Made by a program: the position numbers and the translations under genes. From the NCBI GenBank assembly GCA_014381825.1, contig JACNKX010000069.1:1-64000 (forward strand): a DNA stretch of 64,000 bases. Direction: 5' to 3'. Below the pieces are notes generated by a model. It saw only the letters and a list, made by a program, of their open reading frames with translations, was not told the DNA's origin and made no database searches. Each line of letters opens with the position of its first letter. Within the stretch, counting starts at the first letter, position 1. Origin of the DNA: Planctomycetota bacterium (GTDB lineage: Bacteria > Planctomycetota > Planctomycetia > Pirellulales > Pirellulaceae). Of the stretch, positions 1 to 64,000 are shown in pieces.

Positions 1-1
1 C

Positions 2-103
2 TGGCTGCCCTGGAACAAGCTTGCCGCGCAGCAAGGCTTCCCCCAGGCCAATCCCATGAAAGTCCTTGGCAAAGGATCGGCGCGTAACATTCAAGTCGAG
101 TAG
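2..103 (+). CDS. C-terminal end of an unidentified protein (partial)
   Basis: An open frame runs from the left edge of the window to a TAG at 101-103 and gives the last 33 residues of a protein that begins outside. The tail is basic and ends ...ARNIQVE. I recognise no domain in this fragment. It lies about 85 bases upstream of thiS on the same strand, so it could be the preceding gene of a thiamine operon, but this is only positional inference. Confidence 0.5.
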   Translation, partial: WLPWNKLAAQQGFPQANPMKVLGKGSARNIQVE

Positions 104-189
104 TCAATACGCGCAACTGGACTCGCAAGAGTTCAGAAGCCGTGTCTAACCCTGCTGAATTCTTGAGAATCCAGCTACCACGCTGTCCC

Positions 190-390
190 ATGAACATTCT
201 GTTTAACGGCGAGCCTCGCTCGGTTCGTGATGCGATCACGATTGCGGAGCTGCTGGAAAAGTTGGCACTTGATCCGCGCCGCGTCGCGGTGGAAGTGAAT
301 CTCGACCTAGCTCCGCGTGATCGTCATGGCGAAACAACATTGAAAGAAGGCGACCAGCTGGAAGTAGTAACGCTGGTCGGAGGAGGTTAA
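190..390 (+). CDS. thiS: Sulfur carrier protein ThiS
   Basis: A 66-residue ubiquitin-fold protein that ends in Val-Gly-Gly-Gly, the exposed Gly-Gly tail that is adenylated and thiocarboxylated so that it can donate sulfur to the thiazole ring of thiamine. The start is placed at ATG 190 ([10 protein letters not shown]); a GTG at 142 in the same frame would add 16 residues that do not look like the ThiS N-terminus. The length and the 'EVNLDL...[13 protein letters not shown]' layout fit ThiS closely. It lies 7 bases upstream of thiG, its enzymatic partner. I could not identify a TPP riboswitch in the bases ahead of it. Confidence 0.93.
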
Positions 391-397
391 CTCAATC

Positions 398-1273
398 GTG
401 GCAACGGATGCACAAGCGGGCTCGACGGAAACTGGATCGCCGGAAAGTGGCGCTGCGAAAGACACGTTCTGGTTAGGGAAGCATGTCTTTCAAAACCGCC
501 TGATCGTCGGTACTGGCAAGTACGAGACCTTCGGTTTGATGCGCGACGCGTTAGATGTCTGTGGCACCGAATGCATCACGGTCGCAGTCCGCCGCGAGAA
601 GTTGTACGACGGCGACGGGAAAAACATTCTCGACTACGTCGATCTAGATCGTTATACGCTGCTGCCAAATACGGCAGGCTGCTACAACGCCAAAGATGCG
701 ATTCGCACCGCACGACTCGGTCGCGAGATTCTTCGCGGCCTGGAAAATCCCGGTGCCGATTGGGTCAAACTCGAAGTGTTAGGCGACAGCAAGACACTGC
801 TGCCCGATCCAATGGAAACGCTCGCCGCGACTGAGCAGTTGGTCGCCGAAGGTTTTCAAGTCCTGTGCTACACCAACGACGATCCAGTCACGGCCCAGCG
901 ACTGAAGCGTGCCGGCGCAACCGCCGTGATGCCCGCCGGCAGCCCCATCGGCTCCGGACAAGGTGTGTTAAATCCGAACAACATCCGCATATGCCTTGAA
1001 TACCTCAAGGGAGACGATCCCGATTATCCGGTCATCATCGACGCAGGCGTTGGCACGGCGAGCGACATCACCTTCGCAATGGAGCTGGGCGTCGACGGCA
1101 TCCTGCTGAATACCGGAATTGCTCACGCTCGCGATCCTGTCAGGATGGCTCGGGCCATGAATGCAGCCTGCGAGGCGGGGCGCTTGGCGTATTTGGCGGG
1201 ACGGATTCCAAAGCGATTGTATGCCACTGCGAGCAGCCCTGAAGATGGTGTTATTTCTACTCGCCCTTGGTAG
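398..1273 (+). CDS. thiG: Thiazole synthase ThiG
   Basis: Makes the thiazole phosphate half of thiamine from deoxyxylulose 5-phosphate, dehydroglycine and ThiS thiocarboxylate in the cytoplasm. The (beta/alpha)8 protein shows the ThiG signatures: the Schiff-base lysine in WVKLEVLGD (K124), the phosphate-binding [11 protein letters not shown] near 179-189 and DAGVGTASD near 215-223. The start is GTG at 398. The first 20 or so residues are a low-complexity extension not usual in ThiG, so a slightly later start cannot be excluded. It follows thiS by 7 bases, which indicates a shared transcript and coupled supply of the two partners. The adenylating enzyme (ThiF) and the glycine oxidase or ThiH are not in this window. 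Confidence 0.95.
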
Positions 1274-1306
1274 CGACCTGTCATCTTGCGGTAACGCGAT
1301 TCAACC

Positions 1307-2851
1307 ATGCAATCACCCGAGGTTTTCGATGCTCAACTAGTCAACGTCGCAACCACTTGGCCGAAACTCTCGACACGCATTGGTTGGTACGCTCGCCTCA
1401 TAGGTCCGCTGATAGCGATACATTGTTATCTTCACCTTATCACTCTTGAACCATCCACACCCGAACCTTGGGTTGTTGCGGCGATCGCAGTATTGATGGC
1501 AATCTGGTGGATGACGGAAGCGGTTCCGTTGCCGGTGACTTCGATGTTGCCACTGGTTCTTTTTCCGCTGGGTGGGATTCTTGAATTAAGAGATGCTGCG
1601 CCATCGTACGCGAACAAGTTCATCTTCTTGTTCATGGGCGGATTCATGATCGCGCGAGCGGTCGAGAAGTGGAATTTGCATCGACGCATTGCATTGCTGA
1701 CGGTCTTCGTCGTCGGCACGCAGCCGACTCGTCTGATCGCCGGGTTCATGCTTGCGACCGCAGGCTTGAGTATGTGGATCAGCAATACGGCGTCGACGGT
1801 AATGATGCTGCCGATCGGGATGAGCCTTGTGACGTTGCTGAGCGATCAGCTTCAGCGAGCCGACGATCGCGGCGGAAAGACTGGAAAGAATTTTGCGACT
1901 TGTATGATGCTGGGGATTGCCTACTCAGCCAGCATTGGTGGCCTCGCAACCCTTGTTGGAACGCCGACTAACTTGTTCCTGGCCGGCTTCGCCAGCGAAA
2001 AGGACATCGCAATCGGATTTGGTCGGTGGATGTTATTCGCCTCTCCATTGGCGGCAGTTCTACTTGTCTTGACGTGGTTGATTCTGACGCGTCTCGTATT
2101 TCCGATTCGCGTGAAGTCGTTAGCGGGCGGCCGCGACTTGATCGCTGGCGAACTGTCGAAGATGGGGAGCGTGTCACGTGGCGAATGGACTGTACTCGTG
2201 GTATTCGCGGCAACAGCATTTGCATGGGTCGTCCGCGAGCCACTGACAAACGCGACATGGCTTGTCGAGCGGGTTCCGCCAATCGGTAAGTTGGATGACA
2301 CGATCATCGCCTTGATCGGAATGATGGCGTTGTTCCTGATTCCGGTGAACTTTCGCAAGGGCGAAGCCGCCCTCGATTGGGAAACAGCAGTGAACATTCC
2401 GTGGGGCGTCCTGCTGCTCTTCGGCGGAGGTTTCTGTTTGGCAAAGGCCGTTTCCGAGAGCGGCTTGGCGGAGTGGATCGGCACGCGCGTCGAAGTTCTA
2501 GATCTATCGACCTTCGCCCTGATGGTTGCCGTTGTTGCGATGGTAATCTTCCTGACCGAACTGACCAGCAACACGCCGACGGCGGCGACCTTCTTGCCAA
2601 TTCTATACGGTGTGGCACTCAGTATAGGTGTCAGCCCGATGCTGTTACTTGTGCCTGCAACTCTCGCGGCCACTTGTGCGTTCATGCTGCCCGTCGCGAC
2701 ACCTCCGAACGCCATCGTTTTCGGAAGTGGTCACATCGAGATCCGCTCGATGGTGAAAGCAGGTGTGTGGCTGAACCTGCTGTCCGTCGTCTTGATTTCG
2801 CTCTGGATGTGGCTGGTCGGTTCGCGCGTCTTCGGAATCGCGTTGGAGTAA
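1307..2851 (+). CDS. SLC13/DASS-family sodium:anion symporter
   Basis: A 514-residue integral inner-membrane protein with about a dozen hydrophobic segments. The two short SNT signatures of the divalent-anion:sodium symporters are present: WISNTASTVMMLPI near residue 160 and ELTSNTPTAATFLPI near residue 425. These form the paired Na+ and carboxylate binding loops. Family members import dicarboxylates such as succinate, malate or citrate, or sulfate; the substrate cannot be read here. The N-terminal 25 or so residues before the first membrane segment are hydrophilic and the true start might be further in. It begins 33 bases after thiG on the same strand, yet no functional link to thiamine is known. 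Confidence 0.88.
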   Translation: MQSPEVFDAQLVNVATTWPKLSTRIGWYARLIGPLIAIHCYLHLITLEPSTPEPWVVAAIAVLMAIWWMTEAVPLPVTSMLPLVLFPLGGILELRDAAPSYANKFIFLFMGGFMIARAVEKWNLHRRIALLTVFVVGTQPTRLIAGFMLATAGLSMWISNTASTVMMLPIGMSLVTLLSDQLQRADDRGGKTGKNFATCMMLGIAYSASIGGLATLVGTPTNLFLAGFASEKDIAIGFGRWMLFASPLAAVLLVLTWLILTRLVFPIRVKSLAGGRDLIAGELSKMGSVSRGEWTVLVVFAATAFAWVVREPLTNATWLVERVPPIGKLDDTIIALIGMMALFLIPVNFRKGEAALDWETAVNIPWGVLLLFGGGFCLAKAVSESGLAEWIGTRVEVLDLSTFALMVAVVAMVIFLTELTSNTPTAATFLPILYGVALSIGVSPMLLLVPATLAATCAFMLPVATPPNAIVFGSGHIEIRSMVKAGVWLNLLSVVLISLWMWLVGSRVFGIALE

Positions 2852-2860
2852 GAACACCAA

Positions 2861-2976
2861 TTAACGCTGATTAGCGCTAATGAAGACCCTGGAAGAGGTG
2901 AATTCAAGGCCCATTCTTTGCGAGAGATGTCTCTCTGTCTTTTCTGATTAGTGTTCATGAGCGTCGATTAGCGTTT
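2861..2976. repeat. Degenerate inverted pair of AACGCTRATTAGCG-type repeats
   Basis: The gap after the transporter holds ttaacgctgattagcgctaa (from 2861) and, about 80 bases on, an inverted relative (2944-2976) whose reverse complement begins aaacgctaatcgacgctcat. The arms share AACGCT, AATC/ATTAGCG and CTAATGAA-like blocks. Between them is a small perfect hairpin (gagagatgtctctc, 2922-2935). The pattern resembles dispersed intergenic repeats I recall from planctomycete genomes; that attribution is memory, not a search. Confidence 0.5.
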
Positions 2977-2992
2977 CCTCAATCCTCTGCAA

Positions 2993-4288
2993 TCAACCCA
3001 GCGTCGCGATCGCCACATCGAGTCGGTTTAACGCTTCGTCAACATCGGCTTCCTGCATCGCCGCGCAAAACCCGTGATGAACGGCTCCGCCACCGTAGTC
3101 GTGGAAGTAGACTCCGTTCTCGATCGCCGCGGCAATGAACCGTAGCATCATGTCGCAATCATGTTTCTTTGCATCGGCGTAGTCGCGTACCTCATGATCG
3201 ATGCCAAAGTAGATACCGAAGCGAGCGCCTAGTGCTTGAATCCGTCCGGGAACGTCATGCTTCTCGAATAGCTTTGTCATGCCCGAGGACAGTCTTTCTG
3301 AGATTGCGTGGATATGCGGATAGAACGCCGGCTCCCGAAACGCGCGAATCGCGGCACCGGCAGCGGCGACGGGGATTGGGTGGCCGTTATACGTTCCGCT
3401 GTGTTGGCAGTCGCCTTCGGGCATCAGGCGACGCATGATCTCCTCGCGCCCGCCAAAGACGCTGATCGGATAGCCGCCACCGACCGACTTGCCGATCGTA
3501 CACAGATCGGGAGTAACGCCCAGATACTCTTGCGCGCCACCAGCACACATTCGGAAGGCACTCAGGATTTCATCAAAGATCAACAACGTACCATGTTCCG
3601 TCGCGAGCCGCCGCATGGCTGCGGCGAATTCGTCCGTTGGCAGCACGCAACCCGCGTTGTAGTACACGGCTTCGCAAATGACCGCTGCGATTTCGTTACC
3701 GTGCTGCTCGAAAACTTGCTGAAGCAGATCAGGGCGATTGTATGGGATCTGGATTAAGTGTTGATCGATTCCTGGCGTCACGCCCGTCGAGATGGGAGCC
3801 AGCCGCGGATCCACTTGTCCCAGTTCGCCCTCGGCCGCCCACATGACTTGGTCGTGGTAGCCGTGGAAATTTCCCTCGAATCGCACGAGCTTAGTCCGGC
3901 CGGTGAATGCGCGTGCCAGTCGGATGCAGTGCATCGTTGCTTCTGTTCCGGCTCCGGTGAACCGAACGCGTTCGAGACAAGGAACCGTTTCGCATAGTAG
4001 TTCACCCAATTCAGCATGCAGCTCGTTCTCGTACGAACAAGCAGCACCGCGCGCGAGCGTTCGTTCGACGGCCGCGCGAATTCGGACGTCGCCGTGCCCC
4101 AGCAACGTCGCGCCATGGCTGCAACAAAGATCGATATACTCGCGACCATCCAAGTCCCACACGCGACAACCTTCGGCTCGATCGAACAGCATTGCGTGGC
4201 CAATTGCTTGGTTCACTCGAGTCGATGACGACACCCCACCTGCCAACGAGTTACAGGCCCGATTATATTGTTCAACGACACGGCTCAT
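2993..4288 (-). CDS. PLP-dependent class III aminotransferase, glutamate-1-semialdehyde aminomutase-like
   Basis: A fold-type I PLP enzyme that resembles HemL (glutamate-1-semialdehyde 2,1-aminomutase). Seen: LAGGVSSSTR near the N-terminus (compare PGGVNSPVR of HemL), an aminotransferase TGAGTEATMHCIRLARAFTG block, the PLP-phosphate D in IFDEILSAFR and the Schiff-base lysine in IGKSVGGGYP. The start is set at ATG 4288 (MSRVVEQYNRA); an upstream start at 4342 would place coding sequence inside the perfect inverted repeat at 4306-4375. At 431 residues it has normal family length. HemL feeds tetrapyrrole synthesis, but several divergences (CCSHGATLLGHGD instead of the usual WGPMILGH) leave open that it is a paralog acting on another amino sugar or semialdehyde. 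It is divergent from the dehydrogenase at 4443. Confidence 0.85.
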   Translation of the reverse strand: MSRVVEQYNRACNSLAGGVSSSTRVNQAIGHAMLFDRAEGCRVWDLDGREYIDLCCSHGATLLGHGDVRIRAAVERTLARGAACSYENELHAELGELLCETVPCLERVRFTGAGTEATMHCIRLARAFTGRTKLVRFEGNFHGYHDQVMWAAEGELGQVDPRLAPISTGVTPGIDQHLIQIPYNRPDLLQQVFEQHGNEIAAVICEAVYYNAGCVLPTDEFAAAMRRLATEHGTLLIFDEILSAFRMCAGGAQEYLGVTPDLCTIGKSVGGGYPISVFGGREEIMRRLMPEGDCQHSGTYNGHPIPVAAAGAAIRAFREPAFYPHIHAISERLSSGMTKLFEKHDVPGRIQALGARFGIYFGIDHEVRDYADAKKHDCDMMLRFIAAAIENGVYFHDYGGGAVHHGFCAAMQEADVDEALNRLDVAIATLG

Positions 4289-4305
4289 TTGCGATCTCCA
4301 AGTTT

Positions 4306-4375
4306 CTCGTTTAACCCAGTCGCATCGCGATGGCGCACCCACGCGAGCCGTCGCGATGCGACTGGGTTAAACGAG
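4306..4375. repeat. Perfect 25-bp inverted repeat with 20-bp loop
   Basis: The 25 bases at 4306-4330 (starting ctcgtttaacccagtcgc) are exactly matched by the reverse complement at 4351-4375, with a 20-base spacer that is itself GC-rich. It lies between two divergent genes, 18 bases upstream of the chosen minus-strand start and just ahead of the plus-strand promoter. There is no U-tract on either side, so it does not read as a plain terminator. A REP-like mobile palindrome or a cruciform regulatory site are the likeliest readings. Confidence 0.9.
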
Positions 4376-4405
4376 TTGATTAGTGCAATAACCCGACGCT
4401 AGTAT
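4376..4405 (+). promoter_or_regulatory. Predicted sigma-70 type promoter for the dehydrogenase at 4443
   Basis: TTGATT at 4376-4381 is followed after 18 bases by TAGTAT at 4400-4405 (each 4 of 6 consensus positions). Transcription would start near 4412 and leave a leader of about 30 bases with a GGGA ahead of ATG 4443. It abuts the right arm of the inverted repeat, so the repeat could influence it. Confidence 0.45.
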
Positions 4406-4442
4406 AGCCCTTCGACTTGCCTCATCCCACGGGAAACAAGAT

Positions 4443-5420
4443 ATGAGCGACAAACCAAAAGTCTTCGTGACGCGCGAAATCCCCGCCGCTGGCTTGGACA
4501 AAGTAGTAGCCACGTGCGACGCTGACGTATGGCCCGAGCATCTGCCTCCGTCGCGAGACATCTTGTTGCAACGGATCGCGGGTTGCGAGGGCATCCTGTC
4601 GCTGTTAACCGAGAAAGTCGACGCCGAGTTTATGGATGCTGCGGGACCGCAATTGAAAGTGATCAGCAACTTTGCTGTGGGCTTCAACAACATCGACATG
4701 GAAGAGGCGACTCGCCGAGGCATTCGCGTCGGCAACACGCCAGACGTTTTGACCGACGCTACGGCTGACATGGCGTTTGCGTTGCTGATATCCGCGTCGC
4801 GGCGGATTGTCGAAAGCCAGGACTACATCCGTGCTGGCAAGTGGCAAACGTGGGAACCGCTTGGACATATCGGTGTCGATCTGATCGGGCAAACTATCGG
4901 AATCGTTGGCATGGGACGAATTGGATTCGCGATGGCCAAACGGTGTCACGGGGGCTTTGGGATGAAAGTGCTTTATCACGACAAGTATCGCAACGAAGCC
5001 GCTGAGCGGGAACTCGGCGCTCAACAAGTCGACGCCGACACGTTGTTGATGGAATCTGATTTCGTCTCGGTCCATACTGATTTAAATGAAACGACCAGCG
5101 GTATGTTCAACGCATCGGCGTTTAGAAAGATGAAGTGTACCGCCGTGTTTATTAACAGTGCTCGTGGGCCAATCCACAACCAAAAGGATCTTCACGACGC
5201 TTTGAAGAGCAGCGAGATTTTTGCCGCGGGGCTGGACGTCACCGATCCAGAACCGATTCCGATGAACGATCCATTGCTAACATTGCCGAACTGTGTCATC
5301 GCGCCACACATAGCCAGCGCGACCGTTTCTAGCCGTGACGGAATGGCAGAGATCGCAGCAGACAATTTGATCGCCGGCATGAAAGGCGAACCGTTGCGAT
5401 GTTGGGTAAATCGCGAATAG
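4443..5420 (+). CDS. D-2-hydroxyacid dehydrogenase, glyoxylate/hydroxypyruvate reductase type
   Basis: A 325-residue NAD(P)-dependent dehydrogenase that interconverts 2-oxoacids and D-2-hydroxyacids. Seen: the Rossmann motif GIVGMGRIGFAMAKR near residues 157-171, and the catalytic trio Arg in INSARGPI, Glu in DVTDPEPIP and His in APHIASAT. The N-terminal KVFVTREIPAAGLDKV matches glyoxylate reductases of the GyaR/GhrB group more than phosphoglycerate dehydrogenase, and no ACT domain follows. The start is ATG 4443, with a plausible GGGA Shine-Dalgarno and promoter upstream. It is divergent from the aminotransferase-like gene; the pair could share control. A second enzyme of this superfamily lies at 59718-60725. 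Confidence 0.9.
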   Translation: MSDKPKVFVTREIPAAGLDKVVATCDADVWPEHLPPSRDILLQRIAGCEGILSLLTEKVDAEFMDAAGPQLKVISNFAVGFNNIDMEEATRRGIRVGNTPDVLTDATADMAFALLISASRRIVESQDYIRAGKWQTWEPLGHIGVDLIGQTIGIVGMGRIGFAMAKRCHGGFGMKVLYHDKYRNEAAERELGAQQVDADTLLMESDFVSVHTDLNETTSGMFNASAFRKMKCTAVFINSARGPIHNQKDLHDALKSSEIFAAGLDVTDPEPIPMNDPLLTLPNCVIAPHIASATVSSRDGMAEIAADNLIAGMKGEPLRCWVNRE

Positions 5421-5458
5421 CTCATTGCCGAGGTTAAGATTCACCGTAGGCCGCCACC

Positions 5459-8400
5459 ATGCAAGTCGAGTCAGTTGTCGAATACCTGGATAGTCCGGCA
5501 AAGGCGCGCGAGTGGCTTCGTTCGTTAGGCGTCGACGACATACGAAGCGCTCATGGCAATCTCGTCGCCATGGCGGACGCGGGAGTGACGCTCGATTTAT
5601 TGGCGGTCGTTTGGGAGCAACTTGCCGATCACTTAGCTGGCGTCAGCCATCCGGATTCGGTTTTGAACAGCTTAGGACGCTTCGTCACGGCGTCGCGAAG
5701 TCCGCTGGCGCTCGCTTCGCTGTTTGATCGTGATCGTGAAGCTTTGCCAGCGCTGCTCCAAATTTTTTCGGCGAGTCAGTACTTGAGCGAACTCTTGATA
5801 CGCGATCCCGAAAGCTTCGACTTGTTGCGACTGACTGAAGGTCAGCCCGTTTCACGTGATGTCCTGGTCAGTGAAATCTGTAGCGAAGTCGAATCGCTCA
5901 ACAGCGAACAGTCCGTGATGTCTGCATTGCGACGTTATAAACATCGAGAGACGCTACGGATCGCCTATGGTGACATCATTCGGAAGCAACGCATTGAAAC
6001 GGTAACGCGACAAGTTTCGTTTCTGGCGGATGCGATCTGCGAAGCGGCACTGCAGGCGGCGACGCGACTTAATGAAGCAAAACGAGGCGTCCCGCGATTG
6101 CCTAATGGCGAGCGAGCCCGCTTCGTGGTCTTGGCACTCGGCAAACTCGGCGGCATCGAGCTGAATTACTCGAGTGACATCGACCTTGTTATGTTGTACG
6201 AGGGTGACGGGAAGACCCACGGCGAGCACTCCGTGAGCAATCTGGAGTTCTTTGAGCGCCTCGTACGAAGCTGCACGAAGTTACTTACGGAGCCAACCAA
6301 TTTCGGCACGGCCTACCGAGTCGATTTGCGACTTCGCCCCGACGGCAGTCAAGGCCCAGTTGCCGTCAGCGTCGACAACGCCCAGCGTTATTATGATGTC
6401 AAAGGCCGCACGTGGGAGCGGCAAGCGTTTGTTAAGGCGCGACCAATAGCTGGTAACATCGAACTCGGACAACAATTCCTTGCACAACTCGAACCCTGGA
6501 TTTATCGGCGTTATCTAACTCGCGCCGATATTACCGGCATCAAGGCACTTAAGCGGCGAATCGAACAGCGTTCGCGGCAAGAGGGAACCGACTCGCGAAA
6601 TGTAAAGACGGGCGCAGGCGGAATCCGCGATATCGAGTTTGTCATCCAGTTTCTCCAGTTGTTAAATGGTGGAGACTTGCCTGAAGTGCGCGAAGGCAAC
6701 ACGTTGGCCGCAATGGGTGGACTGGAGCAGGCAGGCTGCTTGACGATGCAAGAGCGAACGATTCTCGAGCAGAATTACGAATTCCTCCGCAACGTCGAGC
6801 ATCGTCTGCAAATCATGTTCGACCTGCAAACGCATACGCTCCCGGACTCGGATGCCGAGATGCGTCGTCTTGCGATTCGGATGGGGTACGTCGAGAACGG
6901 AGAAGCGATGGCGCTCGATCAGTTCAAACAAGATCTTGCCACAAAGACCGATCTAAATCGCAAGATACTGGACCATTTGCTGCACGACGCATTTGGTGAA
7001 GATGGCGATCGCGATCCGGAGACCGATCTCGTGTTGGACCCTTCACCTCCTGAGCAAACCGTTCGCGAAGTGCTTGGTCGCTATGCCTTTTCGGACGTCG
7101 TCGAAGCCCATAAGATATTGAGCACTTTGGCAACCGAGAAGATTTCCTTTTTGTCGACTCGCCGTTGCCGGCACTTTTTGGCTTCGATCGCCCCGCGACT
7201 GCTCAAAGCGATCGCGGCGACTCCCGATCCGGATGCGACGCTCGTTAATCTTAGCCAGGTCAGCGATTCTCTGGGCGGTAAAGGTGTGCTGTGGGAATTG
7301 TTCAGTTTTAATCCGCCATCGCTGCGGCTGTACGTGCAACTCTGCGCGTCAAGTTCCTACTTGTCTGGGCTGCTGACGAGCAACCCAGGTATGATCGACG
7401 AGCTAATGGATTCGTTGGTCTTGGATCGATTGCCGACGCTCGAGTCGCTTCAAGCGACACTTGATGATCTAAGTCGTGGAGCTGTCGATGTCGAGCCGAT
7501 TTTGCAAAGCTTCAAGCATGCGCAGCACTTGCGAGTGGGTGTGCGAGATATTCTGAATCGAGACGACATCCAAGCAACTCATCAAGCCTTGTCCGACATC
7601 GCCGAAGTCTGTATTGCCGAGATCACTCGCCGCGAGTACGCACAGCTCGTTACCAAGTACGGCGAGCCGACGATCAGCGACAGCGAGTACGCAGGGCAAC
7701 CTTGTTCTTTAGTTCTGTTAGCACTTGGAAAGCTTGGCGGTCGCGAGCCCAATTATCACAGCGATCTCGATATCGTCTTCCTGTACGAAGCCGACGGAAC
7801 GACAAAGGCCAAGCATCCGTCGCGACGTGACAAGACGACGACGAATCAGCATTTCTTTAGCCAGCTCGCGCAGCGGATCATCAAGGTCGTCACGCAGTTG
7901 GGCCCGCATGGCCGATTGTATGAGTTGGACCCCCGATTGCGACCGACCGGCAAAAGCGGCAGTCTCGCCGTTTCGCTCGACGAATTCGCTCGCTATTTCG
8001 AATCGGGACAAGCCCAATTGTGGGAACGCCAGTCGCTTTGCAAGGCGCGACCGGTGTTCGGCGATGAACGCGCGGTGGCAAGGACAATGCAGATTGTGCG
8101 ACGCTGTATCATCGAGCCACCTTGGACCGCCGAAAACGTCGAGCAGATTCGTGTCATGCGGTACAAGTTGCAGGAAACCGCTTCGCCTCACAACCTGAAA
8201 CGAGGACCGGGCGGCACGGTCGATATCGAGTTTATGGTGCAAATGACTCAGTTGCGATTCGCGGCGTCCGCAGCGGATGTGTTCGTCCCTGGCACGCTCG
8301 ACGCGATCGCAGTTCTCCGACGGCATGGCTATTTGTCAGACGAGCTAGCGGAGTACTTGAGCAAGTCGTACCGATTCCTCCGCAGCATCGAATCGGGGCT

Positions 8401-8575
8401 TCGCTTGATGAACACGACGGCGCGCCACGACTTACCCGATGACGAACACGAACTTGATAAGCTCGCCTACCTACTCGGTTACGAGAGCGCCCGATCGCTG
8501 CTAGATGATTGCCGAGAGTACACTCGAGAGAATCGCAAACGGTTCCAACGTACATTTAGCGACGCGCTGAGTTGA
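5459..8575 (+). CDS. glnE: Bifunctional glutamine synthetase adenylyltransferase/adenylyl-removing enzyme
   Basis: A 1038-residue cytoplasmic regulator that adds AMP to, and removes it from, glutamine synthetase according to nitrogen status. Both nucleotidyltransferase halves are visible: GKLGGIELNYSSDIDLVML (about 228-246) for de-adenylylation and GKLGGREPNYHSDLDIVFL (about 757-775) for adenylylation. Each has the GGxExNYxSDxD layout with metal-binding Asp pairs, followed by RLRPDG and RLRPTG signatures. Length is slightly above the Escherichia coli enzyme. It starts 38 bases after the preceding dehydrogenase. Its last 20 bases overlap the 3' end of the convergent gene at 8556-10370. No glnB or glnA is nearby. 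Confidence 0.97.
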   Translation: MQVESVVEYLDSPAKAREWLRSLGVDDIRSAHGNLVAMADAGVTLDLLAVVWEQLADHLAGVSHPDSVLNSLGRFVTASRSPLALASLFDRDREALPALLQIFSASQYLSELLIRDPESFDLLRLTEGQPVSRDVLVSEICSEVESLNSEQSVMSALRRYKHRETLRIAYGDIIRKQRIETVTRQVSFLADAICEAALQAATRLNEAKRGVPRLPNGERARFVVLALGKLGGIELNYSSDIDLVMLYEGDGKTHGEHSVSNLEFFERLVRSCTKLLTEPTNFGTAYRVDLRLRPDGSQGPVAVSVDNAQRYYDVKGRTWERQAFVKARPIAGNIELGQQFLAQLEPWIYRRYLTRADITGIKALKRRIEQRSRQEGTDSRNVKTGAGGIRDIEFVIQFLQLLNGGDLPEVREGNTLAAMGGLEQAGCLTMQERTILEQNYEFLRNVEHRLQIMFDLQTHTLPDSDAEMRRLAIRMGYVENGEAMALDQFKQDLATKTDLNRKILDHLLHDAFGEDGDRDPETDLVLDPSPPEQTVREVLGRYAFSDVVEAHKILSTLATEKISFLSTRRCRHFLASIAPRLLKAIAATPDPDATLVNLSQVSDSLGGKGVLWELFSFNPPSLRLYVQLCASSSYLSGLLTSNPGMIDELMDSLVLDRLPTLESLQATLDDLSRGAVDVEPILQSFKHAQHLRVGVRDILNRDDIQATHQALSDIAEVCIAEITRREYAQLVTKYGEPTISDSEYAGQPCSLVLLALGKLGGREPNYHSDLDIVFLYEADGTTKAKHPSRRDKTTTNQHFFSQLAQRIIKVVTQLGPHGRLYELDPRLRPTGKSGSLAVSLDEFARYFESGQAQLWERQSLCKARPVFGDERAVARTMQIVRRCIIEPPWTAENVEQIRVMRYKLQETASPHNLKRGPGGTVDIEFMVQMTQLRFAASAADVFVPGTLDAIAVLRRHGYLSDELAEYLSKSYRFLRSIESGLRLMNTTARHDLPDDEHELDKLAYLLGYESARSLLDDCREYTRENRKRFQRTFSDALS

Positions 8576-10370
8576 CCTCTGGCGAATCGATTTGCTTGTA
8601 ACGCGTTTTCACTTGTTGAAGAACTGCTTCGACTTGCTGATCATAGAGCATTGCGTCTGGGTGCTTTCCTTCGAGTCTCGCTTTCGCGGCACGCCGCTTC
8701 AGTTGATCGACTCGCTGCAAGTCAGGGTCGCGATCAAACAGTAGCTTCTGAACTTCTCTTTCGACTACTTCGGCCTCCGCAAAACGGCCTTCGCCACGAA
8801 GGATCGCTGCTTGAGAATTCAGTTGATCGACCTTTTGTCGAACGCGTTTCTCGTTCTCACGTAAGCGTTGGTCCGCAAGCCGCATGGCGATTTCTTCCAC
8901 AACTCTAAGAGACAGAATAGAGGCATCGTGATCAAGTGATTTTGCTGTCTGTAGCTTCCCCAATCGGCGTTGTTCGTTAGCCTGCTCACTCACCGCGTTT
9001 ACTTGCTCACGAATATCTGACTCACGTAAGAGTGAATCCGCTAGATCGTTGAACTCGACTGCGGTGGCCTGCTGCGCGGAAGTTCCGTGGAGCAACAAGT
9101 CCATCGCGATTTCGCGTACCCGAATTGATTCTTTCTTCAGCCAGGCAGAGTCTGTTTCGTCTCGCTCGTAGCGAAAAATGGGCCCCCGATGGTCCGCTGA
9201 AGTCTCCGGTGGGTCGTCACCTGTCGCGAATGACAGAACCATTTGCGACTTCGACTGCCAAAGAGTGCCGGTGATACTCGTGCCTCCCTGAGTCATAGTG
9301 ATTCCCAATGGGTCGGTCTCTGCGTCCAGCACATAGCTCCACCGTTCAACCGAAAGGCCTTGTGGGCCAACAAATGAGACATGGCCTGCATCGAAGATAG
9401 CGGATTGATACCGATGAGCCGCTGTTAACGTCTTCGGTCCATCCGTGACCTCTTTCGCTTGGCGCTCCTGATCCGGCGCGAATGGATCGTCCGATGATGT
9501 TGACTCACGCTCGATGGTTACGCCATTGATGGTCGCAGAACGGAGAATCCATTTGCCGGAAACCGCGAGATGAAGTTGATCGAGTTGATCCGTGTCCTCG
9601 TCGATTGACTCGACTTTCGCACTGACGGCTTTCAGTAACTCCCGAAATCTTTCAACTTTCAGTTTCGCGAGCTTGAGCTGCTCTTCGCTCGAACCGTCCG
9701 CAGATTCCAGATCGTTGTGCTCGATGCTTGCAGTGAGGAGTTGCTGCAGCACTTCGTCTCGTTCGGCGGACAAAAGTGTTTTGACTTCCGATCCAACGTC
9801 GCGATGCGACTCGACGATAAACTGTTCGTACGCCTCCCGGACAGCGTAGACGATCCGTTTCATCTCAGGTTGGACAGTAACATCACCTGCGAGCCCCAGT
9901 TCAAGAGCATAATCTCCCTTTGGCAGAATGATTAAATTGTCGCGAATCCAAGCTGTGATGTCATCGCCGTCTTGTAGCAGTTGCAGTTCGCTCAATCGCT
10001 CTTTCTCGATCGCCGCAGATAACACGACGTTGCTCGTCAGGAGTCGCTTATGCAACTCAAGTTGTGGCGGCTCGTTCGGATTCGTCTCGACGCGAGTCGA
10101 CACGTATACGTTGTCGACCGACGCTGGAGCCTCTTCCGGTGGGTTCGACATAAGGCCATCTTTCGCCGTCACATCCAGACCACTCGTGGGCATGAGGTTT
10201 GTACCCCATTTCAAGCTTGGATTCAGCAAGTCCTCGACACGGCGGTCAATGATCTGATCTTCGATGCCGTTCCGCATAGCGATGGTCTTGCGGGCCTGTT
10301 CGAGCTGATCTGCGAGGCGGGCAATTTCTGCCTCTTGTAGTTTCTGGCGACTGCGAAAGGAACTCGCCAC
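8556..10370 (-). CDS. Coiled-coil protein with Wzz-like and TIGR03067-like segments (probable C-terminal part of a split protein)
   Basis: A 604-residue frame opening at GTG 10370 with no signal peptide. It begins with a coiled coil (about 8-35). A segment near 105-200 (LLTSNVVLSAAIEKERLSEL ... VYAVREAYEQFIVESHRD) resembles the chain-length-determinant (Wzz/BY-kinase) domain of planctomycete proteins. A region near 270-395 opening GKWILRSATINGVTIERE resembles the planctomycete TIGR03067 domain. The last 130 residues are charged coiled coil. Its start lies inside the 3' end of the gene at 10223-11122 in another frame. A -1 shift there, for example at the A4 run 10379-10382 (T4 in the transcript), would fuse the two into a secreted protein of about 855 residues. 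It ends inside the convergent glnE. Role unknown; context suggests an output of the sigma/kinase operon. Confidence 0.75.
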   Translation of the reverse strand: MASSFRSRQKLQEAEIARLADQLEQARKTIAMRNGIEDQIIDRRVEDLLNPSLKWGTNLMPTSGLDVTAKDGLMSNPPEEAPASVDNVYVSTRVETNPNEPPQLELHKRLLTSNVVLSAAIEKERLSELQLLQDGDDITAWIRDNLIILPKGDYALELGLAGDVTVQPEMKRIVYAVREAYEQFIVESHRDVGSEVKTLLSAERDEVLQQLLTASIEHNDLESADGSSEEQLKLAKLKVERFRELLKAVSAKVESIDEDTDQLDQLHLAVSGKWILRSATINGVTIERESTSSDDPFAPDQERQAKEVTDGPKTLTAAHRYQSAIFDAGHVSFVGPQGLSVERWSYVLDAETDPLGITMTQGGTSITGTLWQSKSQMVLSFATGDDPPETSADHRGPIFRYERDETDSAWLKKESIRVREIAMDLLLHGTSAQQATAVEFNDLADSLLRESDIREQVNAVSEQANEQRRLGKLQTAKSLDHDASILSLRVVEEIAMRLADQRLRENEKRVRQKVDQLNSQAAILRGEGRFAEAEVVEREVQKLLFDRDPDLQRVDQLKRRAAKARLEGKHPDAMLYDQQVEAVLQQVKTRYKQIDSPEVNSARR

Positions 10371-11122
10371 GCTGCTGGAAAATCTTCCGTAGACACAACT
10401 AGTCCCTTCGCTTCAAGCCACGCAAGCAATTCGGCATAATGTTGGTGGGTGTAGAACGAAATCAGGTTTTTCGGAAACAGGATTTCCGCACCTGATGCGG
10501 GTAACCGATCGAGCAGTTTCTTTGATACAGACGCATCCTTCAACGCCTCGCGCATTTCGGCTTCGATCTCGTTTGCTAATGCGACTTTCGACCAATCAGG
10601 TTTGATGCACATGAGTTGTGCTTGAAACGGTGGTGGCAAGATCCCGCTGGCTAACTCCTTTGCCTCCTCAAGCGAAAAGTGTCCGGAGATGACGGCTTTA
10701 CGCGAGATCACGCCTTTGATCGTCGGCGCGCTAATGACTTCTCCGTTAACGACCACAGCCAGCCGTTTCCCCGTGTGCTCCGTCGTCAGCGCTGCCAGTT
10801 TTCTTGCGCCGGTTGCTGTGAATTCAACCTCAATGGCCGGCTGACCGGTGCTATCAGGTACGACTTGAGCTGACACGACACCTTCGTTCGACAGGTCAGA
10901 GGTCGTGCGTAGATAGATTTTCTCGTCGCTATCAACGATTGTTGTCTCGACGTACCCTTCGGCTGGTTCATTCTGTGCACGGCGGAACTCGAGTGTTGTT
11001 ATTCCAGATGGCGCATCGAAGGCTAGCTGTGCGGCGTCTGGATCCGACGAAGTTTGAGCCAATAATGGAAGAGGAATCGAAAGCAATATTAATATTACGG
11101 ATAGCGAAGTCGCGGACTTCAT
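10223..11122 (-). CDS. Secreted SecDF P1-head-domain protein (reading frame probably shifted at its end)
   Basis: A 299-residue frame with a clear signal peptide (MKSATSLSVILILLSIPLPLLAQ, cleavage after Ala-Gln). It contains a domain like the periplasmic P1 head of SecD near 80-170: VEFTATGARKLAALTTEHTG, LAVVVNGEVISAPTI, then ISGHFSLEEAKELASGI. No SecD membrane segments are present, so it is not the translocase itself. Its ATG overlaps the kinase stop as ATGA, which implies translational coupling. The last 50 residues, after about DFPAAW, are a poor Arg/Ser-rich read-through that coincides with the good coiled-coil frame of 8556-10370; the natural protein probably switches frame there. Either a mutation, an assembly error or programmed slippage would explain this. 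Confidence 0.75.
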   Translation of the reverse strand: MKSATSLSVILILLSIPLPLLAQTSSDPDAAQLAFDAPSGITTLEFRRAQNEPAEGYVETTIVDSDEKIYLRTTSDLSNEGVVSAQVVPDSTGQPAIEVEFTATGARKLAALTTEHTGKRLAVVVNGEVISAPTIKGVISRKAVISGHFSLEEAKELASGILPPPFQAQLMCIKPDWSKVALANEIEAEMREALKDASVSKKLLDRLPASGAEILFPKNLISFYTHQHYAELLAWLEAKGLVVSTEDFPAAWRVPFAVARNYKRQKLPASQISSNRPARPSLCGTASKIRSLTAVSRTC

Positions 11123-12540
11123 TGATTGGACTCCTTGTGATGGGGTTGGTCGCCCATGATTGCATCAGCTTTAATGTTCGATTGCGGAGAGGTCGGCATC
11201 TCGTCCCAATGCCGACCCACACGCCTTCTCAAATCGCCAACTTCGTTCCCGACCTCTCGTAGTTCGTTCTCCCCAGCATCCCAATCTGTCGCGGGATCAG
11301 AATTGTTCGTGTACGTCGTTGCCGTATTGACGTCGTCGCGATCATTTGATGCGACTTCGGGTTCAGGCTCGGCGGACCCAGAAATTGCATCGCCCGCGCG
11401 TCGGCTGGCATTCGATCCATGCTGAATAGCCATGACAAATCCGAGAAGAATAATGAGGCTGACGGCTATTGCGGCGAACGATTTGCGAGTTCCCTTAATT
11501 GATTGCCGCTGCTGTCTGGCGAGGCTGGCAGGCAGGGGCTGTACCTCCGGCTGCTGAGCATGAGCTAGACACTGCGCGAGGAGTACTTCGACTTCTGCTG
11601 CCGACGTGAATCGGTCGCTAGGAGATTTAGCATGAAGCCGCTCGATCAAACGGCACAACCAAGAAGGAATCTCTGGTACAAGCTCTCGAATGGGTCGAGG
11701 CTGAGAGTCGGTAATTCGTCGCAAGATGCCATAGCTCGTCTCGGCGCGAAACGGTGGTCGCCCCGTACACATCGCGTAGATAACGCTGCCAAGGCTGAAT
11801 AAATCGCTACGCTGGTCGATCGCATTGCCCCGCGCCTGCTCAGGCGACATGTAATGAGGCGTGCCGGGCACGTGGCCACTGTGCGTGAGGCTGGCATCAT
11901 CGCTTGCGCGGGCCAAACCAAAGTCGGTCAGTAGCGTTCGCTCGACTCCCTGCTCGAGAAGAATGTTCGACGGCTTCACGTCACGATGAACCAGGCCTTG
12001 CTCGTGCGCGGCCGCCAACCCCGATGCCGTTTGACGCGCGATTCGTAACACTTCGCAAACGTCGAGCGGCCCTTCGCGATCGATTCGCCCTTGCAGCGAC
12101 TCGCCGGGAACATATTGCATGACCAGGAACGGCAATTCGCTTTCTGACTCGACATTGTGAATTGCAACGACGTGCTCGTGGACAATTGCTGCGGCAGCTC
12201 GTGCTTCGCGGGCAAAGCGTTTTCGAGCTGCTCCGCTCCCAGCTAGGTGTGGCGCAAGCACCTTAATCGCGACGGGTCGATTCAATTCGGAATCGAATCC
12301 CTTGAAGACGACTCCCATTCCGCCAGCACCGATCAAACGTTCGATCTCGTAGCGTCCCAAGCGACCCAGCATCTCGGGATGCGATGGCGGGGCGAGAAGG
12401 TGGCTCGTCATCGAATCGGTCCACGCTGTGGACGACCGCTGAGTCGTCGGAGTACTCCACGATCGCTCGGCCTGCTCTAGTTCGATTTCGGCGTCAACTT
12501 CGTCCGACCGCAGCGCCTGCTTGGCATCCCATCCAGTCAC
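11119..12540 (-). CDS. Membrane-anchored planctomycete-type Ser/Thr protein kinase
   Basis: A Hanks-type kinase. Seen: glycine loop IGAGGMGVVFKG (70-81), ATP-anchoring Lys93 in VAIKVLAPHLA, catalytic HRDVKPSN (185-192), DFGLA (206-210), and the SGHVPGTPHYMSPEQARG activation region. One membrane helix spans about 354-373, with some 100 polar residues outside. This LGRLGRYEIERLIGAGGMG family usually carries an N-terminal HxxxCxxC zinc finger in the same chain. Here that finger sits in a separate overlapping frame (12494-12691) and the kinase frame opens at GTG 12540 inside it. A +1 shift near 12540-12550 would restore the usual architecture. It lies in an operon behind an ECF sigma factor, so regulation of that sigma by phosphorylation is the expected role (inference). 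Confidence 0.9.
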   Translation of the reverse strand: MTGWDAKQALRSDEVDAEIELEQAERSWSTPTTQRSSTAWTDSMTSHLLAPPSHPEMLGRLGRYEIERLIGAGGMGVVFKGFDSELNRPVAIKVLAPHLAGSGAARKRFAREARAAAAIVHEHVVAIHNVESESELPFLVMQYVPGESLQGRIDREGPLDVCEVLRIARQTASGLAAAHEQGLVHRDVKPSNILLEQGVERTLLTDFGLARASDDASLTHSGHVPGTPHYMSPEQARGNAIDQRSDLFSLGSVIYAMCTGRPPFRAETSYGILRRITDSQPRPIRELVPEIPSWLCRLIERLHAKSPSDRFTSAAEVEVLLAQCLAHAQQPEVQPLPASLARQQRQSIKGTRKSFAAIAVSLIILLGFVMAIQHGSNASRRAGDAISGSAEPEPEVASNDRDDVNTATTYTNNSDPATDWDAGENELREVGNEVGDLRRRVGRHWDEMPTSPQSNIKADAIMGDQPHHKESNQ

Positions 12541-12691
12541 ATTCGTCGGCCGCCAATTCAGCGATACGTAACTGGCACGTCGTACACGAATCCAGATGTT
12601 TCGCCGCGCTGCGAAATGCCTCGTCGCATTCTTCGCCCTGGAGCAGCGTTTTAATGCGATCGTCGCTGCAGGGGGACGTTGCGTTGTTCAT
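12494..12691 (-). CDS. Short zinc-finger (ZAS-like) protein, likely N-terminal part of the kinase
   Basis: A 65-residue frame with HLDSCTTCQLRIAELA, i.e. the His-x3-Cys-x2-Cys zinc-binding motif of anti-sigma factors and of the N-termini of planctomycete Ser/Thr kinases. Its ATG overlaps the stop of the sigma factor as ATGA, which is strong evidence that it is translated. The frame ends after LAADECDWMGCQ... while the kinase frame continues with GWDAKQALRSDE, so the two look like one protein interrupted by a one-base shift in the linker. If the split is real, a free zinc finger would be made and could bind the sigma factor independently of the kinase. Confidence 0.75.
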   Translation of the reverse strand: MNNATSPCSDDRIKTLLQGEECDEAFRSAAKHLDSCTTCQLRIAELAADECDWMGCQAGAAVGRS

Positions 12692-13287
12692 TCGTCACGC
12701 GCCTCCAACTGTTTCACTAGATCCCGTAGTCGCGTCATAATTCGACTGCGTGCGATGTAGATGCTCCCCGCGCTCATCCCAAGTTCCCTGGCCACTTCTG
12801 CGATCGACCGATCTTCCATTGTCGTTTGCCAAAAGGCTTCCCACGTGTTGGGCGCGACGGACTCACGCACGCGGCGCGATGCCCAGCGGAACGATTCTCG
12901 CCGATACTCAACTTCAAACTCCTGCGATACGCCATCTGGAGCCGCCAATTCTGCCAGTGCGTTTGCGGCGTCGCTTCCGCCGGGACTGAGAGCGCGGTGC
13001 TTCGGTCGAGTCAGAAAGTTGATTGCTGTATTGCGAGCAATGCACAAGAGCCACGCGCGAAATCGTCCGCGATCTGGCCTCCGCAACCATTGTTCCACCG
13101 AGTGGGACACCGTCGTGAGTACTTCCTGGACAAGGTCGTCCGCGTCGTTCGGTTGCAATCCCTTCCGCCGAGCCAGTCGATACACCAGCGGCCCATAGAC
13201 TGCAACGACTTCGTCCCACGCCACGATGTCGGCCGCATCCGGCAGACGCAGTATCAAGCTGGCTCGTGTTTCCGGGGAACTAGTCAT
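12688..13287 (-). CDS. ECF-family RNA polymerase sigma factor (kinase-associated planctomycete group)
   Basis: Two sigma domains are visible: region 2 around DEVVAVYGPLVYRLARRKGL...DADDLVQEVL, ending in FRAWLLCIARNTAINFL, and region 4 around SIAEVARELGMSAGSIYIARSRIMTRLRDL, a helix-turn-helix. The start is set at ATG 13287 (MTSSPETRASLILRLPDA), which fits the usual N-terminus; an upstream in-frame start at 13359 adds 24 low-quality residues. About 199 residues, normal for ECF factors. It overlaps the next frame by ATGA, so sigma, zinc finger and kinase are translationally coupled. Sigma factors placed directly ahead of zinc-finger kinases are a known planctomycete arrangement; target genes cannot be inferred here. 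Confidence 0.93.
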   Translation of the reverse strand: MTSSPETRASLILRLPDAADIVAWDEVVAVYGPLVYRLARRKGLQPNDADDLVQEVLTTVSHSVEQWLRRPDRGRFRAWLLCIARNTAINFLTRPKHRALSPGGSDAANALAELAAPDGVSQEFEVEYRRESFRWASRRVRESVAPNTWEAFWQTTMEDRSIAEVARELGMSAGSIYIARSRIMTRLRDLVKQLEARDE

Positions 13288-13460
13288 CACGGCGGAAGGT
13301 CTCGCGGTCGCTTGAATAAAAGCTGGCCAGCTGGACGAAATGCTGGATTTCGACCGCAAGGCAAGCTGACCAACTACCTATTAGACACGAGACGCAGCAG
13401 ATTCTTTCAAGGGTGCCCAGAAAAAAATCGCCGTTGCGAGAGCTGCCGCAATTGAAATGC

Positions 13461-14423
13461 CTACATTGGAGCGTCGATTGCTTGCTTTCGTTTCGATTCC
13501 AGCGCCGTGATCGCGAGCGATAAGTCGGGATACTCGAACGAGAATCCCTCGCGGAGCAGCCGCGCGGGAACGACTCGGCGACTTTTAATGATCAGCTCGG
13601 TTTCCGTCCGCAACAAAAACGCGCCGATCTCCAACATCCAGCGGGTCGAAGGCAGGCCAAGCGGCAACCCGACGGTTTGCCGAAATCGCTGCATCGCGTC
13701 GGCGTTCGTGATGGGAGTTGGCGCGGAAATGTTGTAAGGGCCCGCTGCGGACGGTTGCTCGATCAGCCACTGCACGGATCGGCAGAAGTCATCCGCGTGA
13801 ATCCACGATAGGAACTGCTTGCCATCGTCCATGCGACCGCCCAGGCCAAAAGTCGCCAGCCGACGAAGTACTTCGTAGACCGTGCCGGGAACGGCGTCCA
13901 GAACCATCGCAGTTCGTAGCACTAGCTTTCGCGTGTTGGGACATTCGGCTCGTGCAAATTCGTCTTCCCACTTTCTCGCTACTTCGATCGAGAATTCGTC
14001 GTTCGCTTCTCGGGTCGCCGCGATCTCGCCGTTTTCCCCGTGCGGATCTCCATACGTATGTTTGTAGATGGTTGCGGTACTTGAATTGAGCCAAGCCTCA
14101 GGAGGCATCACACACTCGGCGACGGCCCGTCCCAGAACACGTGTCGCACGCACTCGCGAGTTCAGAATCTTGCGACGATTACGTGCGTGATATCGGCAGT
14201 CCACCGAACGCCCTGCCAGGTTGATCAACGCGACGGCACCTTCCAGTTCGTCGATCCAACCCGCAATTGTTTCTCCATCCCAGAGAATGCACCTCGCGCA
14301 AGGAGTCAGCGCCGCTTGGCGACTCAGCACGACGATGTCGTAACCGTTTTCCGACAGCCAGTTCGCTAGGACGCGACCCAGAAATCCAGATCCGCCAGCG
14401 AGAACAATCTTTCCTCGCGACAT
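13461..14423 (-). CDS. TIGR01777-family SDR (NAD-dependent epimerase-like) protein
   Basis: An extended short-chain dehydrogenase with the nucleotide-binding GGSGFLGRVLANWL at the N-terminus and the family hallmarks INLAGRSVDCRY, LNSSTATIYKHTYGD and the C-terminal RRVVPARLLREGFSFEYPDL (compare V.P..L...GF.F..P in YfcH). Bacterial members are of unknown substrate; some are linked to septum placement or stress. The start is ATG 14423 (MSRGKIVLAGGSG); a frame opening at 14594 would add 57 residues before the Rossmann fold. About 320 residues, typical. It is transcribed away from 14616-15950 and lies upstream of, but not obviously in an operon with, the sigma factor. Confidence 0.9.
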   Translation of the reverse strand: MSRGKIVLAGGSGFLGRVLANWLSENGYDIVVLSRQAALTPCARCILWDGETIAGWIDELEGAVALINLAGRSVDCRYHARNRRKILNSRVRATRVLGRAVAECVMPPEAWLNSSTATIYKHTYGDPHGENGEIAATREANDEFSIEVARKWEDEFARAECPNTRKLVLRTAMVLDAVPGTVYEVLRRLATFGLGGRMDDGKQFLSWIHADDFCRSVQWLIEQPSAAGPYNISAPTPITNADAMQRFRQTVGLPLGLPSTRWMLEIGAFLLRTETELIIKSRRVVPARLLREGFSFEYPDLSLAITALESKRKQAIDAPM

Positions 14424-14615
14424 GTCGAATACCTCGTGCTGACTTGTTCTTCTCTTTCGATCGGGGACCAGTCGCGAATTCAATGCGGCTTGAACTCCAC
14501 CAATAACATCGAAACCGCTAGAACTCAGCCCGATTAACGAACCCACTGGCTGTGAATTGATTCGCGGCATTGATAAAATATTGCGACGTGGCACACCTTC
14601 ACCAGGAGATATCCG

Positions 14616-15950
14616 ATGTCCGCTCGTATGATTGTCTTGTCTTTAATGCTCGGGTCCATCGGAGTCGTTCCCGATGTGAGCGGCCAAACGCGCGAAGAGA
14701 AAGTTCGTGAAGATCGCCGAAAAGTCGAGGCGGAGGGATTTTGGATCTACAACAATTTGCCTCTTGCGTTCGATACTGCGAAAAAGAACGGCAAGCCAAT
14801 ATTGGTAGTCCTGCGATGCATTCCGTGCGAGGAGTGTGTGAAGTTGGACGATGAATTGGTCGAGCAAGATCCTGTCATTCGACCGTTGTTGGACAAGTTC
14901 GTGTGTGCCAGGGTTGTTTCGACCAACGGGCTCGACTTGTCGCTGTTTCAGTTCGATACGGATCAATCGTTCGCCGTGTTTTTTCTGAACGCAGACAAGA
15001 CGATCTACGGCCGCTTCGGAACTCGGTCGCATCGTACTGAATGGTTCGGCGACGTTTCGCTCAAGGGATTAGCGTCGTCAATGCAAGGCGCGTTGCAGCT
15101 TCATGCGGGCTATCCCGACAACGCTTCGTCGTTGTCAGCGAAACGCGGTCCGAAACCAGACGTCGCGTCGCCCGAGCTGTACCCGTCACTAAAAGACAAA
15201 TTTACGGACTCGCTCAATTACCAGGGAAACGTCGTCAAGAGCTGCATCCATTGCCATCAGATCGGCGACGCTCAACGCGACGCGTATCGAGTAGCAGGAA
15301 AACCGCTGCCCGAATCGTTGCTATTCCCGTATCCGCATCCGAAGGCCCTTGGGTTGATACTCGATCCAGATCAACGCGCAACGGTAAAGGACGTCGAGTC
15401 CGGCACACCTGCGGCGCAAGCAGGATTCAAAGCGGGCGATACGATCGAATCCATTAATCGGCAGCCGCTGTTATCGATCGCCGATGTCCAATGGGCTTTG
15501 CATCAGACGCCGGCTAGCGGCGCGCAACTCATCGCCAGTGTTTCCCGCGATGGTCAAGCAAAGGAAATCAAGTTGTCGCTAGGTGAGGGCTGGCGACAGG
15601 CGGACGATATATCGTGGCGGGTCTCATCTTGGGGCCTTCGCCGCATGACGACGGGCGGCATTCTGCTGGAGCCAGCCACACCGGAACAACGACAAGCCGC
15701 AGGCGTCGCAGAGGGCGAGATGGCGTTACACGCCAAACACGTGGGGCAGTATGGTGCACATGCCGCGGCGAAACGGGCTGGCGTTAAAAATGGAGACATT
15801 TTGATCGCATTCGACGGCCGAAACGACTTAATTCGCGAAGCAGACATTTTCCGGCACGGCATGCAGGACTTGAAGCCCGGCCAGCGCGTCCCCATCACCA
15901 TCTCGCGTGCCGGGAAGCGGATCCAACTTCAACTGCCCATGCAGAAGTAA
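14616..15950 (+). CDS. Exported thioredoxin-fold protein with a heme-type CxxCH and two PDZ domains
   Basis: A 444-residue protein with a short N-terminal hydrophobic signal (MIVLSLMLGSIGVVPDVSG). Residues about 45-150 form a thioredoxin-like domain (AFDTAKKNGKPILVVLRCIPCEEC). The usual redox CxxC is replaced by the CIPCEEC triple, so the redox pair is CxxC or CxxCxxC. A CIHCHQIGD motif near 207 matches covalent heme attachment (CxxCH). Two PDZ domains follow, near 240-310 (VKDVESGTPAAQAGFKAGDTI) and 350-440 (AKRAGVKNGDILIAFDGRND). It would act outside the cytoplasmic membrane. The combination is unusual; a role in redox sensing or copper/heme handling is speculation. It stands alone, its end 8 bases from the convergent LarA-like gene. 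Confidence 0.85.
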   Translation: MSARMIVLSLMLGSIGVVPDVSGQTREEKVREDRRKVEAEGFWIYNNLPLAFDTAKKNGKPILVVLRCIPCEECVKLDDELVEQDPVIRPLLDKFVCARVVSTNGLDLSLFQFDTDQSFAVFFLNADKTIYGRFGTRSHRTEWFGDVSLKGLASSMQGALQLHAGYPDNASSLSAKRGPKPDVASPELYPSLKDKFTDSLNYQGNVVKSCIHCHQIGDAQRDAYRVAGKPLPESLLFPYPHPKALGLILDPDQRATVKDVESGTPAAQAGFKAGDTIESINRQPLLSIADVQWALHQTPASGAQLIASVSRDGQAKEIKLSLGEGWRQADDISWRVSSWGLRRMTTGGILLEPATPEQRQAAGVAEGEMALHAKHVGQYGAHAAAKRAGVKNGDILIAFDGRNDLIREADIFRHGMQDLKPGQRVPITISRAGKRIQLQLPMQK

Positions 15951-15957
15951 CCGAGCG

Positions 15958-17232
15958 CTACGATCTCAAACTAGCTACACCTGGCAAGACGCCCGCTTCG
16001 TCCAGCGGTAATGGGCGAAGTTCACTGACAATTTCTACGTCGTCTCGTGATTGAGCCTCTTCGAAGTAGGCAGCAGAGCATTCGACCTCGGCGACGTCTA
16101 GCGTGTCGTGGATCCACATCAGTTTGGCGTCGGCGGGTTCGGTCAACCCGATGATTGGCAGTGAAACGTCAAGGACTTCGCGGTCGGAGGGATAATGGAT
16201 TGGAATCATCGCGCCGGTCGCGTGCCCTCCCGTCAGGCAGTTCGTGCGAGTCACATTGATATCCATGGCGTCGATGGCACGGGTCAAAGCAAACTCGGCG
16301 AGTCCGATGCCTGTCGCATTGCCATGCGTCTCTTTCGTGAGGCCGCGAATGATGATGTTTCGGATCTTCGGCCATTCGTCTTCTTTTGCCATGTGATCGA
16401 GATACTTGCGTCCAACTACGTTTGTATCCATTCCCGTACCGCTAATGTTCTTTCCGATCTCGTCGATAAGAAGCAGGTCCGCTGTCTTGAACGGCAAGCT
16501 CGGTAGCCACTTCTTCGCGAGTACAAGAAGCTCCTTCTCGCGATCTTCAAACTCGTGAGGTGCGACGGCTTTGATCTTGGCGGTTTCGTCGTACCCGTTC
16601 TCGACAATGGCGACACCAGCCACGACGCGACACTTCGCAAGCACTTCGCGCGCCACGCTACGAACGATCTGACCGAAGCTATGGTCCTTGATTGCACGAT
16701 GATAGATCCTTGCACCGGCGTGTTTGCCGAGTCCGATCAACATCATCTTCATCAAGCCGCTTTCGATGTCTCCGTAAAATCCGGTGTGCGGTTTGACTCG
16801 CCCGCAAACGACGACATGGTCCGCGTCGAAGGCGTGCTTGTCGAAGTGAACATCAAAGCCTTCCGCCGCCTGACAAACAACGACGGTATCCATACTGGCT
16901 CGAATCGGACAGCCGCAAAACTCTTCGGTGATGCCGTAACCTTCGACAATTCCTCGTTGGCCTTCCGCCGTTCCACCACCATGGCTGCCCATCGCCGGAA
17001 CGATGAATGGTTCGGCTCCGAGTCCCTTGAAATGTGCGGCGATAGCTTTGATTACGAGGTGAATGTTGGCGATGCCACGACTGCCCGCAGTAATCGCGAC
17101 GGACTGGCCCGGCTTGACTTGATCGTGAAGTGAAAGACTGCCCAATTGCGCAGCCACTTCGGCACGAATGTCCGTGACCTGCGGACGCTCGAAGGTTTGA
17201 CGAACGCGAAAGATTTGCGGATAGTCGGACAT
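15958..17232 (-). CDS. LarA-like (DUF2088, lactate racemase domain) protein
   Basis: A 424-residue cytoplasmic protein of the lactate-racemase-like family. Seen: PAMGSHGGGTAEGQRGIVEGYGI, where LarA carries its catalytic His loop, and CGRVKPHTGFYGDIESGLMKMMLIGLGKHAGARIYHRAI, a region rich in potential nickel and substrate ligands. LarA itself uses a nickel-pincer nucleotide made by LarB, LarC and LarE; none of those is in the window. Many homologues are epimerases or racemases of other 2-hydroxyacids, so the substrate is open. The start is ATG 17232 rather than GTG 17244. It converges on the thioredoxin-PDZ gene with a 7-base gap. Confidence 0.8.
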   Translation of the reverse strand: MSDYPQIFRVRQTFERPQVTDIRAEVAAQLGSLSLHDQVKPGQSVAITAGSRGIANIHLVIKAIAAHFKGLGAEPFIVPAMGSHGGGTAEGQRGIVEGYGITEEFCGCPIRASMDTVVVCQAAEGFDVHFDKHAFDADHVVVCGRVKPHTGFYGDIESGLMKMMLIGLGKHAGARIYHRAIKDHSFGQIVRSVAREVLAKCRVVAGVAIVENGYDETAKIKAVAPHEFEDREKELLVLAKKWLPSLPFKTADLLLIDEIGKNISGTGMDTNVVGRKYLDHMAKEDEWPKIRNIIIRGLTKETHGNATGIGLAEFALTRAIDAMDINVTRTNCLTGGHATGAMIPIHYPSDREVLDVSLPIIGLTEPADAKLMWIHDTLDVAEVECSAAYFEEAQSRDDVEIVSELRPLPLDEAGVLPGVASLRS

Positions 17233-17309
17233 TGCGGGGGGCACTCCAGGGCGGTTCGTTTGCTGAGCGAGACACCTTTATAGCACAGCAGCCGGGGCTG
17301 CTTCTACGG

Positions 17310-17339
17310 TTCACCTTTTACAATCCAGGCAAGTATACT
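17310..17339 (+). promoter_or_regulatory. Predicted promoter upstream of the zinc-ribbon membrane protein
   Basis: TTCACC at 17310-17315 and TATACT at 17334-17339 are separated by 18 bases. The implied leader to ATG 17448 is about 100 bases. This is a consensus match only. Confidence 0.35.
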
Positions 17340-17447
17340 AGGACGCGTCTAAGCGTGTTTGCCTGATAAAAATGTATAGGCCGGAACGAGCCCGAGCAGT
17401 TGCGGCGGACGAGTATCGCGAGGCAAGCGAATCCTTGGGAGTGTTGG

Positions 17448-18671
17448 ATGGCGATCGAGTTCTATTGCCCAGGTTGTGGGAACTTAATGCGAACACCGGA
17501 TGAAACGGCCGGCCGCAAGGGGCGATGTCCAACGTGTCAATTGAAAGTACAGATCCCCGCCAATTCGGTCGCTTCCACGACGCCAGAATCCGCCGTCCCC
17601 CGAACGGTTCTCGCCGCTAGCGCAGCGGATATGTCGCCGCAGCCGATTCGCTTCGACTGCGCCAGTTGTGGTAAGACGCTCAGCATCGCTGCCGCCAACG
17701 CAGGCAAGAAGGGAAAGTGCCCACACTGCGGCGAATTGATGTCGATACCTATGATGTCGCCATCCGACACCGGCGGCGTGCGTTGGAAGGGTACACCAAA
17801 ACAACCAGCGACGCCCACACCTCCTACTGCCGCAACAGACTCGCCGACACTGATCAAAGCGGGTGGCGAGAAGATTGAGTTTCATTGCTCGAGTTGCAAC
17901 GAGGTAGTTCGCGTTGGAGCCGCTGCTGCAGGAAAGAAGGGGCAGTGTCCACGTTGCAGAGCCGTGATTCGAATTCCGCGAGGTTCCACAATCGCGCTCG
18001 AAGACCCGCTAGTGCCTATGGAGAATGTCCCACCGACATCTCCTCGACCGCGAAGCAACCCCATGCCATCGGGCTTAACTCCGATCGATGGCAAAGCTTT
18101 GTCCCCACTCGAACCGCTGGGCCTAGTCGGAACCGAATCTCCAGGCGACGACCTGCTTGGAATCGATTCGTTCGGGAGTACGAATGCCGATGCTGGGAAT
18201 CCATTTGGTAACGATTTGAATCCTTACTCGGCACCAGCCGTGGCCGCTGCGCCAACGGCGCGTCCACACAGCGGCGAGCGAGGCGGTGCCGAAATCGCAA
18301 CGATGATCTGCGGCGGCTGTCTCATATTCTATGCGTCGGCCCAGATTGTGTTCGTGACGCTGTCGTTGTTATTTCAGGGAACGGCCATGTTCGCCACGAT
18401 GAGCCAGTTACGTGGACGGGGCGAGGACGAGGCATTTGCCACGGGGGTCGTCGCCGGACAGGTTATGTTCGTTGTTGTCGGCGGGATCGTGATGTTGACA
18501 ATCCTGGCTGGCGGCATTCAGATGATCCGATTCAAAACCTGGGGTTTGTCCCTAACCGCGTGTATCCTGACGATCTTGCCTTGCAACTGTTTTTGCCTCC
18601 TAGGATTGCCGATTGGGATTTGGGGAACCATTATGTTGTCATTGAGTTCCATCCGATCGACTTTTCGTTAA
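17448..18671 (+). CDS. Membrane protein with three N-terminal zinc ribbons
   Basis: A 407-residue protein that starts at ATG 17448 (MAIEFYCPGCGNLM). Three zinc ribbons of the form CxxC-x~17-CxxC are strung along the first 185 residues: YCPGCG...CPTCQ, FDCASCGK...CPHCG and FHCSSCNE...CPRCR, each with a GKKGxCPxC core. A Pro/Ser-rich linker follows (about 190-290), then three to four membrane helices (about 298-400), the last with a CNCFCLLG patch. The planctomycete-type small zinc ribbon recurs in the neighbour at 18765. The role is unknown; an internal scaffold or metal/redox-sensing membrane protein are possibilities. Confidence 0.85.
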   Translation: MAIEFYCPGCGNLMRTPDETAGRKGRCPTCQLKVQIPANSVASTTPESAVPRTVLAASAADMSPQPIRFDCASCGKTLSIAAANAGKKGKCPHCGELMSIPMMSPSDTGGVRWKGTPKQPATPTPPTAATDSPTLIKAGGEKIEFHCSSCNEVVRVGAAAAGKKGQCPRCRAVIRIPRGSTIALEDPLVPMENVPPTSPRPRSNPMPSGLTPIDGKALSPLEPLGLVGTESPGDDLLGIDSFGSTNADAGNPFGNDLNPYSAPAVAAAPTARPHSGERGGAEIATMICGGCLIFYASAQIVFVTLSLLFQGTAMFATMSQLRGRGEDEAFATGVVAGQVMFVVVGGIVMLTILAGGIQMIRFKTWGLSLTACILTILPCNCFCLLGLPIGIWGTIMLSLSSIRSTFR

Positions 18672-18679
18672 TAAAACAC

Positions 18680-18730
18680 AGGGTGATCGTGCCCACCGTT
18701 CCAGTCAGATGTTGGGCACAGCCCACCCTA
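18680..18730. repeat. Inverted repeat with GTGCCCA/TGGGCAC and AGGGTG/CACCCT arms
   Basis: Two nested complementary blocks, agggtg...caccct and gtgccca...tgggcac, bracket a 16-base loop between the two zinc-ribbon genes. It can fold into one interrupted hairpin. It could end transcription of the first gene, although no T run follows, or be a dispersed intergenic repeat. Confidence 0.55.
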
Positions 18731-18764
18731 TAAGTAGCCAAATCATCGAGGCTCGGAGTTCCGC

Positions 18765-19745
18765 ATGCCAATTCAATTTCAATGCCCACATTGCAAACAC
18801 GCGATGCAGTTGCCGGATACGGCGGCCGGCAAGCAGGGCAAGTGTCCGAAATGCTCCAATGCAGTAACAGTCCCCACCCCTGGCGCAGCAGCGACTCCGC
18901 CGAATCCCCACGACGCAGAGTTTTGGTCGGAGTTGGATGAGAAGAAGGATGCGATTCCAAACGAAGACGCGGCACCCGAGCCTGTGAAGAAGAGCGATGC
19001 TCAGATTCTCAAGCACATGCTAGGGAAAGCTGAACAAGCCAAGGTCGTGAAGCGAATTGGCCTCCCTTGGGAACGACCTAGGGACGGGGGCATGTTTGAT
19101 CGTTATTGGGATACGGCGATCGGCGTGATGAATCATACGTTAGAGACGTTTGCGGAAATGAAGATCACCGGGGGCATCGGCGGTCCGCTGAAGTTTTTGA
19201 TTCTTGGCGCGATCTTTGGTTCGTTGATCGCCGCCGTTTATGGTCTCGTCGGAAACGCCATTACGACCTTTGGCGTCGCAGGTGCCGTAAGCGAAATCGC
19301 GGCGGAAGAGGGCGCCGATGAGGAAGCCGCCGCCGTAGCGAGCACGGTTGTGACTGCCGGTATGATTATCATCATGGTCCTGGCATTCTTTGGCACTTTC
19401 TTTGGAGGTATCCTCGGAGGCCTCATCCACGGATTTCTGCAAGCGGCGGGACTTCAGCTCGCGTTGCCTATTGTCGGTGTGAAGCAACCAAGTTTTGAAA
19501 AGAATTTCCGGATTGTGGCCTATACGAATGGATCGATCTACCTGTGCAACATCGTCCCCGGTCTTGGTGTTGGCTTTATGACGTTCTTGTGGTTCAAGGG
19601 CATGATTAAGGGGATCGAATCGGTCTACGAAGTTCCCACGAAGACTGCGGTATTGGCCGTGTTACTCTTGGCCCTTCCTCTGGTGTTCCCGATCATTGCC
19701 GTCGTTGGCTTTTTCGCACTAATGATGCTGGGCTATATCGGATGA
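18765..19745 (+). CDS. Membrane protein with one N-terminal zinc ribbon
   Basis: A 326-residue protein. Residues 1-37 form one ribbon (FQCPHCKHAM...GKQGKCPKCSNAV), closely like those of the upstream gene, followed by a charged linker (about 45-110). Four or five hydrophobic segments fill the rest, among them FLILGAIFGSLIAAVYGLVG near 146-165 and TAVLAVLLLALPLVFPIIAV near the C-terminus. An acidic loop EIAAEEGADEEAAAV interrupts the membrane part. The two genes are arranged as a tandem pair on one strand and may have arisen by reuse of the same ribbon module. I do not recognise the membrane domain. Confidence 0.85.
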   Translation: MPIQFQCPHCKHAMQLPDTAAGKQGKCPKCSNAVTVPTPGAAATPPNPHDAEFWSELDEKKDAIPNEDAAPEPVKKSDAQILKHMLGKAEQAKVVKRIGLPWERPRDGGMFDRYWDTAIGVMNHTLETFAEMKITGGIGGPLKFLILGAIFGSLIAAVYGLVGNAITTFGVAGAVSEIAAEEGADEEAAAVASTVVTAGMIIIMVLAFFGTFFGGILGGLIHGFLQAAGLQLALPIVGVKQPSFEKNFRIVAYTNGSIYLCNIVPGLGVGFMTFLWFKGMIKGIESVYEVPTKTAVLAVLLLALPLVFPIIAVVGFFALMMLGYIG

Positions 19746-19957
19746 CCCGGTCCGCCGTTCTCGAGTACAGAACGGTCGGTTGCTTTACCAGTAACAAGAG
19801 AGTGTAAGGATGCTCGTTGAATTTCCGTGCCTAGGATGTTCCTTGCTCCTCCGCGATATCCAGTGGGAGGAGCGCGCTAGATCGATAGTTTGATACTGCT
19901 GGGGCTCGAAGACTCGACGTCAGCCACCCGCGCCAATTGTTACATCGGACGAAACAC

Positions 19958-21016
19958 GTGAGTGGAATTATTGGCCATACGATGTACGCGATCCTGGCCG
20001 GCAAAGCTGCCCACCAGAGAGCGTTACCGATTGCGGGGCTGCTCCACCGTCATTACGCGAGTTATTTGTGCGGTGCATATCTCGGCTGTGATATCCAAAC
20101 GATGCCGGAGGCGATCTGCGTCGATACTGGACAGGAAGTTGGATATGGCACAGCTCCTTTGGAAACGAGTCCTCTGACCGGCGGCGCGGTGCGACCGTGG
20201 ACGCTGGAAGCGGATGGACAGCGTTATCGCCCGAAAGACATTCATCGGTTGTTCTACGGGCGATCCCATCTAGTCTTCGGTTGGAGCGGCACCGAGAACG
20301 CTCATGTTGTTCCCTGGGACCACCTCGCGGATTACTGTGCAGCAGTTGTCGACGATGCGGTTACGTTGTTCGGGCCTGGCGAACGGAAGATCGCGTATCT
20401 GCTGGGCTGGATGGCTCATATCGTCGGCGATAGTCTGATCAAGTCGATACGCCCCGGAATCACGCTTGAACTGCTTGACGGGAAGTACACGCCGCGCAAC
20501 CGGCCGATTCAAGATCTCGTGACATTTCACGAAATTGGGCACAAGGAGTTTGGGTTGGAGTGGGCGGCGCTGCTGGCCGACCTGGCCGAGACACCTGTCG
20601 AGCCGGTTCAGTTTCATTACATGCGAATCGCCACGCCGCGTGGGGAACTGTCACAGCAGTTTCCGAATGCCTGGGTGCCACACCTCGCTCCACTTCTGCG
20701 TGTCGTGCTACACGAAAATCGCCGCTACCAGGCAATTCGAAATGCAAGACTGCTCGATCAGTATGCGTTAGTGAAGACTCCACAGGGAGTTGCGTGCAAC
20801 GAAGATCTCAGCCGTAAAACAGGTGGGCTGACGTATTCGGAAATGGTGGGCGTCGCGGATCGAGCAGGCTTTCGCCACGCACTCTGGCAGATGGGTGAAG
20901 CCATCGTCAAGCTGTTCGAGGAAGTCGTCGAGCGAGCACCGAGGCTTCAGGAATTGAAAGACCTGAATTCCCCGTCTTGGTCCGAGATCACAGCAAAATG
21001 GAAGCGAGTCGAATGA
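19958..21016 (+). CDS. Uncharacterised protein with zinc-dependent phospholipase C-like features
   Basis: About 352 residues, largely soluble. The N-terminus (SGIIGHTMYAILAGKAA) and an internal LLGWMAHIVGDSLIKS (H-x3-D) recall the His/Asp zinc ligands of the phospholipase C / S1-P1 nuclease superfamily, in which AHxxGD is typical. Further conserved-looking His residues occur in IHRLFYGRSHLVF and FHEIGHKEFG. The assignment is weak. The start is uncertain: GTG 19958 is preferred over TTG 19937, and ATG 19982 is possible; none has a clear Shine-Dalgarno. The 212 bases ahead of it contain no gene I can support. Confidence 0.65.
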   Translation: MSGIIGHTMYAILAGKAAHQRALPIAGLLHRHYASYLCGAYLGCDIQTMPEAICVDTGQEVGYGTAPLETSPLTGGAVRPWTLEADGQRYRPKDIHRLFYGRSHLVFGWSGTENAHVVPWDHLADYCAAVVDDAVTLFGPGERKIAYLLGWMAHIVGDSLIKSIRPGITLELLDGKYTPRNRPIQDLVTFHEIGHKEFGLEWAALLADLAETPVEPVQFHYMRIATPRGELSQQFPNAWVPHLAPLLRVVLHENRRYQAIRNARLLDQYALVKTPQGVACNEDLSRKTGGLTYSEMVGVADRAGFRHALWQMGEAIVKLFEEVVERAPRLQELKDLNSPSWSEITAKWKRVE

Positions 21017-21052
21017 ACATGTTGCTTCGACACATCGCCACCTTCGCTGAGC

Positions 21053-21058
21053 TATAAT
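21053..21058 (+). promoter_or_regulatory. Consensus -10 element (TATAAT) ahead of the cytochrome protein
   Basis: A perfect TATAAT lies 51 bases upstream of ATG 21109. No convincing -35 hexamer is found at 16-18 bases, so activator dependence or another sigma factor is possible. Confidence 0.35.
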
Positions 21059-21108
21059 CGAGCGAGCTTCTTAGACTAAGGCTTCCTCCCTCTCGGACGT
21101 AAAAGAAA

Positions 21109-24100
21109 ATGGATTCATCCCTTCTGCGGCTCGTCGTCACGTGTGCTCTGGCAGCCTTGCTTCTCACCAGCACAGGCATGGCGCAGACGAAACCCGCCGA
21201 CGGCAACGCATCGACGATCGCAGAACTCGCCTCGAAGCTTCCGCAGATTCCGCCGAAGGAACCAACTGCATCTCTCGAATCGATCGAGTTACACAAGGAC
21301 TTTCGCATTGCGCTGGTTGCCGCCGAGCCGCTAGTGCGCGATCCAGTCGCGATCGATTTCGATTCGTCGGGGCGCATCTACGTCGTCGAATTGCCGCCTT
21401 ACAACGGTTATGCGATCGAAGGATTCAAAGCCAACGGATCGATTCGTTTACTGGAAGATACCGACGACGATGGTACTTGCGACAAGAGTACGATTTACCT
21501 CGACGATCTCAAGTATCCGACAGCAATCGCATGCTGGGATGGCGGACTCTTCGTGGGAGACTCGCCAGACCTGCTCTACGTGAAGGATACCGATGGCGAT
21601 GGCAAGGCGGACAGTCGCAAGGTCGTGTTCACCGGGTTTGGCTCCGACAAAGCGGGCGAAGCTCATCTCAATTCGATCCGTTGGGGATTCGACAATCGCT
21701 TTCATCTTTCGACGAATCTTTCCGGCGGCGATATTCGCGTTGCCGACGACCCCAACGCCGCAGCCGTTTCTGTTCGCGGCCGCGGCTTCATCTTCGATCC
21801 ACGCGACCTGACGAAGTTCGAATTGACCAGCGGCGGCGGTCAGCACGGAATGAGCATGGACAACTGGGGCAACAAGTTCGTCTGTTCGAACAGCGTACCA
21901 GCGCAAATGCTGATGTACGACGATCGCTATGTTGCCAGGAACCCTTCGCTCGAAGCTCCTGCCGCGGCCGTCGATATTGCTCCCGAAGGAAAGTTTACGA
22001 AGCTCTATCGAATCAGCCCTCCCGAGCCATGGCGCGCGCTAAGAACGAACCTTCGCAAGACGGGCAAGTTCCGGGGCTCGGACGAAGGTGGCACACCTTT
22101 CGGTTTTTTCACCGGTGCGACCGGGATAACAATCTTCCGAGGAGATGCTTGGCCGGAAGAGTATCGCGGCAATTTGATCGTCGGCGATGTCGCGAACAAT
22201 CTGATCTATCGTGCCACGCTCGAGCAACAAGGAGTTGGATTGGTCGCTCGCCGAGCGGACGAGAATCGCGAATTCGTCGCCTCACGTGACATATGGACGC
22301 GTCCCGTCCAATTCGCCAACGCTCCCGATGGAACGCTGTACGTGCTGGATATTTACCGCGGCTTGATCGAAGGCGCGGCGTTCCTGCCACCCGAGTTTCT
22401 GAAAGTCATCGACCCGGTCAGCGGCAACGATCGCGGTCGAATCTATCGAATTGAACACACGTCGTTCAAGAGGCGTAGCACGCCGAAGTTGCGGCAACTC
22501 GCGACCGCCGAGTTGGTCGCGTTGCTTGATCATCCGAACGGATGGCACCGCGACACGGCTTCTCGACTGCTGTACGAGCGACAAGATAGAGCCAGCATCG
22601 GATTGTTAGAAAAAGTCGCACAGAACGGAACGCGAGCCGAAGCGCGGATGATGGCTCTGTATTCACTGGCGGGACTCGAAGCATTGGGTGAGGCTACTTT
22701 ATTGGTCGCCCTTAGTGATCCGGCACCCTTAGTGCGTGCCCATGCTTTGCGCCTCGCCGAGCGTCTCGCATCGACGTCACCAGCTCTTGTCGCTCGCATG
22801 TGTGGCATGACGGAAGACGAGGATACGCGCGTGCGCTATCAGCTGGCCTTCTCGCTGGGGGCCGCCAATGGTGCGGAACGAAATGCTGCTTTGTCGAAGA
22901 TTGTGATCCGAGATGGTGATGACCGATGGTTTCGACTTGCCGCGCTCAGTTCACTGGATCATGGAAGCGGCGACGTGTTTGAAGCCACTGTCACAAACAA
23001 AGAGTTTCGCGCAACAACGCAGGGGCGCGAATTCCTGCTTGCGCTCGCGAAGCAAGTGGGCGCAAAGAATCGACAAGCTGAAATCGCTGCGGTCTTGAAG
23101 TCACTCAGCGAATTACCGTCTTCCGAACAGGCCCTCGCCGAAGCCTTTGTCACGACGCTCGCTGAACAGCTCAAAGGTGAAGCTCGCAAGGAGATGCTTT
23201 CGGCGATCGGTGGCAAGGCGGGGCTCATGCTGGATAATCTACTTAAACAAGCAACATCGATTGCGAGCGACGACGCACAACCAATTCCCGCACGCGTGGA
23301 AGCCATTCGCACGCTACGGCTTTCGTCGCTCGGGACAGTTCAGAAGCAGTTAGTAGAACTGCTCGATTTGCGGCAACCCATTGAAGTTCAGGCAGCGGTC
23401 GTCGAATCACTCGCTGAGTTCAATGATCCGGCCGTTGCCGATTTGATTCTGAGTCGTTGGCCAAGCCTAAGCCCTCGATTGCGAGTCGGAGCGGCGGAAG
23501 CGTTATTGTCCCGACCAACTTGGCTTGCGGCACTGCTGACTCAAGTTGAGCAGGGCGGCGTCGCACGCGGCGATCTTGATCCAGCACGTGTCCAACTGCT
23601 GAAGAAGCATCCTGATGAAGCGATTGCACGGCGCGTGACTCGGCTGTTCGCAGCGACAGCGCTGCGGCAGCGTCAGGAGGTCGTTGATCAATATCAGCCT
23701 GCGTTGCAGGCAGCTGGCATCGGAGATCGCGGCAAGGCCGTGTTCAAAAAGGAGTGTTCTGCTTGCCACCAGTTGGAGGGCGTTGGTACAGCCGTGGGAG
23801 CTGATTTAAAGGGCATCCGCAACCGAGGCCTCGCGGCGGTCATGTTGAACATTCTCGATCCTAACCGCGAAGTGAAGCCCCAATTCCAAGCCTACGTGAT
23901 TGTGACCGAGGACGGTCGCGTCACGACCGGAATGATTCAAGCGGAGAACGCCAATAGTTTGACCATCCGCCGGTCGGATGGAACTTCCGTCGTTCTCCAG
24001 CGTAACCAGATCGAGGACCTTCGCAGCACGGGTGTCTCGTTTATGCCTGAAGGCTTGGAAAAGCAGATCGATCCTCAAGCGATGGCCGATTTGCTGGCCT

Positions 24101-24120
24101 ATCTCGATTCGCTGCCGTAG
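21109..24120 (+). CDS. PVC-type membrane-bound dehydrogenase with HEAT repeats and C-terminal cytochrome c
   Basis: A 1003-residue exported protein of the planctomycete TIGR02604/TIGR02603 class. After a signal peptide (LRLVVTCALAALLLTSTGMA) comes a beta-propeller of the sorbosone/glucose-dehydrogenase type (about 60-450), with DPVAIDFDSSGRIYVVELPPY, DTDGDGKADSRKVVFTGFG and an SGGGQHGMSMDNWGN loop. HEAT-like helical repeats follow (about 470-830). The last 150 residues hold a c-type heme site CSACHQLEG (about 881-889) and the distinctive PNREVKPQFQAYVIVTEDGR motif. Members are abundant in Pirellulales and are thought to oxidise sugars or other compounds at the membrane; the substrate is unknown. 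It stands alone on the strand. Confidence 0.93.
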   Translation: MDSSLLRLVVTCALAALLLTSTGMAQTKPADGNASTIAELASKLPQIPPKEPTASLESIELHKDFRIALVAAEPLVRDPVAIDFDSSGRIYVVELPPYNGYAIEGFKANGSIRLLEDTDDDGTCDKSTIYLDDLKYPTAIACWDGGLFVGDSPDLLYVKDTDGDGKADSRKVVFTGFGSDKAGEAHLNSIRWGFDNRFHLSTNLSGGDIRVADDPNAAAVSVRGRGFIFDPRDLTKFELTSGGGQHGMSMDNWGNKFVCSNSVPAQMLMYDDRYVARNPSLEAPAAAVDIAPEGKFTKLYRISPPEPWRALRTNLRKTGKFRGSDEGGTPFGFFTGATGITIFRGDAWPEEYRGNLIVGDVANNLIYRATLEQQGVGLVARRADENREFVASRDIWTRPVQFANAPDGTLYVLDIYRGLIEGAAFLPPEFLKVIDPVSGNDRGRIYRIEHTSFKRRSTPKLRQLATAELVALLDHPNGWHRDTASRLLYERQDRASIGLLEKVAQNGTRAEARMMALYSLAGLEALGEATLLVALSDPAPLVRAHALRLAERLASTSPALVARMCGMTEDEDTRVRYQLAFSLGAANGAERNAALSKIVIRDGDDRWFRLAALSSLDHGSGDVFEATVTNKEFRATTQGREFLLALAKQVGAKNRQAEIAAVLKSLSELPSSEQALAEAFVTTLAEQLKGEARKEMLSAIGGKAGLMLDNLLKQATSIASDDAQPIPARVEAIRTLRLSSLGTVQKQLVELLDLRQPIEVQAAVVESLAEFNDPAVADLILSRWPSLSPRLRVGAAEALLSRPTWLAALLTQVEQGGVARGDLDPARVQLLKKHPDEAIARRVTRLFAATALRQRQEVVDQYQPALQAAGIGDRGKAVFKKECSACHQLEGVGTAVGADLKGIRNRGLAAVMLNILDPNREVKPQFQAYVIVTEDGRVTTGMIQAENANSLTIRRSDGTSVVLQRNQIEDLRSTGVSFMPEGLEKQIDPQAMADLLAYLDSLP

Positions 24121-24273
24121 TTGATTTGTTGCCCGGTCGTAACGGAAGTGTCGGATAGTTTCGCAAGGAGGTTGCGCGCCGCGCGATAAAGCGCGCGAAA
24201 GGCGGACACTTAGTCAATCTTTGCGGCCCAACGAGCCGATCCAAAAACTAACGACCAGACCGCGGCGGAGCGG

Positions 24274-24302
24274 TTGTTCACCCGGCGTGCGAGTTTTATA
24301 AT
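24274..24302 (+). promoter_or_regulatory. Strong sigma-70 promoter for the PAS-GAF-receiver gene
   Basis: TTGTTC at 24274-24279 is followed after exactly 17 bases by a perfect TATAAT at 24297-24302. Transcription from about 24309 leaves a leader near 37 bases with AAGGAG (24329-24334). This also decides the gene start: coding cannot begin at the TTG at 24274, which is the -35 box. Confidence 0.65.
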
Positions 24303-24345
24303 TCTGCCGGTCCAGGCCGTTTTTTTAGAAGGAGTTTTGGGCGTT

Positions 24346-26070
24346 TTGTCACGCAGTCCCAAGATCCTCTGTGTGTCCGACAACAATCCCGCACTCGCTT
24401 CTGCTTCGGAGCAACTACGCGGTGTCGCTGAGGTTGTTGACGTATCGAGCCCGGTCCGAGCACTCGCTCAACTGAACCGCCACCATGACGAATTCGACGC
24501 TTTATACGTCTCTGCGGCTCATTTCCAGGAAGCGTTCAAGCTCGGACGCCTGCTTCAAAACGAGCGGATACTTGACGGAATGCCCGATGGCGTCGCGATG
24601 CTCGACGTCGATAACAGCGTTCTGTGGGCCAACTCGAAGTACCACCAGTGGTGCCAGAAAGAGGATGTTGTTGGCCTGGGATTCTATCAAGCGCTAGGTA
24701 ATCCTGAGATTCTGGGGCCAGATTTCTGCCCGTTTCATACTGCGTTGGCGACTGGCCAGCCGAGTATCTCGACACTCCGATCGGGTGATTTGTATTTTCA
24801 GACACATGCCGCACCGGTCGACGAGCCCGACGGGCAGTCTCAGTATTTGATCGTCACGGTGCGAGATGTTAGCGCGGAAATGCTCCAGCAGCAAAAACTA
24901 GCCGCTATCCATAAAGCGGGGATCGAGCTGGCGGATTTGACTCCTGACGAAGTCTTCGACATGGGCGTCGACGAACGGATCGAGCTGCTCAAGTCCAACA
25001 TCTTGCATTACACCCAAGACCTGCTGAATTTTGACGTTGTCGAGATCCGGGTTAAGGACGAGCAAACCGGTCAGCTCGAAGCACTCCTTTCTTACGGTAT
25101 TGACGCGGATGCGGCAGGTCGGCCGCTGTACGCGTCCCCGACCGACAATGGCGTAACAGGATTCGTAGCAGCGACTGGAAAGAGCTACCTGTGCGAGGAC
25201 ACGACCGAAGATCCGCTATATCTCCAGGGGTTTGAAGGTGCCAAGAGTTCGCTCACTGTCCCACTGATCTTTCATGATCATGTGATCGGCACGTTCAATG
25301 TCGAAAGCCCCGAGCCGCGAGCGTTCACGGAGAGCGATTTGCAGTTCCTCGAGATTTTTTCTCGCGATATCGCGGTCGCGTTAAACACGCTTGAGTTGAT
25401 GGTCGCACAACGTGCTAGCACGGCACAGGAGAGTGTCGAAGCGATTCATGGCGCCGTCGCGTTGCCGGTTGACGAGATCCTGAATGACGCGGTCAACGTG
25501 ATGGAGCGGTATATCGGTCATGAGCCAGAAGTCGTCCAACGGCTTCAGCGAATCCTGAAGAATGCTCGCGACATCAAACAGGTAATCCACGAAGTTGGCC
25601 AAACGTTGGCTCCTGCGGAAGCCGTCCCCGCGTCCCCCGAGATGACGAAGCATGCGAAGCTGCGGAATTGCCGAGTGCTTGTCGTCGACCTGGACGATGC
25701 AGTTCGCAACGACGCGCATGCATTGCTAGAACGATACGGCTGTAACGTCGAAACCGCTCACGAAGGCGGCGAGGCGGTCTTTATGGTCCGAAATTGCGGG
25801 CCCGACGTCGAGTATGACGTTATCATCGCGGATATCCGACTGTCGGACATGAACGGATTCGAGTTGCTCGTCAAACTACAAGAGATTCTCGATCCAGTGC
25901 CCTTGGTGTTGATGACCGGTTTTGGGTACGATCCCGGCCACTCAATTGTGAAGGCACGTCAGGCTGGTCTCCACGCCAAGGCGATCTTGTACAAGCCCTT
26001 CCGGCTGGACCAGTTGCTCGAAACGGTTGAGTGCATGTTGGACGTCTACGGACGGGTCCAACAAGCCTAG
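24346..26070 (+). CDS. Signalling protein: degenerate receiver, PAS, GAF and C-terminal receiver
   Basis: About 574 residues from TTG 24346, placed by the promoter and AAGGAG upstream. Residues 1-75 (SPKILCVSDNNPALASASEQ ... FDALYVSAAHF) have receiver-like spacing but no phosphoacceptor Asp. A PAS domain follows (about 80-185; LDGMPDGVAMLDVDNSVLWAN), then a GAF domain (about 215-360; NGVTGFVAATGKSYLCEDTT ... SLTVPLIFHDHVIGTFNVES), and a C-terminal receiver (about 450-565) with an intact IIADIRLSDMNGFELL and LYKPFRL. There is no histidine-kinase, GGDEF, phosphatase or DNA-binding domain, so the output must pass through a partner. It probably senses a small ligand or redox state in the cytoplasm. 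It is not in an obvious operon with the next gene. Confidence 0.88.
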   Translation: MSRSPKILCVSDNNPALASASEQLRGVAEVVDVSSPVRALAQLNRHHDEFDALYVSAAHFQEAFKLGRLLQNERILDGMPDGVAMLDVDNSVLWANSKYHQWCQKEDVVGLGFYQALGNPEILGPDFCPFHTALATGQPSISTLRSGDLYFQTHAAPVDEPDGQSQYLIVTVRDVSAEMLQQQKLAAIHKAGIELADLTPDEVFDMGVDERIELLKSNILHYTQDLLNFDVVEIRVKDEQTGQLEALLSYGIDADAAGRPLYASPTDNGVTGFVAATGKSYLCEDTTEDPLYLQGFEGAKSSLTVPLIFHDHVIGTFNVESPEPRAFTESDLQFLEIFSRDIAVALNTLELMVAQRASTAQESVEAIHGAVALPVDEILNDAVNVMERYIGHEPEVVQRLQRILKNARDIKQVIHEVGQTLAPAEAVPASPEMTKHAKLRNCRVLVVDLDDAVRNDAHALLERYGCNVETAHEGGEAVFMVRNCGPDVEYDVIIADIRLSDMNGFELLVKLQEILDPVPLVLMTGFGYDPGHSIVKARQAGLHAKAILYKPFRLDQLLETVECMLDVYGRVQQA

Positions 26071-26173
26071 CCGAACTTGCATAGTCGCTATTTCGGCATG
26101 GGACGCCCGCAGTTTTTCGGGAACAATTGCTGTCCCGTTTGCATCATGCCAAGTCGAGAGACGGTTTCGCGCC

Positions 26174-27418
26174 ATGCAATTCATGCCATACGCTTGGTTG
26201 CTCACGGGAGTAATAGGACATCTCGCCCTATGGGTCGCGTTGTTCAATCGGAACCACGCGATGGGGCTCCCGCGGCGCATCATCCAGATAACAGAAAAGA
26301 TTCACGTTGGTGCAGCGATTGGAATTCCGGCTTACTGGGCATGCAAGCTGATCGTGCGCGGAATGCCGAGTGACCCCGTCGCGGTCCTCTTTTCCGAGCG
26401 CCCAATCGAATCAGCGTATTTCTCCGTATGTTGTGGCGCGCTCGGCTATGTCGCCGCGTTCTGGCTCATTCGACGACTGACCGAAATGCCACCGGAAGCG
26501 TTGCTTCAAGCGACGACCACACTCCACGATGTGGCACTCGAAACGGGCAAGCCGCTGATCAAAGGCACCATGGCGACGGCATTGTCGATGGTCCCCAGAA
26601 ACGAGGTGACGAAGCTATCCGTCACGGAGAAAACGTTGGCGATGCCGTCGCTCGACGCGCGACTCGAAGGTCTCACAATCGCTCACCTTTCCGATCTCCA
26701 CTTCACGGGCAAGTTAACTCGCGAATACTTCGACTTCGTGATCGATCGCGTTAACGAACTGGATGCAGATCTGGTCGTCGTGACGGGCGACATCGTTGAC
26801 ACGGATGAATGCGTCGCGTGGATTCCACAAACGCTTGGTCGCCTTCGAACACGCTGCGGAAAGTTCTTCATTCTCGGCAATCACGATAAACGAGTAACCG
26901 ACGTCCCTGGGTTGCGGCGAACGATCTCTAACTGTGGATTTGTTGATCTCGGCAGTCGATCCGAGTATGTGCAAATTGATGAGTGCCAAGTCCTGTTTGC
27001 TGGAACGGAGCGACCATGGTTTGGCATATCTCCGGATGTACTTCCACGCACTAGCGACAAGAACGGAACGCCGATTCTGCGTATTTTGCTCTCCCACTCA
27101 CCGGATCAGCTGCCCTGGGCGCGAGGGCAGAGCTTCGATCTAATGCTTGCTGGACACACGCATGGCGGTCAGATCCGACTTCCAATCATCGGACCAGTTG
27201 TTGCGCCGAGTCACTTTGGCGTCAAATACGCCAGCGGCGTCTTCTATGAAGCGCCAACCTTAGTGCATGTTAGCCGCGGAGTCTCTGGTCTCGATCCGAT
27301 TCGGATTAACTGCTTGCCGGAAGTCACAAAAATCACTCTCCGAGCCGCAATCGTGGATGAGGAATCGACGCAATATCGCGACGTCGAGCAACTCGTACTT
27401 GCTGAACAAGCTTGCTGA
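26174..27418 (+). CDS. Membrane-anchored YkuE-type metallophosphoesterase
   Basis: A 414-residue protein with two or three N-terminal membrane segments (LLTGVIGHLALWVALF and others), then a calcineurin-like phosphoesterase. Metal ligands are seen in IAHLSDLHFTG (D-x-H), VVVTGDIVD, FILGNHDKR (GNHD), LLSHSPDQ and MLAGHTHGGQIRLP (GHTHGGQ), the complete five-block set. Family members cleave phosphodiesters or phosphate esters near the membrane, and YkuE-like ones act on lipid-linked substrates. The start is ATG 26174 (MQFMPYAWLL), not the frame opening at 26027, which overlaps the preceding gene. No clear partner lies next to it. Confidence 0.9.
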   Translation: MQFMPYAWLLTGVIGHLALWVALFNRNHAMGLPRRIIQITEKIHVGAAIGIPAYWACKLIVRGMPSDPVAVLFSERPIESAYFSVCCGALGYVAAFWLIRRLTEMPPEALLQATTTLHDVALETGKPLIKGTMATALSMVPRNEVTKLSVTEKTLAMPSLDARLEGLTIAHLSDLHFTGKLTREYFDFVIDRVNELDADLVVVTGDIVDTDECVAWIPQTLGRLRTRCGKFFILGNHDKRVTDVPGLRRTISNCGFVDLGSRSEYVQIDECQVLFAGTERPWFGISPDVLPRTSDKNGTPILRILLSHSPDQLPWARGQSFDLMLAGHTHGGQIRLPIIGPVVAPSHFGVKYASGVFYEAPTLVHVSRGVSGLDPIRINCLPEVTKITLRAAIVDEESTQYRDVEQLVLAEQAC

Positions 27419-27501
27419 CCGTCCCGTCCGATGCCTGTCGCCGGCTCGGTAGATCCGTGTAGCCACTTGACGGCTAGTCTGTCCATTCGAGAATAAGAGG
27501 A

Positions 27502-28323
27502 GTGAATGGACAACGGCTCAACGACAAAGTGATCGTCATCGTTGGCGGCACATCGGGACTTGGACGATCCGCAGCCTCCGCATGTGTCGCGCAAGGGGCC
27601 TCCGTTGTCGTGGTTGGCCGAAATTCTGAGAAGTGCGACGCTGCGTGCAACGAACTCGGCGAACGTTGCCACTCGGTAACGGGCGACGCCTGTCTTCCGG
27701 AAACTGCTATCGAGGCAATCCGCTTGGCCGTCAACTCGTTTGGCGACTTGCACGGCCTCTATCATGTCGCTGGCGGCAGTGGTCGATCTCGTGGCGACGG
27801 TCCGCTTCACGAGATAACAGACGAGGGTTGGCGCTACACGTTGAGTCTGAATCTTGATTCCATGTTCTACTCGAATCAAGCCGCCACGAACAAACTACTC
27901 GAACTGGGTCACGGCGGAAGCATATTGAATATGGCATCCGTGTTGGCGCATTCGCCATCACCACGCTATTTCGCAACGCATGCGTACGCGACGACCAAGG
28001 CAGCAACGATCGGGTTGACGAAATCCGCCGCAGCCTACTACGCAAAACAAGACATTCGATTTAACGCGATTGCTCCCGCGCTTGTCGACACACCGCTTGC
28101 GGCACGAGCGATGTCCGACGCGAAGATCCTAGACTATGTCGCAACGAAGCAACCGTTAGACGGAGGACGCGTCGGCGTTCCGCAAGACTTGGACGACGCG
28201 GTCGTGTTTCTCTTGTCGGACGAATCACGTTTCGTCACAGGACAAGTGTTGAATGTTGACGGCGGATGGTCGGTCTCGGAAGGGCAATACCCATCTGCAA
28301 CGAGGGGCAAGGCCGACTCATGA
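27502..28323 (+). CDS. SDR-family oxidoreductase
   Basis: A 273-residue classical short-chain dehydrogenase. Seen: cofactor motif IVGGTSGLGRSAA (TGxxxGxG variant), NMASVLAHS, and the catalytic Tyr-x3-Lys in AYATTKAATIG. The C-terminal FLLSDESRFVTGQVLNVDGGWSV is diagnostic. The start at GTG 27502 leaves only two bases after AGAGGAG, an unusually tight Shine-Dalgarno. Its TGA overlaps the next ATG as ATGA. It is the first gene of a four-gene cluster with a sugar-isomerase-like protein, a MetE-like protein and an UlaG-like hydrolase, so the substrate is probably a sugar or sugar acid (inference). Confidence 0.88.
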   Translation: MNGQRLNDKVIVIVGGTSGLGRSAASACVAQGASVVVVGRNSEKCDAACNELGERCHSVTGDACLPETAIEAIRLAVNSFGDLHGLYHVAGGSGRSRGDGPLHEITDEGWRYTLSLNLDSMFYSNQAATNKLLELGHGGSILNMASVLAHSPSPRYFATHAYATTKAATIGLTKSAAAYYAKQDIRFNAIAPALVDTPLAARAMSDAKILDYVATKQPLDGGRVGVPQDLDDAVVFLLSDESRFVTGQVLNVDGGWSVSEGQYPSATRGKADS

Positions 28324-29108
28324 CACCTACCGAAGATTATCTCAACCGCTGTCGAACTTTGGTCGATACGGTTGCTGCGCAGAAGGCAGAGATCGAGCGA
28401 GCGGCAGAATGGTTCGCCGAGTCGATCTTGGCAGGACGCGTTGTTCATCTGTTCGGTGCTGGGCACAGCCGAATCGTCGTCGAAGAAATCTGGCCTCGTT
28501 ACGGATCCTTCGCGGGATTCAACCCGATCGTGGAACTGTCCATGACGTTTCACAATTTGGTCGTCGGCGCGAACGGCCAGCGCCAGGCCATGTTTCTCGA
28601 AAACACGTCTGGTTTGGCAGCGCGCATTTTGCGAAATTTTGGTCTATCGTCAGACGATTGCGCGCTCGTGGTTTCATCGAGCGGCTGCAACGTGGTCCCG
28701 ATCGAGATGGCACAATTATTCCAAAAGCAGGACATCAAAGTTGTCGCGATCATCAGCCAGCAACACAGCGAAGCAAGCTCCACGAATCACGCGGACGGAC
28801 TCAAGCTATCCGATTGCGCGGATCTCATTCTCGATACCGGTGCACCCGTCGGCGACGCGATGGTTGCGATTCCTGGCCTCGACACGCCAGTCGCTCCCGG
28901 ATCAACCATCGGCGGCTGTATGCTTGCCAATGCGATCAAGGCAGAAGTCGCGATGCGATTGACCGACGCTGGACAACCGCCGAAGGTTCTAACTGCCCGC
29001 GCGATCGTGGGACGAGAGCGTGCTACGGAGTTGTTCGAAGCGGCTTACGATGAGCATGCTCGCCGCGTCGCCAAGTTGTTTGCGACCGTTGGGAAAGACA
29101 ACGCGTGA
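28320..29108 (+). CDS. SIS-domain sugar-isomerase-like protein
   Basis: A 262-residue protein of the sugar-isomerase (SIS) group that binds phosphosugars. Seen: HLFGAGHSRIVVEEIW near 40-55, then a VVSSSGCNVVPIEMAQLFQ block near 118-136 (the Ser-rich SSSG phosphate loop), and PVAPGSTIGGCMLANAIK near 194-211. The start at ATG 28320 overlaps the SDR stop. An upstream in-frame start at 28266 would lie inside the SDR gene. Homologues are often listed simply as 'sugar isomerase domain-containing'. It is coupled to the SDR and 12 bases ahead of the MetE-like gene. Confidence 0.85.
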   Translation: MTPTEDYLNRCRTLVDTVAAQKAEIERAAEWFAESILAGRVVHLFGAGHSRIVVEEIWPRYGSFAGFNPIVELSMTFHNLVVGANGQRQAMFLENTSGLAARILRNFGLSSDDCALVVSSSGCNVVPIEMAQLFQKQDIKVVAIISQQHSEASSTNHADGLKLSDCADLILDTGAPVGDAMVAIPGLDTPVAPGSTIGGCMLANAIKAEVAMRLTDAGQPPKVLTARAIVGRERATELFEAAYDEHARRVAKLFATVGKDNA

Positions 29109-29120
29109 GGTATTCGCACA

Positions 29121-30155
29121 ATGCAACCTAGACCGTTACGCACGACCGTCATTGGAAGCTATCCGTTTCCTGGATGGCTGGAGTACGCCAGTCAGCATCT
29201 CGAAGCATTCGGCCAAGACGATATCGCTGAAATGCAAGACGACGCCGTCGTTTGTGCAGTTCACGATCAGATCGATTCCGGGCTGGATGTCATCACGGAT
29301 GGTGAGCAGACGCGGTTCGATTTCAACTTATCGTTTTATGGCTATCTGGACGGCATTGAACTCGAATCTCGCACACCAAGACAATTTGGGCCGCCAGCGC
29401 ACGATCAACGGGGTAAGCACGGCATCACCGACGAACTTCGAGCACCACGCGGTCTCGGGGCTGTCGAGGAGTTCGAGCGGTTGAAGCGTCTTGCCCCGAC
29501 AGGCCCGACGCTTAAGGCAAGTATTCCGGGACCGTACACTTTGAGCGGGCGCCTCTTGCCCAACTCTCAATACAAGGACCGATACGCTGTTACCGAAGCG
29601 TTACTTCCGTTCGTACGCGACGAGTTGGCCGCGTTGGTCGCCGCCGGGTGCACCGAAGTAACCGTCGATGAACCATCCATGAGTTGCTACGCTCATCGAG
29701 AAGATCGCCGACGTTTTGTTGACATCTTCAATCGAACGGTCGAATCGATCGTTGGTAAGTGTCGACTGTCGACGCATCTTTGCTTCGGTAATTTCAAGGG
29801 CCATGCGGTTGGTTTGCGACAGTATGCGCCAATGTTTCCCGACTTCCTGGAGTTTCATGTCGATGAAATCCACGTCGAGATGGCAAGTCGAGAGTATTCA
29901 GAACTCGCAATCATTCAACAGATTGCTCAAAAACGGGATGTTGCCGTTGGCGTGATCGATGTGAAAAGCTACTACATCGAGACGGTCGAGGATATCGCGG
30001 CGCGAGTCCACGAATGCTTGCAGCATGCGCCGGCCGATAGATTATCGTTTGCTCCCGATTGTGGATTGAGTCAAACCGCGCGATGGGCTGCCAAGCAGAA
30101 GCTCGCCAATATGGTCGCCGGAGTGCAGCGTGTTCGTGAGGAACTTGGCGTATGA
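29121..30155 (+). CDS. MetE-like (cobalamin-independent methionine synthase family) protein
   Basis: A 344-residue (beta/alpha)8 protein of the UROD/MetE superfamily, only the size of the MetE catalytic half. Seen: RTTVIGSYPFPGWLEY at the N-terminus, GEQTRFDFNLSFYGYLDG, LKASIPGPYTLS, and the probable zinc ligands His and Cys in STHLCFGNFKG, Glu in FHVDEIHVE and Cys in FAPDCGLSQTAR. Such short proteins transfer methyl groups from corrinoid or other donors, or cleave C-S bonds; true homocysteine methylation is not established. Its TGA overlaps the ATG of the next gene (ATGA). Its presence between a SIS protein and a lactonase-like protein is unusual. Confidence 0.85.
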   Translation: MQPRPLRTTVIGSYPFPGWLEYASQHLEAFGQDDIAEMQDDAVVCAVHDQIDSGLDVITDGEQTRFDFNLSFYGYLDGIELESRTPRQFGPPAHDQRGKHGITDELRAPRGLGAVEEFERLKRLAPTGPTLKASIPGPYTLSGRLLPNSQYKDRYAVTEALLPFVRDELAALVAAGCTEVTVDEPSMSCYAHREDRRRFVDIFNRTVESIVGKCRLSTHLCFGNFKGHAVGLRQYAPMFPDFLEFHVDEIHVEMASREYSELAIIQQIAQKRDVAVGVIDVKSYYIETVEDIAARVHECLQHAPADRLSFAPDCGLSQTARWAAKQKLANMVAGVQRVREELGV

Positions 30156-30988
30156 TCGTTCCGGCGTTATCGAATGACGCGCTGTTGGCTGATATCCGAG
30201 AGGCGAACAAAAGCGATGACCGCATGCGAATGTGGTGGCTTGGCCAGAGCGGATTCCTGGTTCAGTGGAACGAGCGGCACCTGCTGTTAGATCCCTATCT
30301 ATCTGATTCGTTAACAACGAAGTACGCGACGACCGACAAGCCGCATGTTCGCATGACGGAACTTGTGATCAATCCTTCTCGTCTCGATTTCATCGACGTC
30401 GTGACATCCAGTCACAATCACACCGATCACCTTGACGGCGAAACTCTGATTCCACTACTGCAAGCTAATTCAGAGCTTACTGTTGTAGTTCCCACCGCAA
30501 ACTGCCGATTCGCAGCGGAGCGATTGCAGACGGACTTCGACGCTCTTACGCCAATTGACGACGGCGGCAAGATCGACGCAGCGGGCTTTCAGATTAACGC
30601 AATTCCGGCTGCGCACGAAACGATCGAACGCGACGATCGAGGCCGCTGTCGATTCCTAGGATATGTTGTCGAGTTTGGTGAACACACAGTTTACCACAGC
30701 GGCGACACAATGCTTTATGAAGGCATGGCGGATCGGTTGCGAGAGTGGAACGTTGACATCGCGGTCTTGCCAATCAACGGTCGCGCGCCAGAGCGTCGAG
30801 TCGCCGGAAACCTTTGGGGTCGCGAGGCCGCTCAGCTTGGTAAAGATATAGGCGCGGGTATTGTCATTCCGTGCCACTACGACATGTTTGAATTCAACTC
30901 CGAATTGCCAGATGAATTTATTGCCGAGTGCAAGAACATCGAGCAACCATTCCGAGTTCTAAATTGCGGCGAGCGTTTTGAAATGTAA
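30152..30988 (+). CDS. UlaG-like metallo-beta-lactamase-fold hydrolase
   Basis: A 278-residue metal-dependent hydrolase. Seen: WLGQSGFLVQW near the N-terminus, SSHNHTDHLDG (the HxHxDH metal site, about 90-100), VYHSGDTMLYEG (Asp ligand) and IPCHYDMFEFNS (His ligand). The layout fits the L-ascorbate-6-phosphate lactonase group (UlaG). The start overlaps the previous stop as ATGA. It ends 10 bases from the convergent dnaB end. A lactonase step in the catabolism of an ascorbate-like or sugar-lactone compound fits the operon, but the substrate is not shown. Confidence 0.85.
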   Translation: MIVPALSNDALLADIREANKSDDRMRMWWLGQSGFLVQWNERHLLLDPYLSDSLTTKYATTDKPHVRMTELVINPSRLDFIDVVTSSHNHTDHLDGETLIPLLQANSELTVVVPTANCRFAAERLQTDFDALTPIDDGGKIDAAGFQINAIPAAHETIERDDRGRCRFLGYVVEFGEHTVYHSGDTMLYEGMADRLREWNVDIAVLPINGRAPERRVAGNLWGREAAQLGKDIGAGIVIPCHYDMFEFNSELPDEFIAECKNIEQPFRVLNCGERFEM

Positions 30989-30998
30989 GCGACGGCGA

Positions 30999-32438
30999 TC
31001 AAAAGTCGTCTGTTGCTGCCGGTGCATTGAAGTTGTCGAAGACTTGGAGGCGGTCGGGCGCTTTGTCTTCGAACCGGGTGAAGTCCTTTCGCCAGATAAG
31101 CTCGACATTCCCGACGGGGCCGTTCCGTTGTTTGGCGACGATGATCTCAGCTTGACCAGCGACCTCGGCGGCATCTTCTCCTCGCCGATAATACTCCTCG
31201 CGGTGGACGAACATCACGACGTCAGCATCCTGCTCGATGGCACCCGATTCGCGAAGATGGCTGAGCTTCGGGAGATGATCCTTGCTGTCCTCGGCTTGGC
31301 GATTCAGTTGAGCCAAGCAAAGAACGGGAACTTCCAGTTCGCGGGCAACTCCCTTTAGGCGGCGCGCGATCTTTGCGACTTGTTCCTGACGAGGATCTTT
31401 TTGGCTGTCCGGCTCGATCAATTGGAGATAGTCGATGATGATCGCGCCCAATCGGCCCTCGCGACGTTTTATGCGCCGCGCCGCAGCTGAGATTTCGCTG
31501 ACCGTTCGCGATGGCGAATCGTCAACAAACAACGGCGCTTGGCTGATTTCCGACGCTTGCTGGACGAGCCGTTGTCGATCCTCCTGCGAGATGGTTCCAT
31601 TTCGCAACCGGTGGCCATTCACACGCGCGGCCGAGCAAAGCAAACGATCGGCCAATTCGATTGACGACATTTCCAGGCTAACGAATAGGACGGGAACAAA
31701 TAACTTGAGGACGACATTCTCCGCGATGTTCATAGCGAACGCGGTTTTACCCATACTTGGGCGCGCCGCGAGAATGAGTAGCTCCGAATTGTGCATGCCC
31801 CCAAGCAGCCCATCGATTTCCGTGAAGCCCGTCTCGACACCGCCTTCCGTGTGCTCGCCTTTCATTCTCGCATCGATGCGATCCATCGCATCATGCAAGA
31901 TATCACGAATATTGGAGACGTTCGAACTACCGCGACTGTCTAGGATTCCAAAGATCTTTTGTTCGGCCTGACTCAGTAAGTGCTTGGCCTCGTGATTCTC
32001 TTCATACGCTTCGCGGAGGATCTCGGTACTCGCATCGATCAGTGAGCGATAAGTCGCCTTCTCGCGAACGATATTTGCGTAGTAAACCGCGTGCGCCGCA
32101 TTGGGGACGGACTTGGCGACGCGTCCGAGATAGGCCATTCCGCCAAGCTGTTCGAAGTCTCCGGCCAGCTTCAGTTTTTCGACCAGCAGCGTGGAATCGA
32201 TCTTACGCCCTTCGTCGTGCATCGCCAGCATGTGCTCGAAGAGCTTGCGATTGGCGTCGTCGTAAAAATCGTCGGGGCGCAGCGTGAGCGCGATGTCGTC
32301 GCATGCTTCTGGGCTGAGCATGATGCTGCCCAGGACACCGGACTCGGCGTCCAGGTTGAACGGAGGCTGCCGATCGAGGATTTCGGACGTGACCGGCTTC
32401 TCTGGACGCGACCCGTCGCCGCGCGGGGACTTTGCCAC
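30999..32438 (-). CDS. dnaB: Replicative DNA helicase DnaB
   Basis: A 479-residue hexameric helicase that unwinds DNA at the replication fork. Seen: the N-terminal helical domain (about 22-125, NLDAESGVLGSIMLSPEA), Walker A ARPSMGKTAFA (225-235), Walker B IIIDYLQL (333-340), then CLAQLNRQAEDSKDHLPKLS and HLRESGAIEQDADVV. No intein interrupts it. It is the last gene of a minus-strand run that begins with the L25 gene and includes rplI and ssb, a usual bacterial neighbourhood. The preceding gap of 110 bases holds no other gene I support. Confidence 0.97.
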   Translation of the reverse strand: MAKSPRGDGSRPEKPVTSEILDRQPPFNLDAESGVLGSIMLSPEACDDIALTLRPDDFYDDANRKLFEHMLAMHDEGRKIDSTLLVEKLKLAGDFEQLGGMAYLGRVAKSVPNAAHAVYYANIVREKATYRSLIDASTEILREAYEENHEAKHLLSQAEQKIFGILDSRGSSNVSNIRDILHDAMDRIDARMKGEHTEGGVETGFTEIDGLLGGMHNSELLILAARPSMGKTAFAMNIAENVVLKLFVPVLFVSLEMSSIELADRLLCSAARVNGHRLRNGTISQEDRQRLVQQASEISQAPLFVDDSPSRTVSEISAAARRIKRREGRLGAIIIDYLQLIEPDSQKDPRQEQVAKIARRLKGVARELEVPVLCLAQLNRQAEDSKDHLPKLSHLRESGAIEQDADVVMFVHREEYYRRGEDAAEVAGQAEIIVAKQRNGPVGNVELIWRKDFTRFEDKAPDRLQVFDNFNAPAATDDF

Positions 32439-32548
32439 CGCAAATCTCCTTGGGCGGAACCATTAGATCCATCGGGCACAGATTGCATCGCAAGATGATT
32501 CCGTGTCGCGCATATCCGGATTCGTCGAGCGATGCCAGAACTTCGGCG

Positions 32549-33070
32549 TTACTCTTCGGCTGCAGTCGGAACGACCCAAACCTTGAGATCGGTTTCGATC
32601 TCTTGATGCACGTGCACCTTGACCGTGTAAAGTCCCAACTCTTTGAGAGGACCTTCGAGCCGAATCTGATCCGCCGTGAGCGTGAACTCCGCTTGCTTCA
32701 ACGATGCCACGATTTCAGGGGCACCGACGCTGCCGTAGAGATGGCCTTCGTCGTTGGCATTCGCCTCGATCGTGATGCTCTGCTTGCCGAGCGCGTCGGC
32801 CAGCGACTGTAGGTCAGCCAAGCGTGACTTCTCGATGGCATGGAGCTTAGCCTTGTGTTTTTCGACCATACGTTGGTGATGGTCGGTGGCAAGTGTCGCG
32901 AGGCCTTGCGGCAGTAGATAATTGTGGGCGTAGCCCGACTTCACCTCCACGACGTCACCCTGCTTGCCAAGGTGGTCAACGGATTGAATCAGCAAGAGTT
33001 GGACGCCGCCGTGAGGTCCACGCGGCAATCGCTTCAGACGAGGTTTCTTTGGGGTGATTGTCTTGGGCAT
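32549..33070 (-). CDS. rplI: 50S ribosomal protein L9
   Basis: A 173-residue protein of the large subunit. Its N-terminal rRNA-binding domain carries the L9 signature LIQSVDHLGKQGDVVEVKSG and NYLLPQGLA. A long helix and the C-terminal domain (GSVGAPEIVASLKQ) follow. It has a basic N-terminal extension (TPKKPRLKRLPRGPHGG) of about 24 residues beyond the usual start. It lies 43 bases after ssb. The usual rpsR gene between ssb and rplI is missing. Confidence 0.95.
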   Translation of the reverse strand: MPKTITPKKPRLKRLPRGPHGGVQLLLIQSVDHLGKQGDVVEVKSGYAHNYLLPQGLATLATDHHQRMVEKHKAKLHAIEKSRLADLQSLADALGKQSITIEANANDEGHLYGSVGAPEIVASLKQAEFTLTADQIRLEGPLKELGLYTVKVHVHQEIETDLKVWVVPTAAEE

Positions 33071-33113
33071 TTATCGACTCACGCTCTGGAAGTGTTTGCG
33101 TAATAGTTTCAGT

Positions 33114-33557
33114 TCAAAATGGGATGTCGTCTTGAGGCGGTTCAGAGCCGCCACCAGAACCAGCATTGGCAGTTGCGGGCTCGCTGAATTCACTCGCGTT
33201 GTATCCGCCGCCACCGCTAGACTTGTCGCCACGCGGGCCGATCAACTGCATTCGCTCGCCTACAACGCGAAGCTTGGATCGCTTTTGTCCATCGGTTTCC
33301 CAGGTATCGTATTTCAATCGACCTTCGATGAAGACCGGGGCACCCTTGCTGAGATACTCGCTAGCGATCTCGGCGGTTCGCCCCCAAAGCGTCACGTCAA
33401 CGAAGACTGGTTCGTCGACCCATTCGCCGGACTGCGTTTTGCGCCGATCATTCATTGCCAAGCCGAGTTCCGTCACCGCCGTGCCGCTTTGCAGGTACTT
33501 CAACTCGATGTCGCGAGTGACGTTGCCCATCAAAACTACTCGATTGAAACTGGCCAT
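33114..33557 (-). CDS. ssb: Single-stranded DNA-binding protein
   Basis: A 147-residue SSB. The OB fold covers about 1-108 ([40 protein letters not shown]). A glycine/serine-rich linker and the acidic tail DDIPF follow; that tail docks partner proteins. It lies between rpsF and rplI, the common location of the replication SSB. Confidence 0.96.
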
Positions 33558-33660
33558 GGCTTGGTTCCTTAATTGCGCTGCGTGACTTCAAAGTTGCTCG
33601 GGATCAGACTAACAAACCGATCACGCCCAAGCAACAAAACGCTGCAACGCAAATGATAAA

Positions 33661-34149
33661 CTAGCTTTCCGTATCGGCTTCGGTTGTCGCTTCCGCCGCC
33701 GACTCGTTGGTCTCGCTAGCCACCTCGGCAGTCGCATCGCTCGAAGCTTCGACTGACTCTGCCGGAGCCGCTGTCGCTTCGCTCGAAGCTTCGGTTGTCT
33801 CTGCCGGAGCCGCTGTCGCTTCCCCCTTGGCGTGCGACACCAAGGCGTCGACGAGACGCGGATCGACCTTGAGGGTCAGATTTCGCAGGATATTGTCGTT
33901 CAGCTGGCAGGCTCGATTAAACTCAGCCAATCGATCGCTTTCGAGCTGGAAGTAAGTCAGCCAGTAAGTGCCCTTACGTTGGCCATTGATTGGGTAGGCC
34001 AATCGCTGCTCGTTCCACAGGCGGTTCGCCAATAACTCGCCTTCGAGCTTTTCGACCATCGCAGGAATCGCGCCAGAAACCCCATTGGGATCACGTGCGT
34101 AGCGATTCGCATCCAAAATAAACAGACATTCGTAAACGTTTTGTGCCAA
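33661..34149 (-). CDS. rpsF: 30S ribosomal protein S6 with acidic Ala/Glu-rich tail
   Basis: About 162 residues. The S6 core is seen from NVYECLFILDANRYARD to KGTYWLTYFQLESDRL and NDNILRNLTLKVD, at about 1-105. The rest is an unusual tail of near-repeats (EATAAPAETTEASS, EATAAPAESVEASS, DATAEVASE). The start is taken as TTG 34149, which follows AGGAG at a proper distance; the frame opening at 34176 has no comparable site. E. coli S6 also carries a C-terminal acidic region, there extended by glutamate ligation, but this one is encoded and repeated. It is upstream of ssb and rplI. Confidence 0.92.
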   Translation of the reverse strand: MAQNVYECLFILDANRYARDPNGVSGAIPAMVEKLEGELLANRLWNEQRLAYPINGQRKGTYWLTYFQLESDRLAEFNRACQLNDNILRNLTLKVDPRLVDALVSHAKGEATAAPAETTEASSEATAAPAESVEASSDATAEVASETNESAAEATTEADTES

Positions 34150-34262
34150 AGCTTTGCTCCTATCACAACTAAGCAAATGCTTAGAAAGGATTGCGTCTAG
34201 TTACCGGTCGGACACTCGATGCCGACCGCCGCAATCACATGATGTACTAATTCAAACCTGAT

Positions 34263-34826
34263 TCATCCAGCGTTGTATTGGTTCATGCAGCTCTCAATCC
34301 CTTCCCGAACCCAGCACTCGGCGGCATCGGCGGCACGGGATACGGCGATATCTATTTCTGCACGGTCTTCTTTCGTAAATTTGCCTAGCACATAGTCCGC
34401 CGCGTCCCAACCGGGTGGCGGGACTCCAATCCCGATTCGCAATCGCGGAAACTCTTCGCTTCCCAATCGATGGATAATGTCACGCAGGCCATTTTGCCCG
34501 CCGGACGATCCCTTCGTTCTTATTCTCAGCTTTCCGACTGGCAAACTCAAGTCATCACAAACCACCAACAGGTCGGAAAGCTCGAGTTTGTAAAAGTCTC
34601 GCGACGCCAGAATACTGGAGCCACTTCGATTCATAAATGTATGAGGACAAAGTAAAAGTAGTTTTTCAGCTGCAATCGAGGCTTCGACGACTTCGCCTTG
34701 AAACTTCGATCGTGGCGTCGACTGACCAAATCGCTCAGCTAGTTTTGCAGCCACCTGAAAACCAACGTTGTGTCGAGTCTCTTGGTATTTCCGACCCGGA
34801 TTTCCGAGCGCTGCGACCAACTTCAT
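34263..34826 (-). CDS. pth: Peptidyl-tRNA hydrolase
   Basis: A 187-residue enzyme that releases peptides from prematurely dropped peptidyl-tRNAs. Seen: LGNPGRKYQETRHNVGFQ with the catalytic His, NRSG(S) near 67, VCDDLSLPVGKLRIRTKGSSGG with the catalytic Asp, and NGLRDIIHRLG. It follows the L25 gene by 45 bases, the classic ctc-pth arrangement. Confidence 0.96.
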   Translation of the reverse strand: MKLVAALGNPGRKYQETRHNVGFQVAAKLAERFGQSTPRSKFQGEVVEASIAAEKLLLLCPHTFMNRSGSSILASRDFYKLELSDLLVVCDDLSLPVGKLRIRTKGSSGGQNGLRDIIHRLGSEEFPRLRIGIGVPPPGWDAADYVLGKFTKEDRAEIDIAVSRAADAAECWVREGIESCMNQYNAG

Positions 34827-34871
34827 GCAACCACCGTCGATTCAGCTGGAAGCCAATGTTTGGCTTGCAAC

Positions 34872-35507
34872 CTACTCGCCACCTTCCTCCTCGCCTTCCT
34901 TTCGACCACCGATAACTTCTGGCTCTGTACCGTCAGCACCGGGAACATCTGCACCTTCAGTTTCTTCGGGAACGGGCTCAACGACATGAACAATTACCGC
35001 ATCGGCATCGCTCAGCAAGCTCGCTCCCTCGGGAAGCTCCAGGTCCGAGGCTACGACTGACTGTCCCATGTGCAATTCGTTTACCGAGACAACCAGCTTC
35101 TCTGGCAACGCGTTCGCTGCACATTCGATTTCGATTTCGTGCGTGACATGCTCGACGACACCGCCCTCGCGTACACCGGGAGCTTCACCACGCAATTCGA
35201 CGGGCACGGTGACGTGAACTTTCTCGTCGGCGGAAACGCGAGTCAAATCTAAATGCAGTATCGTCGAACCGAACGCATCCCATTGGATATCACGAATCAA
35301 TGCACTGTCGCTGACCGCACCGCGTATGTCGACAACCTTCGACCCACGCCGGATTGCGCTGTTAACTTCCGCAATCGAGATCGACAGATTGACACTCTTT
35401 TCGCCATGTCCGTACAAGATCGCGGGCACTTGCCCAGTTCTGCGAAGCTGCCGAGTTCGGTTCGTTCCGAGTTGCTCGCGAAGCGCAACATTCAGTGTGT
35501 CAGCCAT
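34872..35507 (-). CDS. rplY: 50S ribosomal protein L25/Ctc (TL5 type)
   Basis: A 211-residue 5S-rRNA-binding protein. The N-terminal L25 domain has the RRTGQVPAILYGHGE signature and is followed by the TL5-type C-terminal beta domain (HVTVPVELRGEAPGVREGGVVEH, about 95-185). The tail after about residue 188 is acidic and Gly/Glu-rich. It starts the minus-strand run L25-pth-S6-ssb-L9-dnaB. A divergent groES lies upstream. Confidence 0.95.
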   Translation of the reverse strand: MADTLNVALREQLGTNRTRQLRRTGQVPAILYGHGEKSVNLSISIAEVNSAIRRGSKVVDIRGAVSDSALIRDIQWDAFGSTILHLDLTRVSADEKVHVTVPVELRGEAPGVREGGVVEHVTHEIEIECAANALPEKLVVSVNELHMGQSVVASDLELPEGASLLSDADAVIVHVVEPVPEETEGADVPGADGTEPEVIGGRKEGEEEGGE

Positions 35508-35730
35508 TCGCCAAAGCCTTGATCGCTAAGCTGGAGTGGTGTAGAAACCCGCTATTCTGGCAAATCTCAGCGGTGTTTCAAGCCCAACTAGACGATCTTC
35601 GAACCATTTACGACGTAGCTCGATTTAACGCATGGCTCGGGAGATCTTGTGGATTCCCTGATCGGCCATTAACTTTGAGCCAATTCCCTGCGTTTCTTGA
35701 AGCTCGCGTTCCCCCCAACGGCGGTTAACG

Positions 35731-36072
35731 ATGTCAAAGGCCCGTGCCAAAGTATTTGAATATGTCGAGCCGATTGGTGCCCGAGTGTTAGTCCGCAAGG
35801 ACGAACCGAAACGGGAAACCAAGGGTGGAATTGCGCTTCCAGACGCAGCCGAGATCCCAACAATTACGGGGCGCATCGTGACGATTTCCGCCTTGGTCGA
35901 GAACGATCCGGACATGCCTTTGCGGCAATATGACAAGATCCTGTTCCACCCAAAGGAGGCGATCCCAGTCGATCTGGAACACGATAACCAGCTTTTTGTC
36001 GTTCCAGTCGAAGACGTTGTCGCCGTGTTTCGCCGCGAAGAATCTGAAAATTCGTCCACCGGCGAAGAGTGA
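35731..36072 (+). CDS. groES: GroES-family co-chaperonin
   Basis: A 113-residue protein with the Cpn10 fold: VEPIGARVLVRKDEPKRETK, GGIALPDAA (the mobile-loop region), QYDKILFHPKEAIPVDLEHD and LFVVPVEDVVAVFRR. It has a short N-terminal extension (about 10 residues) before the usual start and a Ser/Glu-rich tail. It lies alone on the plus strand between prs and the L25 gene, with no groEL beside it. I see no CIRCE inverted repeat upstream. It may serve one of several chaperonins, or a separate complex; the sequence does not say. Confidence 0.85.
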   Translation: MSKARAKVFEYVEPIGARVLVRKDEPKRETKGGIALPDAAEIPTITGRIVTISALVENDPDMPLRQYDKILFHPKEAIPVDLEHDNQLFVVPVEDVVAVFRREESENSSTGEE

Positions 36073-36088
36073 TCCGCCAACATCGAAA

Positions 36089-37036
36089 TTACGCGTCGAA
36101 GATCCCGCTGATCGATTGATCGTGGTGCGTCCGCTTGATCGCTTCGGCTAGAAGCGGGGCCACACTGCGGACTTTGATCTTTGGCAGCATTTGATCCTCT
36201 GCCAGCGGAATACTATCCGTGATCACCATGCTATCTATCGGCGCTCGCTCGAGGTTTTCGCGGGCGGACCCACAGAGGACACCATGCGTGGCAGCAACAT
36301 GAATCTCACGGGCACCGGCCGCTTTGACAAGCGACGCCGCCCCACAAATCGAACCCGCCGTGCTAATCATGTCGTCGAACAGCAATGCAACGCGACCTTC
36401 GACGGGGCCCCCGATGATGTTTTCCTGTTTCGTATGAAGGGCGTCGGAGCGACGTTTGTCAACGATTGCCAACTTGCCACCCATCCGCTTCATGTGGCCA
36501 ATCGCTCGTTTGATACTTCCTTCGTCGGGGCTGACAATGACGATGTCATCACCGGTTAGACCCATCTCCAGAAAGTGCTTATTGAGGACCGGACCGGCGT
36601 ACAGGTGATCGACGGGGACGTCAAAAAATCCTTGAATCTGTGCGGCGTGCAGATCCATCGTCAGAACTCGGTCCGCTCCAGCGCGAGTAATCAGATTCGC
36701 CACAAGCTTGGCTGTGATGGGGGTGCGTCCTTCGTCCTTACGATCTTGTCGTGCATATCCGAAGTAGGGCATGACCGCAGTGATACGCGAGGCGCTCGCC
36801 CTTTTACAACTGTCGATCATGATCAACAGTTCCATCAAGTTGTCATTAACCGGCGGTGCCGTGGGCTGGACGAGAAACACATCTCGCCCACGAACGTCTT
36901 CTTCGATCTTGCAGTAGTTCTCGCCGTCTGGAAATTTGCCAAGCGTGATCTCACCCAGTGGCAGATGCAGCGAACCGCAAATGTCTTGAGCCAACTGAGG
37001 GTTGCCCTGGCCGCTGAAGATCTTCAGTTCACGCAT
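36089..37036 (-). CDS. prs: Ribose-phosphate pyrophosphokinase
   Basis: A 315-residue cytoplasmic enzyme that makes PRPP from ribose 5-phosphate and ATP for nucleotide, His and Trp synthesis. Seen: KIFSGQGNPQLAQDI, FPDGENYCKIEEDVRG, YFGYARQDRKDEGRTPITAK, DLHAAQIQGFFDVPVDHL and the PRPP loop VALLFDDMISTAGSI. It lies 15 bases after the GlmU-like gene, the common glmU-prs arrangement. Confidence 0.96.
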   Translation of the reverse strand: MRELKIFSGQGNPQLAQDICGSLHLPLGEITLGKFPDGENYCKIEEDVRGRDVFLVQPTAPPVNDNLMELLIMIDSCKRASASRITAVMPYFGYARQDRKDEGRTPITAKLVANLITRAGADRVLTMDLHAAQIQGFFDVPVDHLYAGPVLNKHFLEMGLTGDDIVIVSPDEGSIKRAIGHMKRMGGKLAIVDKRRSDALHTKQENIIGGPVEGRVALLFDDMISTAGSICGAASLVKAAGAREIHVAATHGVLCGSARENLERAPIDSMVITDSIPLAEDQMLPKIKVRSVAPLLAEAIKRTHHDQSISGIFDA

Positions 37037-37051
37037 TAGTAACCCAATTGC

Positions 37052-37792
37052 CTAGTAACCTAGTTTCCGCATCTCGTCTTCGACGACATCGAGATCTTCG
37101 AGCGTATTGACGCTTAATGATTCACATGACTGCAAGACCGCCAACGCACGCACTTCTTTGCCTGCATGCTTTAAAATACCTGGGCAGTCCGTGATGTAGT
37201 ACTCCTTTTGGCGATTCTCGTCCGTTAATTGGTCCAAAGCACCGAGCAACTCGACCGTGTCGAACACGTACGTACTCATATTGACTTCGGTTATCGCACG
37301 TTGTTCGAGAGTGGCATCCTTTTCTTCGACGACCGCTTCGAAATCGCCAGTTGCGTCGCGAACGATCCGACCGAGGCCCGTTGGGTCGTCCTTGTGTAAG
37401 GTTCCGATCAGACAAGCCGGTTCACTAGACGAAAATTCGTCGAGCAGCTTCTCGATCGAAGATTGTTGTATCAACGGCGAGTCGCCAGTCACGATCAATA
37501 CCGGACCATTCTTCCCAACCAGCGAATCACGACACATGATCACGGCGTGGCCAGTGCCCAATTGTTCCGACTGGTCAGCGAATATCACGTTTTTCCGATC
37601 GGCGAGCGCTTCACGAACCAACTCGGCGCGATAACCAACGACTACGATAATTCGTTCGAAGCCAGCTCGTTCCAGGACATCGATGACGTAGCTGATCATC
37701 GGACGACCGCAAGCCTCGAACAGCACCTTGGGCAAATCGGACTTCATTCGCGTCCCTTTGCCGGCGGCAAGCACAATCGCCTGTTTAGTCAT
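37052..37792 (-). CDS. GlmU-like N-acetylglucosamine-1-phosphate uridylyltransferase (N-terminal half only)
   Basis: A 246-residue nucleotidyltransferase with QAIVLAAGKGTRMKSDLPKVL at the N-terminus, EQLGTGHAVIMCRD, VTGDSPLI (nucleotide-sugar and Mg sites) and STYVFDTVEL. It corresponds to the pyrophosphorylase half of GlmU; the left-handed beta-helix acetyltransferase half is absent. The start is ATG 37792; a frame opening at 37831 runs into the direct repeats. Product UDP-GlcNAc would feed wall, LPS or other glycans. The acetyltransferase activity would need a separate protein, not found here. It is upstream of prs. Confidence 0.9.
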   Translation of the reverse strand: MTKQAIVLAAGKGTRMKSDLPKVLFEACGRPMISYVIDVLERAGFERIIVVVGYRAELVREALADRKNVIFADQSEQLGTGHAVIMCRDSLVGKNGPVLIVTGDSPLIQQSSIEKLLDEFSSSEPACLIGTLHKDDPTGLGRIVRDATGDFEAVVEEKDATLEQRAITEVNMSTYVFDTVELLGALDQLTDENRQKEYYITDCPGILKHAGKEVRALAVLQSCESLSVNTLEDLDVVEDEMRKLGY

Positions 37793-37830
37793 CGATTCAT
37801 CCAGAATTCTGTCGCCCCGATCGATTGGCA

Positions 37831-37885
37831 CAGATTTACGGGCCCGAGATTATTTGCCCAGATTTACGGACCCCAGATTTACGGA
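37831..37885. repeat. Three direct copies of cagatttacgga/g upstream of the glmU-like gene
   Basis: The 12-mer cagatttacgg(g/a) occurs at 37831-37842, 37859-37870 and 37874-37885, the last two 15 bases apart. On the minus strand these read as tccgtaaatctg upstream of the gene starting at 37792. They could be operator sites or a small dispersed repeat. Confidence 0.6.
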
Positions 37886-37976
37886 CAAAGTGATCGAGTG
37901 AGGTCACCATCTTCCCACGAAGAATTCGGAACTGCCAGGGGGCGTGAAAGGAACCGTTACGCCCGCGGAAGGTCGA

Positions 37977-38366
37977 CTAGCGACGGACGTTCGACGCGAA
38001 CGCCAACAGCTCGTGGGACGCAGACGAAGGAGCTCGCACCTCGTTGGGGTACATCTCCTCGAAATGCTTCCGACACATCGGACAGTGCGATAAATGGTCG
38101 CGCACGTCCTTTGCCGCGTTTGCTTCGAGTGATTCGTCATGGTAGCTGACGAGCAGGGGAACGGTTTCTCGACATGTGAGCCCAGATTGCGAGCCCGGTT
38201 GTTTAGGGTTCGTCAAACCGTAGCCGATGGCCGAAAAGATCAATACCGCAACGCCGATTGCGATGATCGGGCGCAGCTGTGCCTGACGCCGCTGTCGACG
38301 CAATTGATCAGCCATCGTGGTGACGGCACCCGACGGACAATCGACCCAAGGGCTCTGATCTTGCAT
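37977..38366 (-). CDS. Small membrane protein with C-terminal zinc finger (zf-HC2-like)
   Basis: A 129-residue protein from ATG 38366, which has a GAGGAG Shine-Dalgarno. The order is: a short Arg-rich N-terminus (LRRQRRQAQLR), one membrane helix (PIIAIGVAVLIFSAIGYGL, about 37-56), then a zinc-finger-like segment CRETVPLLVSYHDE...HLSHCPMCRKHF with the HxxxCxxC motif of anti-sigma factors. By the positive-inside rule the finger would lie outside the cytoplasm, the reverse of classical anti-sigma factors, in which the finger precedes the helix. No sigma factor gene is adjacent. Its neighbour upstream is a Crp/Fnr regulator, about 140 bases away on the same strand. Confidence 0.8.
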   Translation of the reverse strand: MQDQSPWVDCPSGAVTTMADQLRRQRRQAQLRPIIAIGVAVLIFSAIGYGLTNPKQPGSQSGLTCRETVPLLVSYHDESLEANAAKDVRDHLSHCPMCRKHFEEMYPNEVRAPSSASHELLAFASNVRR

Positions 38367-38509
38367 TACTACTCCTCTCTCTGGCGTGGCCACCAACCTC
38401 GCCGACATTTCAAGATTATCGTCCGAAAACTGCATGGTCGTCTGTGAATCGCCTTACATTGCTTCGCATCATCAATTTCAACTCGGTCGTTCGATGGCGT
38501 TTCGTGCCG

Positions 38510-39235
38510 TCAAGGTCGGTTTGCGGATTCGACTGATAGTTTTGGCGCGGGCCGCTGGACGGTGCTAGCCAACCGGGGCAGATCGGAAATGACGATCTTA
38601 CGCCGTCCAAGCGACAAGAGACCCTCCTGCTGCATTTCGCCAAGAACAACCGTAACTGTCTCACGCGTGCTTCCGATTACATTCGCTAACTCTTGATGGG
38701 AGAGCTGGATACGTAGTCTCAGGCCGCTGGCGTCTGATACTCCATACTGTTCGGCTAATTCAAGCAAGAGGTGCGTTAAGCGATCTCGATTCGACAGGAA
38801 GAGTAAGTTCTTCAGACGCTGTTCAATCCGCCGGCGGCGGAGCCCGATCAACTTTGTCACGCCTAGCGTGACGCCAGCATGGGACTCCATCGTTTGTCGC
38901 ATCACCTCGCCGGGGATCAGCACAACGGTCGACTTTTCTACCGATTCGGCGTACTCATCTCGAGGACCGTCGTCGAGCATCGCTAGTTCGCCGAATAGCT
39001 CGCCTGGTTCAATAAACGCTAGGATCGACTGCTTGCCGTCTGGAGTGAGGTGGCAAATCTTAACTCGCCCCGATGCCAATAGGAAAACTGAGTTCGTTTC
39101 GTCCATCGGCAGGTAGATCGGCGTGCCTCGCGGAAACAAGCGAGCTTTGCTCCGTGCTTCGATGCTCTGCAACTCCTCCGAGGCGAGTCGCTCGAAGAGC
39201 GGGCAATTCTTGAGATACCACAGTTTTTCCGACAT
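38510..39235 (-). CDS. Crp/Fnr-family transcriptional regulator
   Basis: A 241-residue DNA-binding regulator. An N-terminal cyclic-nucleotide-binding-type beta-barrel (about 12-130; FPRGTPIYLPMDETNSVFLL, GELFGELAMLDDGPRDEYA) is followed by a dimer helix and a winged helix-turn-helix (about 165-220; LSHQELANVIGSTRETVTVVLGEMQQEGLL). The Fnr-type Cys cluster is absent (the only Cys are at positions 10 and near 70), so an iron-sulfur redox sensor is unlikely. The effector cannot be read. It lies just upstream of the zinc-finger membrane protein. Confidence 0.92.
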   Translation of the reverse strand: MSEKLWYLKNCPLFERLASEELQSIEARSKARLFPRGTPIYLPMDETNSVFLLASGRVKICHLTPDGKQSILAFIEPGELFGELAMLDDGPRDEYAESVEKSTVVLIPGEVMRQTMESHAGVTLGVTKLIGLRRRRIEQRLKNLLFLSNRDRLTHLLLELAEQYGVSDASGLRLRIQLSHQELANVIGSTRETVTVVLGEMQQEGLLSLGRRKIVISDLPRLASTVQRPAPKLSVESANRP

Positions 39236-39349
39236 CAGCGACCGTCACAGGTTACGAGACAGCAAGGCGATGCTGCGGCTGGCGATACGAGACCGCGTTT
39301 GGCACCCGCTGCCAGCGGTGGGTGGCGGAGAGAGAACTCGAAGTTCAAG

Positions 39350-39420
39350 TTACCCGACCAGGATTTGAACCTGGACTGAGGGAATCAAAATCCCTAGTGC
39401 TACCATTACACCATCGGGCA
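39350..39420 (-). tRNA. tRNA-Gln (anticodon TTG)
   Basis: The minus strand folds as a cloverleaf: acceptor TGCCCGA/TCGGGTA with discriminator A, D-arm GTG/CAC around TAATGGTAG, anticodon stem AGGGA/TCCCT with loop TTTTGAT (anticodon TTG), and T-arm CCAGG-TTCAAAT-CCTGG. CCA is not encoded in the DNA. It lies between rex and the Crp/Fnr gene. Confidence 0.95.
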
Positions 39421-39442
39421 ATCCTGCGACTGCGCCAATACT

Positions 39443-40114
39443 TTACGGATTCTCTGGCCGATTAACAACCGCGAAAGAGAGCTGTTCTAGCTCAATCGCC
39501 AGATCAACTCCGACTCGGCTGACGTGGTCCGGCAACGCCAGCGTCACCGGGGCGAAATTCAGCACTCCCTCGATTCCTGCGGCGACGAGCGAGTCCGCGA
39601 TCGCCTGGGCCGCGGCACCTGGAACGGCGACGATTGCCAAGCGAATTCCTTTTACAGCAACGACTTCGGCCAAATCATCTCGATGAAAGACTTCGATACC
39701 TTCAACCAACTCGCCGATTTTATCAACGTCGATATCGAAGGCTGCGACAATTCGGAAGCCGCGTTGACTAAATCCGCGATAATGCAGCAAGGCGCGACCG
39801 AGGTTTCCTAGCCCCACCATCGCAACAGGCCAGGAGCGGTCTGTGCCCAGGATTTTTTTAATCGCGGCGATTAACTCCTCACAGCGATATCCGATTCCTG
39901 GATAACCGAATTGGCCAAAATACGCCAAATCCTTCCGTACTTGGGCGTCGGTGAATCCCAGCAGAGCCCCAAGCTGAGTCGAATTGGTCATTGCGTGGCA
40001 ATCTTGGACCAATCGTTGCAATTCGCGGAGGTATAGACTCAGGCGGCTTACGACCGCTTGGGGGACATTCGCCTCGACTGCCGATTGAGGCTGCTTTTCT
40101 CTGCTATCTTCCAT
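39443..40114 (-). CDS. rex: Redox-sensing transcriptional repressor Rex
   Basis: A 223-residue NADH/NAD+ sensor. The N-terminal winged helix (about 20-80) shows VVSRLSLYLRELQ, GFTDAQVRKDLAYFGQFGYPG. The Rossmann domain begins VAMVGLGNLGRALLHY (about 97-112) and has the IVAAFDID and FAPVTLALPDHV blocks of the family. The start is ATG 40114 (MEDSREKQPQS); the longer open frame from 40252 is not Rex-like and overlaps the terminator of the next gene. Rex represses fermentation and respiratory genes when NADH is low. It is followed by the tRNA-Gln. Confidence 0.94.
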   Translation of the reverse strand: MEDSREKQPQSAVEANVPQAVVSRLSLYLRELQRLVQDCHAMTNSTQLGALLGFTDAQVRKDLAYFGQFGYPGIGYRCEELIAAIKKILGTDRSWPVAMVGLGNLGRALLHYRGFSQRGFRIVAAFDIDVDKIGELVEGIEVFHRDDLAEVVAVKGIRLAIVAVPGAAAQAIADSLVAAGIEGVLNFAPVTLALPDHVSRVGVDLAIELEQLSFAVVNRPENP

Positions 40115-40233
40115 CTGAGAATCACAATTTTGTCTGAACGGGCACCTACTTAGACTTATAGGAGTTTGTCCGGGCGCAAACAAGTGTTGAGCTTGGAGGT
40201 GGTGGGAACCTCGATGGCCATGAGAGGAACAAC

Positions 40234-40268
40234 GAAAAAAGCCCCTTCGCAAATGCGAGAGGGGCTTT
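40234..40268 (-). terminator. Rho-independent terminator of the pseudopilin gene
   Basis: The hairpin aaagccccttcgc...gcgagaggggcttt (40238-40267) is followed on the minus strand by a run of six T (aaaaaa, 40235-40240 on the plus strand). It lies 45 bases downstream of the pseudopilin stop. Confidence 0.85.
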
Positions 40269-40312
40269 GAGTTCCGTTTCGAGTTCGTGTCGGGTCAGAT
40301 TTCGATCTCCGA

Positions 40313-40786
40313 CTACCAAGCGAACTCACCTTGAGTGTTCGAGTCGAGCCACACATTGCCGATCGATTTGTCATAAAACCAGCCACCGGCGTTGCCAGCG
40401 GTAACGTCAGCTGCTGTGGGGATGGGCTTTGCGGGGGTCGCGGTAAATTCCACAACCGTTGCAACGTTAGTGAACGGATTGTCCGGCATCCCGACTAAGT
40501 AAGGTCCGAACCCAACGCCGGCGGTCCCATCCGCAGCCGTCTCGATTAGGAGGCCTTCGATGCTCTTATTTACGGTTGAATAGGACGGCTTAATGCCTTC
40601 GTGGTGGGCTCGAAACGTTTGGACGACGGATCGAAGACTGCCAAGATTGAATTCGGCAGTACTTCTCTTCGCATCGTCAGTCGAACCCGTGAATTGCGGC
40701 ACGACAACGGCAGCCAAGACCGCCATGATCACCACCACGATTAATATCTCGACGAGCGTAAAACCTTGTGACTTTTGACGACTCAT
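40313..40786 (-). CDS. Type IV pilin-like/GspG-type pseudopilin
   Basis: A 157-residue prepilin. A short basic leader precedes the peptidase site G-FTLVEILIVVVIMAVLAAVVVPQ (cleavage after Gly8), then a helical stalk and a globular domain with PYLVGMPDNPFTN and a WFYDKSIGNVWLD C-terminal patch typical of the GspG/H2-type pseudopilins of planctomycetes. It would be exported and assembled into a pseudopilus by a type II secretion or type IV pilus machine, none of whose other genes is here. It has its own terminator. The upstream gap holds its promoter. Confidence 0.9.
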   Translation of the reverse strand: MSRQKSQGFTLVEILIVVVIMAVLAAVVVPQFTGSTDDAKRSTAEFNLGSLRSVVQTFRAHHEGIKPSYSTVNKSIEGLLIETAADGTAGVGFGPYLVGMPDNPFTNVATVVEFTATPAKPIPTAADVTAGNAGGWFYDKSIGNVWLDSNTQGEFAW

Positions 40787-41429
40787 GTCTTGGAACCCCT
40801 CGTAATTGATCTTGCGTTGTATTCCGTGCTTGCCAGCCCAGATCGTCCGGGCTGAACCGTGAACTTTTGCAAATCGAAGTCGCCCCGAGCAATCGCTTCA
40901 CTGGAGTATCTAGGTTGCAAAGAACGCAGCGTCAAGAAATTCTTCGATTTGTTGGAAGTCTCAGGGAGTCGAATAAGACGCTCACTAATTACCACGCTTC
41001 GTTGTTTTGACAGTTCGCAACTCATATACGGAACATCTGAACCGACTCGTGTTTGCAACGACATGGACTAACCGCCGTAAACGCTGCAATCGAACTAACA
41101 CCCCACCGAAGTGGCCCATTCGCCAAGGATCATAGCTTCTCTGACTGGCCACTTCCCTCTCTTGCACCTATATCACACAGACTATTTATACCACCCACAC
41201 TTTCCAAATTAAGTTATCTGCTCATTTTGACGATGAACGACGATAACCGGCAAGTGTAAGTGGGTGGGAGTGGCGACATTCCCACAGATAAAAGCGTGTC
41301 ATTGATGACAACCCGCCTGCAAAGCCAGACAGGCAACCTAACGACGGAACGTTTTGGCCGACCAGCTTGGCGAGTGATGCCAAGCAAAATGAACTTCACT
41401 GTGTTACGTCGTTGAGGAGAATCGGAAAG
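40787..41429. other. 643-base intergenic region between divergent pseudopilin and YTV genes
   Basis: No convincing gene. The short open frames are codon-poor and overlap each other. The central part (about 41150-41250) is relatively AT-rich; TATTTATA at 41183-41190 is a possible -10 region for the plus-strand YTV gene, but its leader would then be more than 200 bases. Ahead of ATG 41430 there is a GAGGAG. I saw no structured RNA. Confidence 0.5.
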
Positions 41430-42977
41430 ATGAAGACACTCCAGGGAGTGCTGACATTGGCGGTCGTTGCAGTCGCCTTGTCGGCAACAGATGCTTCAGG
41501 TGCGTATTTCGGTGCGGCGAGTTATCGCCACTGTGCCGGAACCACCCCAGCCAATTACTGCAGCGCAAAACAACAGTGCTACACAACTACCAAGACTTGC
41601 AAGGAGGTTGTGTACGATCAACAGCAGTACACCTGCTACAAGACCGTTTACGATACGGTCTACGACGAGCGAACGGTCGACTGTGTAAAGAATGTTCGCG
41701 AGACGCACTTTAAGGAGTGCAATTACACGGTTTGCAAGCCCGTGTACGAGACGAAGTACCGGACCGTGAACTACACGGTTTGCAAGCCAGTCTACGAGAC
41801 TCGCACGAAGGACGTTTGCTATACCGTGTGTCGACCCGTTTGGGAAACGCGGACCAAGGACGTTTGCTACACCGTCTGCAAGCCCGTATACGAAACGTTC
41901 ACGAAGGACATCTGCTACACAGTGTGCAAACCCGTTTGGGAAACGCGCACGAAGGACGTTTGCTATACGGTATGCAAGCCCGTTTGGGAAACTTGCAGCA
42001 AAGATGTCTGCTATACGGTTTGTAAGCCCGTCTGGGAAACGCGAACCAAGGACGTCTGCTACACCGTCTGCAAGCCTGTGTATGAAACACACTACCGGGA
42101 CGTGTGCCAGACAATCTGTCGTCCGGTTCACTACACGAAGACGGTTCAGGTATGCAGCGGACACTGGGACACTCAAGTGACCGAATGCCCGGGACCAGTC
42201 GTCACGAAAGTGATCCAGGAGCCTGGCTGCTGGACATGGGATCCATGTCGTTGCTGCTGTGTTTATCAGCCGGGCGAATGCCGCACGGTCCAGGTACAAT
42301 GTCCACCACGGCGCACTTGCCGCAAGGTGTGGGTACCTGAAGTGCAAGAGCGAACGATTAACTGCGTTCGTTACGAGAAGGAAGTTGTGACCAAGCAAGT
42401 TCCTTATACGACCTGCCGTATGGTTCCTGAAACTCGCACCAAGACCTGCACGTATCGTGTGTGTCACATGACGAGTGAGAAACGTGTGAAGACAGTTACT
42501 TACAAGCGTTGCCACATGGTACCCGAGAAAGTCGTAAAGACTTGCAGCTACAAGGTGTGCCACATGGTGCCCGAGAAGGTTGTCAAGACTTGCACTTATC
42601 GCAAGTGCCGTATGGTACCGGAGAAAGTGACCAAGACTTGCACCTATAAAGTTTGCCACATGGTACCGGAAAAGGTCGTCAAGACTTGCACCTATCGCGT
42701 GTGCCACATGGTCAAAGAGTGTCGCACGAAGCAAGTGCCCTACACGACTTGTCGCTACGAGCAAGTCACTTGCACCAAGCGAGTGCCTTATACGGTCTGC
42801 AAGCCTGTGCATTACACCAAGACGATTCGCACGCCTCGCTGCGTGCCACGTCAGGTGCCTTACACGGTGACGCGATGCGTTCCACGAGTCGTCTGCAAGC
42901 AGGTGCCGGTAACGGTCTGCTGCCCGGCTCCGACGTGCTGCGACGACCGACGTAAAGGTTGCAAGAACTGCGGCTAG
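41430..42977 (+). CDS. YTV-repeat cysteine-rich cell-wall-type protein
   Basis: A 515-residue exported protein with a signal peptide (LTLAVVAVALSATDASG) and start at ATG 41430 after GAGGAG. The N-terminal half holds about nine copies of a 16-residue repeat, DVCYTVCKPVWETRTK and variants (about 95-230). The central third has a Cys-rich patch (DPCRCCCVYQ). The C-terminal half holds about seven copies of another 16-residue repeat, KTCTYRVCHMVPEKVV (about 325-440). The tail is again Cys-rich (CCPAPTCCDD). The YTV/Cys repeat is the hallmark of a planctomycete protein family found in the proteinaceous wall of Rhodopirellula baltica; disulfide cross-linking is the presumed role. A rho-independent terminator follows at 43047. 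Confidence 0.92.
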   Translation: MKTLQGVLTLAVVAVALSATDASGAYFGAASYRHCAGTTPANYCSAKQQCYTTTKTCKEVVYDQQQYTCYKTVYDTVYDERTVDCVKNVRETHFKECNYTVCKPVYETKYRTVNYTVCKPVYETRTKDVCYTVCRPVWETRTKDVCYTVCKPVYETFTKDICYTVCKPVWETRTKDVCYTVCKPVWETCSKDVCYTVCKPVWETRTKDVCYTVCKPVYETHYRDVCQTICRPVHYTKTVQVCSGHWDTQVTECPGPVVTKVIQEPGCWTWDPCRCCCVYQPGECRTVQVQCPPRRTCRKVWVPEVQERTINCVRYEKEVVTKQVPYTTCRMVPETRTKTCTYRVCHMTSEKRVKTVTYKRCHMVPEKVVKTCSYKVCHMVPEKVVKTCTYRKCRMVPEKVTKTCTYKVCHMVPEKVVKTCTYRVCHMVKECRTKQVPYTTCRYEQVTCTKRVPYTVCKPVHYTKTIRTPRCVPRQVPYTVTRCVPRVVCKQVPVTVCCPAPTCCDDRRKGCKNCG

Positions 42978-43046
42978 TCAATCGTTGATTGGCAGGAGTT
43001 AACCGATTCTTCATTTCGCATGGAAGTGATTCATCTGGCTATCGAC

Positions 43047-43085
43047 ACGGTGGCCTGACCCAGTGGGTTAGGCCACCGTTTTTCG
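43047..43085 (+). terminator. Rho-independent terminator of the YTV gene
   Basis: The stem acggtggcctgaccc/gggttaggccaccgt (15 bp with one G-U pair) has an agt loop and is followed by TTTTT. It lies about 70 bases after the YTV stop on the plus strand. Confidence 0.93.
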
Positions 43086-43161
43086 TTTCTTGAGCAAACT
43101 CGCTACCGAGACCGCATGGCGACAGAGCTTGCGAGTGCCGCGTTTGGACGTTAACACGTCG

Positions 43162-43191
43162 TTTACATAAATGGTCAAGACTTGTTAGAGT
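43162..43191 (+). promoter_or_regulatory. Predicted promoter of the metallopeptidase gene
   Basis: TTTACA at 43162-43167 (5 of 6 consensus) and TAGAGT at 43186-43191 (4 of 6) are 18 bases apart. An AAGGA sits just ahead of ATG 43231, giving a leader of about 33 bases. Confidence 0.45.
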
Positions 43192-43230
43192 CATGCGACG
43201 TGGCAGCTAATTGCGAATCAAGGAATTCAG

Positions 43231-44130
43231 ATGCATCAAAAACTCGTCATTGGCGCTATTGCCGTGATCCTCATGAGCCCGACCCTCTATGCCGAGTCTC
43301 CGCCGATCTCATCGCCATCGCGGCAACTTGTCGAATCGTTCGATCTCGATCCGTTCTACGAAAAGCATCTGAGCGCGAGTGGCTTTCCAGTACTAAGCTC
43401 GGCAAAGGTATCCGACGCCGCGTTGCAGGAAGCAGCCTATCTGATTGACCAGATGCTGCAGGGACGGGAAGACATCCGGCTTGCATTAATCGAAAGCGAG
43501 ACTCGCTTCGCGGTCATGGCACCTGATGAATTTACGACCGACATCCCCGAGCACAGCGACCTGACACCTAAGATCTTTTGGGATCGGCGCGCTCGAGGGC
43601 TTGGGGCGACCTCGGTTCGCCCCGCGGTAAGTTGTGGCGAAGAGAATCTGCTTTGTCTGCGTGGCGATCCCTATCACGAAGAGAACATCTTGGTCCATGA
43701 ATTCGCCCACGCGATTCACGACATGGGACTCAAGCGACTCGACGAGAACTTTGATGCTCGGCTACGCGCCATCTACGACCAAGCGACCCAAGCGGGGCTC
43801 TGGAAGGACAAGTACGCCGCGAACAATCACCACGAGTACTGGGCCGAAGGCGTGCAATCCTACTTCGGCACGAATCGGCCTCCCGATCATGATCACAACC
43901 ACGTCGATACTCGCGATGAACTAAAAGAATACGATATACGACTCTTTGCGCTCATCGACGAAACGTTTCGCGGCAATCCTTGGCAGTACAGTCGCCCCGA
44001 ACAACGTACCGAACAGGAACATCTCCGGGATTGGGACGCCGACCAGCTTCCATCCTTCGAGTGGCCCGAGCATCTCGTGCGGGAAGGTGCGAAGCAGAAG
44101 CGTGATCGCGAACAATCGAGTAACGAATAG
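43231..44130 (+). CDS. Exported zinc metallopeptidase-like protein (gluzincin type)
   Basis: A 299-residue protein with a signal peptide (LVIGAIAVILMSPTLYA). The zinc site is VHEFAHAIHDMGL (HExxH, about 155-159), with a probable third ligand Glu in HEYWAEGVQSYF about 53 residues on, as in gluzincins. A PHEEN-like PYHEENILVHEFAH and FDARLRAIYDQATQAG surround it. The C-terminal 40 residues are charged. The family is not identified by name; similar proteins occur in exported planctomycete proteomes. The gene lies between the YTV protein and a sensor kinase, without obvious coupling. Confidence 0.8.
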   Translation: MHQKLVIGAIAVILMSPTLYAESPPISSPSRQLVESFDLDPFYEKHLSASGFPVLSSAKVSDAALQEAAYLIDQMLQGREDIRLALIESETRFAVMAPDEFTTDIPEHSDLTPKIFWDRRARGLGATSVRPAVSCGEENLLCLRGDPYHEENILVHEFAHAIHDMGLKRLDENFDARLRAIYDQATQAGLWKDKYAANNHHEYWAEGVQSYFGTNRPPDHDHNHVDTRDELKEYDIRLFALIDETFRGNPWQYSRPEQRTEQEHLRDWDADQLPSFEWPEHLVREGAKQKRDREQSSNE

Positions 44131-44177
44131 ACACGCGAAGTTCAGGCCCGTTCCCCATTCGAGCACTCAGTTTGACC

Positions 44178-45299
44178 ATGCCAGATTTCATTGAAGTGCT
44201 GCTGATCGAGGACGACGATGTTGAAGCACAAAGAATCACAGAGATGCTCGACACGGCGAGAGATTTTCCGACGCGCCTGAGCCGTGCCGAAAATCTGACT
44301 CAAGGAATCGAGTGGCTCCGCGCTGGAAATCGAAATGACATTGTACTTCTTGGTCTAAGCTTGCCCGAGAGCTGCGGCTTGCCGACGCTCGACCGATTGT
44401 GTGCAGACGTCTCCGAAAGAGCAATCGTCGTGCTGACCTCGGTCGACAATGGAGAGATGGGCTCTGCGGCCGTCCAACGGGGTGCGCAAGACTGTTTGAT
44501 CAAGGGAAAGGTCGACGCGGAGCTACTCGTCCGCTCGATTGCTTATGCCATCGAGCGGCATCGCCTTCGGTCTCAGATGGCTCGGTTACTGGTTGAACTC
44601 GAGCGATCGAATCACGAACTCGAACAGTTCGCTTACGTCGTAGCGCACGATTTGAAGGCGCCGTTGCGCACGATCTCCGGCTTTTGCCAACTGCTCGGTC
44701 GAAGCGACGCAGGCCACTTCTCGGACGAGGAGAATGAGTTTCTTAGCTACATTGTTGACGGCGGTCAACGCATGAAAGCTATCATCGACGACCTGTTAAA
44801 GTACTCGCGCGTCCACCTTGGCGAAGACCAAGCAGAACCGACGGAACTCTCGACCGTCCTCGATCGTTCCATCGCGAACTTGCAGGCCAGCATTGAACAA
44901 AGCGGTGCCCTGATAACTCGTGATCCATTGCCGATCCTTCTAGTAAACGGCCCGCAAATTGGGCAGCTCTTTCAGAACCTAATTGGAAACGCGATCAAGT
45001 TTCGTGGCGACGAAGTTCCTAGAGTTCACGTGTCATCACAAGAATCCGGCCACGAATGGAGGTTTTCCGTACGCGACAATGGGATCGGAATCGAGGCCTC
45101 GCAACGAGATCGAGTGTTTCAGGTGTTTCAGCGATTGCACGGCGAAGGGGAGTACGAAGGGACTGGGATCGGCTTGGCAATTTGCAAAAAAGTGGTGGAA
45201 GTCCATGGTGGCCAAATTCGGATTGAATCGGAACCAGGAAAAGGAAGCGAGTTTTGCTTTACGATCCCCAAGCAACCACCCGCTCAGAATCAGAACTAG
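44178..45299 (+). CDS. Hybrid receiver-histidine kinase with a degenerate receiver
   Basis: A 373-residue cytoplasmic signalling protein with no membrane segment. The N-terminal receiver (about 5-125) keeps the acidic pocket E11/D12/D13, the Thr/Ser (VLTS) and Lys109 (DCLIKGK). The phosphoacceptor is missing: DIVLLGLSLPES has Gly59 where the Asp belongs (codon ggt at 44352). A histidine-kinase core follows: H-box FAYVVAHDLKAPLRT (His157), N-box FQNLIGNAIKF, G1 RDNGIGIEA and G2 GTGIGLAICKKV. This type resembles bacteriophytochrome-linked kinases in the kinase core. The start is ATG 44178; a TTG at 44172 is possible. Its partner regulator is not here. Confidence 0.9.
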   Translation: MPDFIEVLLIEDDDVEAQRITEMLDTARDFPTRLSRAENLTQGIEWLRAGNRNDIVLLGLSLPESCGLPTLDRLCADVSERAIVVLTSVDNGEMGSAAVQRGAQDCLIKGKVDAELLVRSIAYAIERHRLRSQMARLLVELERSNHELEQFAYVVAHDLKAPLRTISGFCQLLGRSDAGHFSDEENEFLSYIVDGGQRMKAIIDDLLKYSRVHLGEDQAEPTELSTVLDRSIANLQASIEQSGALITRDPLPILLVNGPQIGQLFQNLIGNAIKFRGDEVPRVHVSSQESGHEWRFSVRDNGIGIEASQRDRVFQVFQRLHGEGEYEGTGIGLAICKKVVEVHGGQIRIESEPGKGSEFCFTIPKQPPAQNQN

Positions 45300-45306
45300 T
45301 ACAGCG

Positions 45307-46053
45307 TCACTCACTGCCTAACGCCGCATTGATCGACTTCGCCACTTGCTTGGCCAAGGTCTTCGAACCGTCGCCGCTGAAGTGCACATTTGCCTTAAGC
45401 TGAATCTCGGCTAACCGCGACTTTGAAAAAGTGTACAAGTCGTCGGTCGCCACATCGTTCTCCTTCATGACCTTCGCCGCGACTTCGTTATACTTCACCG
45501 AGTCGCCCACAACGCGACCGGCGGCCCCTTCGGGCACTGGGGTCGTCGAGCACCAGATCAAAGTCGCTCCGGTCTTCTTCATGCGTGCGACCAACGTCCG
45601 GAGATGCTTTTCGTACTCGTCCGGTGGGACCTGTTGATGACTTTTCGCGTCTTTGGGATCGGCGAGGTTCTTGCCGTCGGCTCCCATGTATTTGAGATCG
45701 TGGAGGCCCCAGTTGAAATGAATCACGTCCCACTTCTTGTCACCCAGCCAGCGGTCTATTTGCTCAATTCCTCGAATCGTCGGCCCACAGTTCGTGAGCG
45801 GTCGGTGAACGTTCGCTTTGCCTTTTAGCTCTTCGCGGACTGCAACCGTATAACCGATCGAGATCGAATCACCGATCAGCAAGACGCGAGGCAACCCAGC
45901 GACGTCATCAATCGGTTGCATCGCCAGATTCGGCGCACGTTTCTTTTTCGTCTTCGCTTTGGCTTTTGCTTTATCATCTGCCTGAGCGGTCGCGACGCAC
46001 AGCACAAGTAATGAAACAGTTAACCAGCCTGCGGCGTACCGGATCAACGACAT
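45307..46053 (-). CDS. Secreted SGNH/GDSL hydrolase
   Basis: A 248-residue exported esterase-like protein. The signal peptide [15 protein letters not shown] is followed by a Lys/Ala-rich stretch ([15 protein letters not shown]). Block I with the nucleophile Ser is [13 protein letters not shown] (GDSI), block III is HFNWGLHDL (in place of GxND), and block V carries the catalytic His in DLYT..., or [10 protein letters not shown] near the C-terminus. Planctomycetes have many such carbohydrate or lipid esterases. Its neighbour upstream on the strand is the DUF1501 protein, but 80 bases separate them. Confidence 0.9.
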
Positions 46054-46135
46054 AGAACGAACTCCTGGAAAGCAGAGTGACTCCGAAGCGAGAGCCCTAT
46101 TCTGGTCAGGTCGAGTTCGGAAGGCAAGCGATGTG

Positions 46136-47542
46136 TCAGACCAATTCGCTGATAGGTTGGCCTTCGCTGATCAGGTACTGCGGTCGCCCCGACGGATCGA
46201 TCAACGTTGTGTGTGTCGCATCGATGCCAAGATTGCGATACAGCGTCGCGAAGACGTCTTGGTAGCTGACCGGACGGGCGATCGCGGTACTTGCGGTTCG
46301 ATCCGTGGCACCCAAAACTTTCCCAGTTTGCATTCCGCCACCAGCCAGCATCGCCATGCCCACGCGCGGCCAGTGGTCGCGACCGGCTTTGCTGTTGATC
46401 TTGGGCGATCGTCCAAACTCGCCCCACAAGACAATAGAAACATCGTCGATCATTCCACGCTCTTCCAGGTCGTAGATCAGCGCATGCAACCCGTGGTCGA
46501 GAATCGGAAGCATGTGTTTCATTCGAGCAAAGTTACTCGAATGGGTATCGAAGTCGCTAAACGATACACTTACGCACCGCACTCCTGCTTCGACCAAGCG
46601 TCGAGCGAGCAAGAGCTTTCGCATCGCGCGTTCGTTGTCCGCCGTGGCAAAACGTTCGACCGGCGACATGGCCGGTGTGTACCTCTCTAAGACGCTCGGA
46701 TGTTCCTTGTCTAAATCCATCGCATCGGCGAAGCGCCCCGACAGCAAAATTCCGGTGGCTTGCTGAGTGAAGCGGTCCATCGCTTCCATCATGCCGCTTT
46801 CGTCCAGCTCACGTCGAACGCGATCCAGGCCCGTTAACAATGTCGCTCGATCGTCCAGGCGACGCGCGTCGAGCGTTGCATTAAGTTTAAGGCTCGTCGT
46901 GTGGTTCGCTCCCTGACGCGCTAACTCATTCTTCATGCCATCTTCGAGCGGTCGTTCGAACATGCTCGAGATGTCTGGTCGAAAAGCCTTGTAGGCTGGT
47001 CCAAGAAAACCTGGCCGGCCACTATTACGTACGAGCGGCCTTCCTTGCATGATGTCGACAAATGTGGGAGCCGTGTCGCTCGTCGAACCAAGCAACTTCG
47101 TGACAGCACAACCCATCGCCGGTCGCCCACCGAGCGGCTCCAGATCTTTGAACGAGAATCCCGATTGACATTGAAACGCGTCGTGTCTTCCCGCGGAACC
47201 GACCAGCGAGCGAATGAAGGCAAAGCGATCGGCCATCGCGGCAATTCGCGGTAACAACTCGCAAATCTGCACGCCTGGAATGCTGGTGGAGATCGGATTG
47301 AATTCTCCACGTAGCTCGGCGGGAGCTTGCGGCTTGAGATCGATCATGTCCATCTGTGGCGGGCCGCCATCGAGATGAACATTAATGATTGCTTTGTTTG
47401 AAGAACCGACGCCGGCAGACGCCTCGGCTCGCAGCAAGTCCGCTAAGGAAAGCCCACCCATCGTCAAGGCACCCGCCGTCAAAAACTGGCGGCGCGTCAC
47501 GCCATCGCAATGGCGGTACTTGTCCCCGACAAATCTCAACAT
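46136..47542 (-). CDS. DUF1501 domain-containing Tat-exported protein
   Basis: A 468-residue protein with a twin-arginine signal ([22 protein letters not shown], about 16-37) and the DUF1501 body: [21 protein letters not shown] near the N-terminus, [41 protein letters not shown] and [20 protein letters not shown]. These proteins fold like alkaline phosphatase/sulfatase and are numerous in planctomycetes. They are usually encoded beside a DUF1549/DUF1553 cytochrome protein, which is not present here. The function is unknown; polymer desulfation or binding is a common guess. Confidence 0.94.
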
Positions 47543-47764
47543 CGTCTTACTCCTGCAAACAGTGTCATCGTTCGCTCGGCGAACTTACGCTTTATTCGCG
47601 GAACGAAAAGCGACAACAGAGTCCTTCTACAGTAGCATGTCGACAAGATCGACTGATTGCAACAGCTCTTCTCACGGGACGAAGAATGGGCGCGCGAAAT
47701 ATCCCCAACGTGGGGCGACACGCCGGGGAAGTAGGTTTGCCAAAAATCCCGTTAGTGCAAGCGA

Positions 47765-49714
47765 TTACCGGCGGATTGAGGGGGTTGGGCCCTGAAAGCC
47801 CGCCGGTGCAACATTGCGTGGCTTGCGCCCTGATTGCGACGTTCCTGCAAGAAAATTGTCGATCTGAGAAGTCTCCTTCAACCGATCGAACTCGTCAGCC
47901 ATCGCGATGCGCAGCTTCTTTTCGTGGATGTCTTTGTAGAGTTCGCCTTTGACGGCATCGAAATCATGTACCTTCGGCGTCGTACGTCCCAAGCAACGCA
48001 GGATCACGAACTTGTCACCAACATTCAAAATGCCGGATAATTGTCCAGGCTTGAGACCGAATGCTTCCTCTTCAACAATCGGTTGACCACCGTGCATTCG
48101 AATCGGAGGCACTTTTCCACCGTTCGATCGTGATACGGGTTCGACCGAGTACTGCACCGCAAGTTCACCGAAGAACTTTTCCGTCGGGTTGTGACGTGCC
48201 ATGTCCCACACTTCATTTGCCTGCCGTTGATTCGTCAGTACGATGGCAAGCACTTCGACACGCTCGCCATAATTCGAAGCGAATCCCTTTTGAAGGTCGT
48301 CGTCCTTTACCTCAATCTTGTCACCAACCAACTGCTTCAATGCAACGCTCGGCCAGACAGCGTCTCGCACGTAGAGTTCGACAGTGACGCTGTCGGATTC
48401 AGTGACCGTCTTCAACCACGTGTCGATGTCGGGCGTGCCATCTGCCTTCACGTAACCGTAAGAATCTGCCGCTCGCGCTATCTCGTCATTGATCGCAGGA
48501 TCCGTGACAGTCTTACGATTCTTCTGCAGCTCTTGGACCAGCATGAGCCGATTGATCTCACCCTCCAGAACCTCCTTGCCGTAACGAGCAACGCACTCCT
48601 CGGCAAGTTGCTGCGTCGTAACTTGTCGACCGTTAATCGTTGCCGCAACGCCAGGCATCTGTTGTTGAAGGCGAGCATCGTTAAAGACATTGGCGATTTG
48701 CGATTCGTCTTGCAACTTTTTGAAAATGTCCGTTGCAGCGGATCGCAGCTTGTTATCTCGGATCTGATCGTGAAGTTGTGCGCGTTTCTGTTTCATCTGC
48801 GTGCTGGGAATATAACTCTCGGGCAAATGCTTTTCGCACAGCAAGATCAAGTGTTGATTCGCGACCGGGACAACCTGCGAGATCTCGCCCTCCTTTAACG
48901 TGAACGCAGCTTTCTCGACTTCTGGATACCCGACGTGCATTCGAATTGGCGGAATGATGCCACCTGCAGCGGCGCTGTTGGCGTCTTCCGAAACTTCTTT
49001 CGCAAGATCACCGAACTTGGCAGGATCGGAGATGGCTCGCTTACGAACTTCTTCCGCCTTGGCACGATTGCTGACCGAGATCATACGAACCTTGACCGTT
49101 GGACCGTACTCCGCCTCGAACCCCTTGCGGAGTTCATCATCGGTAACCTCGATCTGTTCGTTCGCGAGGCGTCGAAGAGCCAATGCCGGCCAAATTATCT
49201 CTTGGCGGTAGCGATCCGGTGTGATGTCGCGTTTGCTTTCCAGCATTGTTAGCCACTTGTCTTTTGGCAGCCCGAACTTCGACGCCATTTTCCCGATCTC
49301 AATTTCTACGTCCTTGTCCGTAATCGCAATCTTGTACTTCTGGCATGCTTGCCAGATGAGATGCTTATTGACGATGCTTTCAAGAACATCTTCGCCGTAG
49401 CGGCGCATGCACTCGTTCCCGAGATCTTGGCGAGTAATTTGTTGCCCATTGACGACCGCCATGATCTTTAGATTCTGTTGTTTCTGCGCGCCAGCGGTTG
49501 CTGACGTAGTTGCACCGGAAGGTCGCGTAATGGGAGCAGGCGCGGTACGAGCTGTACCAGCTTGCCGAACTGGAGCCTGTGCAGTTGCCGAGCCAGGCTC
49601 TGACAACGTACGTGCCGCTAGGCAAACACCCAGGACGGCGAGACCACCGCCAGCAATCGAGAAGAATGTCCGAACGCTTCGCTTCTTGCCTTCGCTAGCA
49701 TCCTTGCTAGTCAT
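47765..49714 (-). CDS. Exported tandem parvulin-type peptidyl-prolyl isomerase (SurA/PpiD-like)
   Basis: A 649-residue protein with an N-terminal membrane or signal segment (FFSIAGGGLAVLGVCLAARTL) and a Pro/Ala/Thr linker. Two copies of the same unit follow. Each opens with VNGQQITRQDLGNECMRRYG / INGRQVTTQQLAEECVARYG, a SurA-like helical chaperone domain, and continues into a parvulin domain (KVRMISVSNRAKAEEV..., DANSAAAGGIIPPIRMH / SRSNGGKVPPIRMHGGQP). The C-terminus is GNVAPAGFQGPTPSIRR-like. Duplication of chaperone plus parvulin in one chain is unusual and suits folding of secreted proteins in the periplasm-like space. Confidence 0.88.
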   Translation of the reverse strand: MTSKDASEGKKRSVRTFFSIAGGGLAVLGVCLAARTLSEPGSATAQAPVRQAGTARTAPAPITRPSGATTSATAGAQKQQNLKIMAVVNGQQITRQDLGNECMRRYGEDVLESIVNKHLIWQACQKYKIAITDKDVEIEIGKMASKFGLPKDKWLTMLESKRDITPDRYRQEIIWPALALRRLANEQIEVTDDELRKGFEAEYGPTVKVRMISVSNRAKAEEVRKRAISDPAKFGDLAKEVSEDANSAAAGGIIPPIRMHVGYPEVEKAAFTLKEGEISQVVPVANQHLILLCEKHLPESYIPSTQMKQKRAQLHDQIRDNKLRSAATDIFKKLQDESQIANVFNDARLQQQMPGVAATINGRQVTTQQLAEECVARYGKEVLEGEINRLMLVQELQKNRKTVTDPAINDEIARAADSYGYVKADGTPDIDTWLKTVTESDSVTVELYVRDAVWPSVALKQLVGDKIEVKDDDLQKGFASNYGERVEVLAIVLTNQRQANEVWDMARHNPTEKFFGELAVQYSVEPVSRSNGGKVPPIRMHGGQPIVEEEAFGLKPGQLSGILNVGDKFVILRCLGRTTPKVHDFDAVKGELYKDIHEKKLRIAMADEFDRLKETSQIDNFLAGTSQSGRKPRNVAPAGFQGPTPSIRR

Positions 49715-49903
49715 ATCGGTATCTCCCTAAACGGTATCTCAACTAACCGCAGTCAGTCACTGAATGCTGCTACGCGAACCTCGCGCACGAGGATACACGG
49801 GTGGCGGAATATAGAAGTGGTTCGACGGTGGGTCAATAGAAATGACGGGAGAATCGAAACGCAGGCCTTGGAACTAGCTGGTGTCCTCTTCTCGTTGATC
49901 CAA

Positions 49904-51409
49904 TCACATCGTCGGAGCGGTATGGCGATACATGTTGGCGACCGTTGGATCGAGTAATCCGACGTGATTGATCGGCGCGATCAAGGAAGCAATCTTGCCT
50001 CGGACTAGATCAATCGCCGCTTGCTCCGGGACGCTAGCGTTGTCAGCAATTAGCTGGCGGGCGGAATGTAATAGCTCGCGGATCTCCAACTGGTCAGCAC
50101 ATAGAAACGCCAGTGACGACTCGCCACCGAATCGCTCACGTTCGTAAGTCGTAACCGCAGCGAAGTACAGCATGGATGCAAGGATCAGCAAATCGAACTG
50201 ATGGAACGTCGCAAAACATGTCGAGACCAGTTCGTCGATCAACGCTAGTTCTTGCCCGATAATGAAATCATAATTGCGCAGTGCGAGAGTGCGAGGTTCA
50301 CCCGCTGCGTGCTGATCAAGAATCCGTGCTAGTCGTTCGACGCCGCACAATGAATGCGCGACACCTGTGCTGTGAAGCGGATCGACAAAGCCGGCCGTGT
50401 GTGGCAGTAGCGCCCAGTCTTCGCCGGACGATCGCGACCACCGACGTTGGAGGCGCTGCGTACGTAACATCTTGCCCGGGACGGATGCAAGATTTGCGTT
50501 CGCGAACATGGCTGCGACCGACGGATAGCGATCGAGCCACCGCTTCCACTCCGTCGCCGCGTCCAACGAGTCGTCAAGCGGATGCGCCGCTTCATCCAGC
50601 ACCAATCCGGCACTCGTCAGGCCATTGTTGAATCGCAGCACCCATAACCAAGTACCGTCCAGAATGTGGTGTTGCGCTGCGTTGTCACATGGAAAGGGAT
50701 GGTCCTGCGTGTTGCCACCAAGTTGTTCGAATTGCTCATGCCAAGAATGAACATCTCGAAAATGTGAAAAGATCGCCCGAGAGCGCGTTAGGCACTGATC
50801 GTACGCCGACGCAATTCCGAGGGAGCGAGGTAAGACTCCAGCTTCACCTGTCGCATCGATCACGAAGGACGCTCGCAAAGTGTTCCGTTGTGCCTCGAAC
50901 TGGCAATCAATCGACCAATCGCCGACGCCGTCGTGTCGAATCTTGCCCACGGCGCAGTCTTCGAGAACGGTGACGCCGATCGTGGCCGCTTCGCGATACA
51001 AAAATCGATCGACGTCGGCTCGCAACCATTGTGTATCGCTATCATGATCGCAGCTGCTCGCGGCGACAAGCAACTCGTTTGCGTGCGTTGGAGAAGGCGC
51101 GAAGGTTCGGTCGGCTTCGTGCGCGAAGTAACTGAAGCCTCGTTTCAGTCCGCAGCCCAAGTGGGGATAAGTATCTTGCCACGATCCGTACTTTGTCAAA
51201 GGTAGTAGCCGCGGCAAATCGTATCGTATCGCGAGGTCCCGCAACACCATGTTCGCAATCGGTGTCGACGATTCGCCGATCGCGAATCGCGGATGCCGAG
51301 TCTTGTCGATCAACGCAACGCGCTGTCCGATCTGTTGCAAGATCATCGCCGTCAGGCTACCCGCGAAACCTGATCCGAGCACGACCACATCAAACTCGTG
51401 CGTCTTCAT
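49904..51409 (-). CDS. FAD-dependent oxidoreductase of the flavin halogenase/geranylgeranyl-reductase type
   Basis: A 501-residue flavoprotein. Seen: the FAD-binding motif DVVVLGSGFAGSLTAMIL at the N-terminus, FAIGESSTPIANMVLRDLA (about 42-60; GES(T)xP is typical of Trp-halogenase and reductase families), FVIDATGEAGVLPR, GTWLWVLRFNNGLTSAGLVL (at the place of the halogenase WxWxIP) and a HTAGFVDPLHSTGVAHSL block near 340. The conserved halogenase Lys is not obvious, so halogenation is uncertain; hydroxylation or desaturation of a lipid-like or indole substrate is as likely. Its ATG overlaps the radical SAM stop (ATGA), so the two are translationally coupled. Confidence 0.85.
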   Translation of the reverse strand: MKTHEFDVVVLGSGFAGSLTAMILQQIGQRVALIDKTRHPRFAIGESSTPIANMVLRDLAIRYDLPRLLPLTKYGSWQDTYPHLGCGLKRGFSYFAHEADRTFAPSPTHANELLVAASSCDHDSDTQWLRADVDRFLYREAATIGVTVLEDCAVGKIRHDGVGDWSIDCQFEAQRNTLRASFVIDATGEAGVLPRSLGIASAYDQCLTRSRAIFSHFRDVHSWHEQFEQLGGNTQDHPFPCDNAAQHHILDGTWLWVLRFNNGLTSAGLVLDEAAHPLDDSLDAATEWKRWLDRYPSVAAMFANANLASVPGKMLRTQRLQRRWSRSSGEDWALLPHTAGFVDPLHSTGVAHSLCGVERLARILDQHAAGEPRTLALRNYDFIIGQELALIDELVSTCFATFHQFDLLILASMLYFAAVTTYERERFGGESSLAFLCADQLEIRELLHSARQLIADNASVPEQAAIDLVRGKIASLIAPINHVGLLDPTVANMYRHTAPTM

Positions 51410-52353
51410 CGTGTTGCCTCACAACCACACGAGACGACCGGAAGTAATCGCTGAGTGAGATTCATTTGAGCCAGTCGCGCACGACGGGCTGGACCACACT
51501 GCTCGCAATCGTAGAAACGTTCTGCGTCCCACAAATCGACGAACACGCGGCCGCGTTCCATGGCGAGTCCATCGGTGAGAACCGTTTCCATCGAGCGAAG
51601 TGTTGGTGGTTCAAAGCTTCCGTCAGTTAGCAACATCTCCATAGCACCGTTGCCATCGCGAGTCGGAATGACGCTGCAACATTGAACTCCCGCGTCGAAC
51701 GCGAAGCTGATCGAACGAATGGCCCACTCAATGCCTTCGGATTCGTCTAAAAACGGCGGTCGCAGCAAGATGAAGGCGCGTGTCGCGATCTCGTTTTCGG
51801 AGAGGAATTCTACCGCCCGTTGAAATTCGTTAGTTGTCATCTGCTTGTTCAATCGCGGCAAGACTTCCGGGTGGATCGTTTCCAATCCGATTGCAATTTC
51901 CAGCTTCCCAACCAGCAAGTCACGAAACTGCAGACAATCGTCGCCACACAGCTTCGGATGATTCTCGACAATTACCGTGTCGAACGACGACACACGTTTG
52001 GCGATCACCTCGTAGTCCGCTTGCGGAATGGCTTGGCGGTCGAAAAAGTTGCCGCTGTTATAGAGCTTGACGTGCTTGGCCGGAGGCAACTCCGAGAGTG
52101 CGAATTCGATTTGCTCCGGAATCGCACCGACGGGAACGCGCTCGTCCGTGGTATTCTTCCACAAATCACACATCAAGCAGCGAAATGGGCACTCGCGATT
52201 TGTCAGGAAGATCGTCGCCACATCTTCGATCTGACCGTTCGCCGCACACTCAGGTTCGACAAGGGAGGCGTAGGGGCGATGCGGGTCGACCGCGTTTTTA
52301 GGCGGTCGCGCGGCAATGATCTTGGCGTCGTCCCACGCATTGGTTCCGTACAT
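51406..52353 (-). CDS. Radical SAM enzyme, RaSEA/TIGR01210-like
   Basis: A 315-residue iron-sulfur enzyme. The cluster motif is ECPFRCLMCDLW (C-x3-C-x2-C, about 62-70). Further blocks match the archaeosine radical SAM (RaSEA)/Elp3-like group: VKLYNSGNFFDRQAIP (F.SGSFLD), VIVENHPKLCGDD, LEIAIGLETIHPEVLPRLNKQM, FILLRPPFLDESEGIEWA and CSVIPTRDGNGAMEMLL. A C-terminal DCEQCGP...CGCEATR may hold a second metal site. The start is ATG 52353; GTG 52368 is also possible. RaSEA acts on a tRNA deazaguanine in archaea, where no halogenase-like partner is known, so the substrate is open. First gene of a two-gene operon with the flavoprotein. Confidence 0.85.
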   Translation of the reverse strand: MYGTNAWDDAKIIAARPPKNAVDPHRPYASLVEPECAANGQIEDVATIFLTNRECPFRCLMCDLWKNTTDERVPVGAIPEQIEFALSELPPAKHVKLYNSGNFFDRQAIPQADYEVIAKRVSSFDTVIVENHPKLCGDDCLQFRDLLVGKLEIAIGLETIHPEVLPRLNKQMTTNEFQRAVEFLSENEIATRAFILLRPPFLDESEGIEWAIRSISFAFDAGVQCCSVIPTRDGNGAMEMLLTDGSFEPPTLRSMETVLTDGLAMERGRVFVDLWDAERFYDCEQCGPARRARLAQMNLTQRLLPVVSCGCEATR

Positions 52354-52484
52354 CGAGTGAATTACCACCTGCTAACGATTAACTGGCCTCATTTTCCAGA
52401 ACCTCATTCAGAAGTATACTGGGCGACTAGTAATGTGTCGTTCAATGCTGTGTTTCAAGGATTTCGCTACGGTGAGGCAGATAA

Positions 52485-52715
52485 ATGGCTGACAAGTTCG
52501 ATCCGTATCGTGAAGCGGTTGTTGTCGAGGCGACGACCGTATGGCCGGACGAGTATGACGAGTGGGAGCCGACGGAGAAGGCTCGCATCGCGGAAGCGTT
52601 GCACGCAGATCCGGAAAGCTGTGCGAATCTGGAGTACGTTCGGATGCATACCGGCTTCTGCCGTCAAATCACTGTCACAGAAGATGACGTCGAACGCGCC
52701 GGCCAAAACGCATAG
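52485..52715 (+). CDS. Small conserved planctomycete protein
   Basis: A 76-residue soluble acidic protein: MADKFDPYREAVVVEATTVW, a WPDEYDEWEP patch, RMHTGFCRQITVTEDDVERA at the C-terminus. I recall close relatives in many planctomycetes, including the HTGFCRQITVT block, but no function. A TATACT (52415-52420) lies ahead. It sits upstream of aroB on the same strand, divergent from the radical SAM gene, with 50 bases to aroB, so it could be co-transcribed. Confidence 0.75.
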   Translation: MADKFDPYREAVVVEATTVWPDEYDEWEPTEKARIAEALHADPESCANLEYVRMHTGFCRQITVTEDDVERAGQNA

Positions 52716-52765
52716 CGATGCTGATTTGCGCGATCATATTCGTTTGACGGAGTGGGAGAGAAACG

Positions 52766-53875
52766 TTGGCTACCGATACCACGACCGTCCACGTCGCGTT
52801 ATCCGAGCGTAGCTACGATATCGAAATCGGGCCGGGCCTGTTGGCTGACGCAGGCCAGTTCGTCCTTGATCGTACCGTCTTTAATCGCACAAAGTGCTCT
52901 CATGTCGTCGTAATCACCGATTCCAATGTCGAATCGCTGCACGGCCAGAGCGTTGTCAACAGTTTGGAGCAAGCGGGTATTCGCGTCGACATGGCAACCG
53001 TGCCAGCTGGTGAATCAACGAAATCCGCGTCGCATGCTGATCAGCTATGGAGGTTGATGCTGGAGTTCGGTGCCGACCGGAAATCCATCGTCGTCGCTGT
53101 CGGTGGCGGAGTTGTTGGCGACTTGGCGGGCTTCATCGCCGCGACGTATGGCCGGGGCATCCGATTCGTTCAAATTCCGACGACCTTGCTCGCACAGGTT
53201 GATTCGAGCGTGGGCGGCAAAGTCGGAATTAACTTGCCCGGTGCAAAGAATCTGGTCGGTGCATTTTGGCAGCCCGCTGCCGTGCTAGTCGATACCGACG
53301 TATTGAACACGTTGCCGATTCGTGACTATCGGTCTGGGTTGGCCGAAGTCGTGAAGTACGGAGTGATTCTCGATCCCGAGTTCTTCGAATATCTCGAAGC
53401 CAACGTTGACGGCCTGAATGATCGCGACACGAGCGTCATGCGTCACATCGTTGCTCGCAGTTGTGAATTGAAGGCGGAGGTCGTGGCGGCGGACGAACGC
53501 GAAGAAACGGGTCTGCGAGCAGTCTTGAACTACGGACACACCTTTTGTCACGCCGTCGAGGCGGAAACCGGGTACGGAACGTACCTTCACGGCGAAGCTG
53601 TTGCGATCGGCATGTTGTGTGCCTCGCGTCTCGCCGAATCAATGGGCCGAATCAACGCCGAGGCAACCCGCCGGCAGCAAGAGTTGCTTGAGGCTCTTGG
53701 ACTTCCGTTGGCCGTGCCCGACGTCAACCACGACGTCTTGATTCAATCGATGCAAAAGGACAAAAAGACCGAACACGGCAAGCTGCGCTTCGTGTTACCG
53801 ACTCGTCTCGGGCATGTCGAGCTTGTTTCGGACGTGCCCGAAGAACTCGTGCGAGCTGCGCTGATCACCAGCTAA
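52766..53875 (+). CDS. aroB: 3-dehydroquinate synthase
   Basis: A 369-residue NAD- and metal-dependent enzyme of the shikimate pathway that makes 3-dehydroquinate from DAHP. Seen: VITDSNVESLHGQSV, GESTKSASHADQLW, VVAVGGGVVGDLAGFIAATYGRG, FVQIPTTLLAQVDSSVGGKVGIN, and the metal ligands Glu in RSGLAEVVKYG(VI), His in LNYGHTFCHAVE and YLHGEAVAIGM. The start is TTG 52766 with GGGAGAG ahead. Standard length. Confidence 0.97.
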   Translation: MATDTTTVHVALSERSYDIEIGPGLLADAGQFVLDRTVFNRTKCSHVVVITDSNVESLHGQSVVNSLEQAGIRVDMATVPAGESTKSASHADQLWRLMLEFGADRKSIVVAVGGGVVGDLAGFIAATYGRGIRFVQIPTTLLAQVDSSVGGKVGINLPGAKNLVGAFWQPAAVLVDTDVLNTLPIRDYRSGLAEVVKYGVILDPEFFEYLEANVDGLNDRDTSVMRHIVARSCELKAEVVAADEREETGLRAVLNYGHTFCHAVEAETGYGTYLHGEAVAIGMLCASRLAESMGRINAEATRRQQELLEALGLPLAVPDVNHDVLIQSMQKDKKTEHGKLRFVLPTRLGHVELVSDVPEELVRAALITS

Positions 53876-53956
53876 CTTCTGCGCCCACATCTGTGAATTG
53901 CTGGACGCGACGGGTGGCACGGCTTACATTGTTTGCATCGTTTTCTTCTTGTTGCG

Positions 53957-55096
53957 ATGATGGGTATTACAGTGGCAGACGGGGTTGAATCAACACGAGA
54001 CGCGCTGGAAGCAGCCGTCCGATTGTCGCTCGTTCCTGGTGTCGGCCCGCGAACGCGTAAATCGCTGTTGGAGTGTCTCGGGTCTGCGGAATCGGTGTTC
54101 GAGGCTGCGCCAAATATCTTGCGGCAAGTCCCAGGAGTGGGCCACAAGTTAGTGCGAACCATTTCGGACGCTCGGACGAACATCGATGTTGCTGCTGAGC
54201 TACAGCTTTGTTCCGACAATGACATTTCGTTATTGCTGGACACGGATGATGGCTACCCGAAGCTGCTCAGCCAGATTCACGATCCGCCGGGTATTCTGTA
54301 TCTACAAGGGGAAATCAGACCGAGTGATGGGTTAGCGATCGCGATCGTTGGCACGCGGCATGCGACTCAGTATGGATTGCAACAAGCGGAGCGTTTGGCG
54401 GAAGGGCTGGCTCGCGCGGGCCTGACGATCGTCAGCGGATTGGCTCGCGGAATTGATGCAGCAGCGCATCGAGCTGCATTGCGAGCCGGTGGACGAACGC
54501 TGGCCGTGCTGGGTAGCGGCTTGCTTGAGATTTATCCGCCCGAGCATCGCGAGCTCAGCCGACAGGTAATCGAAAGCGGCGCTTTGATGAGCGAGGCTCC
54601 TCCACGAAGTCGTCCGGTCGCGGGAGCATTTCCTCAACGAAATCGCATCGTGACTGGTTTGAGCATGGGCGTAATCGTCGTCGAAGCCGCGCTGCGATCT
54701 GGCGCGCTGATCTCAGCCGAGCACGCTATGGAGCAAGGTCGCGAAGTGTTCGCCGTTCCTGGACGGGTTGATAGTCGCACGTCGCACGGTTGCCATCGAT
54801 TGTTGCGTGAGGGCGCGAAACTCGTAGAAAACGTCGATGATGTGTTGGAGGAGCTTGGACCGTTGTTCGCGTCAGCGCCTACCGATGACGGGCGAGAAGT
54901 GCGACATCCAGCTGAGTTACAGCTGAACGATCAAGAACAAGCCGTCCTCGATGCCATTCATCAAGAACCAACGACCATCGACGAAGTTGTGACCAACAGT
55001 GGCCTGCCGGTTCATCGTGTCTTGTCGACTGTCAGCGTGCTCGAAATGCGGCGACTTGTTCGACGAATCAGTGGTAATCAAGTCAGTCGGTACTAA
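53957..55096 (+). CDS. dprA: DNA-processing protein DprA
   Basis: About 379 residues. An N-terminal helix-hairpin-helix/SAM-like part (VPGVGPRTRKSLLECLGS, VPGVGHKLVRTI) is followed by the DprA Rossmann domain: VGTRHATQYG, SGLARGIDAAAHRAAL, AVLGSGLLEIYPPEH, SEAPPRSRPVAGAFPQRNRIVTGLS and VEAALRSGALISAEHAMEQGREVFAVPG. A C-terminal winged helix (DEVVTNSGLPVHRVLSTVSVL) follows. DprA loads RecA on transforming single-stranded DNA. Start uncertain among ATG 53957, ATG 53960 and GTG 53972. Its end overlaps the convergent BNR gene by 4 bases. Confidence 0.95.
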   Translation: MMGITVADGVESTRDALEAAVRLSLVPGVGPRTRKSLLECLGSAESVFEAAPNILRQVPGVGHKLVRTISDARTNIDVAAELQLCSDNDISLLLDTDDGYPKLLSQIHDPPGILYLQGEIRPSDGLAIAIVGTRHATQYGLQQAERLAEGLARAGLTIVSGLARGIDAAAHRAALRAGGRTLAVLGSGLLEIYPPEHRELSRQVIESGALMSEAPPRSRPVAGAFPQRNRIVTGLSMGVIVVEAALRSGALISAEHAMEQGREVFAVPGRVDSRTSHGCHRLLREGAKLVENVDDVLEELGPLFASAPTDDGREVRHPAELQLNDQEQAVLDAIHQEPTTIDEVVTNSGLPVHRVLSTVSVLEMRRLVRRISGNQVSRY

Positions 55097-56217
55097 GGAG
55101 CGAAACGAACACAATGGATCGGCGGTAGGTGATTCGAAATGCCTTCCCACGAGTCGCCACCGTCTTCAGAGATCCACAGCGAACCTGTTGTCGAGCCCAT
55201 CGCAAGGCGCTCGCCAGTGCCGTCGACATCCAAAGCGTGGCGGTAGACGATGTCGTAGCAATGACGATTGGGGAGGCCGTTCCCTGTCGCTTCAAACGAT
55301 TTGCCGCCGTCGCGTGTGCGAGTAACGACCAGCTTGCCATCGACCGGGACACGGCATTCGTCCTTTACTCCCGGAACAAACCAGGCAGTATCTGGATCGC
55401 GTGGATGCACCACGACCGCGAAGCCAAACGCGGACGGCTCGACATCCATGATCTCCTCCCACAGTTCGCCTCCGCTGGTCGAGCGAAAGATTCCATTGTG
55501 ATGTTGCACCCACAGCGTTTCCGGATTGGCTGGGCATTGCACCAAGCGATGTGGGTCTTGAACATTCGGATTGCCTGCTTCTTCGGGAGGTAAGTACTCG
55601 GCGCGCATCCCATCCGCTCGACAGTTCCACGTTTCGCCACCGTCTTCGGTCACCCAAGCGCCTCCGCAAGAGACGCCCAGCGTGACGTGCTGGCTGTTGC
55701 TCGGATGCACAGCGACTGAATGAATACCAGGACTGTCTTTGCCGCCGCCAAACCACTGCCATCGTTCTTCGCGCTCCCACAGCGAACGAATGATCTCCCA
55801 CGAATTGCCTCGATCTGTCGAACGAAATAACCCGCCCGGAATCGTCCCCGCCCACAACACGCCTGGTTCATCAGGTCCGCCGGGCGTCAGCTCCCAAATC
55901 TCCTTCAAGCTTGAAAAGTCGCGCGCTGCTCCCATTTCAGGTGACTCGCCTTGTCGCCTTTTATCTTCTTCGGTGAACGTCGGGTAAGTAGGAACTGCGC
56001 ATTCTTCCCAGCTCTTTCCGCCATCGCACGACCGCTGCAGCTTGACGCCGAAATGCCCATGATCGAACGCGACGTAGATCGCTGCGTCGCGCGGATCATG
56101 CAGCAACAGCGTCGCGTTCTCTCCTACGAAATCGACTTTCGATACATCCCACAAGTTGCCCGTGCGCTCGACCGTAAAGAATCCCTTGCGAGTTGCAGCG
56201 TAGAGACGATCACTCAT
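55093..56217 (-). CDS. BNR/Asp-box repeat beta-propeller protein (sialidase-like fold)
   Basis: A 374-residue protein without a signal peptide. Asp-box motifs recur: RSCDGGKSWEE, RSTDRGNSWEII, TEDGGETWNC, RSTSGGELWEE, RTRDGGKSFE and SEDGGDSWEG, spaced by about 45-60 residues, as in six- to eight-bladed propellers of the sialidase/vacuolar sorting type. The Arg triad of real sialidases is not obvious, so catalysis is not claimed. The next gene on the strand is a MoaD/ThiS-like sulfur carrier 75 bases upstream; this pairing recurs in several bacterial groups in my recollection, which suggests a functional link. Confidence 0.85.
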   Translation of the reverse strand: MSDRLYAATRKGFFTVERTGNLWDVSKVDFVGENATLLLHDPRDAAIYVAFDHGHFGVKLQRSCDGGKSWEECAVPTYPTFTEEDKRRQGESPEMGAARDFSSLKEIWELTPGGPDEPGVLWAGTIPGGLFRSTDRGNSWEIIRSLWEREERWQWFGGGKDSPGIHSVAVHPSNSQHVTLGVSCGGAWVTEDGGETWNCRADGMRAEYLPPEEAGNPNVQDPHRLVQCPANPETLWVQHHNGIFRSTSGGELWEEIMDVEPSAFGFAVVVHPRDPDTAWFVPGVKDECRVPVDGKLVVTRTRDGGKSFEATGNGLPNRHCYDIVYRHALDVDGTGERLAMGSTTGSLWISEDGGDSWEGISNHLPPIHCVRFAP

Positions 56218-56292
56218 CCGATTGCTCCTGTCTTGAACGGGACCATACCCGCGTCAATTGGACCGCAAAGGAGCCATGATTGGAAGCAGTGA

Positions 56293-56562
56293 TCAGCCGC
56301 CTGACAACGCCTGCATGACGTAGATTTCGCTCGAAGGCTCGACGAGATCGCCCAGCGTCTCGCGATCGTTAATCGCCTTGCCATCGACGAATACGACCAT
56401 GTGCTTGCGCAGCCGGTCTTGATCATCCAAGACGTAGCCTCGCAGTTGAGGATGCTCGACGAAAACCGCGTCAAGCGATTGCCGGACGGTTTCGCCACCG
56501 ATGACCGTTTCGGGACACTCAACGTGGCGTTTCAAGTTCGAAGTGAACACAACGCGAGGCAT
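56293..56562 (-). CDS. MoaD/ThiS-family ubiquitin-like protein
   Basis: An 89-residue beta-grasp protein: VVFTSNLKRHVECPETVIGG near the N-terminus, VFVEHPQLRGYVLDDQDRLRKHMVVFVDGKAI in the middle, and a C-terminal SGG (YVMQALSGG), the tail that is activated for sulfur transfer in MoaD/ThiS. It is separate from the thiS at 190-390. It lies upstream of the BNR-repeat gene on the minus strand. Its activating enzyme (MoeB/ThiF-like) and molybdopterin synthase large subunit are not in the window; it may instead serve another sulfur transfer or be a protein tag. Confidence 0.88.
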   Translation of the reverse strand: MPRVVFTSNLKRHVECPETVIGGETVRQSLDAVFVEHPQLRGYVLDDQDRLRKHMVVFVDGKAINDRETLGDLVEPSSEIYVMQALSGG

Positions 56563-56593
56563 GGTTGTAAATCGAGATTCTGTGAGCGACGTC

Positions 56594-58225
56594 TTACTCG
56601 GCGGCCGCTTCTTCTTTCTTAGCCTGCGGAAACAACTCTTGTGGTTGCGTGAGGTCCCAAACTCGAAGTGACTTGTGGCTGCCTGCCGCGAGTCGCTTTC
56701 CGTCAGGCGAGAACGAGACCGTCCAAACGGTGCTCTTAAAGCCGTTCAACGGTGTGGACTGCTTGCCAGAAAGATCCTTCAATGCGGCGGTCGAATCGGC
56801 CAATGCCTTCGTAGCCGCGTCTTTGGTCTGCTGGGCCGTGGTGAGGCTAGCAGTGAGATCGACAACAACTTTAGCAGCGGCAGCCTGCTCCTTCGTTGCA
56901 TCAGCTGAAGAACCAGCATTCAACTTCGTGACCAACGCGGTGAACTCCTTATCGGCTGCCAACGCTTTGGCTGCCTCGGCGGATGCTTTCGCTGCCTCGT
57001 CAGCTGCTTTCTTTGCTCCTTCGACGTCGACCTTCACAAAGCTATTGGCTTTGTTTTGCTCGGCAACTTGCTGACTTTGCGCCAACACTTCGGCAGCGAC
57101 ACGTGCTGGGACGACGGTGGCCAAGATATCAGCCTTTTGTTTCGCAGGTGCGATCTTCGGTTCGTTATCCGCGATTGTGTCCTCGGCCTTCTGAAGCTGG
57201 TCCTTGCTCTCTTTGACTTTGGCCGCAGCTTGTCCAACGCCGGGTGCGGCGGCGAGGGCTTGATCGACGTTCCAGGTGCGAATCGATCGATCGAGACTGC
57301 TTGTGGCGATCTTCTTACCATCGGGAGAAAAAGAGATGCCGCTAATCCAATCGGTGTGACCCGGCAATGCACCCAACAGCTTGCCGTTCGGCTCAAACAA
57401 TCGCAGCTGCCGATCGGCACCGCCTGTCGCAATCAAGTTGCCACCAAAGGCCACACACCACACAGCGTCTTCATGTCCTTCGAGCTTGGCGTTCTCTTTA
57501 CCGCTTTGCCAATCCCACAGCTTCACCGTCTTGTCGGTGCTAGCCGTTGCGAGCGTGTTGCCATCGGCGGAGAAAGCGACCTGATAGATGGCCGCTTCGT
57601 GAGCCTTCAGCTCTTTGGCTTCCTTCGGTCCTTCGAGGTCCCAAATAACCGCCGTTCCGTCTTCGCCAGCCGTCGCGAAATGTTTGCCTCCGGGATGGAA
57701 CGCGACACTTCGACACCAACCTTTGTGCTTCTCGAGAGTCGCGGTTGATTTCTTCTCGGCGACGTTCCAGACGATTACCTTGCCGTCATAGCCACTGGAT
57801 ACAAGCGTCGCGCCATCCGGCGAAAATGCGACGGACCAAACATTGCTTGTGTGGCCTTCAAGAGCCGCGATCAAGTTGCCACTCGTTGCGTCCCACAATA
57901 AGACATCGCCTGGTCGATACTGAAGACTTTGTCCACCCGCAGTCGCGATGATCGAACCGTCGGGCGAGTAAACAGCGGATGTAACCCAGCGCTCGTGCGT
58001 GGCGATGCTTTGAGCGGCGATCTCGGCAGCTTTCTCGGCAGCAGCTTTCTCGGCAGCAGCTTTCTCGGCAGCAGCTTTCTCGGCAGCCGCTTTCTCAGCA
58101 GCCGCCGTTTCGGCAGCAGCGGTCTCGACAGCAGCGGTCTCGGCAACTTCGTCGACCGCAACCGTGATTTGTGCTGACGCAATAACAAGTAGGATTGCGG
58201 CCAATGCCTGTGCAGAGCGAATCAT
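56594..58225 (-). CDS. Exported WD40 protein with an Ala/Glu/Lys repeat and coiled-coil insertion
   Basis: A 543-residue protein with a signal peptide (ALAAILLVIASAQITVAV). A five-residue repeat (AAAEK and variants) covers about 35-70. Six WD40 repeats follow (about 75-325; ending ...VLLWD, VIVWN, AVIWD, VKLWD, LRLFE, IRTWN). A 165-residue Ala/Lys/Glu coiled-coil insertion (about 330-495) interrupts the propeller. A seventh WD repeat closes it (TVWTVSFSPDGKRLAAGSHK...LRVWD). A propeller split by a long coiled coil is unusual. The 5' repeat also makes the DNA prone to slippage. An extended -10 promoter is found at 58294. Confidence 0.9.
   Translation of the reverse strand: MIRSAQALAAILLVIASAQITVAVDEVAETAAVETAAAETAAAEKAAAEKAAAEKAAAEKAAAEKAAEIAAQSIATHERWVTSAVYSPDGSIIATAGGQSLQYRPGDVLLWDATSGNLIAALEGHTSNVWSVAFSPDGATLVSSGYDGKVIVWNVAEKKSTATLEKHKGWCRSVAFHPGGKHFATAGEDGTAVIWDLEGPKEAKELKAHEAAIYQVAFSADGNTLATASTDKTVKLWDWQSGKENAKLEGHEDAVWCVAFGGNLIATGGADRQLRLFEPNGKLLGALPGHTDWISGISFSPDGKKIATSSLDRSIRTWNVDQALAAAPGVGQAAAKVKESKDQLQKAEDTIADNEPKIAPAKQKADILATVVPARVAAEVLAQSQQVAEQNKANSFVKVDVEGAKKAADEAAKASAEAAKALAADKEFTALVTKLNAGSSADATKEQAAAAKVVVDLTASLTTAQQTKDAATKALADSTAALKDLSGKQSTPLNGFKSTVWTVSFSPDGKRLAAGSHKSLRVWDLTQPQELFPQAKKEEAAAE
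58020..58135. repeat. 15-bp tandem repeats encoding AAAEK units
   Basis: The unit gcagctttctcggca is repeated about five times head to tail with small changes at the N-terminal end of the WD40 gene. It translates to Ala/Glu/Lys repeats after the signal peptide and may vary in copy number. Confidence 0.8.
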
Positions 58226-58293
58226 CGAACTCTCCCTCTAACGTTTCTTCAATAGCTGGTTGGTTAAGTTGAGACCTAGAAGTGGTCGTAGCG

Positions 58294-58302
58294 ATTATAG
58301 CA
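58294..58302 (-). promoter_or_regulatory. Extended -10 element of the WD40 gene
   Basis: On the minus strand, TGCTATAAT (58302 to 58294) is a perfect extended -10 (TGnTATAAT). It is about 70 bases upstream of ATG 58225. No good -35 at 17 bases was found, as is common for extended -10 promoters. Confidence 0.5.
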
Positions 58303-58355
58303 CGCAGAAATTGGCGATGCTGCAAGAACTTGTCAAACTCGTCTGCCGATCCAGA

Positions 58356-59081
58356 TCAGGCGACCAATGCCGCCAACATCCCGGATAGAACGATTCCGTC
58401 AAACGTGCCAGCCCCTCCAATGGACAGGACTCCCACAGAGATCCGGCTGATATCCCGGAGATGCAGCAGATCTGCACCGATCAGCGGCCCCGCTATCCCA
58501 GCGATGAACGCCACCGGAGCTCTGACGGGATCATATTCGGGGCCCATCAGCAACAGCCAAGTCACGCCGACCGAGACTGCCGGAGGCAAAACCGCGGGCA
58601 TCGCTATACCCAACCCTTGGATTGGTCGTGCGATTCGATAACAGACCAGGATATTGACGAGCGACGCGATAATGACCGCCCACATCGCGTGTGGCGCAGC
58701 CTGCGAGACGACAAGCACCTCGAAACCGGCCAGTGCCAACGGGATCAGGCAGCCGCCGAGATTGACCGCAATAATCGTCTCGGTCTTGGCTCGCCGCGCG
58801 AGTGGGACGCGGCCGAGCCAGCGATGCCACCGACTTTGTGCTTCAACTTGCTCGACTTCACGTTCCAGTCGCTGGACGGGAAAGTTGACGAAACCACCCG
58901 CAACGATTCCGATCATCACTCCGAAGCCGATGATGGGATGGAGATGTAGCTTCGTCAACGCGGTTTGCATGGCGTTTATCAGTACGAACGGCCACACGCA
59001 CATCGTGACCGCAACGATCGCGGCCAATAAACATCCGAGTTGGGGGAATCGTTGAGCCAGTAGGTCGCGTCGTGAAACCAT
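58356..59081 (-). CDS. DUF1614-like integral membrane protein
   Basis: A 241-residue protein with about six hydrophobic segments (LGCLLAAIVAVTMCVWPFVL, IIGFGVMIGIVAGGFVNFPV, TIIAVNLGGCLIPLALAGFE, VIIASLVNILVCYRIA, and two near the C-terminus with GPEYDPVRAPVAFIAGIAGPLIGADLLHL and SIGGAGTFDGIVLSGMLAA). The GGAGTFDGI(F/V)LSG block is the mark of DUF1614. Function unknown. The start is ATG 59081 (MVSRRDLLAQRF); the frame opening at 59189 overlaps the next small gene. Confidence 0.85.
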   Translation of the reverse strand: MVSRRDLLAQRFPQLGCLLAAIVAVTMCVWPFVLINAMQTALTKLHLHPIIGFGVMIGIVAGGFVNFPVQRLEREVEQVEAQSRWHRWLGRVPLARRAKTETIIAVNLGGCLIPLALAGFEVLVVSQAAPHAMWAVIIASLVNILVCYRIARPIQGLGIAMPAVLPPAVSVGVTWLLLMGPEYDPVRAPVAFIAGIAGPLIGADLLHLRDISRISVGVLSIGGAGTFDGIVLSGMLAALVA

Positions 59082-59121
59082 GCTGTCTACTTTGCACTCA
59101 CTAAGTGCAGTGATCCGCGGA

Positions 59122-59379
59122 CTAGTGAGCGGTCGTCGCGTCGCGATGGAATGCGTTCCAGGCCCAGGCCGAGAGAACGTACAGTCCACAAGCCTGCGAA
59201 CTCACGATCAAAGTGCTCACCGGATCCGCAGGAGTATTCACGATTGCCATGCCGACACAGGCAACAAACCCGAGCGCCCACAGCCATCGCTTGGTGACCA
59301 TGTATGTGATAGGCCAAGCGCCGATTGCGACGATTGCCAAAAGAGCCAGTTCCAGCGTGCCAATACTTCCGGTCATCAT
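59122..59379 (-). CDS. Small membrane protein
   Basis: An 85-residue protein with two or three hydrophobic stretches (ELALLAIVAIGAWPITYMV, WALGFVACVGMAIVNT, LIVSSQACGLYVLSAWAWNAF), start at ATG 59379. It lies about 40 bases upstream of the DUF1614-like gene on the same strand and so is probably co-transcribed. No family recognised. The codon use is like that of its neighbours. Confidence 0.65.
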   Translation of the reverse strand: MMTGSIGTLELALLAIVAIGAWPITYMVTKRWLWALGFVACVGMAIVNTPADPVSTLIVSSQACGLYVLSAWAWNAFHRDATTAH

Positions 59380-59717
59380 GTCTGCTCTCCTGAGTTGAAA
59401 TGCAGGCGGCCAATGTAGCCGCCGTTACTCGAATCCGGCGAGAGCAAACGACCGCCCAAATGGGGCATCGCAAGGACCGACACATGAAAGTCTATCAGAC
59501 ACGTCTTCGGCAACAAAGTTGGAATCTTGCCGCTATCGGCTAAACTCGTTCATTGAAATCGGTGAACAATTGAACGGTCGGTCCCATTGCCGACAGATTT
59601 GGATATATTGTGCGGTCAGCCACTCCACCGGGAGTTCCCTTTAACAGCGGACCATCCTCTAACCGCGCGGATCTTCGCAAGCTCCCTCGTTGCCACCGAT
59701 AAAAAAATAGGATTGAA
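59380..59717. other. 338-base intergenic region between divergent genes
   Basis: No gene is supported here. A small hairpin (ggcggc-caatgta-gccgcc, 59405-59423) and a TATATT (59604-59609) without a matching -35 are the only features. It must hold the promoters of the divergent small membrane protein and the dehydrogenase at 59718, and I could not place them. Confidence 0.4.
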
Positions 59718-60725
59718 ATGCCCACTTGCCTGATCGTCCCCGAATCGATGCGTGAAGTTCCGGAACGCTATGTCGACGTGCTACGGGAAGCGGGCTTTGA
59801 AATCGCCTATCCCAAGAATCCCGAACTCGCTCGGAACCTTGGCGGCGAAGCGGAGTTAATCGACGAGCTACAGGGCATCTCCGCTACGATCGCCGGCTCA
59901 GAAGGCTATACACCGAGCGTACTCGGAGCCTCACCACAACTTCGAGTGATTGCTCGGGCCGGAGTGGGGTACGACGGCGTTAATGTTCCTGCCGCGACCG
60001 AACATGCCATACCGGTGACGATCACTCCCACTGCGAACCACGAAGCCGTTGCCGAGATGACCTTGGCGTTAATGTTTGCCGCGTGTCGCATGATCGTTTC
60101 GAATGACAAGCAAGTGCGGGTCGGCAACTGGCCGCGTCGATTGCCTTTGGCGACGCGAGGAAAGACGATCGGGATCTTTGGGCTGGGGCGAATCGGTAGT
60201 AGCTTGGCCTATCGCGCTCACGCTCTAGGAATGCATGTCCTGGCGACGGAAAAGTTTCCGAATCCGGAGTTCGTTCGTGCGCACAAAATCGAACTAGTTG
60301 AGCTTAATCAGTTGCTCGCACAAAGCGACGTCATCAGCATCCACGCGCCGTTGACAGACGAAACTCGGGGGTTGTTTAATGCCAAGGCGTTTGCCAGCAT
60401 GAAGCCGGGCAGCATCTTCCTCAACACAGCTCGTGGTGGTTTGATGGTCGAAGCGGACCTCTATCAAGCGCTCAAATCGGGACATCTACACTCGGCCGGA
60501 TTGGATGTCTTTGAACAAGAGCCGCCATCCGCAGACAACCCACTCTTTCAACTCGACAACCTCGTCGTCAGTCCGCACATCGCCGGTGCCGATGAAACCT
60601 CGCTCGTTGCCATGGGTGTCGAGGCAGCCGAGTGCATCGCGGCACTCTACCGAAGCAGTTGGCCCGAAGGTGCCGTGGTGAACGACACCCTTAAAGGGAG
60701 CTTTCGCTGGGAACGCGGTGCTTGA
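59718..60725 (+). CDS. D-3-phosphoglycerate-dehydrogenase-like D-2-hydroxyacid dehydrogenase
   Basis: A 335-residue NAD-dependent dehydrogenase. Seen: KTIGIFGLGRIGSSLAYRAH (about 151-170), LNTARGGLMVEADLYQAL (catalytic Arg), GLDVFEQEPPSADNP (Glu) and VVSPHIAGADE (His). The N-terminal domain has the IARAGVGYDGVNVPAAT block of phosphoglycerate dehydrogenases. No ACT regulatory domain follows, so it may not be the biosynthetic SerA. The upstream Shine-Dalgarno is weak (AGGATTGAA). Confidence 0.88.
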   Translation: MPTCLIVPESMREVPERYVDVLREAGFEIAYPKNPELARNLGGEAELIDELQGISATIAGSEGYTPSVLGASPQLRVIARAGVGYDGVNVPAATEHAIPVTITPTANHEAVAEMTLALMFAACRMIVSNDKQVRVGNWPRRLPLATRGKTIGIFGLGRIGSSLAYRAHALGMHVLATEKFPNPEFVRAHKIELVELNQLLAQSDVISIHAPLTDETRGLFNAKAFASMKPGSIFLNTARGGLMVEADLYQALKSGHLHSAGLDVFEQEPPSADNPLFQLDNLVVSPHIAGADETSLVAMGVEAAECIAALYRSSWPEGAVVNDTLKGSFRWERGA

Positions 60726-60767
60726 TTAGCGATACGATTTGCGTCGGCGCGGAACAGTTTGCGTGTA

Positions 60768-61682
60768 TTATCGATTTCGCCAATCTACACCGGCGAGCGA
60801 AGCTAATGCCAATTGCAACGCATGCGTCCCGTCGCGACCGTGCCCTTGCGCTTGTAACGCTAGGTAGAGCTGATGCGACAAAGCCAAGCCCGGCAGGCAC
60901 AGGCCCAATCGTTTTGCCTCGTCAAGCGCGATCCCCATATCTTTGATGAAGTGCTCGACGAAGAAGCCAGGATCGAAATTATTGTCGATGATCCGAGGAC
61001 CGAGATTGGACAGCGACCAACTCCCGGCGGCTCCGGAGGCCACCGACTGCATTACCGTCTGGAGATCCAAGCCAGCCTTGTGGGCGTATAGAAGCGCTTC
61101 GCAAACACCGATCATGTTTGAAGCAATCAGCGTCTGGTTCACCATCTTCGTGTGCTGGCCAGCACCCGCGCCGCCCTGATAGACGATCGTCTTGCCCATT
61201 GCCTTCCAGCACGGCTGCAACGCGTCGACAACTTCCTGTTCACCACCGATCATGATCGACAAACGGGCTTCCTTCGCTCCGACGTCACCTCCCGACACCG
61301 GCGCATCAACGCTATGAACTCTGCGGGCTCTGGCGGCATCGGCGATTTCGACTGCCAGCGATGGTTCGCTGGTTGTCATGTCGACGAGGATGTTTCCAGC
61401 CTTGCTGCCCGCGAGAGCGCCTTCGGCACCAAGCATCACTTCACGAACGTCGCTGGGAAAACCAACGATCGAGAATACGACATCGCTTTGTTCGGCTACG
61501 GCCTTTGGACTCTCGGCCCAGTTCGCGCCTTTCGCGAGCAACGCATCCGCAGTGCTTTTGGTGCGGGTGTAGACCGTTGCGGCAAACCCTTGGTCGATCA
61601 AGTGTCCGCACATGCTGGACCCCATTACACCGAGACCAATCCAACCAATCTTTGTCTCGCCAGGTGCAATCTCGGTGGCCAT
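60768..61682 (-). CDS. NAD(P)-dependent beta-hydroxyacid dehydrogenase (3-hydroxyisobutyrate type)
   Basis: A 304-residue enzyme of the GarR/MmsB family. Seen: [21 protein letters not shown] at the N-terminus, [20 protein letters not shown] with the conserved S/G substrate loop, and the catalytic Lys in [18 protein letters not shown]. The substrate could be 3-hydroxyisobutyrate, tartronate semialdehyde or a related beta-hydroxyacid. The start is ATG 61682 ([14 protein letters not shown]), preferred over 61715. It converges on the dehydrogenase at 59718-60725 with a 42-base gap. Confidence 0.9.
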
Positions 61683-61789
61683 GCTTTCGATTCCTTTGTC
61701 TGTTCGGGGGAGCATAGTTTTGGGGCGATATTACACCACAATTCAAACAGACTCCAGCGGTCGGTATCGATCGAGCGACTGCCTCAGAT

Positions 61790-62287
61790 CTACCAACGGT
61801 CTGTGGGACGCATGAGGATTTCGTTGAGAATGATCGCCTGGCGAATTGAGTCAGGATTCGCTAGTAGCTCAAAATAGTTCGTCGGCTTGGCGATCTCGCG
61901 TTGCTGACCGGGCGAATCGTCATCCAGAGAAGAATCTGCCGCAGCAGCCGTCTTTGCTCCAAGTTGCCCCAGATCGTGTTCGAAGTATTCGTGGAGATGA
62001 TCCTCCATGCGATCGTCGGCTCGTCCCACGTTCTCGCCCAAGTGCGAAAGTCGCTCGTCATGGACGCCGGAACGCATGTGGTCTTGGACGTGCTCGGCCA
62101 CTGAACTTTCGCCAAAAACATGCGGCTCTATAATCTCGACTTCATCGATAATTTCCGCATCGAGAATCTCGGCAGGACGCGGGCGCGGAGGCGCAGCTCG
62201 TGGCGTTGGAGCCTGCGGTCTCGGCGGTTGCTGTTGGGCGCGGCGCTGAGCGGCTCGTTTTAGGAATTCTTCAATGTCGCCAGCCAT
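61790..62287 (-). CDS. Hypothetical protein encoded after FloA
   Basis: A 165-residue soluble protein: an N-terminal helix (GDIEEFLKRAAQRRAQQ), a Pro/Arg-rich linker, an acidic strand (EILDAEIIDEVEIIEP), a His-rich central part (VAEHVQDHMRSGVHDERLSHLGENVG...DHLHEYFEHDLGQLG) and a C-terminal helix ending SIRQAIILNEILMRPTDRW. No family recognised by name, but the layout resembles proteins placed behind flotillin genes in planctomycetes (recollection). It lies 33 bases downstream of floA on the same strand and is likely its operon partner. Confidence 0.75.
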   Translation of the reverse strand: MAGDIEEFLKRAAQRRAQQQPPRPQAPTPRAAPPRPRPAEILDAEIIDEVEIIEPHVFGESSVAEHVQDHMRSGVHDERLSHLGENVGRADDRMEDHLHEYFEHDLGQLGAKTAAAADSSLDDDSPGQQREIAKPTNYFELLANPDSIRQAIILNEILMRPTDRW

Positions 62288-62320
62288 GTTGATCGCTGCC
62301 TGTTGTGGTTGGCGGAATAG

Positions 62321-63364
62321 TTAACTCGCGACGGGCGTCTTGCGCTGGCCGGAAGTTGCGATCGCTTTACGCATTTCGGTATCGGCTTGAACATTGCGGA
62401 GCTTGTTGTAGTCCATAATGCCAAGTTTGCCGCTGCGAAAAGCATCGGCCATCGCTCGGGGAACTTCCGACTCGGCTTCAACAAGTTTCGCTCGACTCTC
62501 TTCGATGCTAGCGATTTGCTCCTGCTCGGCGGCGACCGCCATGGCACGTCGCCCTTCCGCTCTCGCGCGAGCCACGCGTGTATCGGCCTCGGCGCGATCC
62601 GCCTGAAGTCGTGCACCGATGTTTTGACCAACGTCGATATCGGCAATGTCGATCGAAACGATTTCAAAAGCAGTCTGTGAATCGAGTCGTCGCGCCAGCA
62701 CAGCCTTGGAAATCAGATCGGGATTCTCCAATACGGTCGTGTGTGTTTCTTGCGAACCGATCGCGCTAACGATACCTTCACCGACGCGTGCGATAATCGT
62801 TTCCTCTCCGGCACCGCCAATCAGTTGTTGCAGATTGGCTCGCACGGTGACGCGGGCACTGACCTTCAACTGAATTCCATTCTTGGCAACAGCATCGAGC
62901 GTTGCGCGAGCACCGCCTTTGGCTGGACAGTCGATAACCTTTGGGTAAACGCTGGTCTGAACCGACTCAAGTACATTTCGACCGGCGAGGTCGATTGCCG
63001 TCGCCTCGCGGAACGTGAGCGCGATCGTCTTTGCTTTATGTGCCGCAATCAGAGCGCGAATAACAAGCGGAACATTACCACGAGCGAGGAAGTGCGCCTC
63101 CAAGGCCTTGGTCGAAATCTCACTGTTGTCGATCCCCGCCGTCACCGCCATGATCTTACTCTTCACGATGACAGTCGAATTCACTTTCCGAAATGTCATT
63201 CCAATCAGATCCCAGATCGTAATGCCAGCCCCCGTTAGGAACGACTGAATCCACAGGCGAAAGTAACTCGCAAAAATTGCGAAAAAGACCAACATGACAA
63301 CGAGCACGCCGAAGGCGATCAACACATAGACAATCGCGGCGGAGTCATCTGCAAGTAGCGTCAT
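62321..63364 (-). CDS. floA: Flotillin-like protein FloA
   Basis: A 347-residue membrane-associated scaffold. An N-terminal membrane hairpin/helix ([20 protein letters not shown]) is followed by the SPFH-like domain (about 80-250; [48 protein letters not shown]) and a coiled coil with Ala/Glu repeats ([29 protein letters not shown]). The C-terminus is [20 protein letters not shown]. It organises lipid-raft-like membrane domains in other bacteria and is usually encoded with nfeD, as here (nfeD upstream on the strand, 133 bases away). Confidence 0.95.
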
Positions 63365-63497
63365 AGAACAGTCCTTTTGTCGGCTAGTTCAGATTGCCAA
63401 TGGTGTTCAATATTCAGTTCGGGGCCCAGAATCCGTGAGACAATCGGAATCCGCGCCCGTTTGATAAGGTGTTCGATACCGGGCTAGCACGTGATTG

Positions 63498-64000
63498 TCA
63501 AGTAAGCGGCTCATCTAATCCTTCAATTCCCAACGAATCGATTGGTTGTGACAAGACATCGGTCGCTTCAGTGGTCGACGACAAGGAGTTCGTCGAAACA
63601 GCTTCTTCGGTCGGTCGGACGATAATCCGGTTCGTTCGGACAGCGATCACTTTGACAGTAGTTCCCGAGTCGATCGCCATGCCCTCGCTGACAGCGTCGT
63701 AAGTCGTCCCGTCAATCACGATCGCGCCACTGGGTAGCATTTTGCCTTTGCTCTCGCCAACTTTGCCAATCAACGACTTCAATCCTCGGTACTCTTCGGT
63801 ATCGGGCAAAACGTCGTCGGGGTCTTCCGGTCGCGCGATAAGGATCAGCTGTCCGATTGGCGTGAGCGGCCACCATCGAACGGCCGACGCGAGTACTGCG
63901 GGCACGACGATTAACGTAACAACTAACATCAAAAAACCCGTGCGAGGACCGGCAGTAAACGCGACGATGACCGATGCGAGCACGGCAACCGCTGCCAGAA
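63498..64000 (-). CDS. NfeD-family protein (C-terminal part, cut by the window edge)
   Basis: The open frame continues to the right edge without a stop, so at least 166 residues of the C-terminus are seen. Hydrophobic segments come first (LMLVVTLIVVPAVLASAVRW), then an OB-fold NfeD domain (SLIGKVGESKGKMLPSGAIVIDGTTYDAVSEGMAIDSGTTVKVIAVRTNRIIVRP). In other bacteria NfeD proteins work with flotillins; the longer ones also carry an N-terminal ClpP-like serine protease, whose presence lies outside this window. Confidence 0.9.
   Translation of the reverse strand, partial: LAAVAVLASVIVAFTAGPRTGFLMLVVTLIVVPAVLASAVRWWPLTPIGQLILIARPEDPDDVLPDTEEYRGLKSLIGKVGESKGKMLPSGAIVIDGTTYDAVSEGMAIDSGTTVKVIAVRTNRIIVRPTEEAVSTNSLSSTTEATDVLSQPIDSLGIEGLDEPLT

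Follow-up and report, generated by a model that had tools for sequence, protein, structure and literature searches.

A RaSEA-like radical SAM enzyme and a halogenase-like flavoprotein of Planctomycetota are inherited together with a ligase and an exported-looking FG-GAP/UnbV protein

The window analyzed here, a stretch of 64,000 nucleotides from a Pirellulaceae planctomycete (contig JACNKX010000069.1), carries two overlapping genes on its minus strand: a RaSEA-like (Elp3-type) radical SAM gene (51406–52353; 315 amino acids from the ATG at 52353, or 320 from an alternative GTG start at 52368) and a gene for a halogenase-like flavoprotein of the PltM/CtcP type (51409–49904; 501 amino acids). Both ORFs are present as the initial annotation had described them, and their stop and start codons overlap as ATGA (51406–51409, minus strand). 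The same annotation gave the pair its own promoter region. One promoter-like site does lie upstream of the pair (52441–52413, minus strand), and four such sites occur in 49700–52800 compared to a mean of 1.7 in shuffles, but all of this support consists of consensus matches. That no other biosynthetic genes lie nearby is nearly true in the window but false for the genome (G000), which holds elsewhere a partner ligase gene (G000:C30:74418–75737) and the gene for a large FG-GAP/UnbV protein, here called U1 (G000:C6:421–4125). The divergent neighbor (52766–53875) is a 3-dehydroquinate synthase (aroB); it was rejected as a system member, as among the loci examined its linkage extended beyond the window's genome only to a close relative (L031).

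The flavoprotein scores 55.5 bits against the Pfam Trp_halogenase model (cut-off 21), and its profile matches CtcP (E 1.8e-73, positions 7–428 of 502) and PltM (E 1.7e-72, positions 4–414 of 502) in the PDB. Two blocks read earlier from the sequence are both present: GESSTP (residues 45–50 in the FAD-binding domain; 51260–51277, minus strand), where G45, E46, S47, T49, and P50 are invariant in 16 of 16 members, and WLWVLRF (residues 254–260; 50630–50650, minus strand), which the alignment identifies as the counterpart of WxWxIP. The suggested comparison with halogenases at this second motif gave a divided answer, the tryptophans being kept (the second is Y in one of 16 proteins) but the "P" being mostly R (12/16, with P in 3/16 and G in 1/16). 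The comparison at the halogenase lysine was favorable: Lys89 (51143–51145, minus strand; K in 16/16 members) aligns with Lys87 of PltM and Lys98 of CtcP. The K87A variant of PltM is inactive according to PMC6424973, and the function of the two catalytic lysines is covered in PMC6424973 and PMC12400496. The family resembles PltM and CtcP over ~420 of 502 profile positions, in a GESxTP-type block, in the catalytic lysine, and in a D-P-x-x-S-x-G block, and differs from them in having mostly W-x-L-R at WxWxIP and in its association with a radical SAM enzyme and a ligase. The flavoprotein is PltM/CtcP-like with the catalytic lysine kept, and a halogenase role is predicted from its sequence.

The nearest characterized family of the radical SAM protein is RaSEA. 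A comparison with TIGR01210 (RaSEA), proposed in the initial annotation, yields 109.1 bits (E 2.5e-31) and misses the curated cut-off of 212.15, and the score against Pfam Radical_SAM (PF04055) is also below its cut-off (26.5 bits, cut-off 29.5). The CxxxCxxC motif for the [4Fe-4S] cluster and SAM (C55, C59, and C62; 52168–52191, minus strand) does not vary in any of the 17 members aligned, and an AlphaFold2 model (pLDDT 94.2) finds PFL activating enzyme, Elp3, MgmA, and MiaB by Foldseek. This motif and the partial TIM-barrel fold of the model place the window's protein in the radical SAM superfamily. No extra domain was seen in its 315 residues with NCBIfam or Pfam, and a sequence search with the family found no PDB relatives at E 0.1. 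A search for archaeal RaSEA sequences among plasmids returned only two Streptomyces proteins of ~30% identity. The RaSEA partner ArcS (PF17884) has no match in the window's genome, although the same model finds matches in three archaeal controls (M. jannaschii, H. volcanii, and M. acetivorans).

The ligase is asparagine-synthetase/beta-lactam-synthetase-like, with PF00733 scores of 38.2 bits for the Maribacter protein and 59.1 bits for that of the window's genome (cut-off 21). Its SGxDS-type ATP loop is conserved, S179, G181, D183, and S184 being invariant. Glutamine-hydrolyzing asparagine synthetase was rejected as its identity, since the Maribacter ligase falls below the TIGR01536 cut-off (42.3 bits versus 267.1) and the glutaminase cysteine is absent: among 16 ligases, no invariant Cys precedes C124 and none has Cys at position 2. 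Foldseek relatives, found with a structure model whose pLDDT is only 72.6, are AsnB, beta-lactam synthetase, carbapenam synthetase, and the hydroxyamidotransferase TsnB9. The ligase shares with these the SGxDS-type loop, but identity is just 13%–19%, and it is set apart from them by the missing glutaminase cysteine and by its radical SAM partner.

We examined how these genes are distributed over one common set of 297 genomes from the window's class. The radical SAM enzyme occurs in 102 genomes, the flavoprotein in 101, and the ligase in 102; the trio is complete in 95, and at least one member is found in 108. Radical SAM enzyme and flavoprotein are both present in 96 genomes, so their pairing is not a matter of chance, and the proposed coupling of a RaSEA-like radical SAM enzyme to a halogenase-type flavoprotein proves to be widely conserved in the class. 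The two genes are not always adjacent, as they lie within 700 bases on the same strand in 59 of the 96 genomes and apart in 37. The initial annotation would have been contradicted by homologs that are usually not neighbors; here the non-adjacent copies still co-occur, and the association stands. The ligase accompanies the pair in 95 of the 96 genomes. The 96th (G201) is cut by a contig edge, its 9,092-base contig ending 186 bases beyond the radical SAM match, and in a genome lacking the radical SAM gene (G200, contig C179) the contig likewise stops 6 bases beyond the flavoprotein match. The flavoprotein is missing from five genomes that have both other enzymes, which argues that halogenation is not essential.

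U1 is found in 102 of the 103 genomes with a ligase or radical SAM enzyme and in 9 of the 194 others, at a cut-off picked after the scores were seen. At a looser cut-off of 1e-10, a U1 relative appears in 84 of those 194; within the window's family, this same cut-off gives 21 of 21 genomes with a ligase or radical SAM enzyme and 0 of 15 without. In genus g12, one genome (G191) carries the four genes, each on a contig of its own, and another (G170) has none. Of the 111 genomes in which the chosen cut-off detects U1, nine have neither ligase nor radical SAM enzyme, so U1 can exist without the trio. A chorismatase query, run as a negative control, matched in 19 of the 297 genomes, with four of these among the 103; given this lack of association, chorismatase was rejected as a component in the window's class. 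Radical SAM enzyme, flavoprotein, ligase, and U1 are inherited together in this class, whether their genes are adjacent or scattered.

U1 looks exported, a prediction based on an N-terminal segment that is membrane-anchor-like or lipoprotein-like. PF13517 repeats and the PF07593 domain score over cut-off in the U1 proteins of two loci (L051 and L210); in that of the window's genome, FG-GAP is over cut-off, UnbV is weak (18.0 bits versus a cut-off of 23.4), and no TPR was seen at E 0.01. Neither a Pfam model nor, at E 1, a PDB chain matched the C-terminal ~430 amino acids, and five Trp in this region are invariant among 45 aligned sequences. The alignment was selected by a GSCP motif, which excluded L103, L238, and L243 and makes its invariant Cys uninformative. 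The excluded L238 protein, from a genome without the trio (G057), is a U1 without the GSC motif. When the six other U1 proteins from trio-less genomes were compared, L238 being left out as the seventh by the motif filter, none of 114 near-invariant columns was changed in all six, and hence no candidate target residue emerges. Among the loci that were read, cytochromes lie near U1 or the enzyme core: a c554-like multiheme gene is close to U1 in L210, L227, L237, and L242, of which L237 is from a trio-less genome, and proteins with CCP_MauG and HZS_alpha domains occur in L049.

The genes also occur in shared orders. One run at L241 reads ligase, radical SAM enzyme, flavoprotein, U1, and a second UnbV protein, and L202–L205 have the order U1, UnbV, ligase, and radical SAM enzyme. 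The family of the second UnbV protein is present in 33 of 41 genomes of the window's family, too frequent for a phylogenetic marker, as which it was rejected; the protein is therefore tied to the system by gene order alone. UnbV relatives lie near the ligase of the window's genome. Bacteroidota, including cultured Maribacter and Lutibacter, have a version of the system in which U1 and the second UnbV protein lie upstream of the ligase and radical SAM genes and the flavoprotein is missing (found in 0 of 20 genomes). Among their loci with enough upstream sequence, the ligase is found in 45 of 45, the second UnbV protein in 35 of 37, and U1 in 25 of 28; such loci also carry amino-acid-type periplasmic binding proteins (24 of 27) and a DAHP synthase or RidA/chorismatase-like gene (22 of 25). 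These last genes are our best hint of an aromatic substrate, but Bacteroidota are the only group in which they are linked to the system. At 28 planctomycete loci, we looked at the six ORFs on either side of the radical SAM gene; most of these neighbors are unannotated and may include further biosynthetic genes. The commonest neighbor cluster after flavoprotein and ligase is an ABC-transporter ATPase (six loci, four of them one syntenic group). No recurrent extra gene was seen beside scattered flavoprotein or ligase copies in 20 stretches, apart from neighbors shared by L172–L174, which belong to one genus.

The reading we tentatively prefer, and to which we give somewhat less than even weight, is that the trio makes a small aromatic compound in the cytoplasm, which is passed across the membrane and used by the exported U1. 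PQQ is likewise a radical SAM-made cofactor that is synthesized in the cytoplasm and has periplasmic beta-propeller users, although for the trio and U1 it serves as an analogy only. The ligase, without a glutaminase cysteine, would use ATP to activate a carboxylate, which it would couple to some amine rather than to free ammonia, a step modeled on the T. kodakarensis ArcS, which attaches lysine to preQ0. The radical SAM enzyme, by analogy to RaSEA, might cut or rearrange an amino-acid-like side chain to leave an amide or lactam, and in planctomycetes the flavoprotein would halogenate a phenol ring (hydroxylation is less likely). Once across the membrane, the product would be bound or used by U1 together with its beta-propeller partners, and might serve there as an electron carrier or a prosthetic group. 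PMC11298593 describes the lysine chemistry of ArcS/RaSEA and also reports that M. jannaschii ArcS uses ammonia, asparagine, or glutamine, which means that even ArcS does not always take the lysine route. The window's system and ArcS-RaSEA both combine a RaSEA-like radical SAM enzyme with an enzyme that makes a C–N bond (lysine being the donor in T. kodakarensis), and they differ in the AsnB/beta-lactam-synthetase type of the ligase, the missed TIGR01210 cut-off, the failure to find ArcS, and the exported-looking partner.

Radical SAM enzymes and flavin monooxygenases can also serve exported oxidoreductases directly, as in the maturation systems of QhpD/QhpG, LodB, and GoxB, which the trio resembles. 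U1 or its UnbV partner might itself be modified by the trio before export, giving a protein-derived cofactor or cross-link, and we regard this as rather unlikely. Strict co-occurrence and shared gene order of trio and U1 would fit such a modification, as would the five invariant Trp and the GSC-less U1 of the trio-less L238 genome. The flavoprotein also matches the QhpG model, at a score far under its cut-off (E 1.7e-21; 76.7 bits of 240), as well as the GoxB and LodB models below theirs, and more weakly the peptidyl tryptophan dihydroxylase 7ctq (E 5.3e-6). Compared with QhpD/QhpG, the trio has a ligase in addition. However, no near-invariant U1 column is changed throughout the six trio-less proteins, the radical SAM protein has no added domain by NCBIfam or Pfam, and PltM-type halogenases and beta-lactam-synthetase-like ligases usually act on small molecules.

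A small molecule of another kind, a halogenated-phenol secondary metabolite of planctomycetes (signal, toxin, or antioxidant) made as in the 3,5-dibromo-p-anisic acid route, with U1 involved only in resistance, transport, or sensing, is in our estimate unlikely. A PltM/CtcP-type flavoprotein with its lysine would suit it, and planctomycetes do produce halogenated phenols, the genes for one of these, alichondrichlorin, being given as unknown in PMC12078418. It accords poorly with the 37 genomes, of 96, in which the radical SAM gene lies apart from the flavoprotein gene, with the ligase–radical SAM core that Bacteroidota keep without a flavoprotein, and with planctomycete loci whose commonest further neighbor is the ABC-transporter ATPase. 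Scattering is usual for RNA-modification genes, RaSEA is the nearest characterized family, and Elp3 and MiaB are among the nearest folds, all of which would favor an archaeosine-like modification of a tRNA base by the ligase and the radical SAM enzyme, with oxidation by the flavoprotein. We consider this very unlikely, given the unmet TIGR01210 cut-off and the periplasmic binding proteins of the Bacteroidota loci; the RNA substrate offered by the initial annotation also loses ground because U1, the fourth partner, has the look of an exported protein and the genome gave no ArcS match. Its proposal of a self-contained two-enzyme pathway, for which the ATGA overlap and adjacency in 59 of 96 genomes would speak, is hardly credible when the ligase accompanies nearly every pair, U1 follows it, and the Bacteroidota version does without the flavoprotein.

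No description of the ligase/radical SAM/flavoprotein/U1 set was found in full-text literature searches, and the four-part system of three enzymes and an exported protein is apparently undescribed. Nor did the same searches turn up its three chemistries in combination: AsnB-type ligation without a glutaminase, RaSEA-like radical chemistry, and halogenation of a phenol. The preferred reading, a small aromatic compound used by U1, can be carried further: the compound would be an aromatic amide, ring-halogenated in planctomycetes, that acts as a new redox or prosthetic cofactor of exported U1-type FG-GAP/UnbV beta-propellers, which would pass electrons to c-type cytochromes. We consider this extension quite unlikely. 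If true, the cofactor would stand to U1 as PQQ stands to its dehydrogenases; it would also account for the joint gain and loss of four scattered genes. For a class of FG-GAP/UnbV proteins whose C-terminal region is conserved and unannotated, the system also points to what they may need. Its trio is present in 95 of the 297 genomes sampled from the window's class, and its flavoprotein-less version in Bacteroidota.

The radical SAM gene (52353-51406, with an alternative GTG start at 52368) and the gene for the halogenase-like flavoprotein (51409-49904) are joined by an ATGA overlap on the minus strand, where the initial annotation had placed a RaSEA-like enzyme and its partner. Its suggestion of a stand-alone two-enzyme pathway has to be given up, since an AsnB/beta-lactam-synthetase-like ligase co-occurs with the pair and a large exported-looking FG-GAP/UnbV protein, U1, forms a fourth part. 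The ligase was first spotted as a cluster that recurs at 62 of the 80 loci taken for relatives in a genome collection, mostly immediately upstream of the radical SAM gene; a search of the window's genome finds it on a separate contig from the pair (G000:C30:74418-75737). With each protein as query against one sample of 297 genomes from the window's class, the radical SAM enzyme was found in 102 (E 1e-3, including a weak match of 28% in G257); at a cut-off of 1e-20, the flavoprotein was found in 101 and the ligase in 102. The trio is complete in 95 genomes, and 108 have any member. The 13 incomplete sets comprise the radical SAM enzyme alone (G257), the flavoprotein alone (G057, G092, G112 and G288, the last a 74% complete assembly), the ligase alone (G164), ligase and radical SAM enzyme without the flavoprotein (G096 and four genomes of family f16: G017, G032, G068 and G115), the pair without the ligase (G201), and flavoprotein and ligase without the radical SAM enzyme (G200); the gaps in G200 and G201 coincide with contig ends. 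Naive co-occurrence probabilities are not meaningful for such counts because the sampled genomes are related, and gains and losses inside genera are the better argument: in genus g12, all four genes are present in G191, spread over four contigs of its draft assembly, and all are missing from G170.

Both pair genes occur in 96 genomes, on the same strand within 700 bases in 59 and apart in 37, mostly on different contigs or hundreds of kilobases distant. The expected co-conservation is thus borne out, but constant adjacency is not. Those relatives of the pair that carry a name are for the most part planctomycetes. Three genomes with U1 and no ligase or radical SAM match (L244 in G057, L245 in G092, and G112:C336) carry a diverged flavoprotein relative of 32–33% identity, perhaps a remnant or a second type of halogenase. 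On the divergent side of the pair, annotation of the window's ORFs gives 3-dehydroquinate synthase (aroB, 52766-53875) and DprA (53933-55096), both on the plus strand; among the loci compared for it, only the close relative L031 shares this linkage outside the window's genome. A 76-aa plus-strand ORF without a Pfam match (52485-52715) lies between the pair and aroB. The pair is followed downstream by the gene for a 649-aa protein (47765-49714, minus) whose N-terminus is SurA-like and which contains two PPIC-type stretches. Beyond DprA lie a Sortilin/BNR-repeat protein (55093-56217, minus) and a short ThiS-family protein (56293-56562, minus; 22.7 bits, cut-off 22.5).

U1 is ~1190 aa long and combines FG-GAP and UnbV domains, plus TPR in the copies where it was detected, with a C-terminal region of ~430 aa that has no annotation; read by eye, its N-terminus appears to hold either one hydrophobic segment or a signal resembling a lipobox. 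Queried with its C-terminal part, 187 of the 297 genomes match at 1e-10, including 103/103 with ligase or radical SAM enzyme (G257 not counted) versus 84/194 others. An upper class of matches (E up to 1e-84, a threshold set after the scores were seen) is present in 102 of these 103 genomes versus 9 of the 194; the single miss is G201, where the U1 match is split in three pieces. Within the window's family, U1 accompanies the trio in 21/21 genomes, and none of 15 trio-less genomes matches even at 1e-10. As a control, a chorismatase query matched 19/297 genomes, 4 of them within the 103. The second, shorter UnbV protein is uninformative by presence, with relatives in 33 of 41 genomes of the window's family. 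At L241 (genome G034) a single strand carries ligase, radical SAM enzyme, flavoprotein, U1 and second UnbV protein in that order; at L210 and L211 the trio is faced by convergent U1 and UnbV genes; and in the flavoprotein-less f16 genomes and in Bacteroidota, genes for two exported-looking FG-GAP/UnbV proteins (U1 and the shorter one) precede ligase and radical SAM enzyme. A multihaem c554-like cytochrome/TPR gene and an UnbV gene also lie near U1 in several families of the class (L210 17614-19998, L227, L237 and L242), L237 being from a trio-less genome.

Bacteroidota make up 48 of the 80 loci, and an 80-row tree of the radical SAM protein sets them on one supported side and Planctomycetota on the other. 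Counting only Bacteroidota loci with enough contig upstream of the radical SAM gene, the ligase is present in 45/45 (at most 2.3 kb away), the second UnbV protein in 35/37 (at most 7 kb), U1 in 25/28 (at most 8 kb) and LivK-like periplasmic binding proteins in 24/27 (at most 10 kb). In 25 loci the upstream stretch is longer than 9.7 kb; it holds a DAHP synthase gene (PF00793) in 14 of them, split in two pieces in L104, and a RidA/chorismatase-like gene in eight; of the remainder, L044 has both genes downstream, L049 has a chorismatase instead, and L053 has neither. The L049 chorismatase is of the FkbO/Hyg5 type (over the cut-off for Pfam PF21168; 125.7 bits in NCBIfam, below the cut-off of 325), and in L101 a chorismatase relative directly follows the radical SAM gene. 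The flavoprotein is found in 0/48 Bacteroidota loci and in 0/20 genomes of Bacteroidota or relatives; for want of a positive control among those 20, the latter zero carries no weight by itself, though the same query makes the 101 matches in the window's class. After the ligase and radical SAM genes, L049 (a Bacteroidales MAG) also encodes, at 12672-16110, a protein bearing the middle domain of hydrazine synthase alpha (HZS_alpha) and a beta-propeller that carries a di-haem CCP_MauG domain.

The radical SAM protein has an invariant CxxxCxxC motif. The expected likeness to TIGR01210 (RaSEA) holds as a match of 109.1 bits, but one that misses the curated cut-off of 212.15. Its AlphaFold2 model is good (pLDDT 94.2), and the nearest solved folds to this predicted structure include pyruvate formate-lyase activating enzyme, Elp3, MgmA and MiaB. 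A distant relative on Streptomyces sp. F8 plasmid pFRL5 (L215 11692-18350), 30% identical over half its length, is grouped with P450, serine hydroxymethyltransferase, glycosyltransferase and carbamoyltransferase genes in what looks like a natural-product cluster of its own. With 55.5 bits the flavoprotein clears the Pfam Trp_halogenase cut-off of 21, and its closest solved structures are the phenolic halogenases CtcP (tetracycline 7-halogenase) and PltM, both by single sequence (E 8e-45 and 1.8e-40) and by family profile against PDB (1.8e-73 and 1.7e-72). Of the halogenase hallmarks sought, the lysine is kept: Lys89, invariant in 16/16 members, aligns with PltM Lys87, which is numbered 107 in the chain because of an offset of 20 residues. 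The PltM K87A mutant is reported as inactive (PMC6424973), and the equivalent position in CtcP is Lys98 (PMC12400496), chain residue 99 of PDB sequence 7xgb. At the WxWxIP block the members keep the tryptophans (the second is Y in 1/16), with a P position that is mostly R (R 12, P 3, G 1). In the ligase, S179, G181, D183 and S184 of the AsnB-type ATP loop are invariant among 16 aligned members, none of which has an N-terminal cysteine. A model of middling quality (pLDDT 72.6) resembles AsnB, beta-lactam synthetase, carbapenam synthetase and the hydroxyamidotransferase TsnB9; given these features, the amine that the ligase builds into an amide should be something other than ammonia from glutamine.

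Beyond the observed composition, co-inheritance and gene order of the system, we infer its chemistry. In T. kodakarensis, ArcS is reported to attach lysine to preQ0, and RaSEA, a radical SAM enzyme, to convert the adduct to archaeosine, ArcS being active only when complexed with RaSEA; for M. jannaschii ArcS the reported substrates are ammonia, asparagine or glutamine (PMC11298593). Because here a glutaminase-less ligase nearly always accompanies a RaSEA-like enzyme, the analogy suggests a similar two-step logic, ligase then radical SAM enzyme, on a different substrate. For that substrate, two hints from different phyla, the halogenase-like flavoprotein and the genes for DAHP synthase or chorismatase-like proteins, point to a phenolic compound derived from chorismate. 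An exported-looking partner, together with binding proteins of the amino-acid type, suggests passage of a small molecule across the membrane.

The strongest rival is that the trio modifies U1 itself. When U1 from six trio-less genomes was compared with 39 from loci or genomes with ligase and radical SAM enzyme, 17 of 114 near-invariant columns varied in some of the six and none was changed in all. The comparison thus reveals no target residue, but it counts only weakly against U1 modification, because a GSCP motif had been required of the sequences, which shut out a seventh U1 from a trio-less genome (L238) that lacks GSC. A plain halogenated-phenol metabolite pathway is possible: such phenols are known from planctomycetes, and for one of them, alichondrichlorin, the source describes the genes as unknown (PMC12078418). 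However, Bacteroidota keep the ligase–radical SAM core without the flavoprotein, which speaks for halogenation as an add-on. That the trio modifies RNA is less likely, given the exported-looking partner and a search of the window's genome for ArcS that gave no match.

No published description of this gene combination was found in the open-access literature, most subscription papers being outside the scope of the search. Every enzyme falls in a known superfamily; as a system, with its partner protein and its product, the set is undescribed as far as can be seen.
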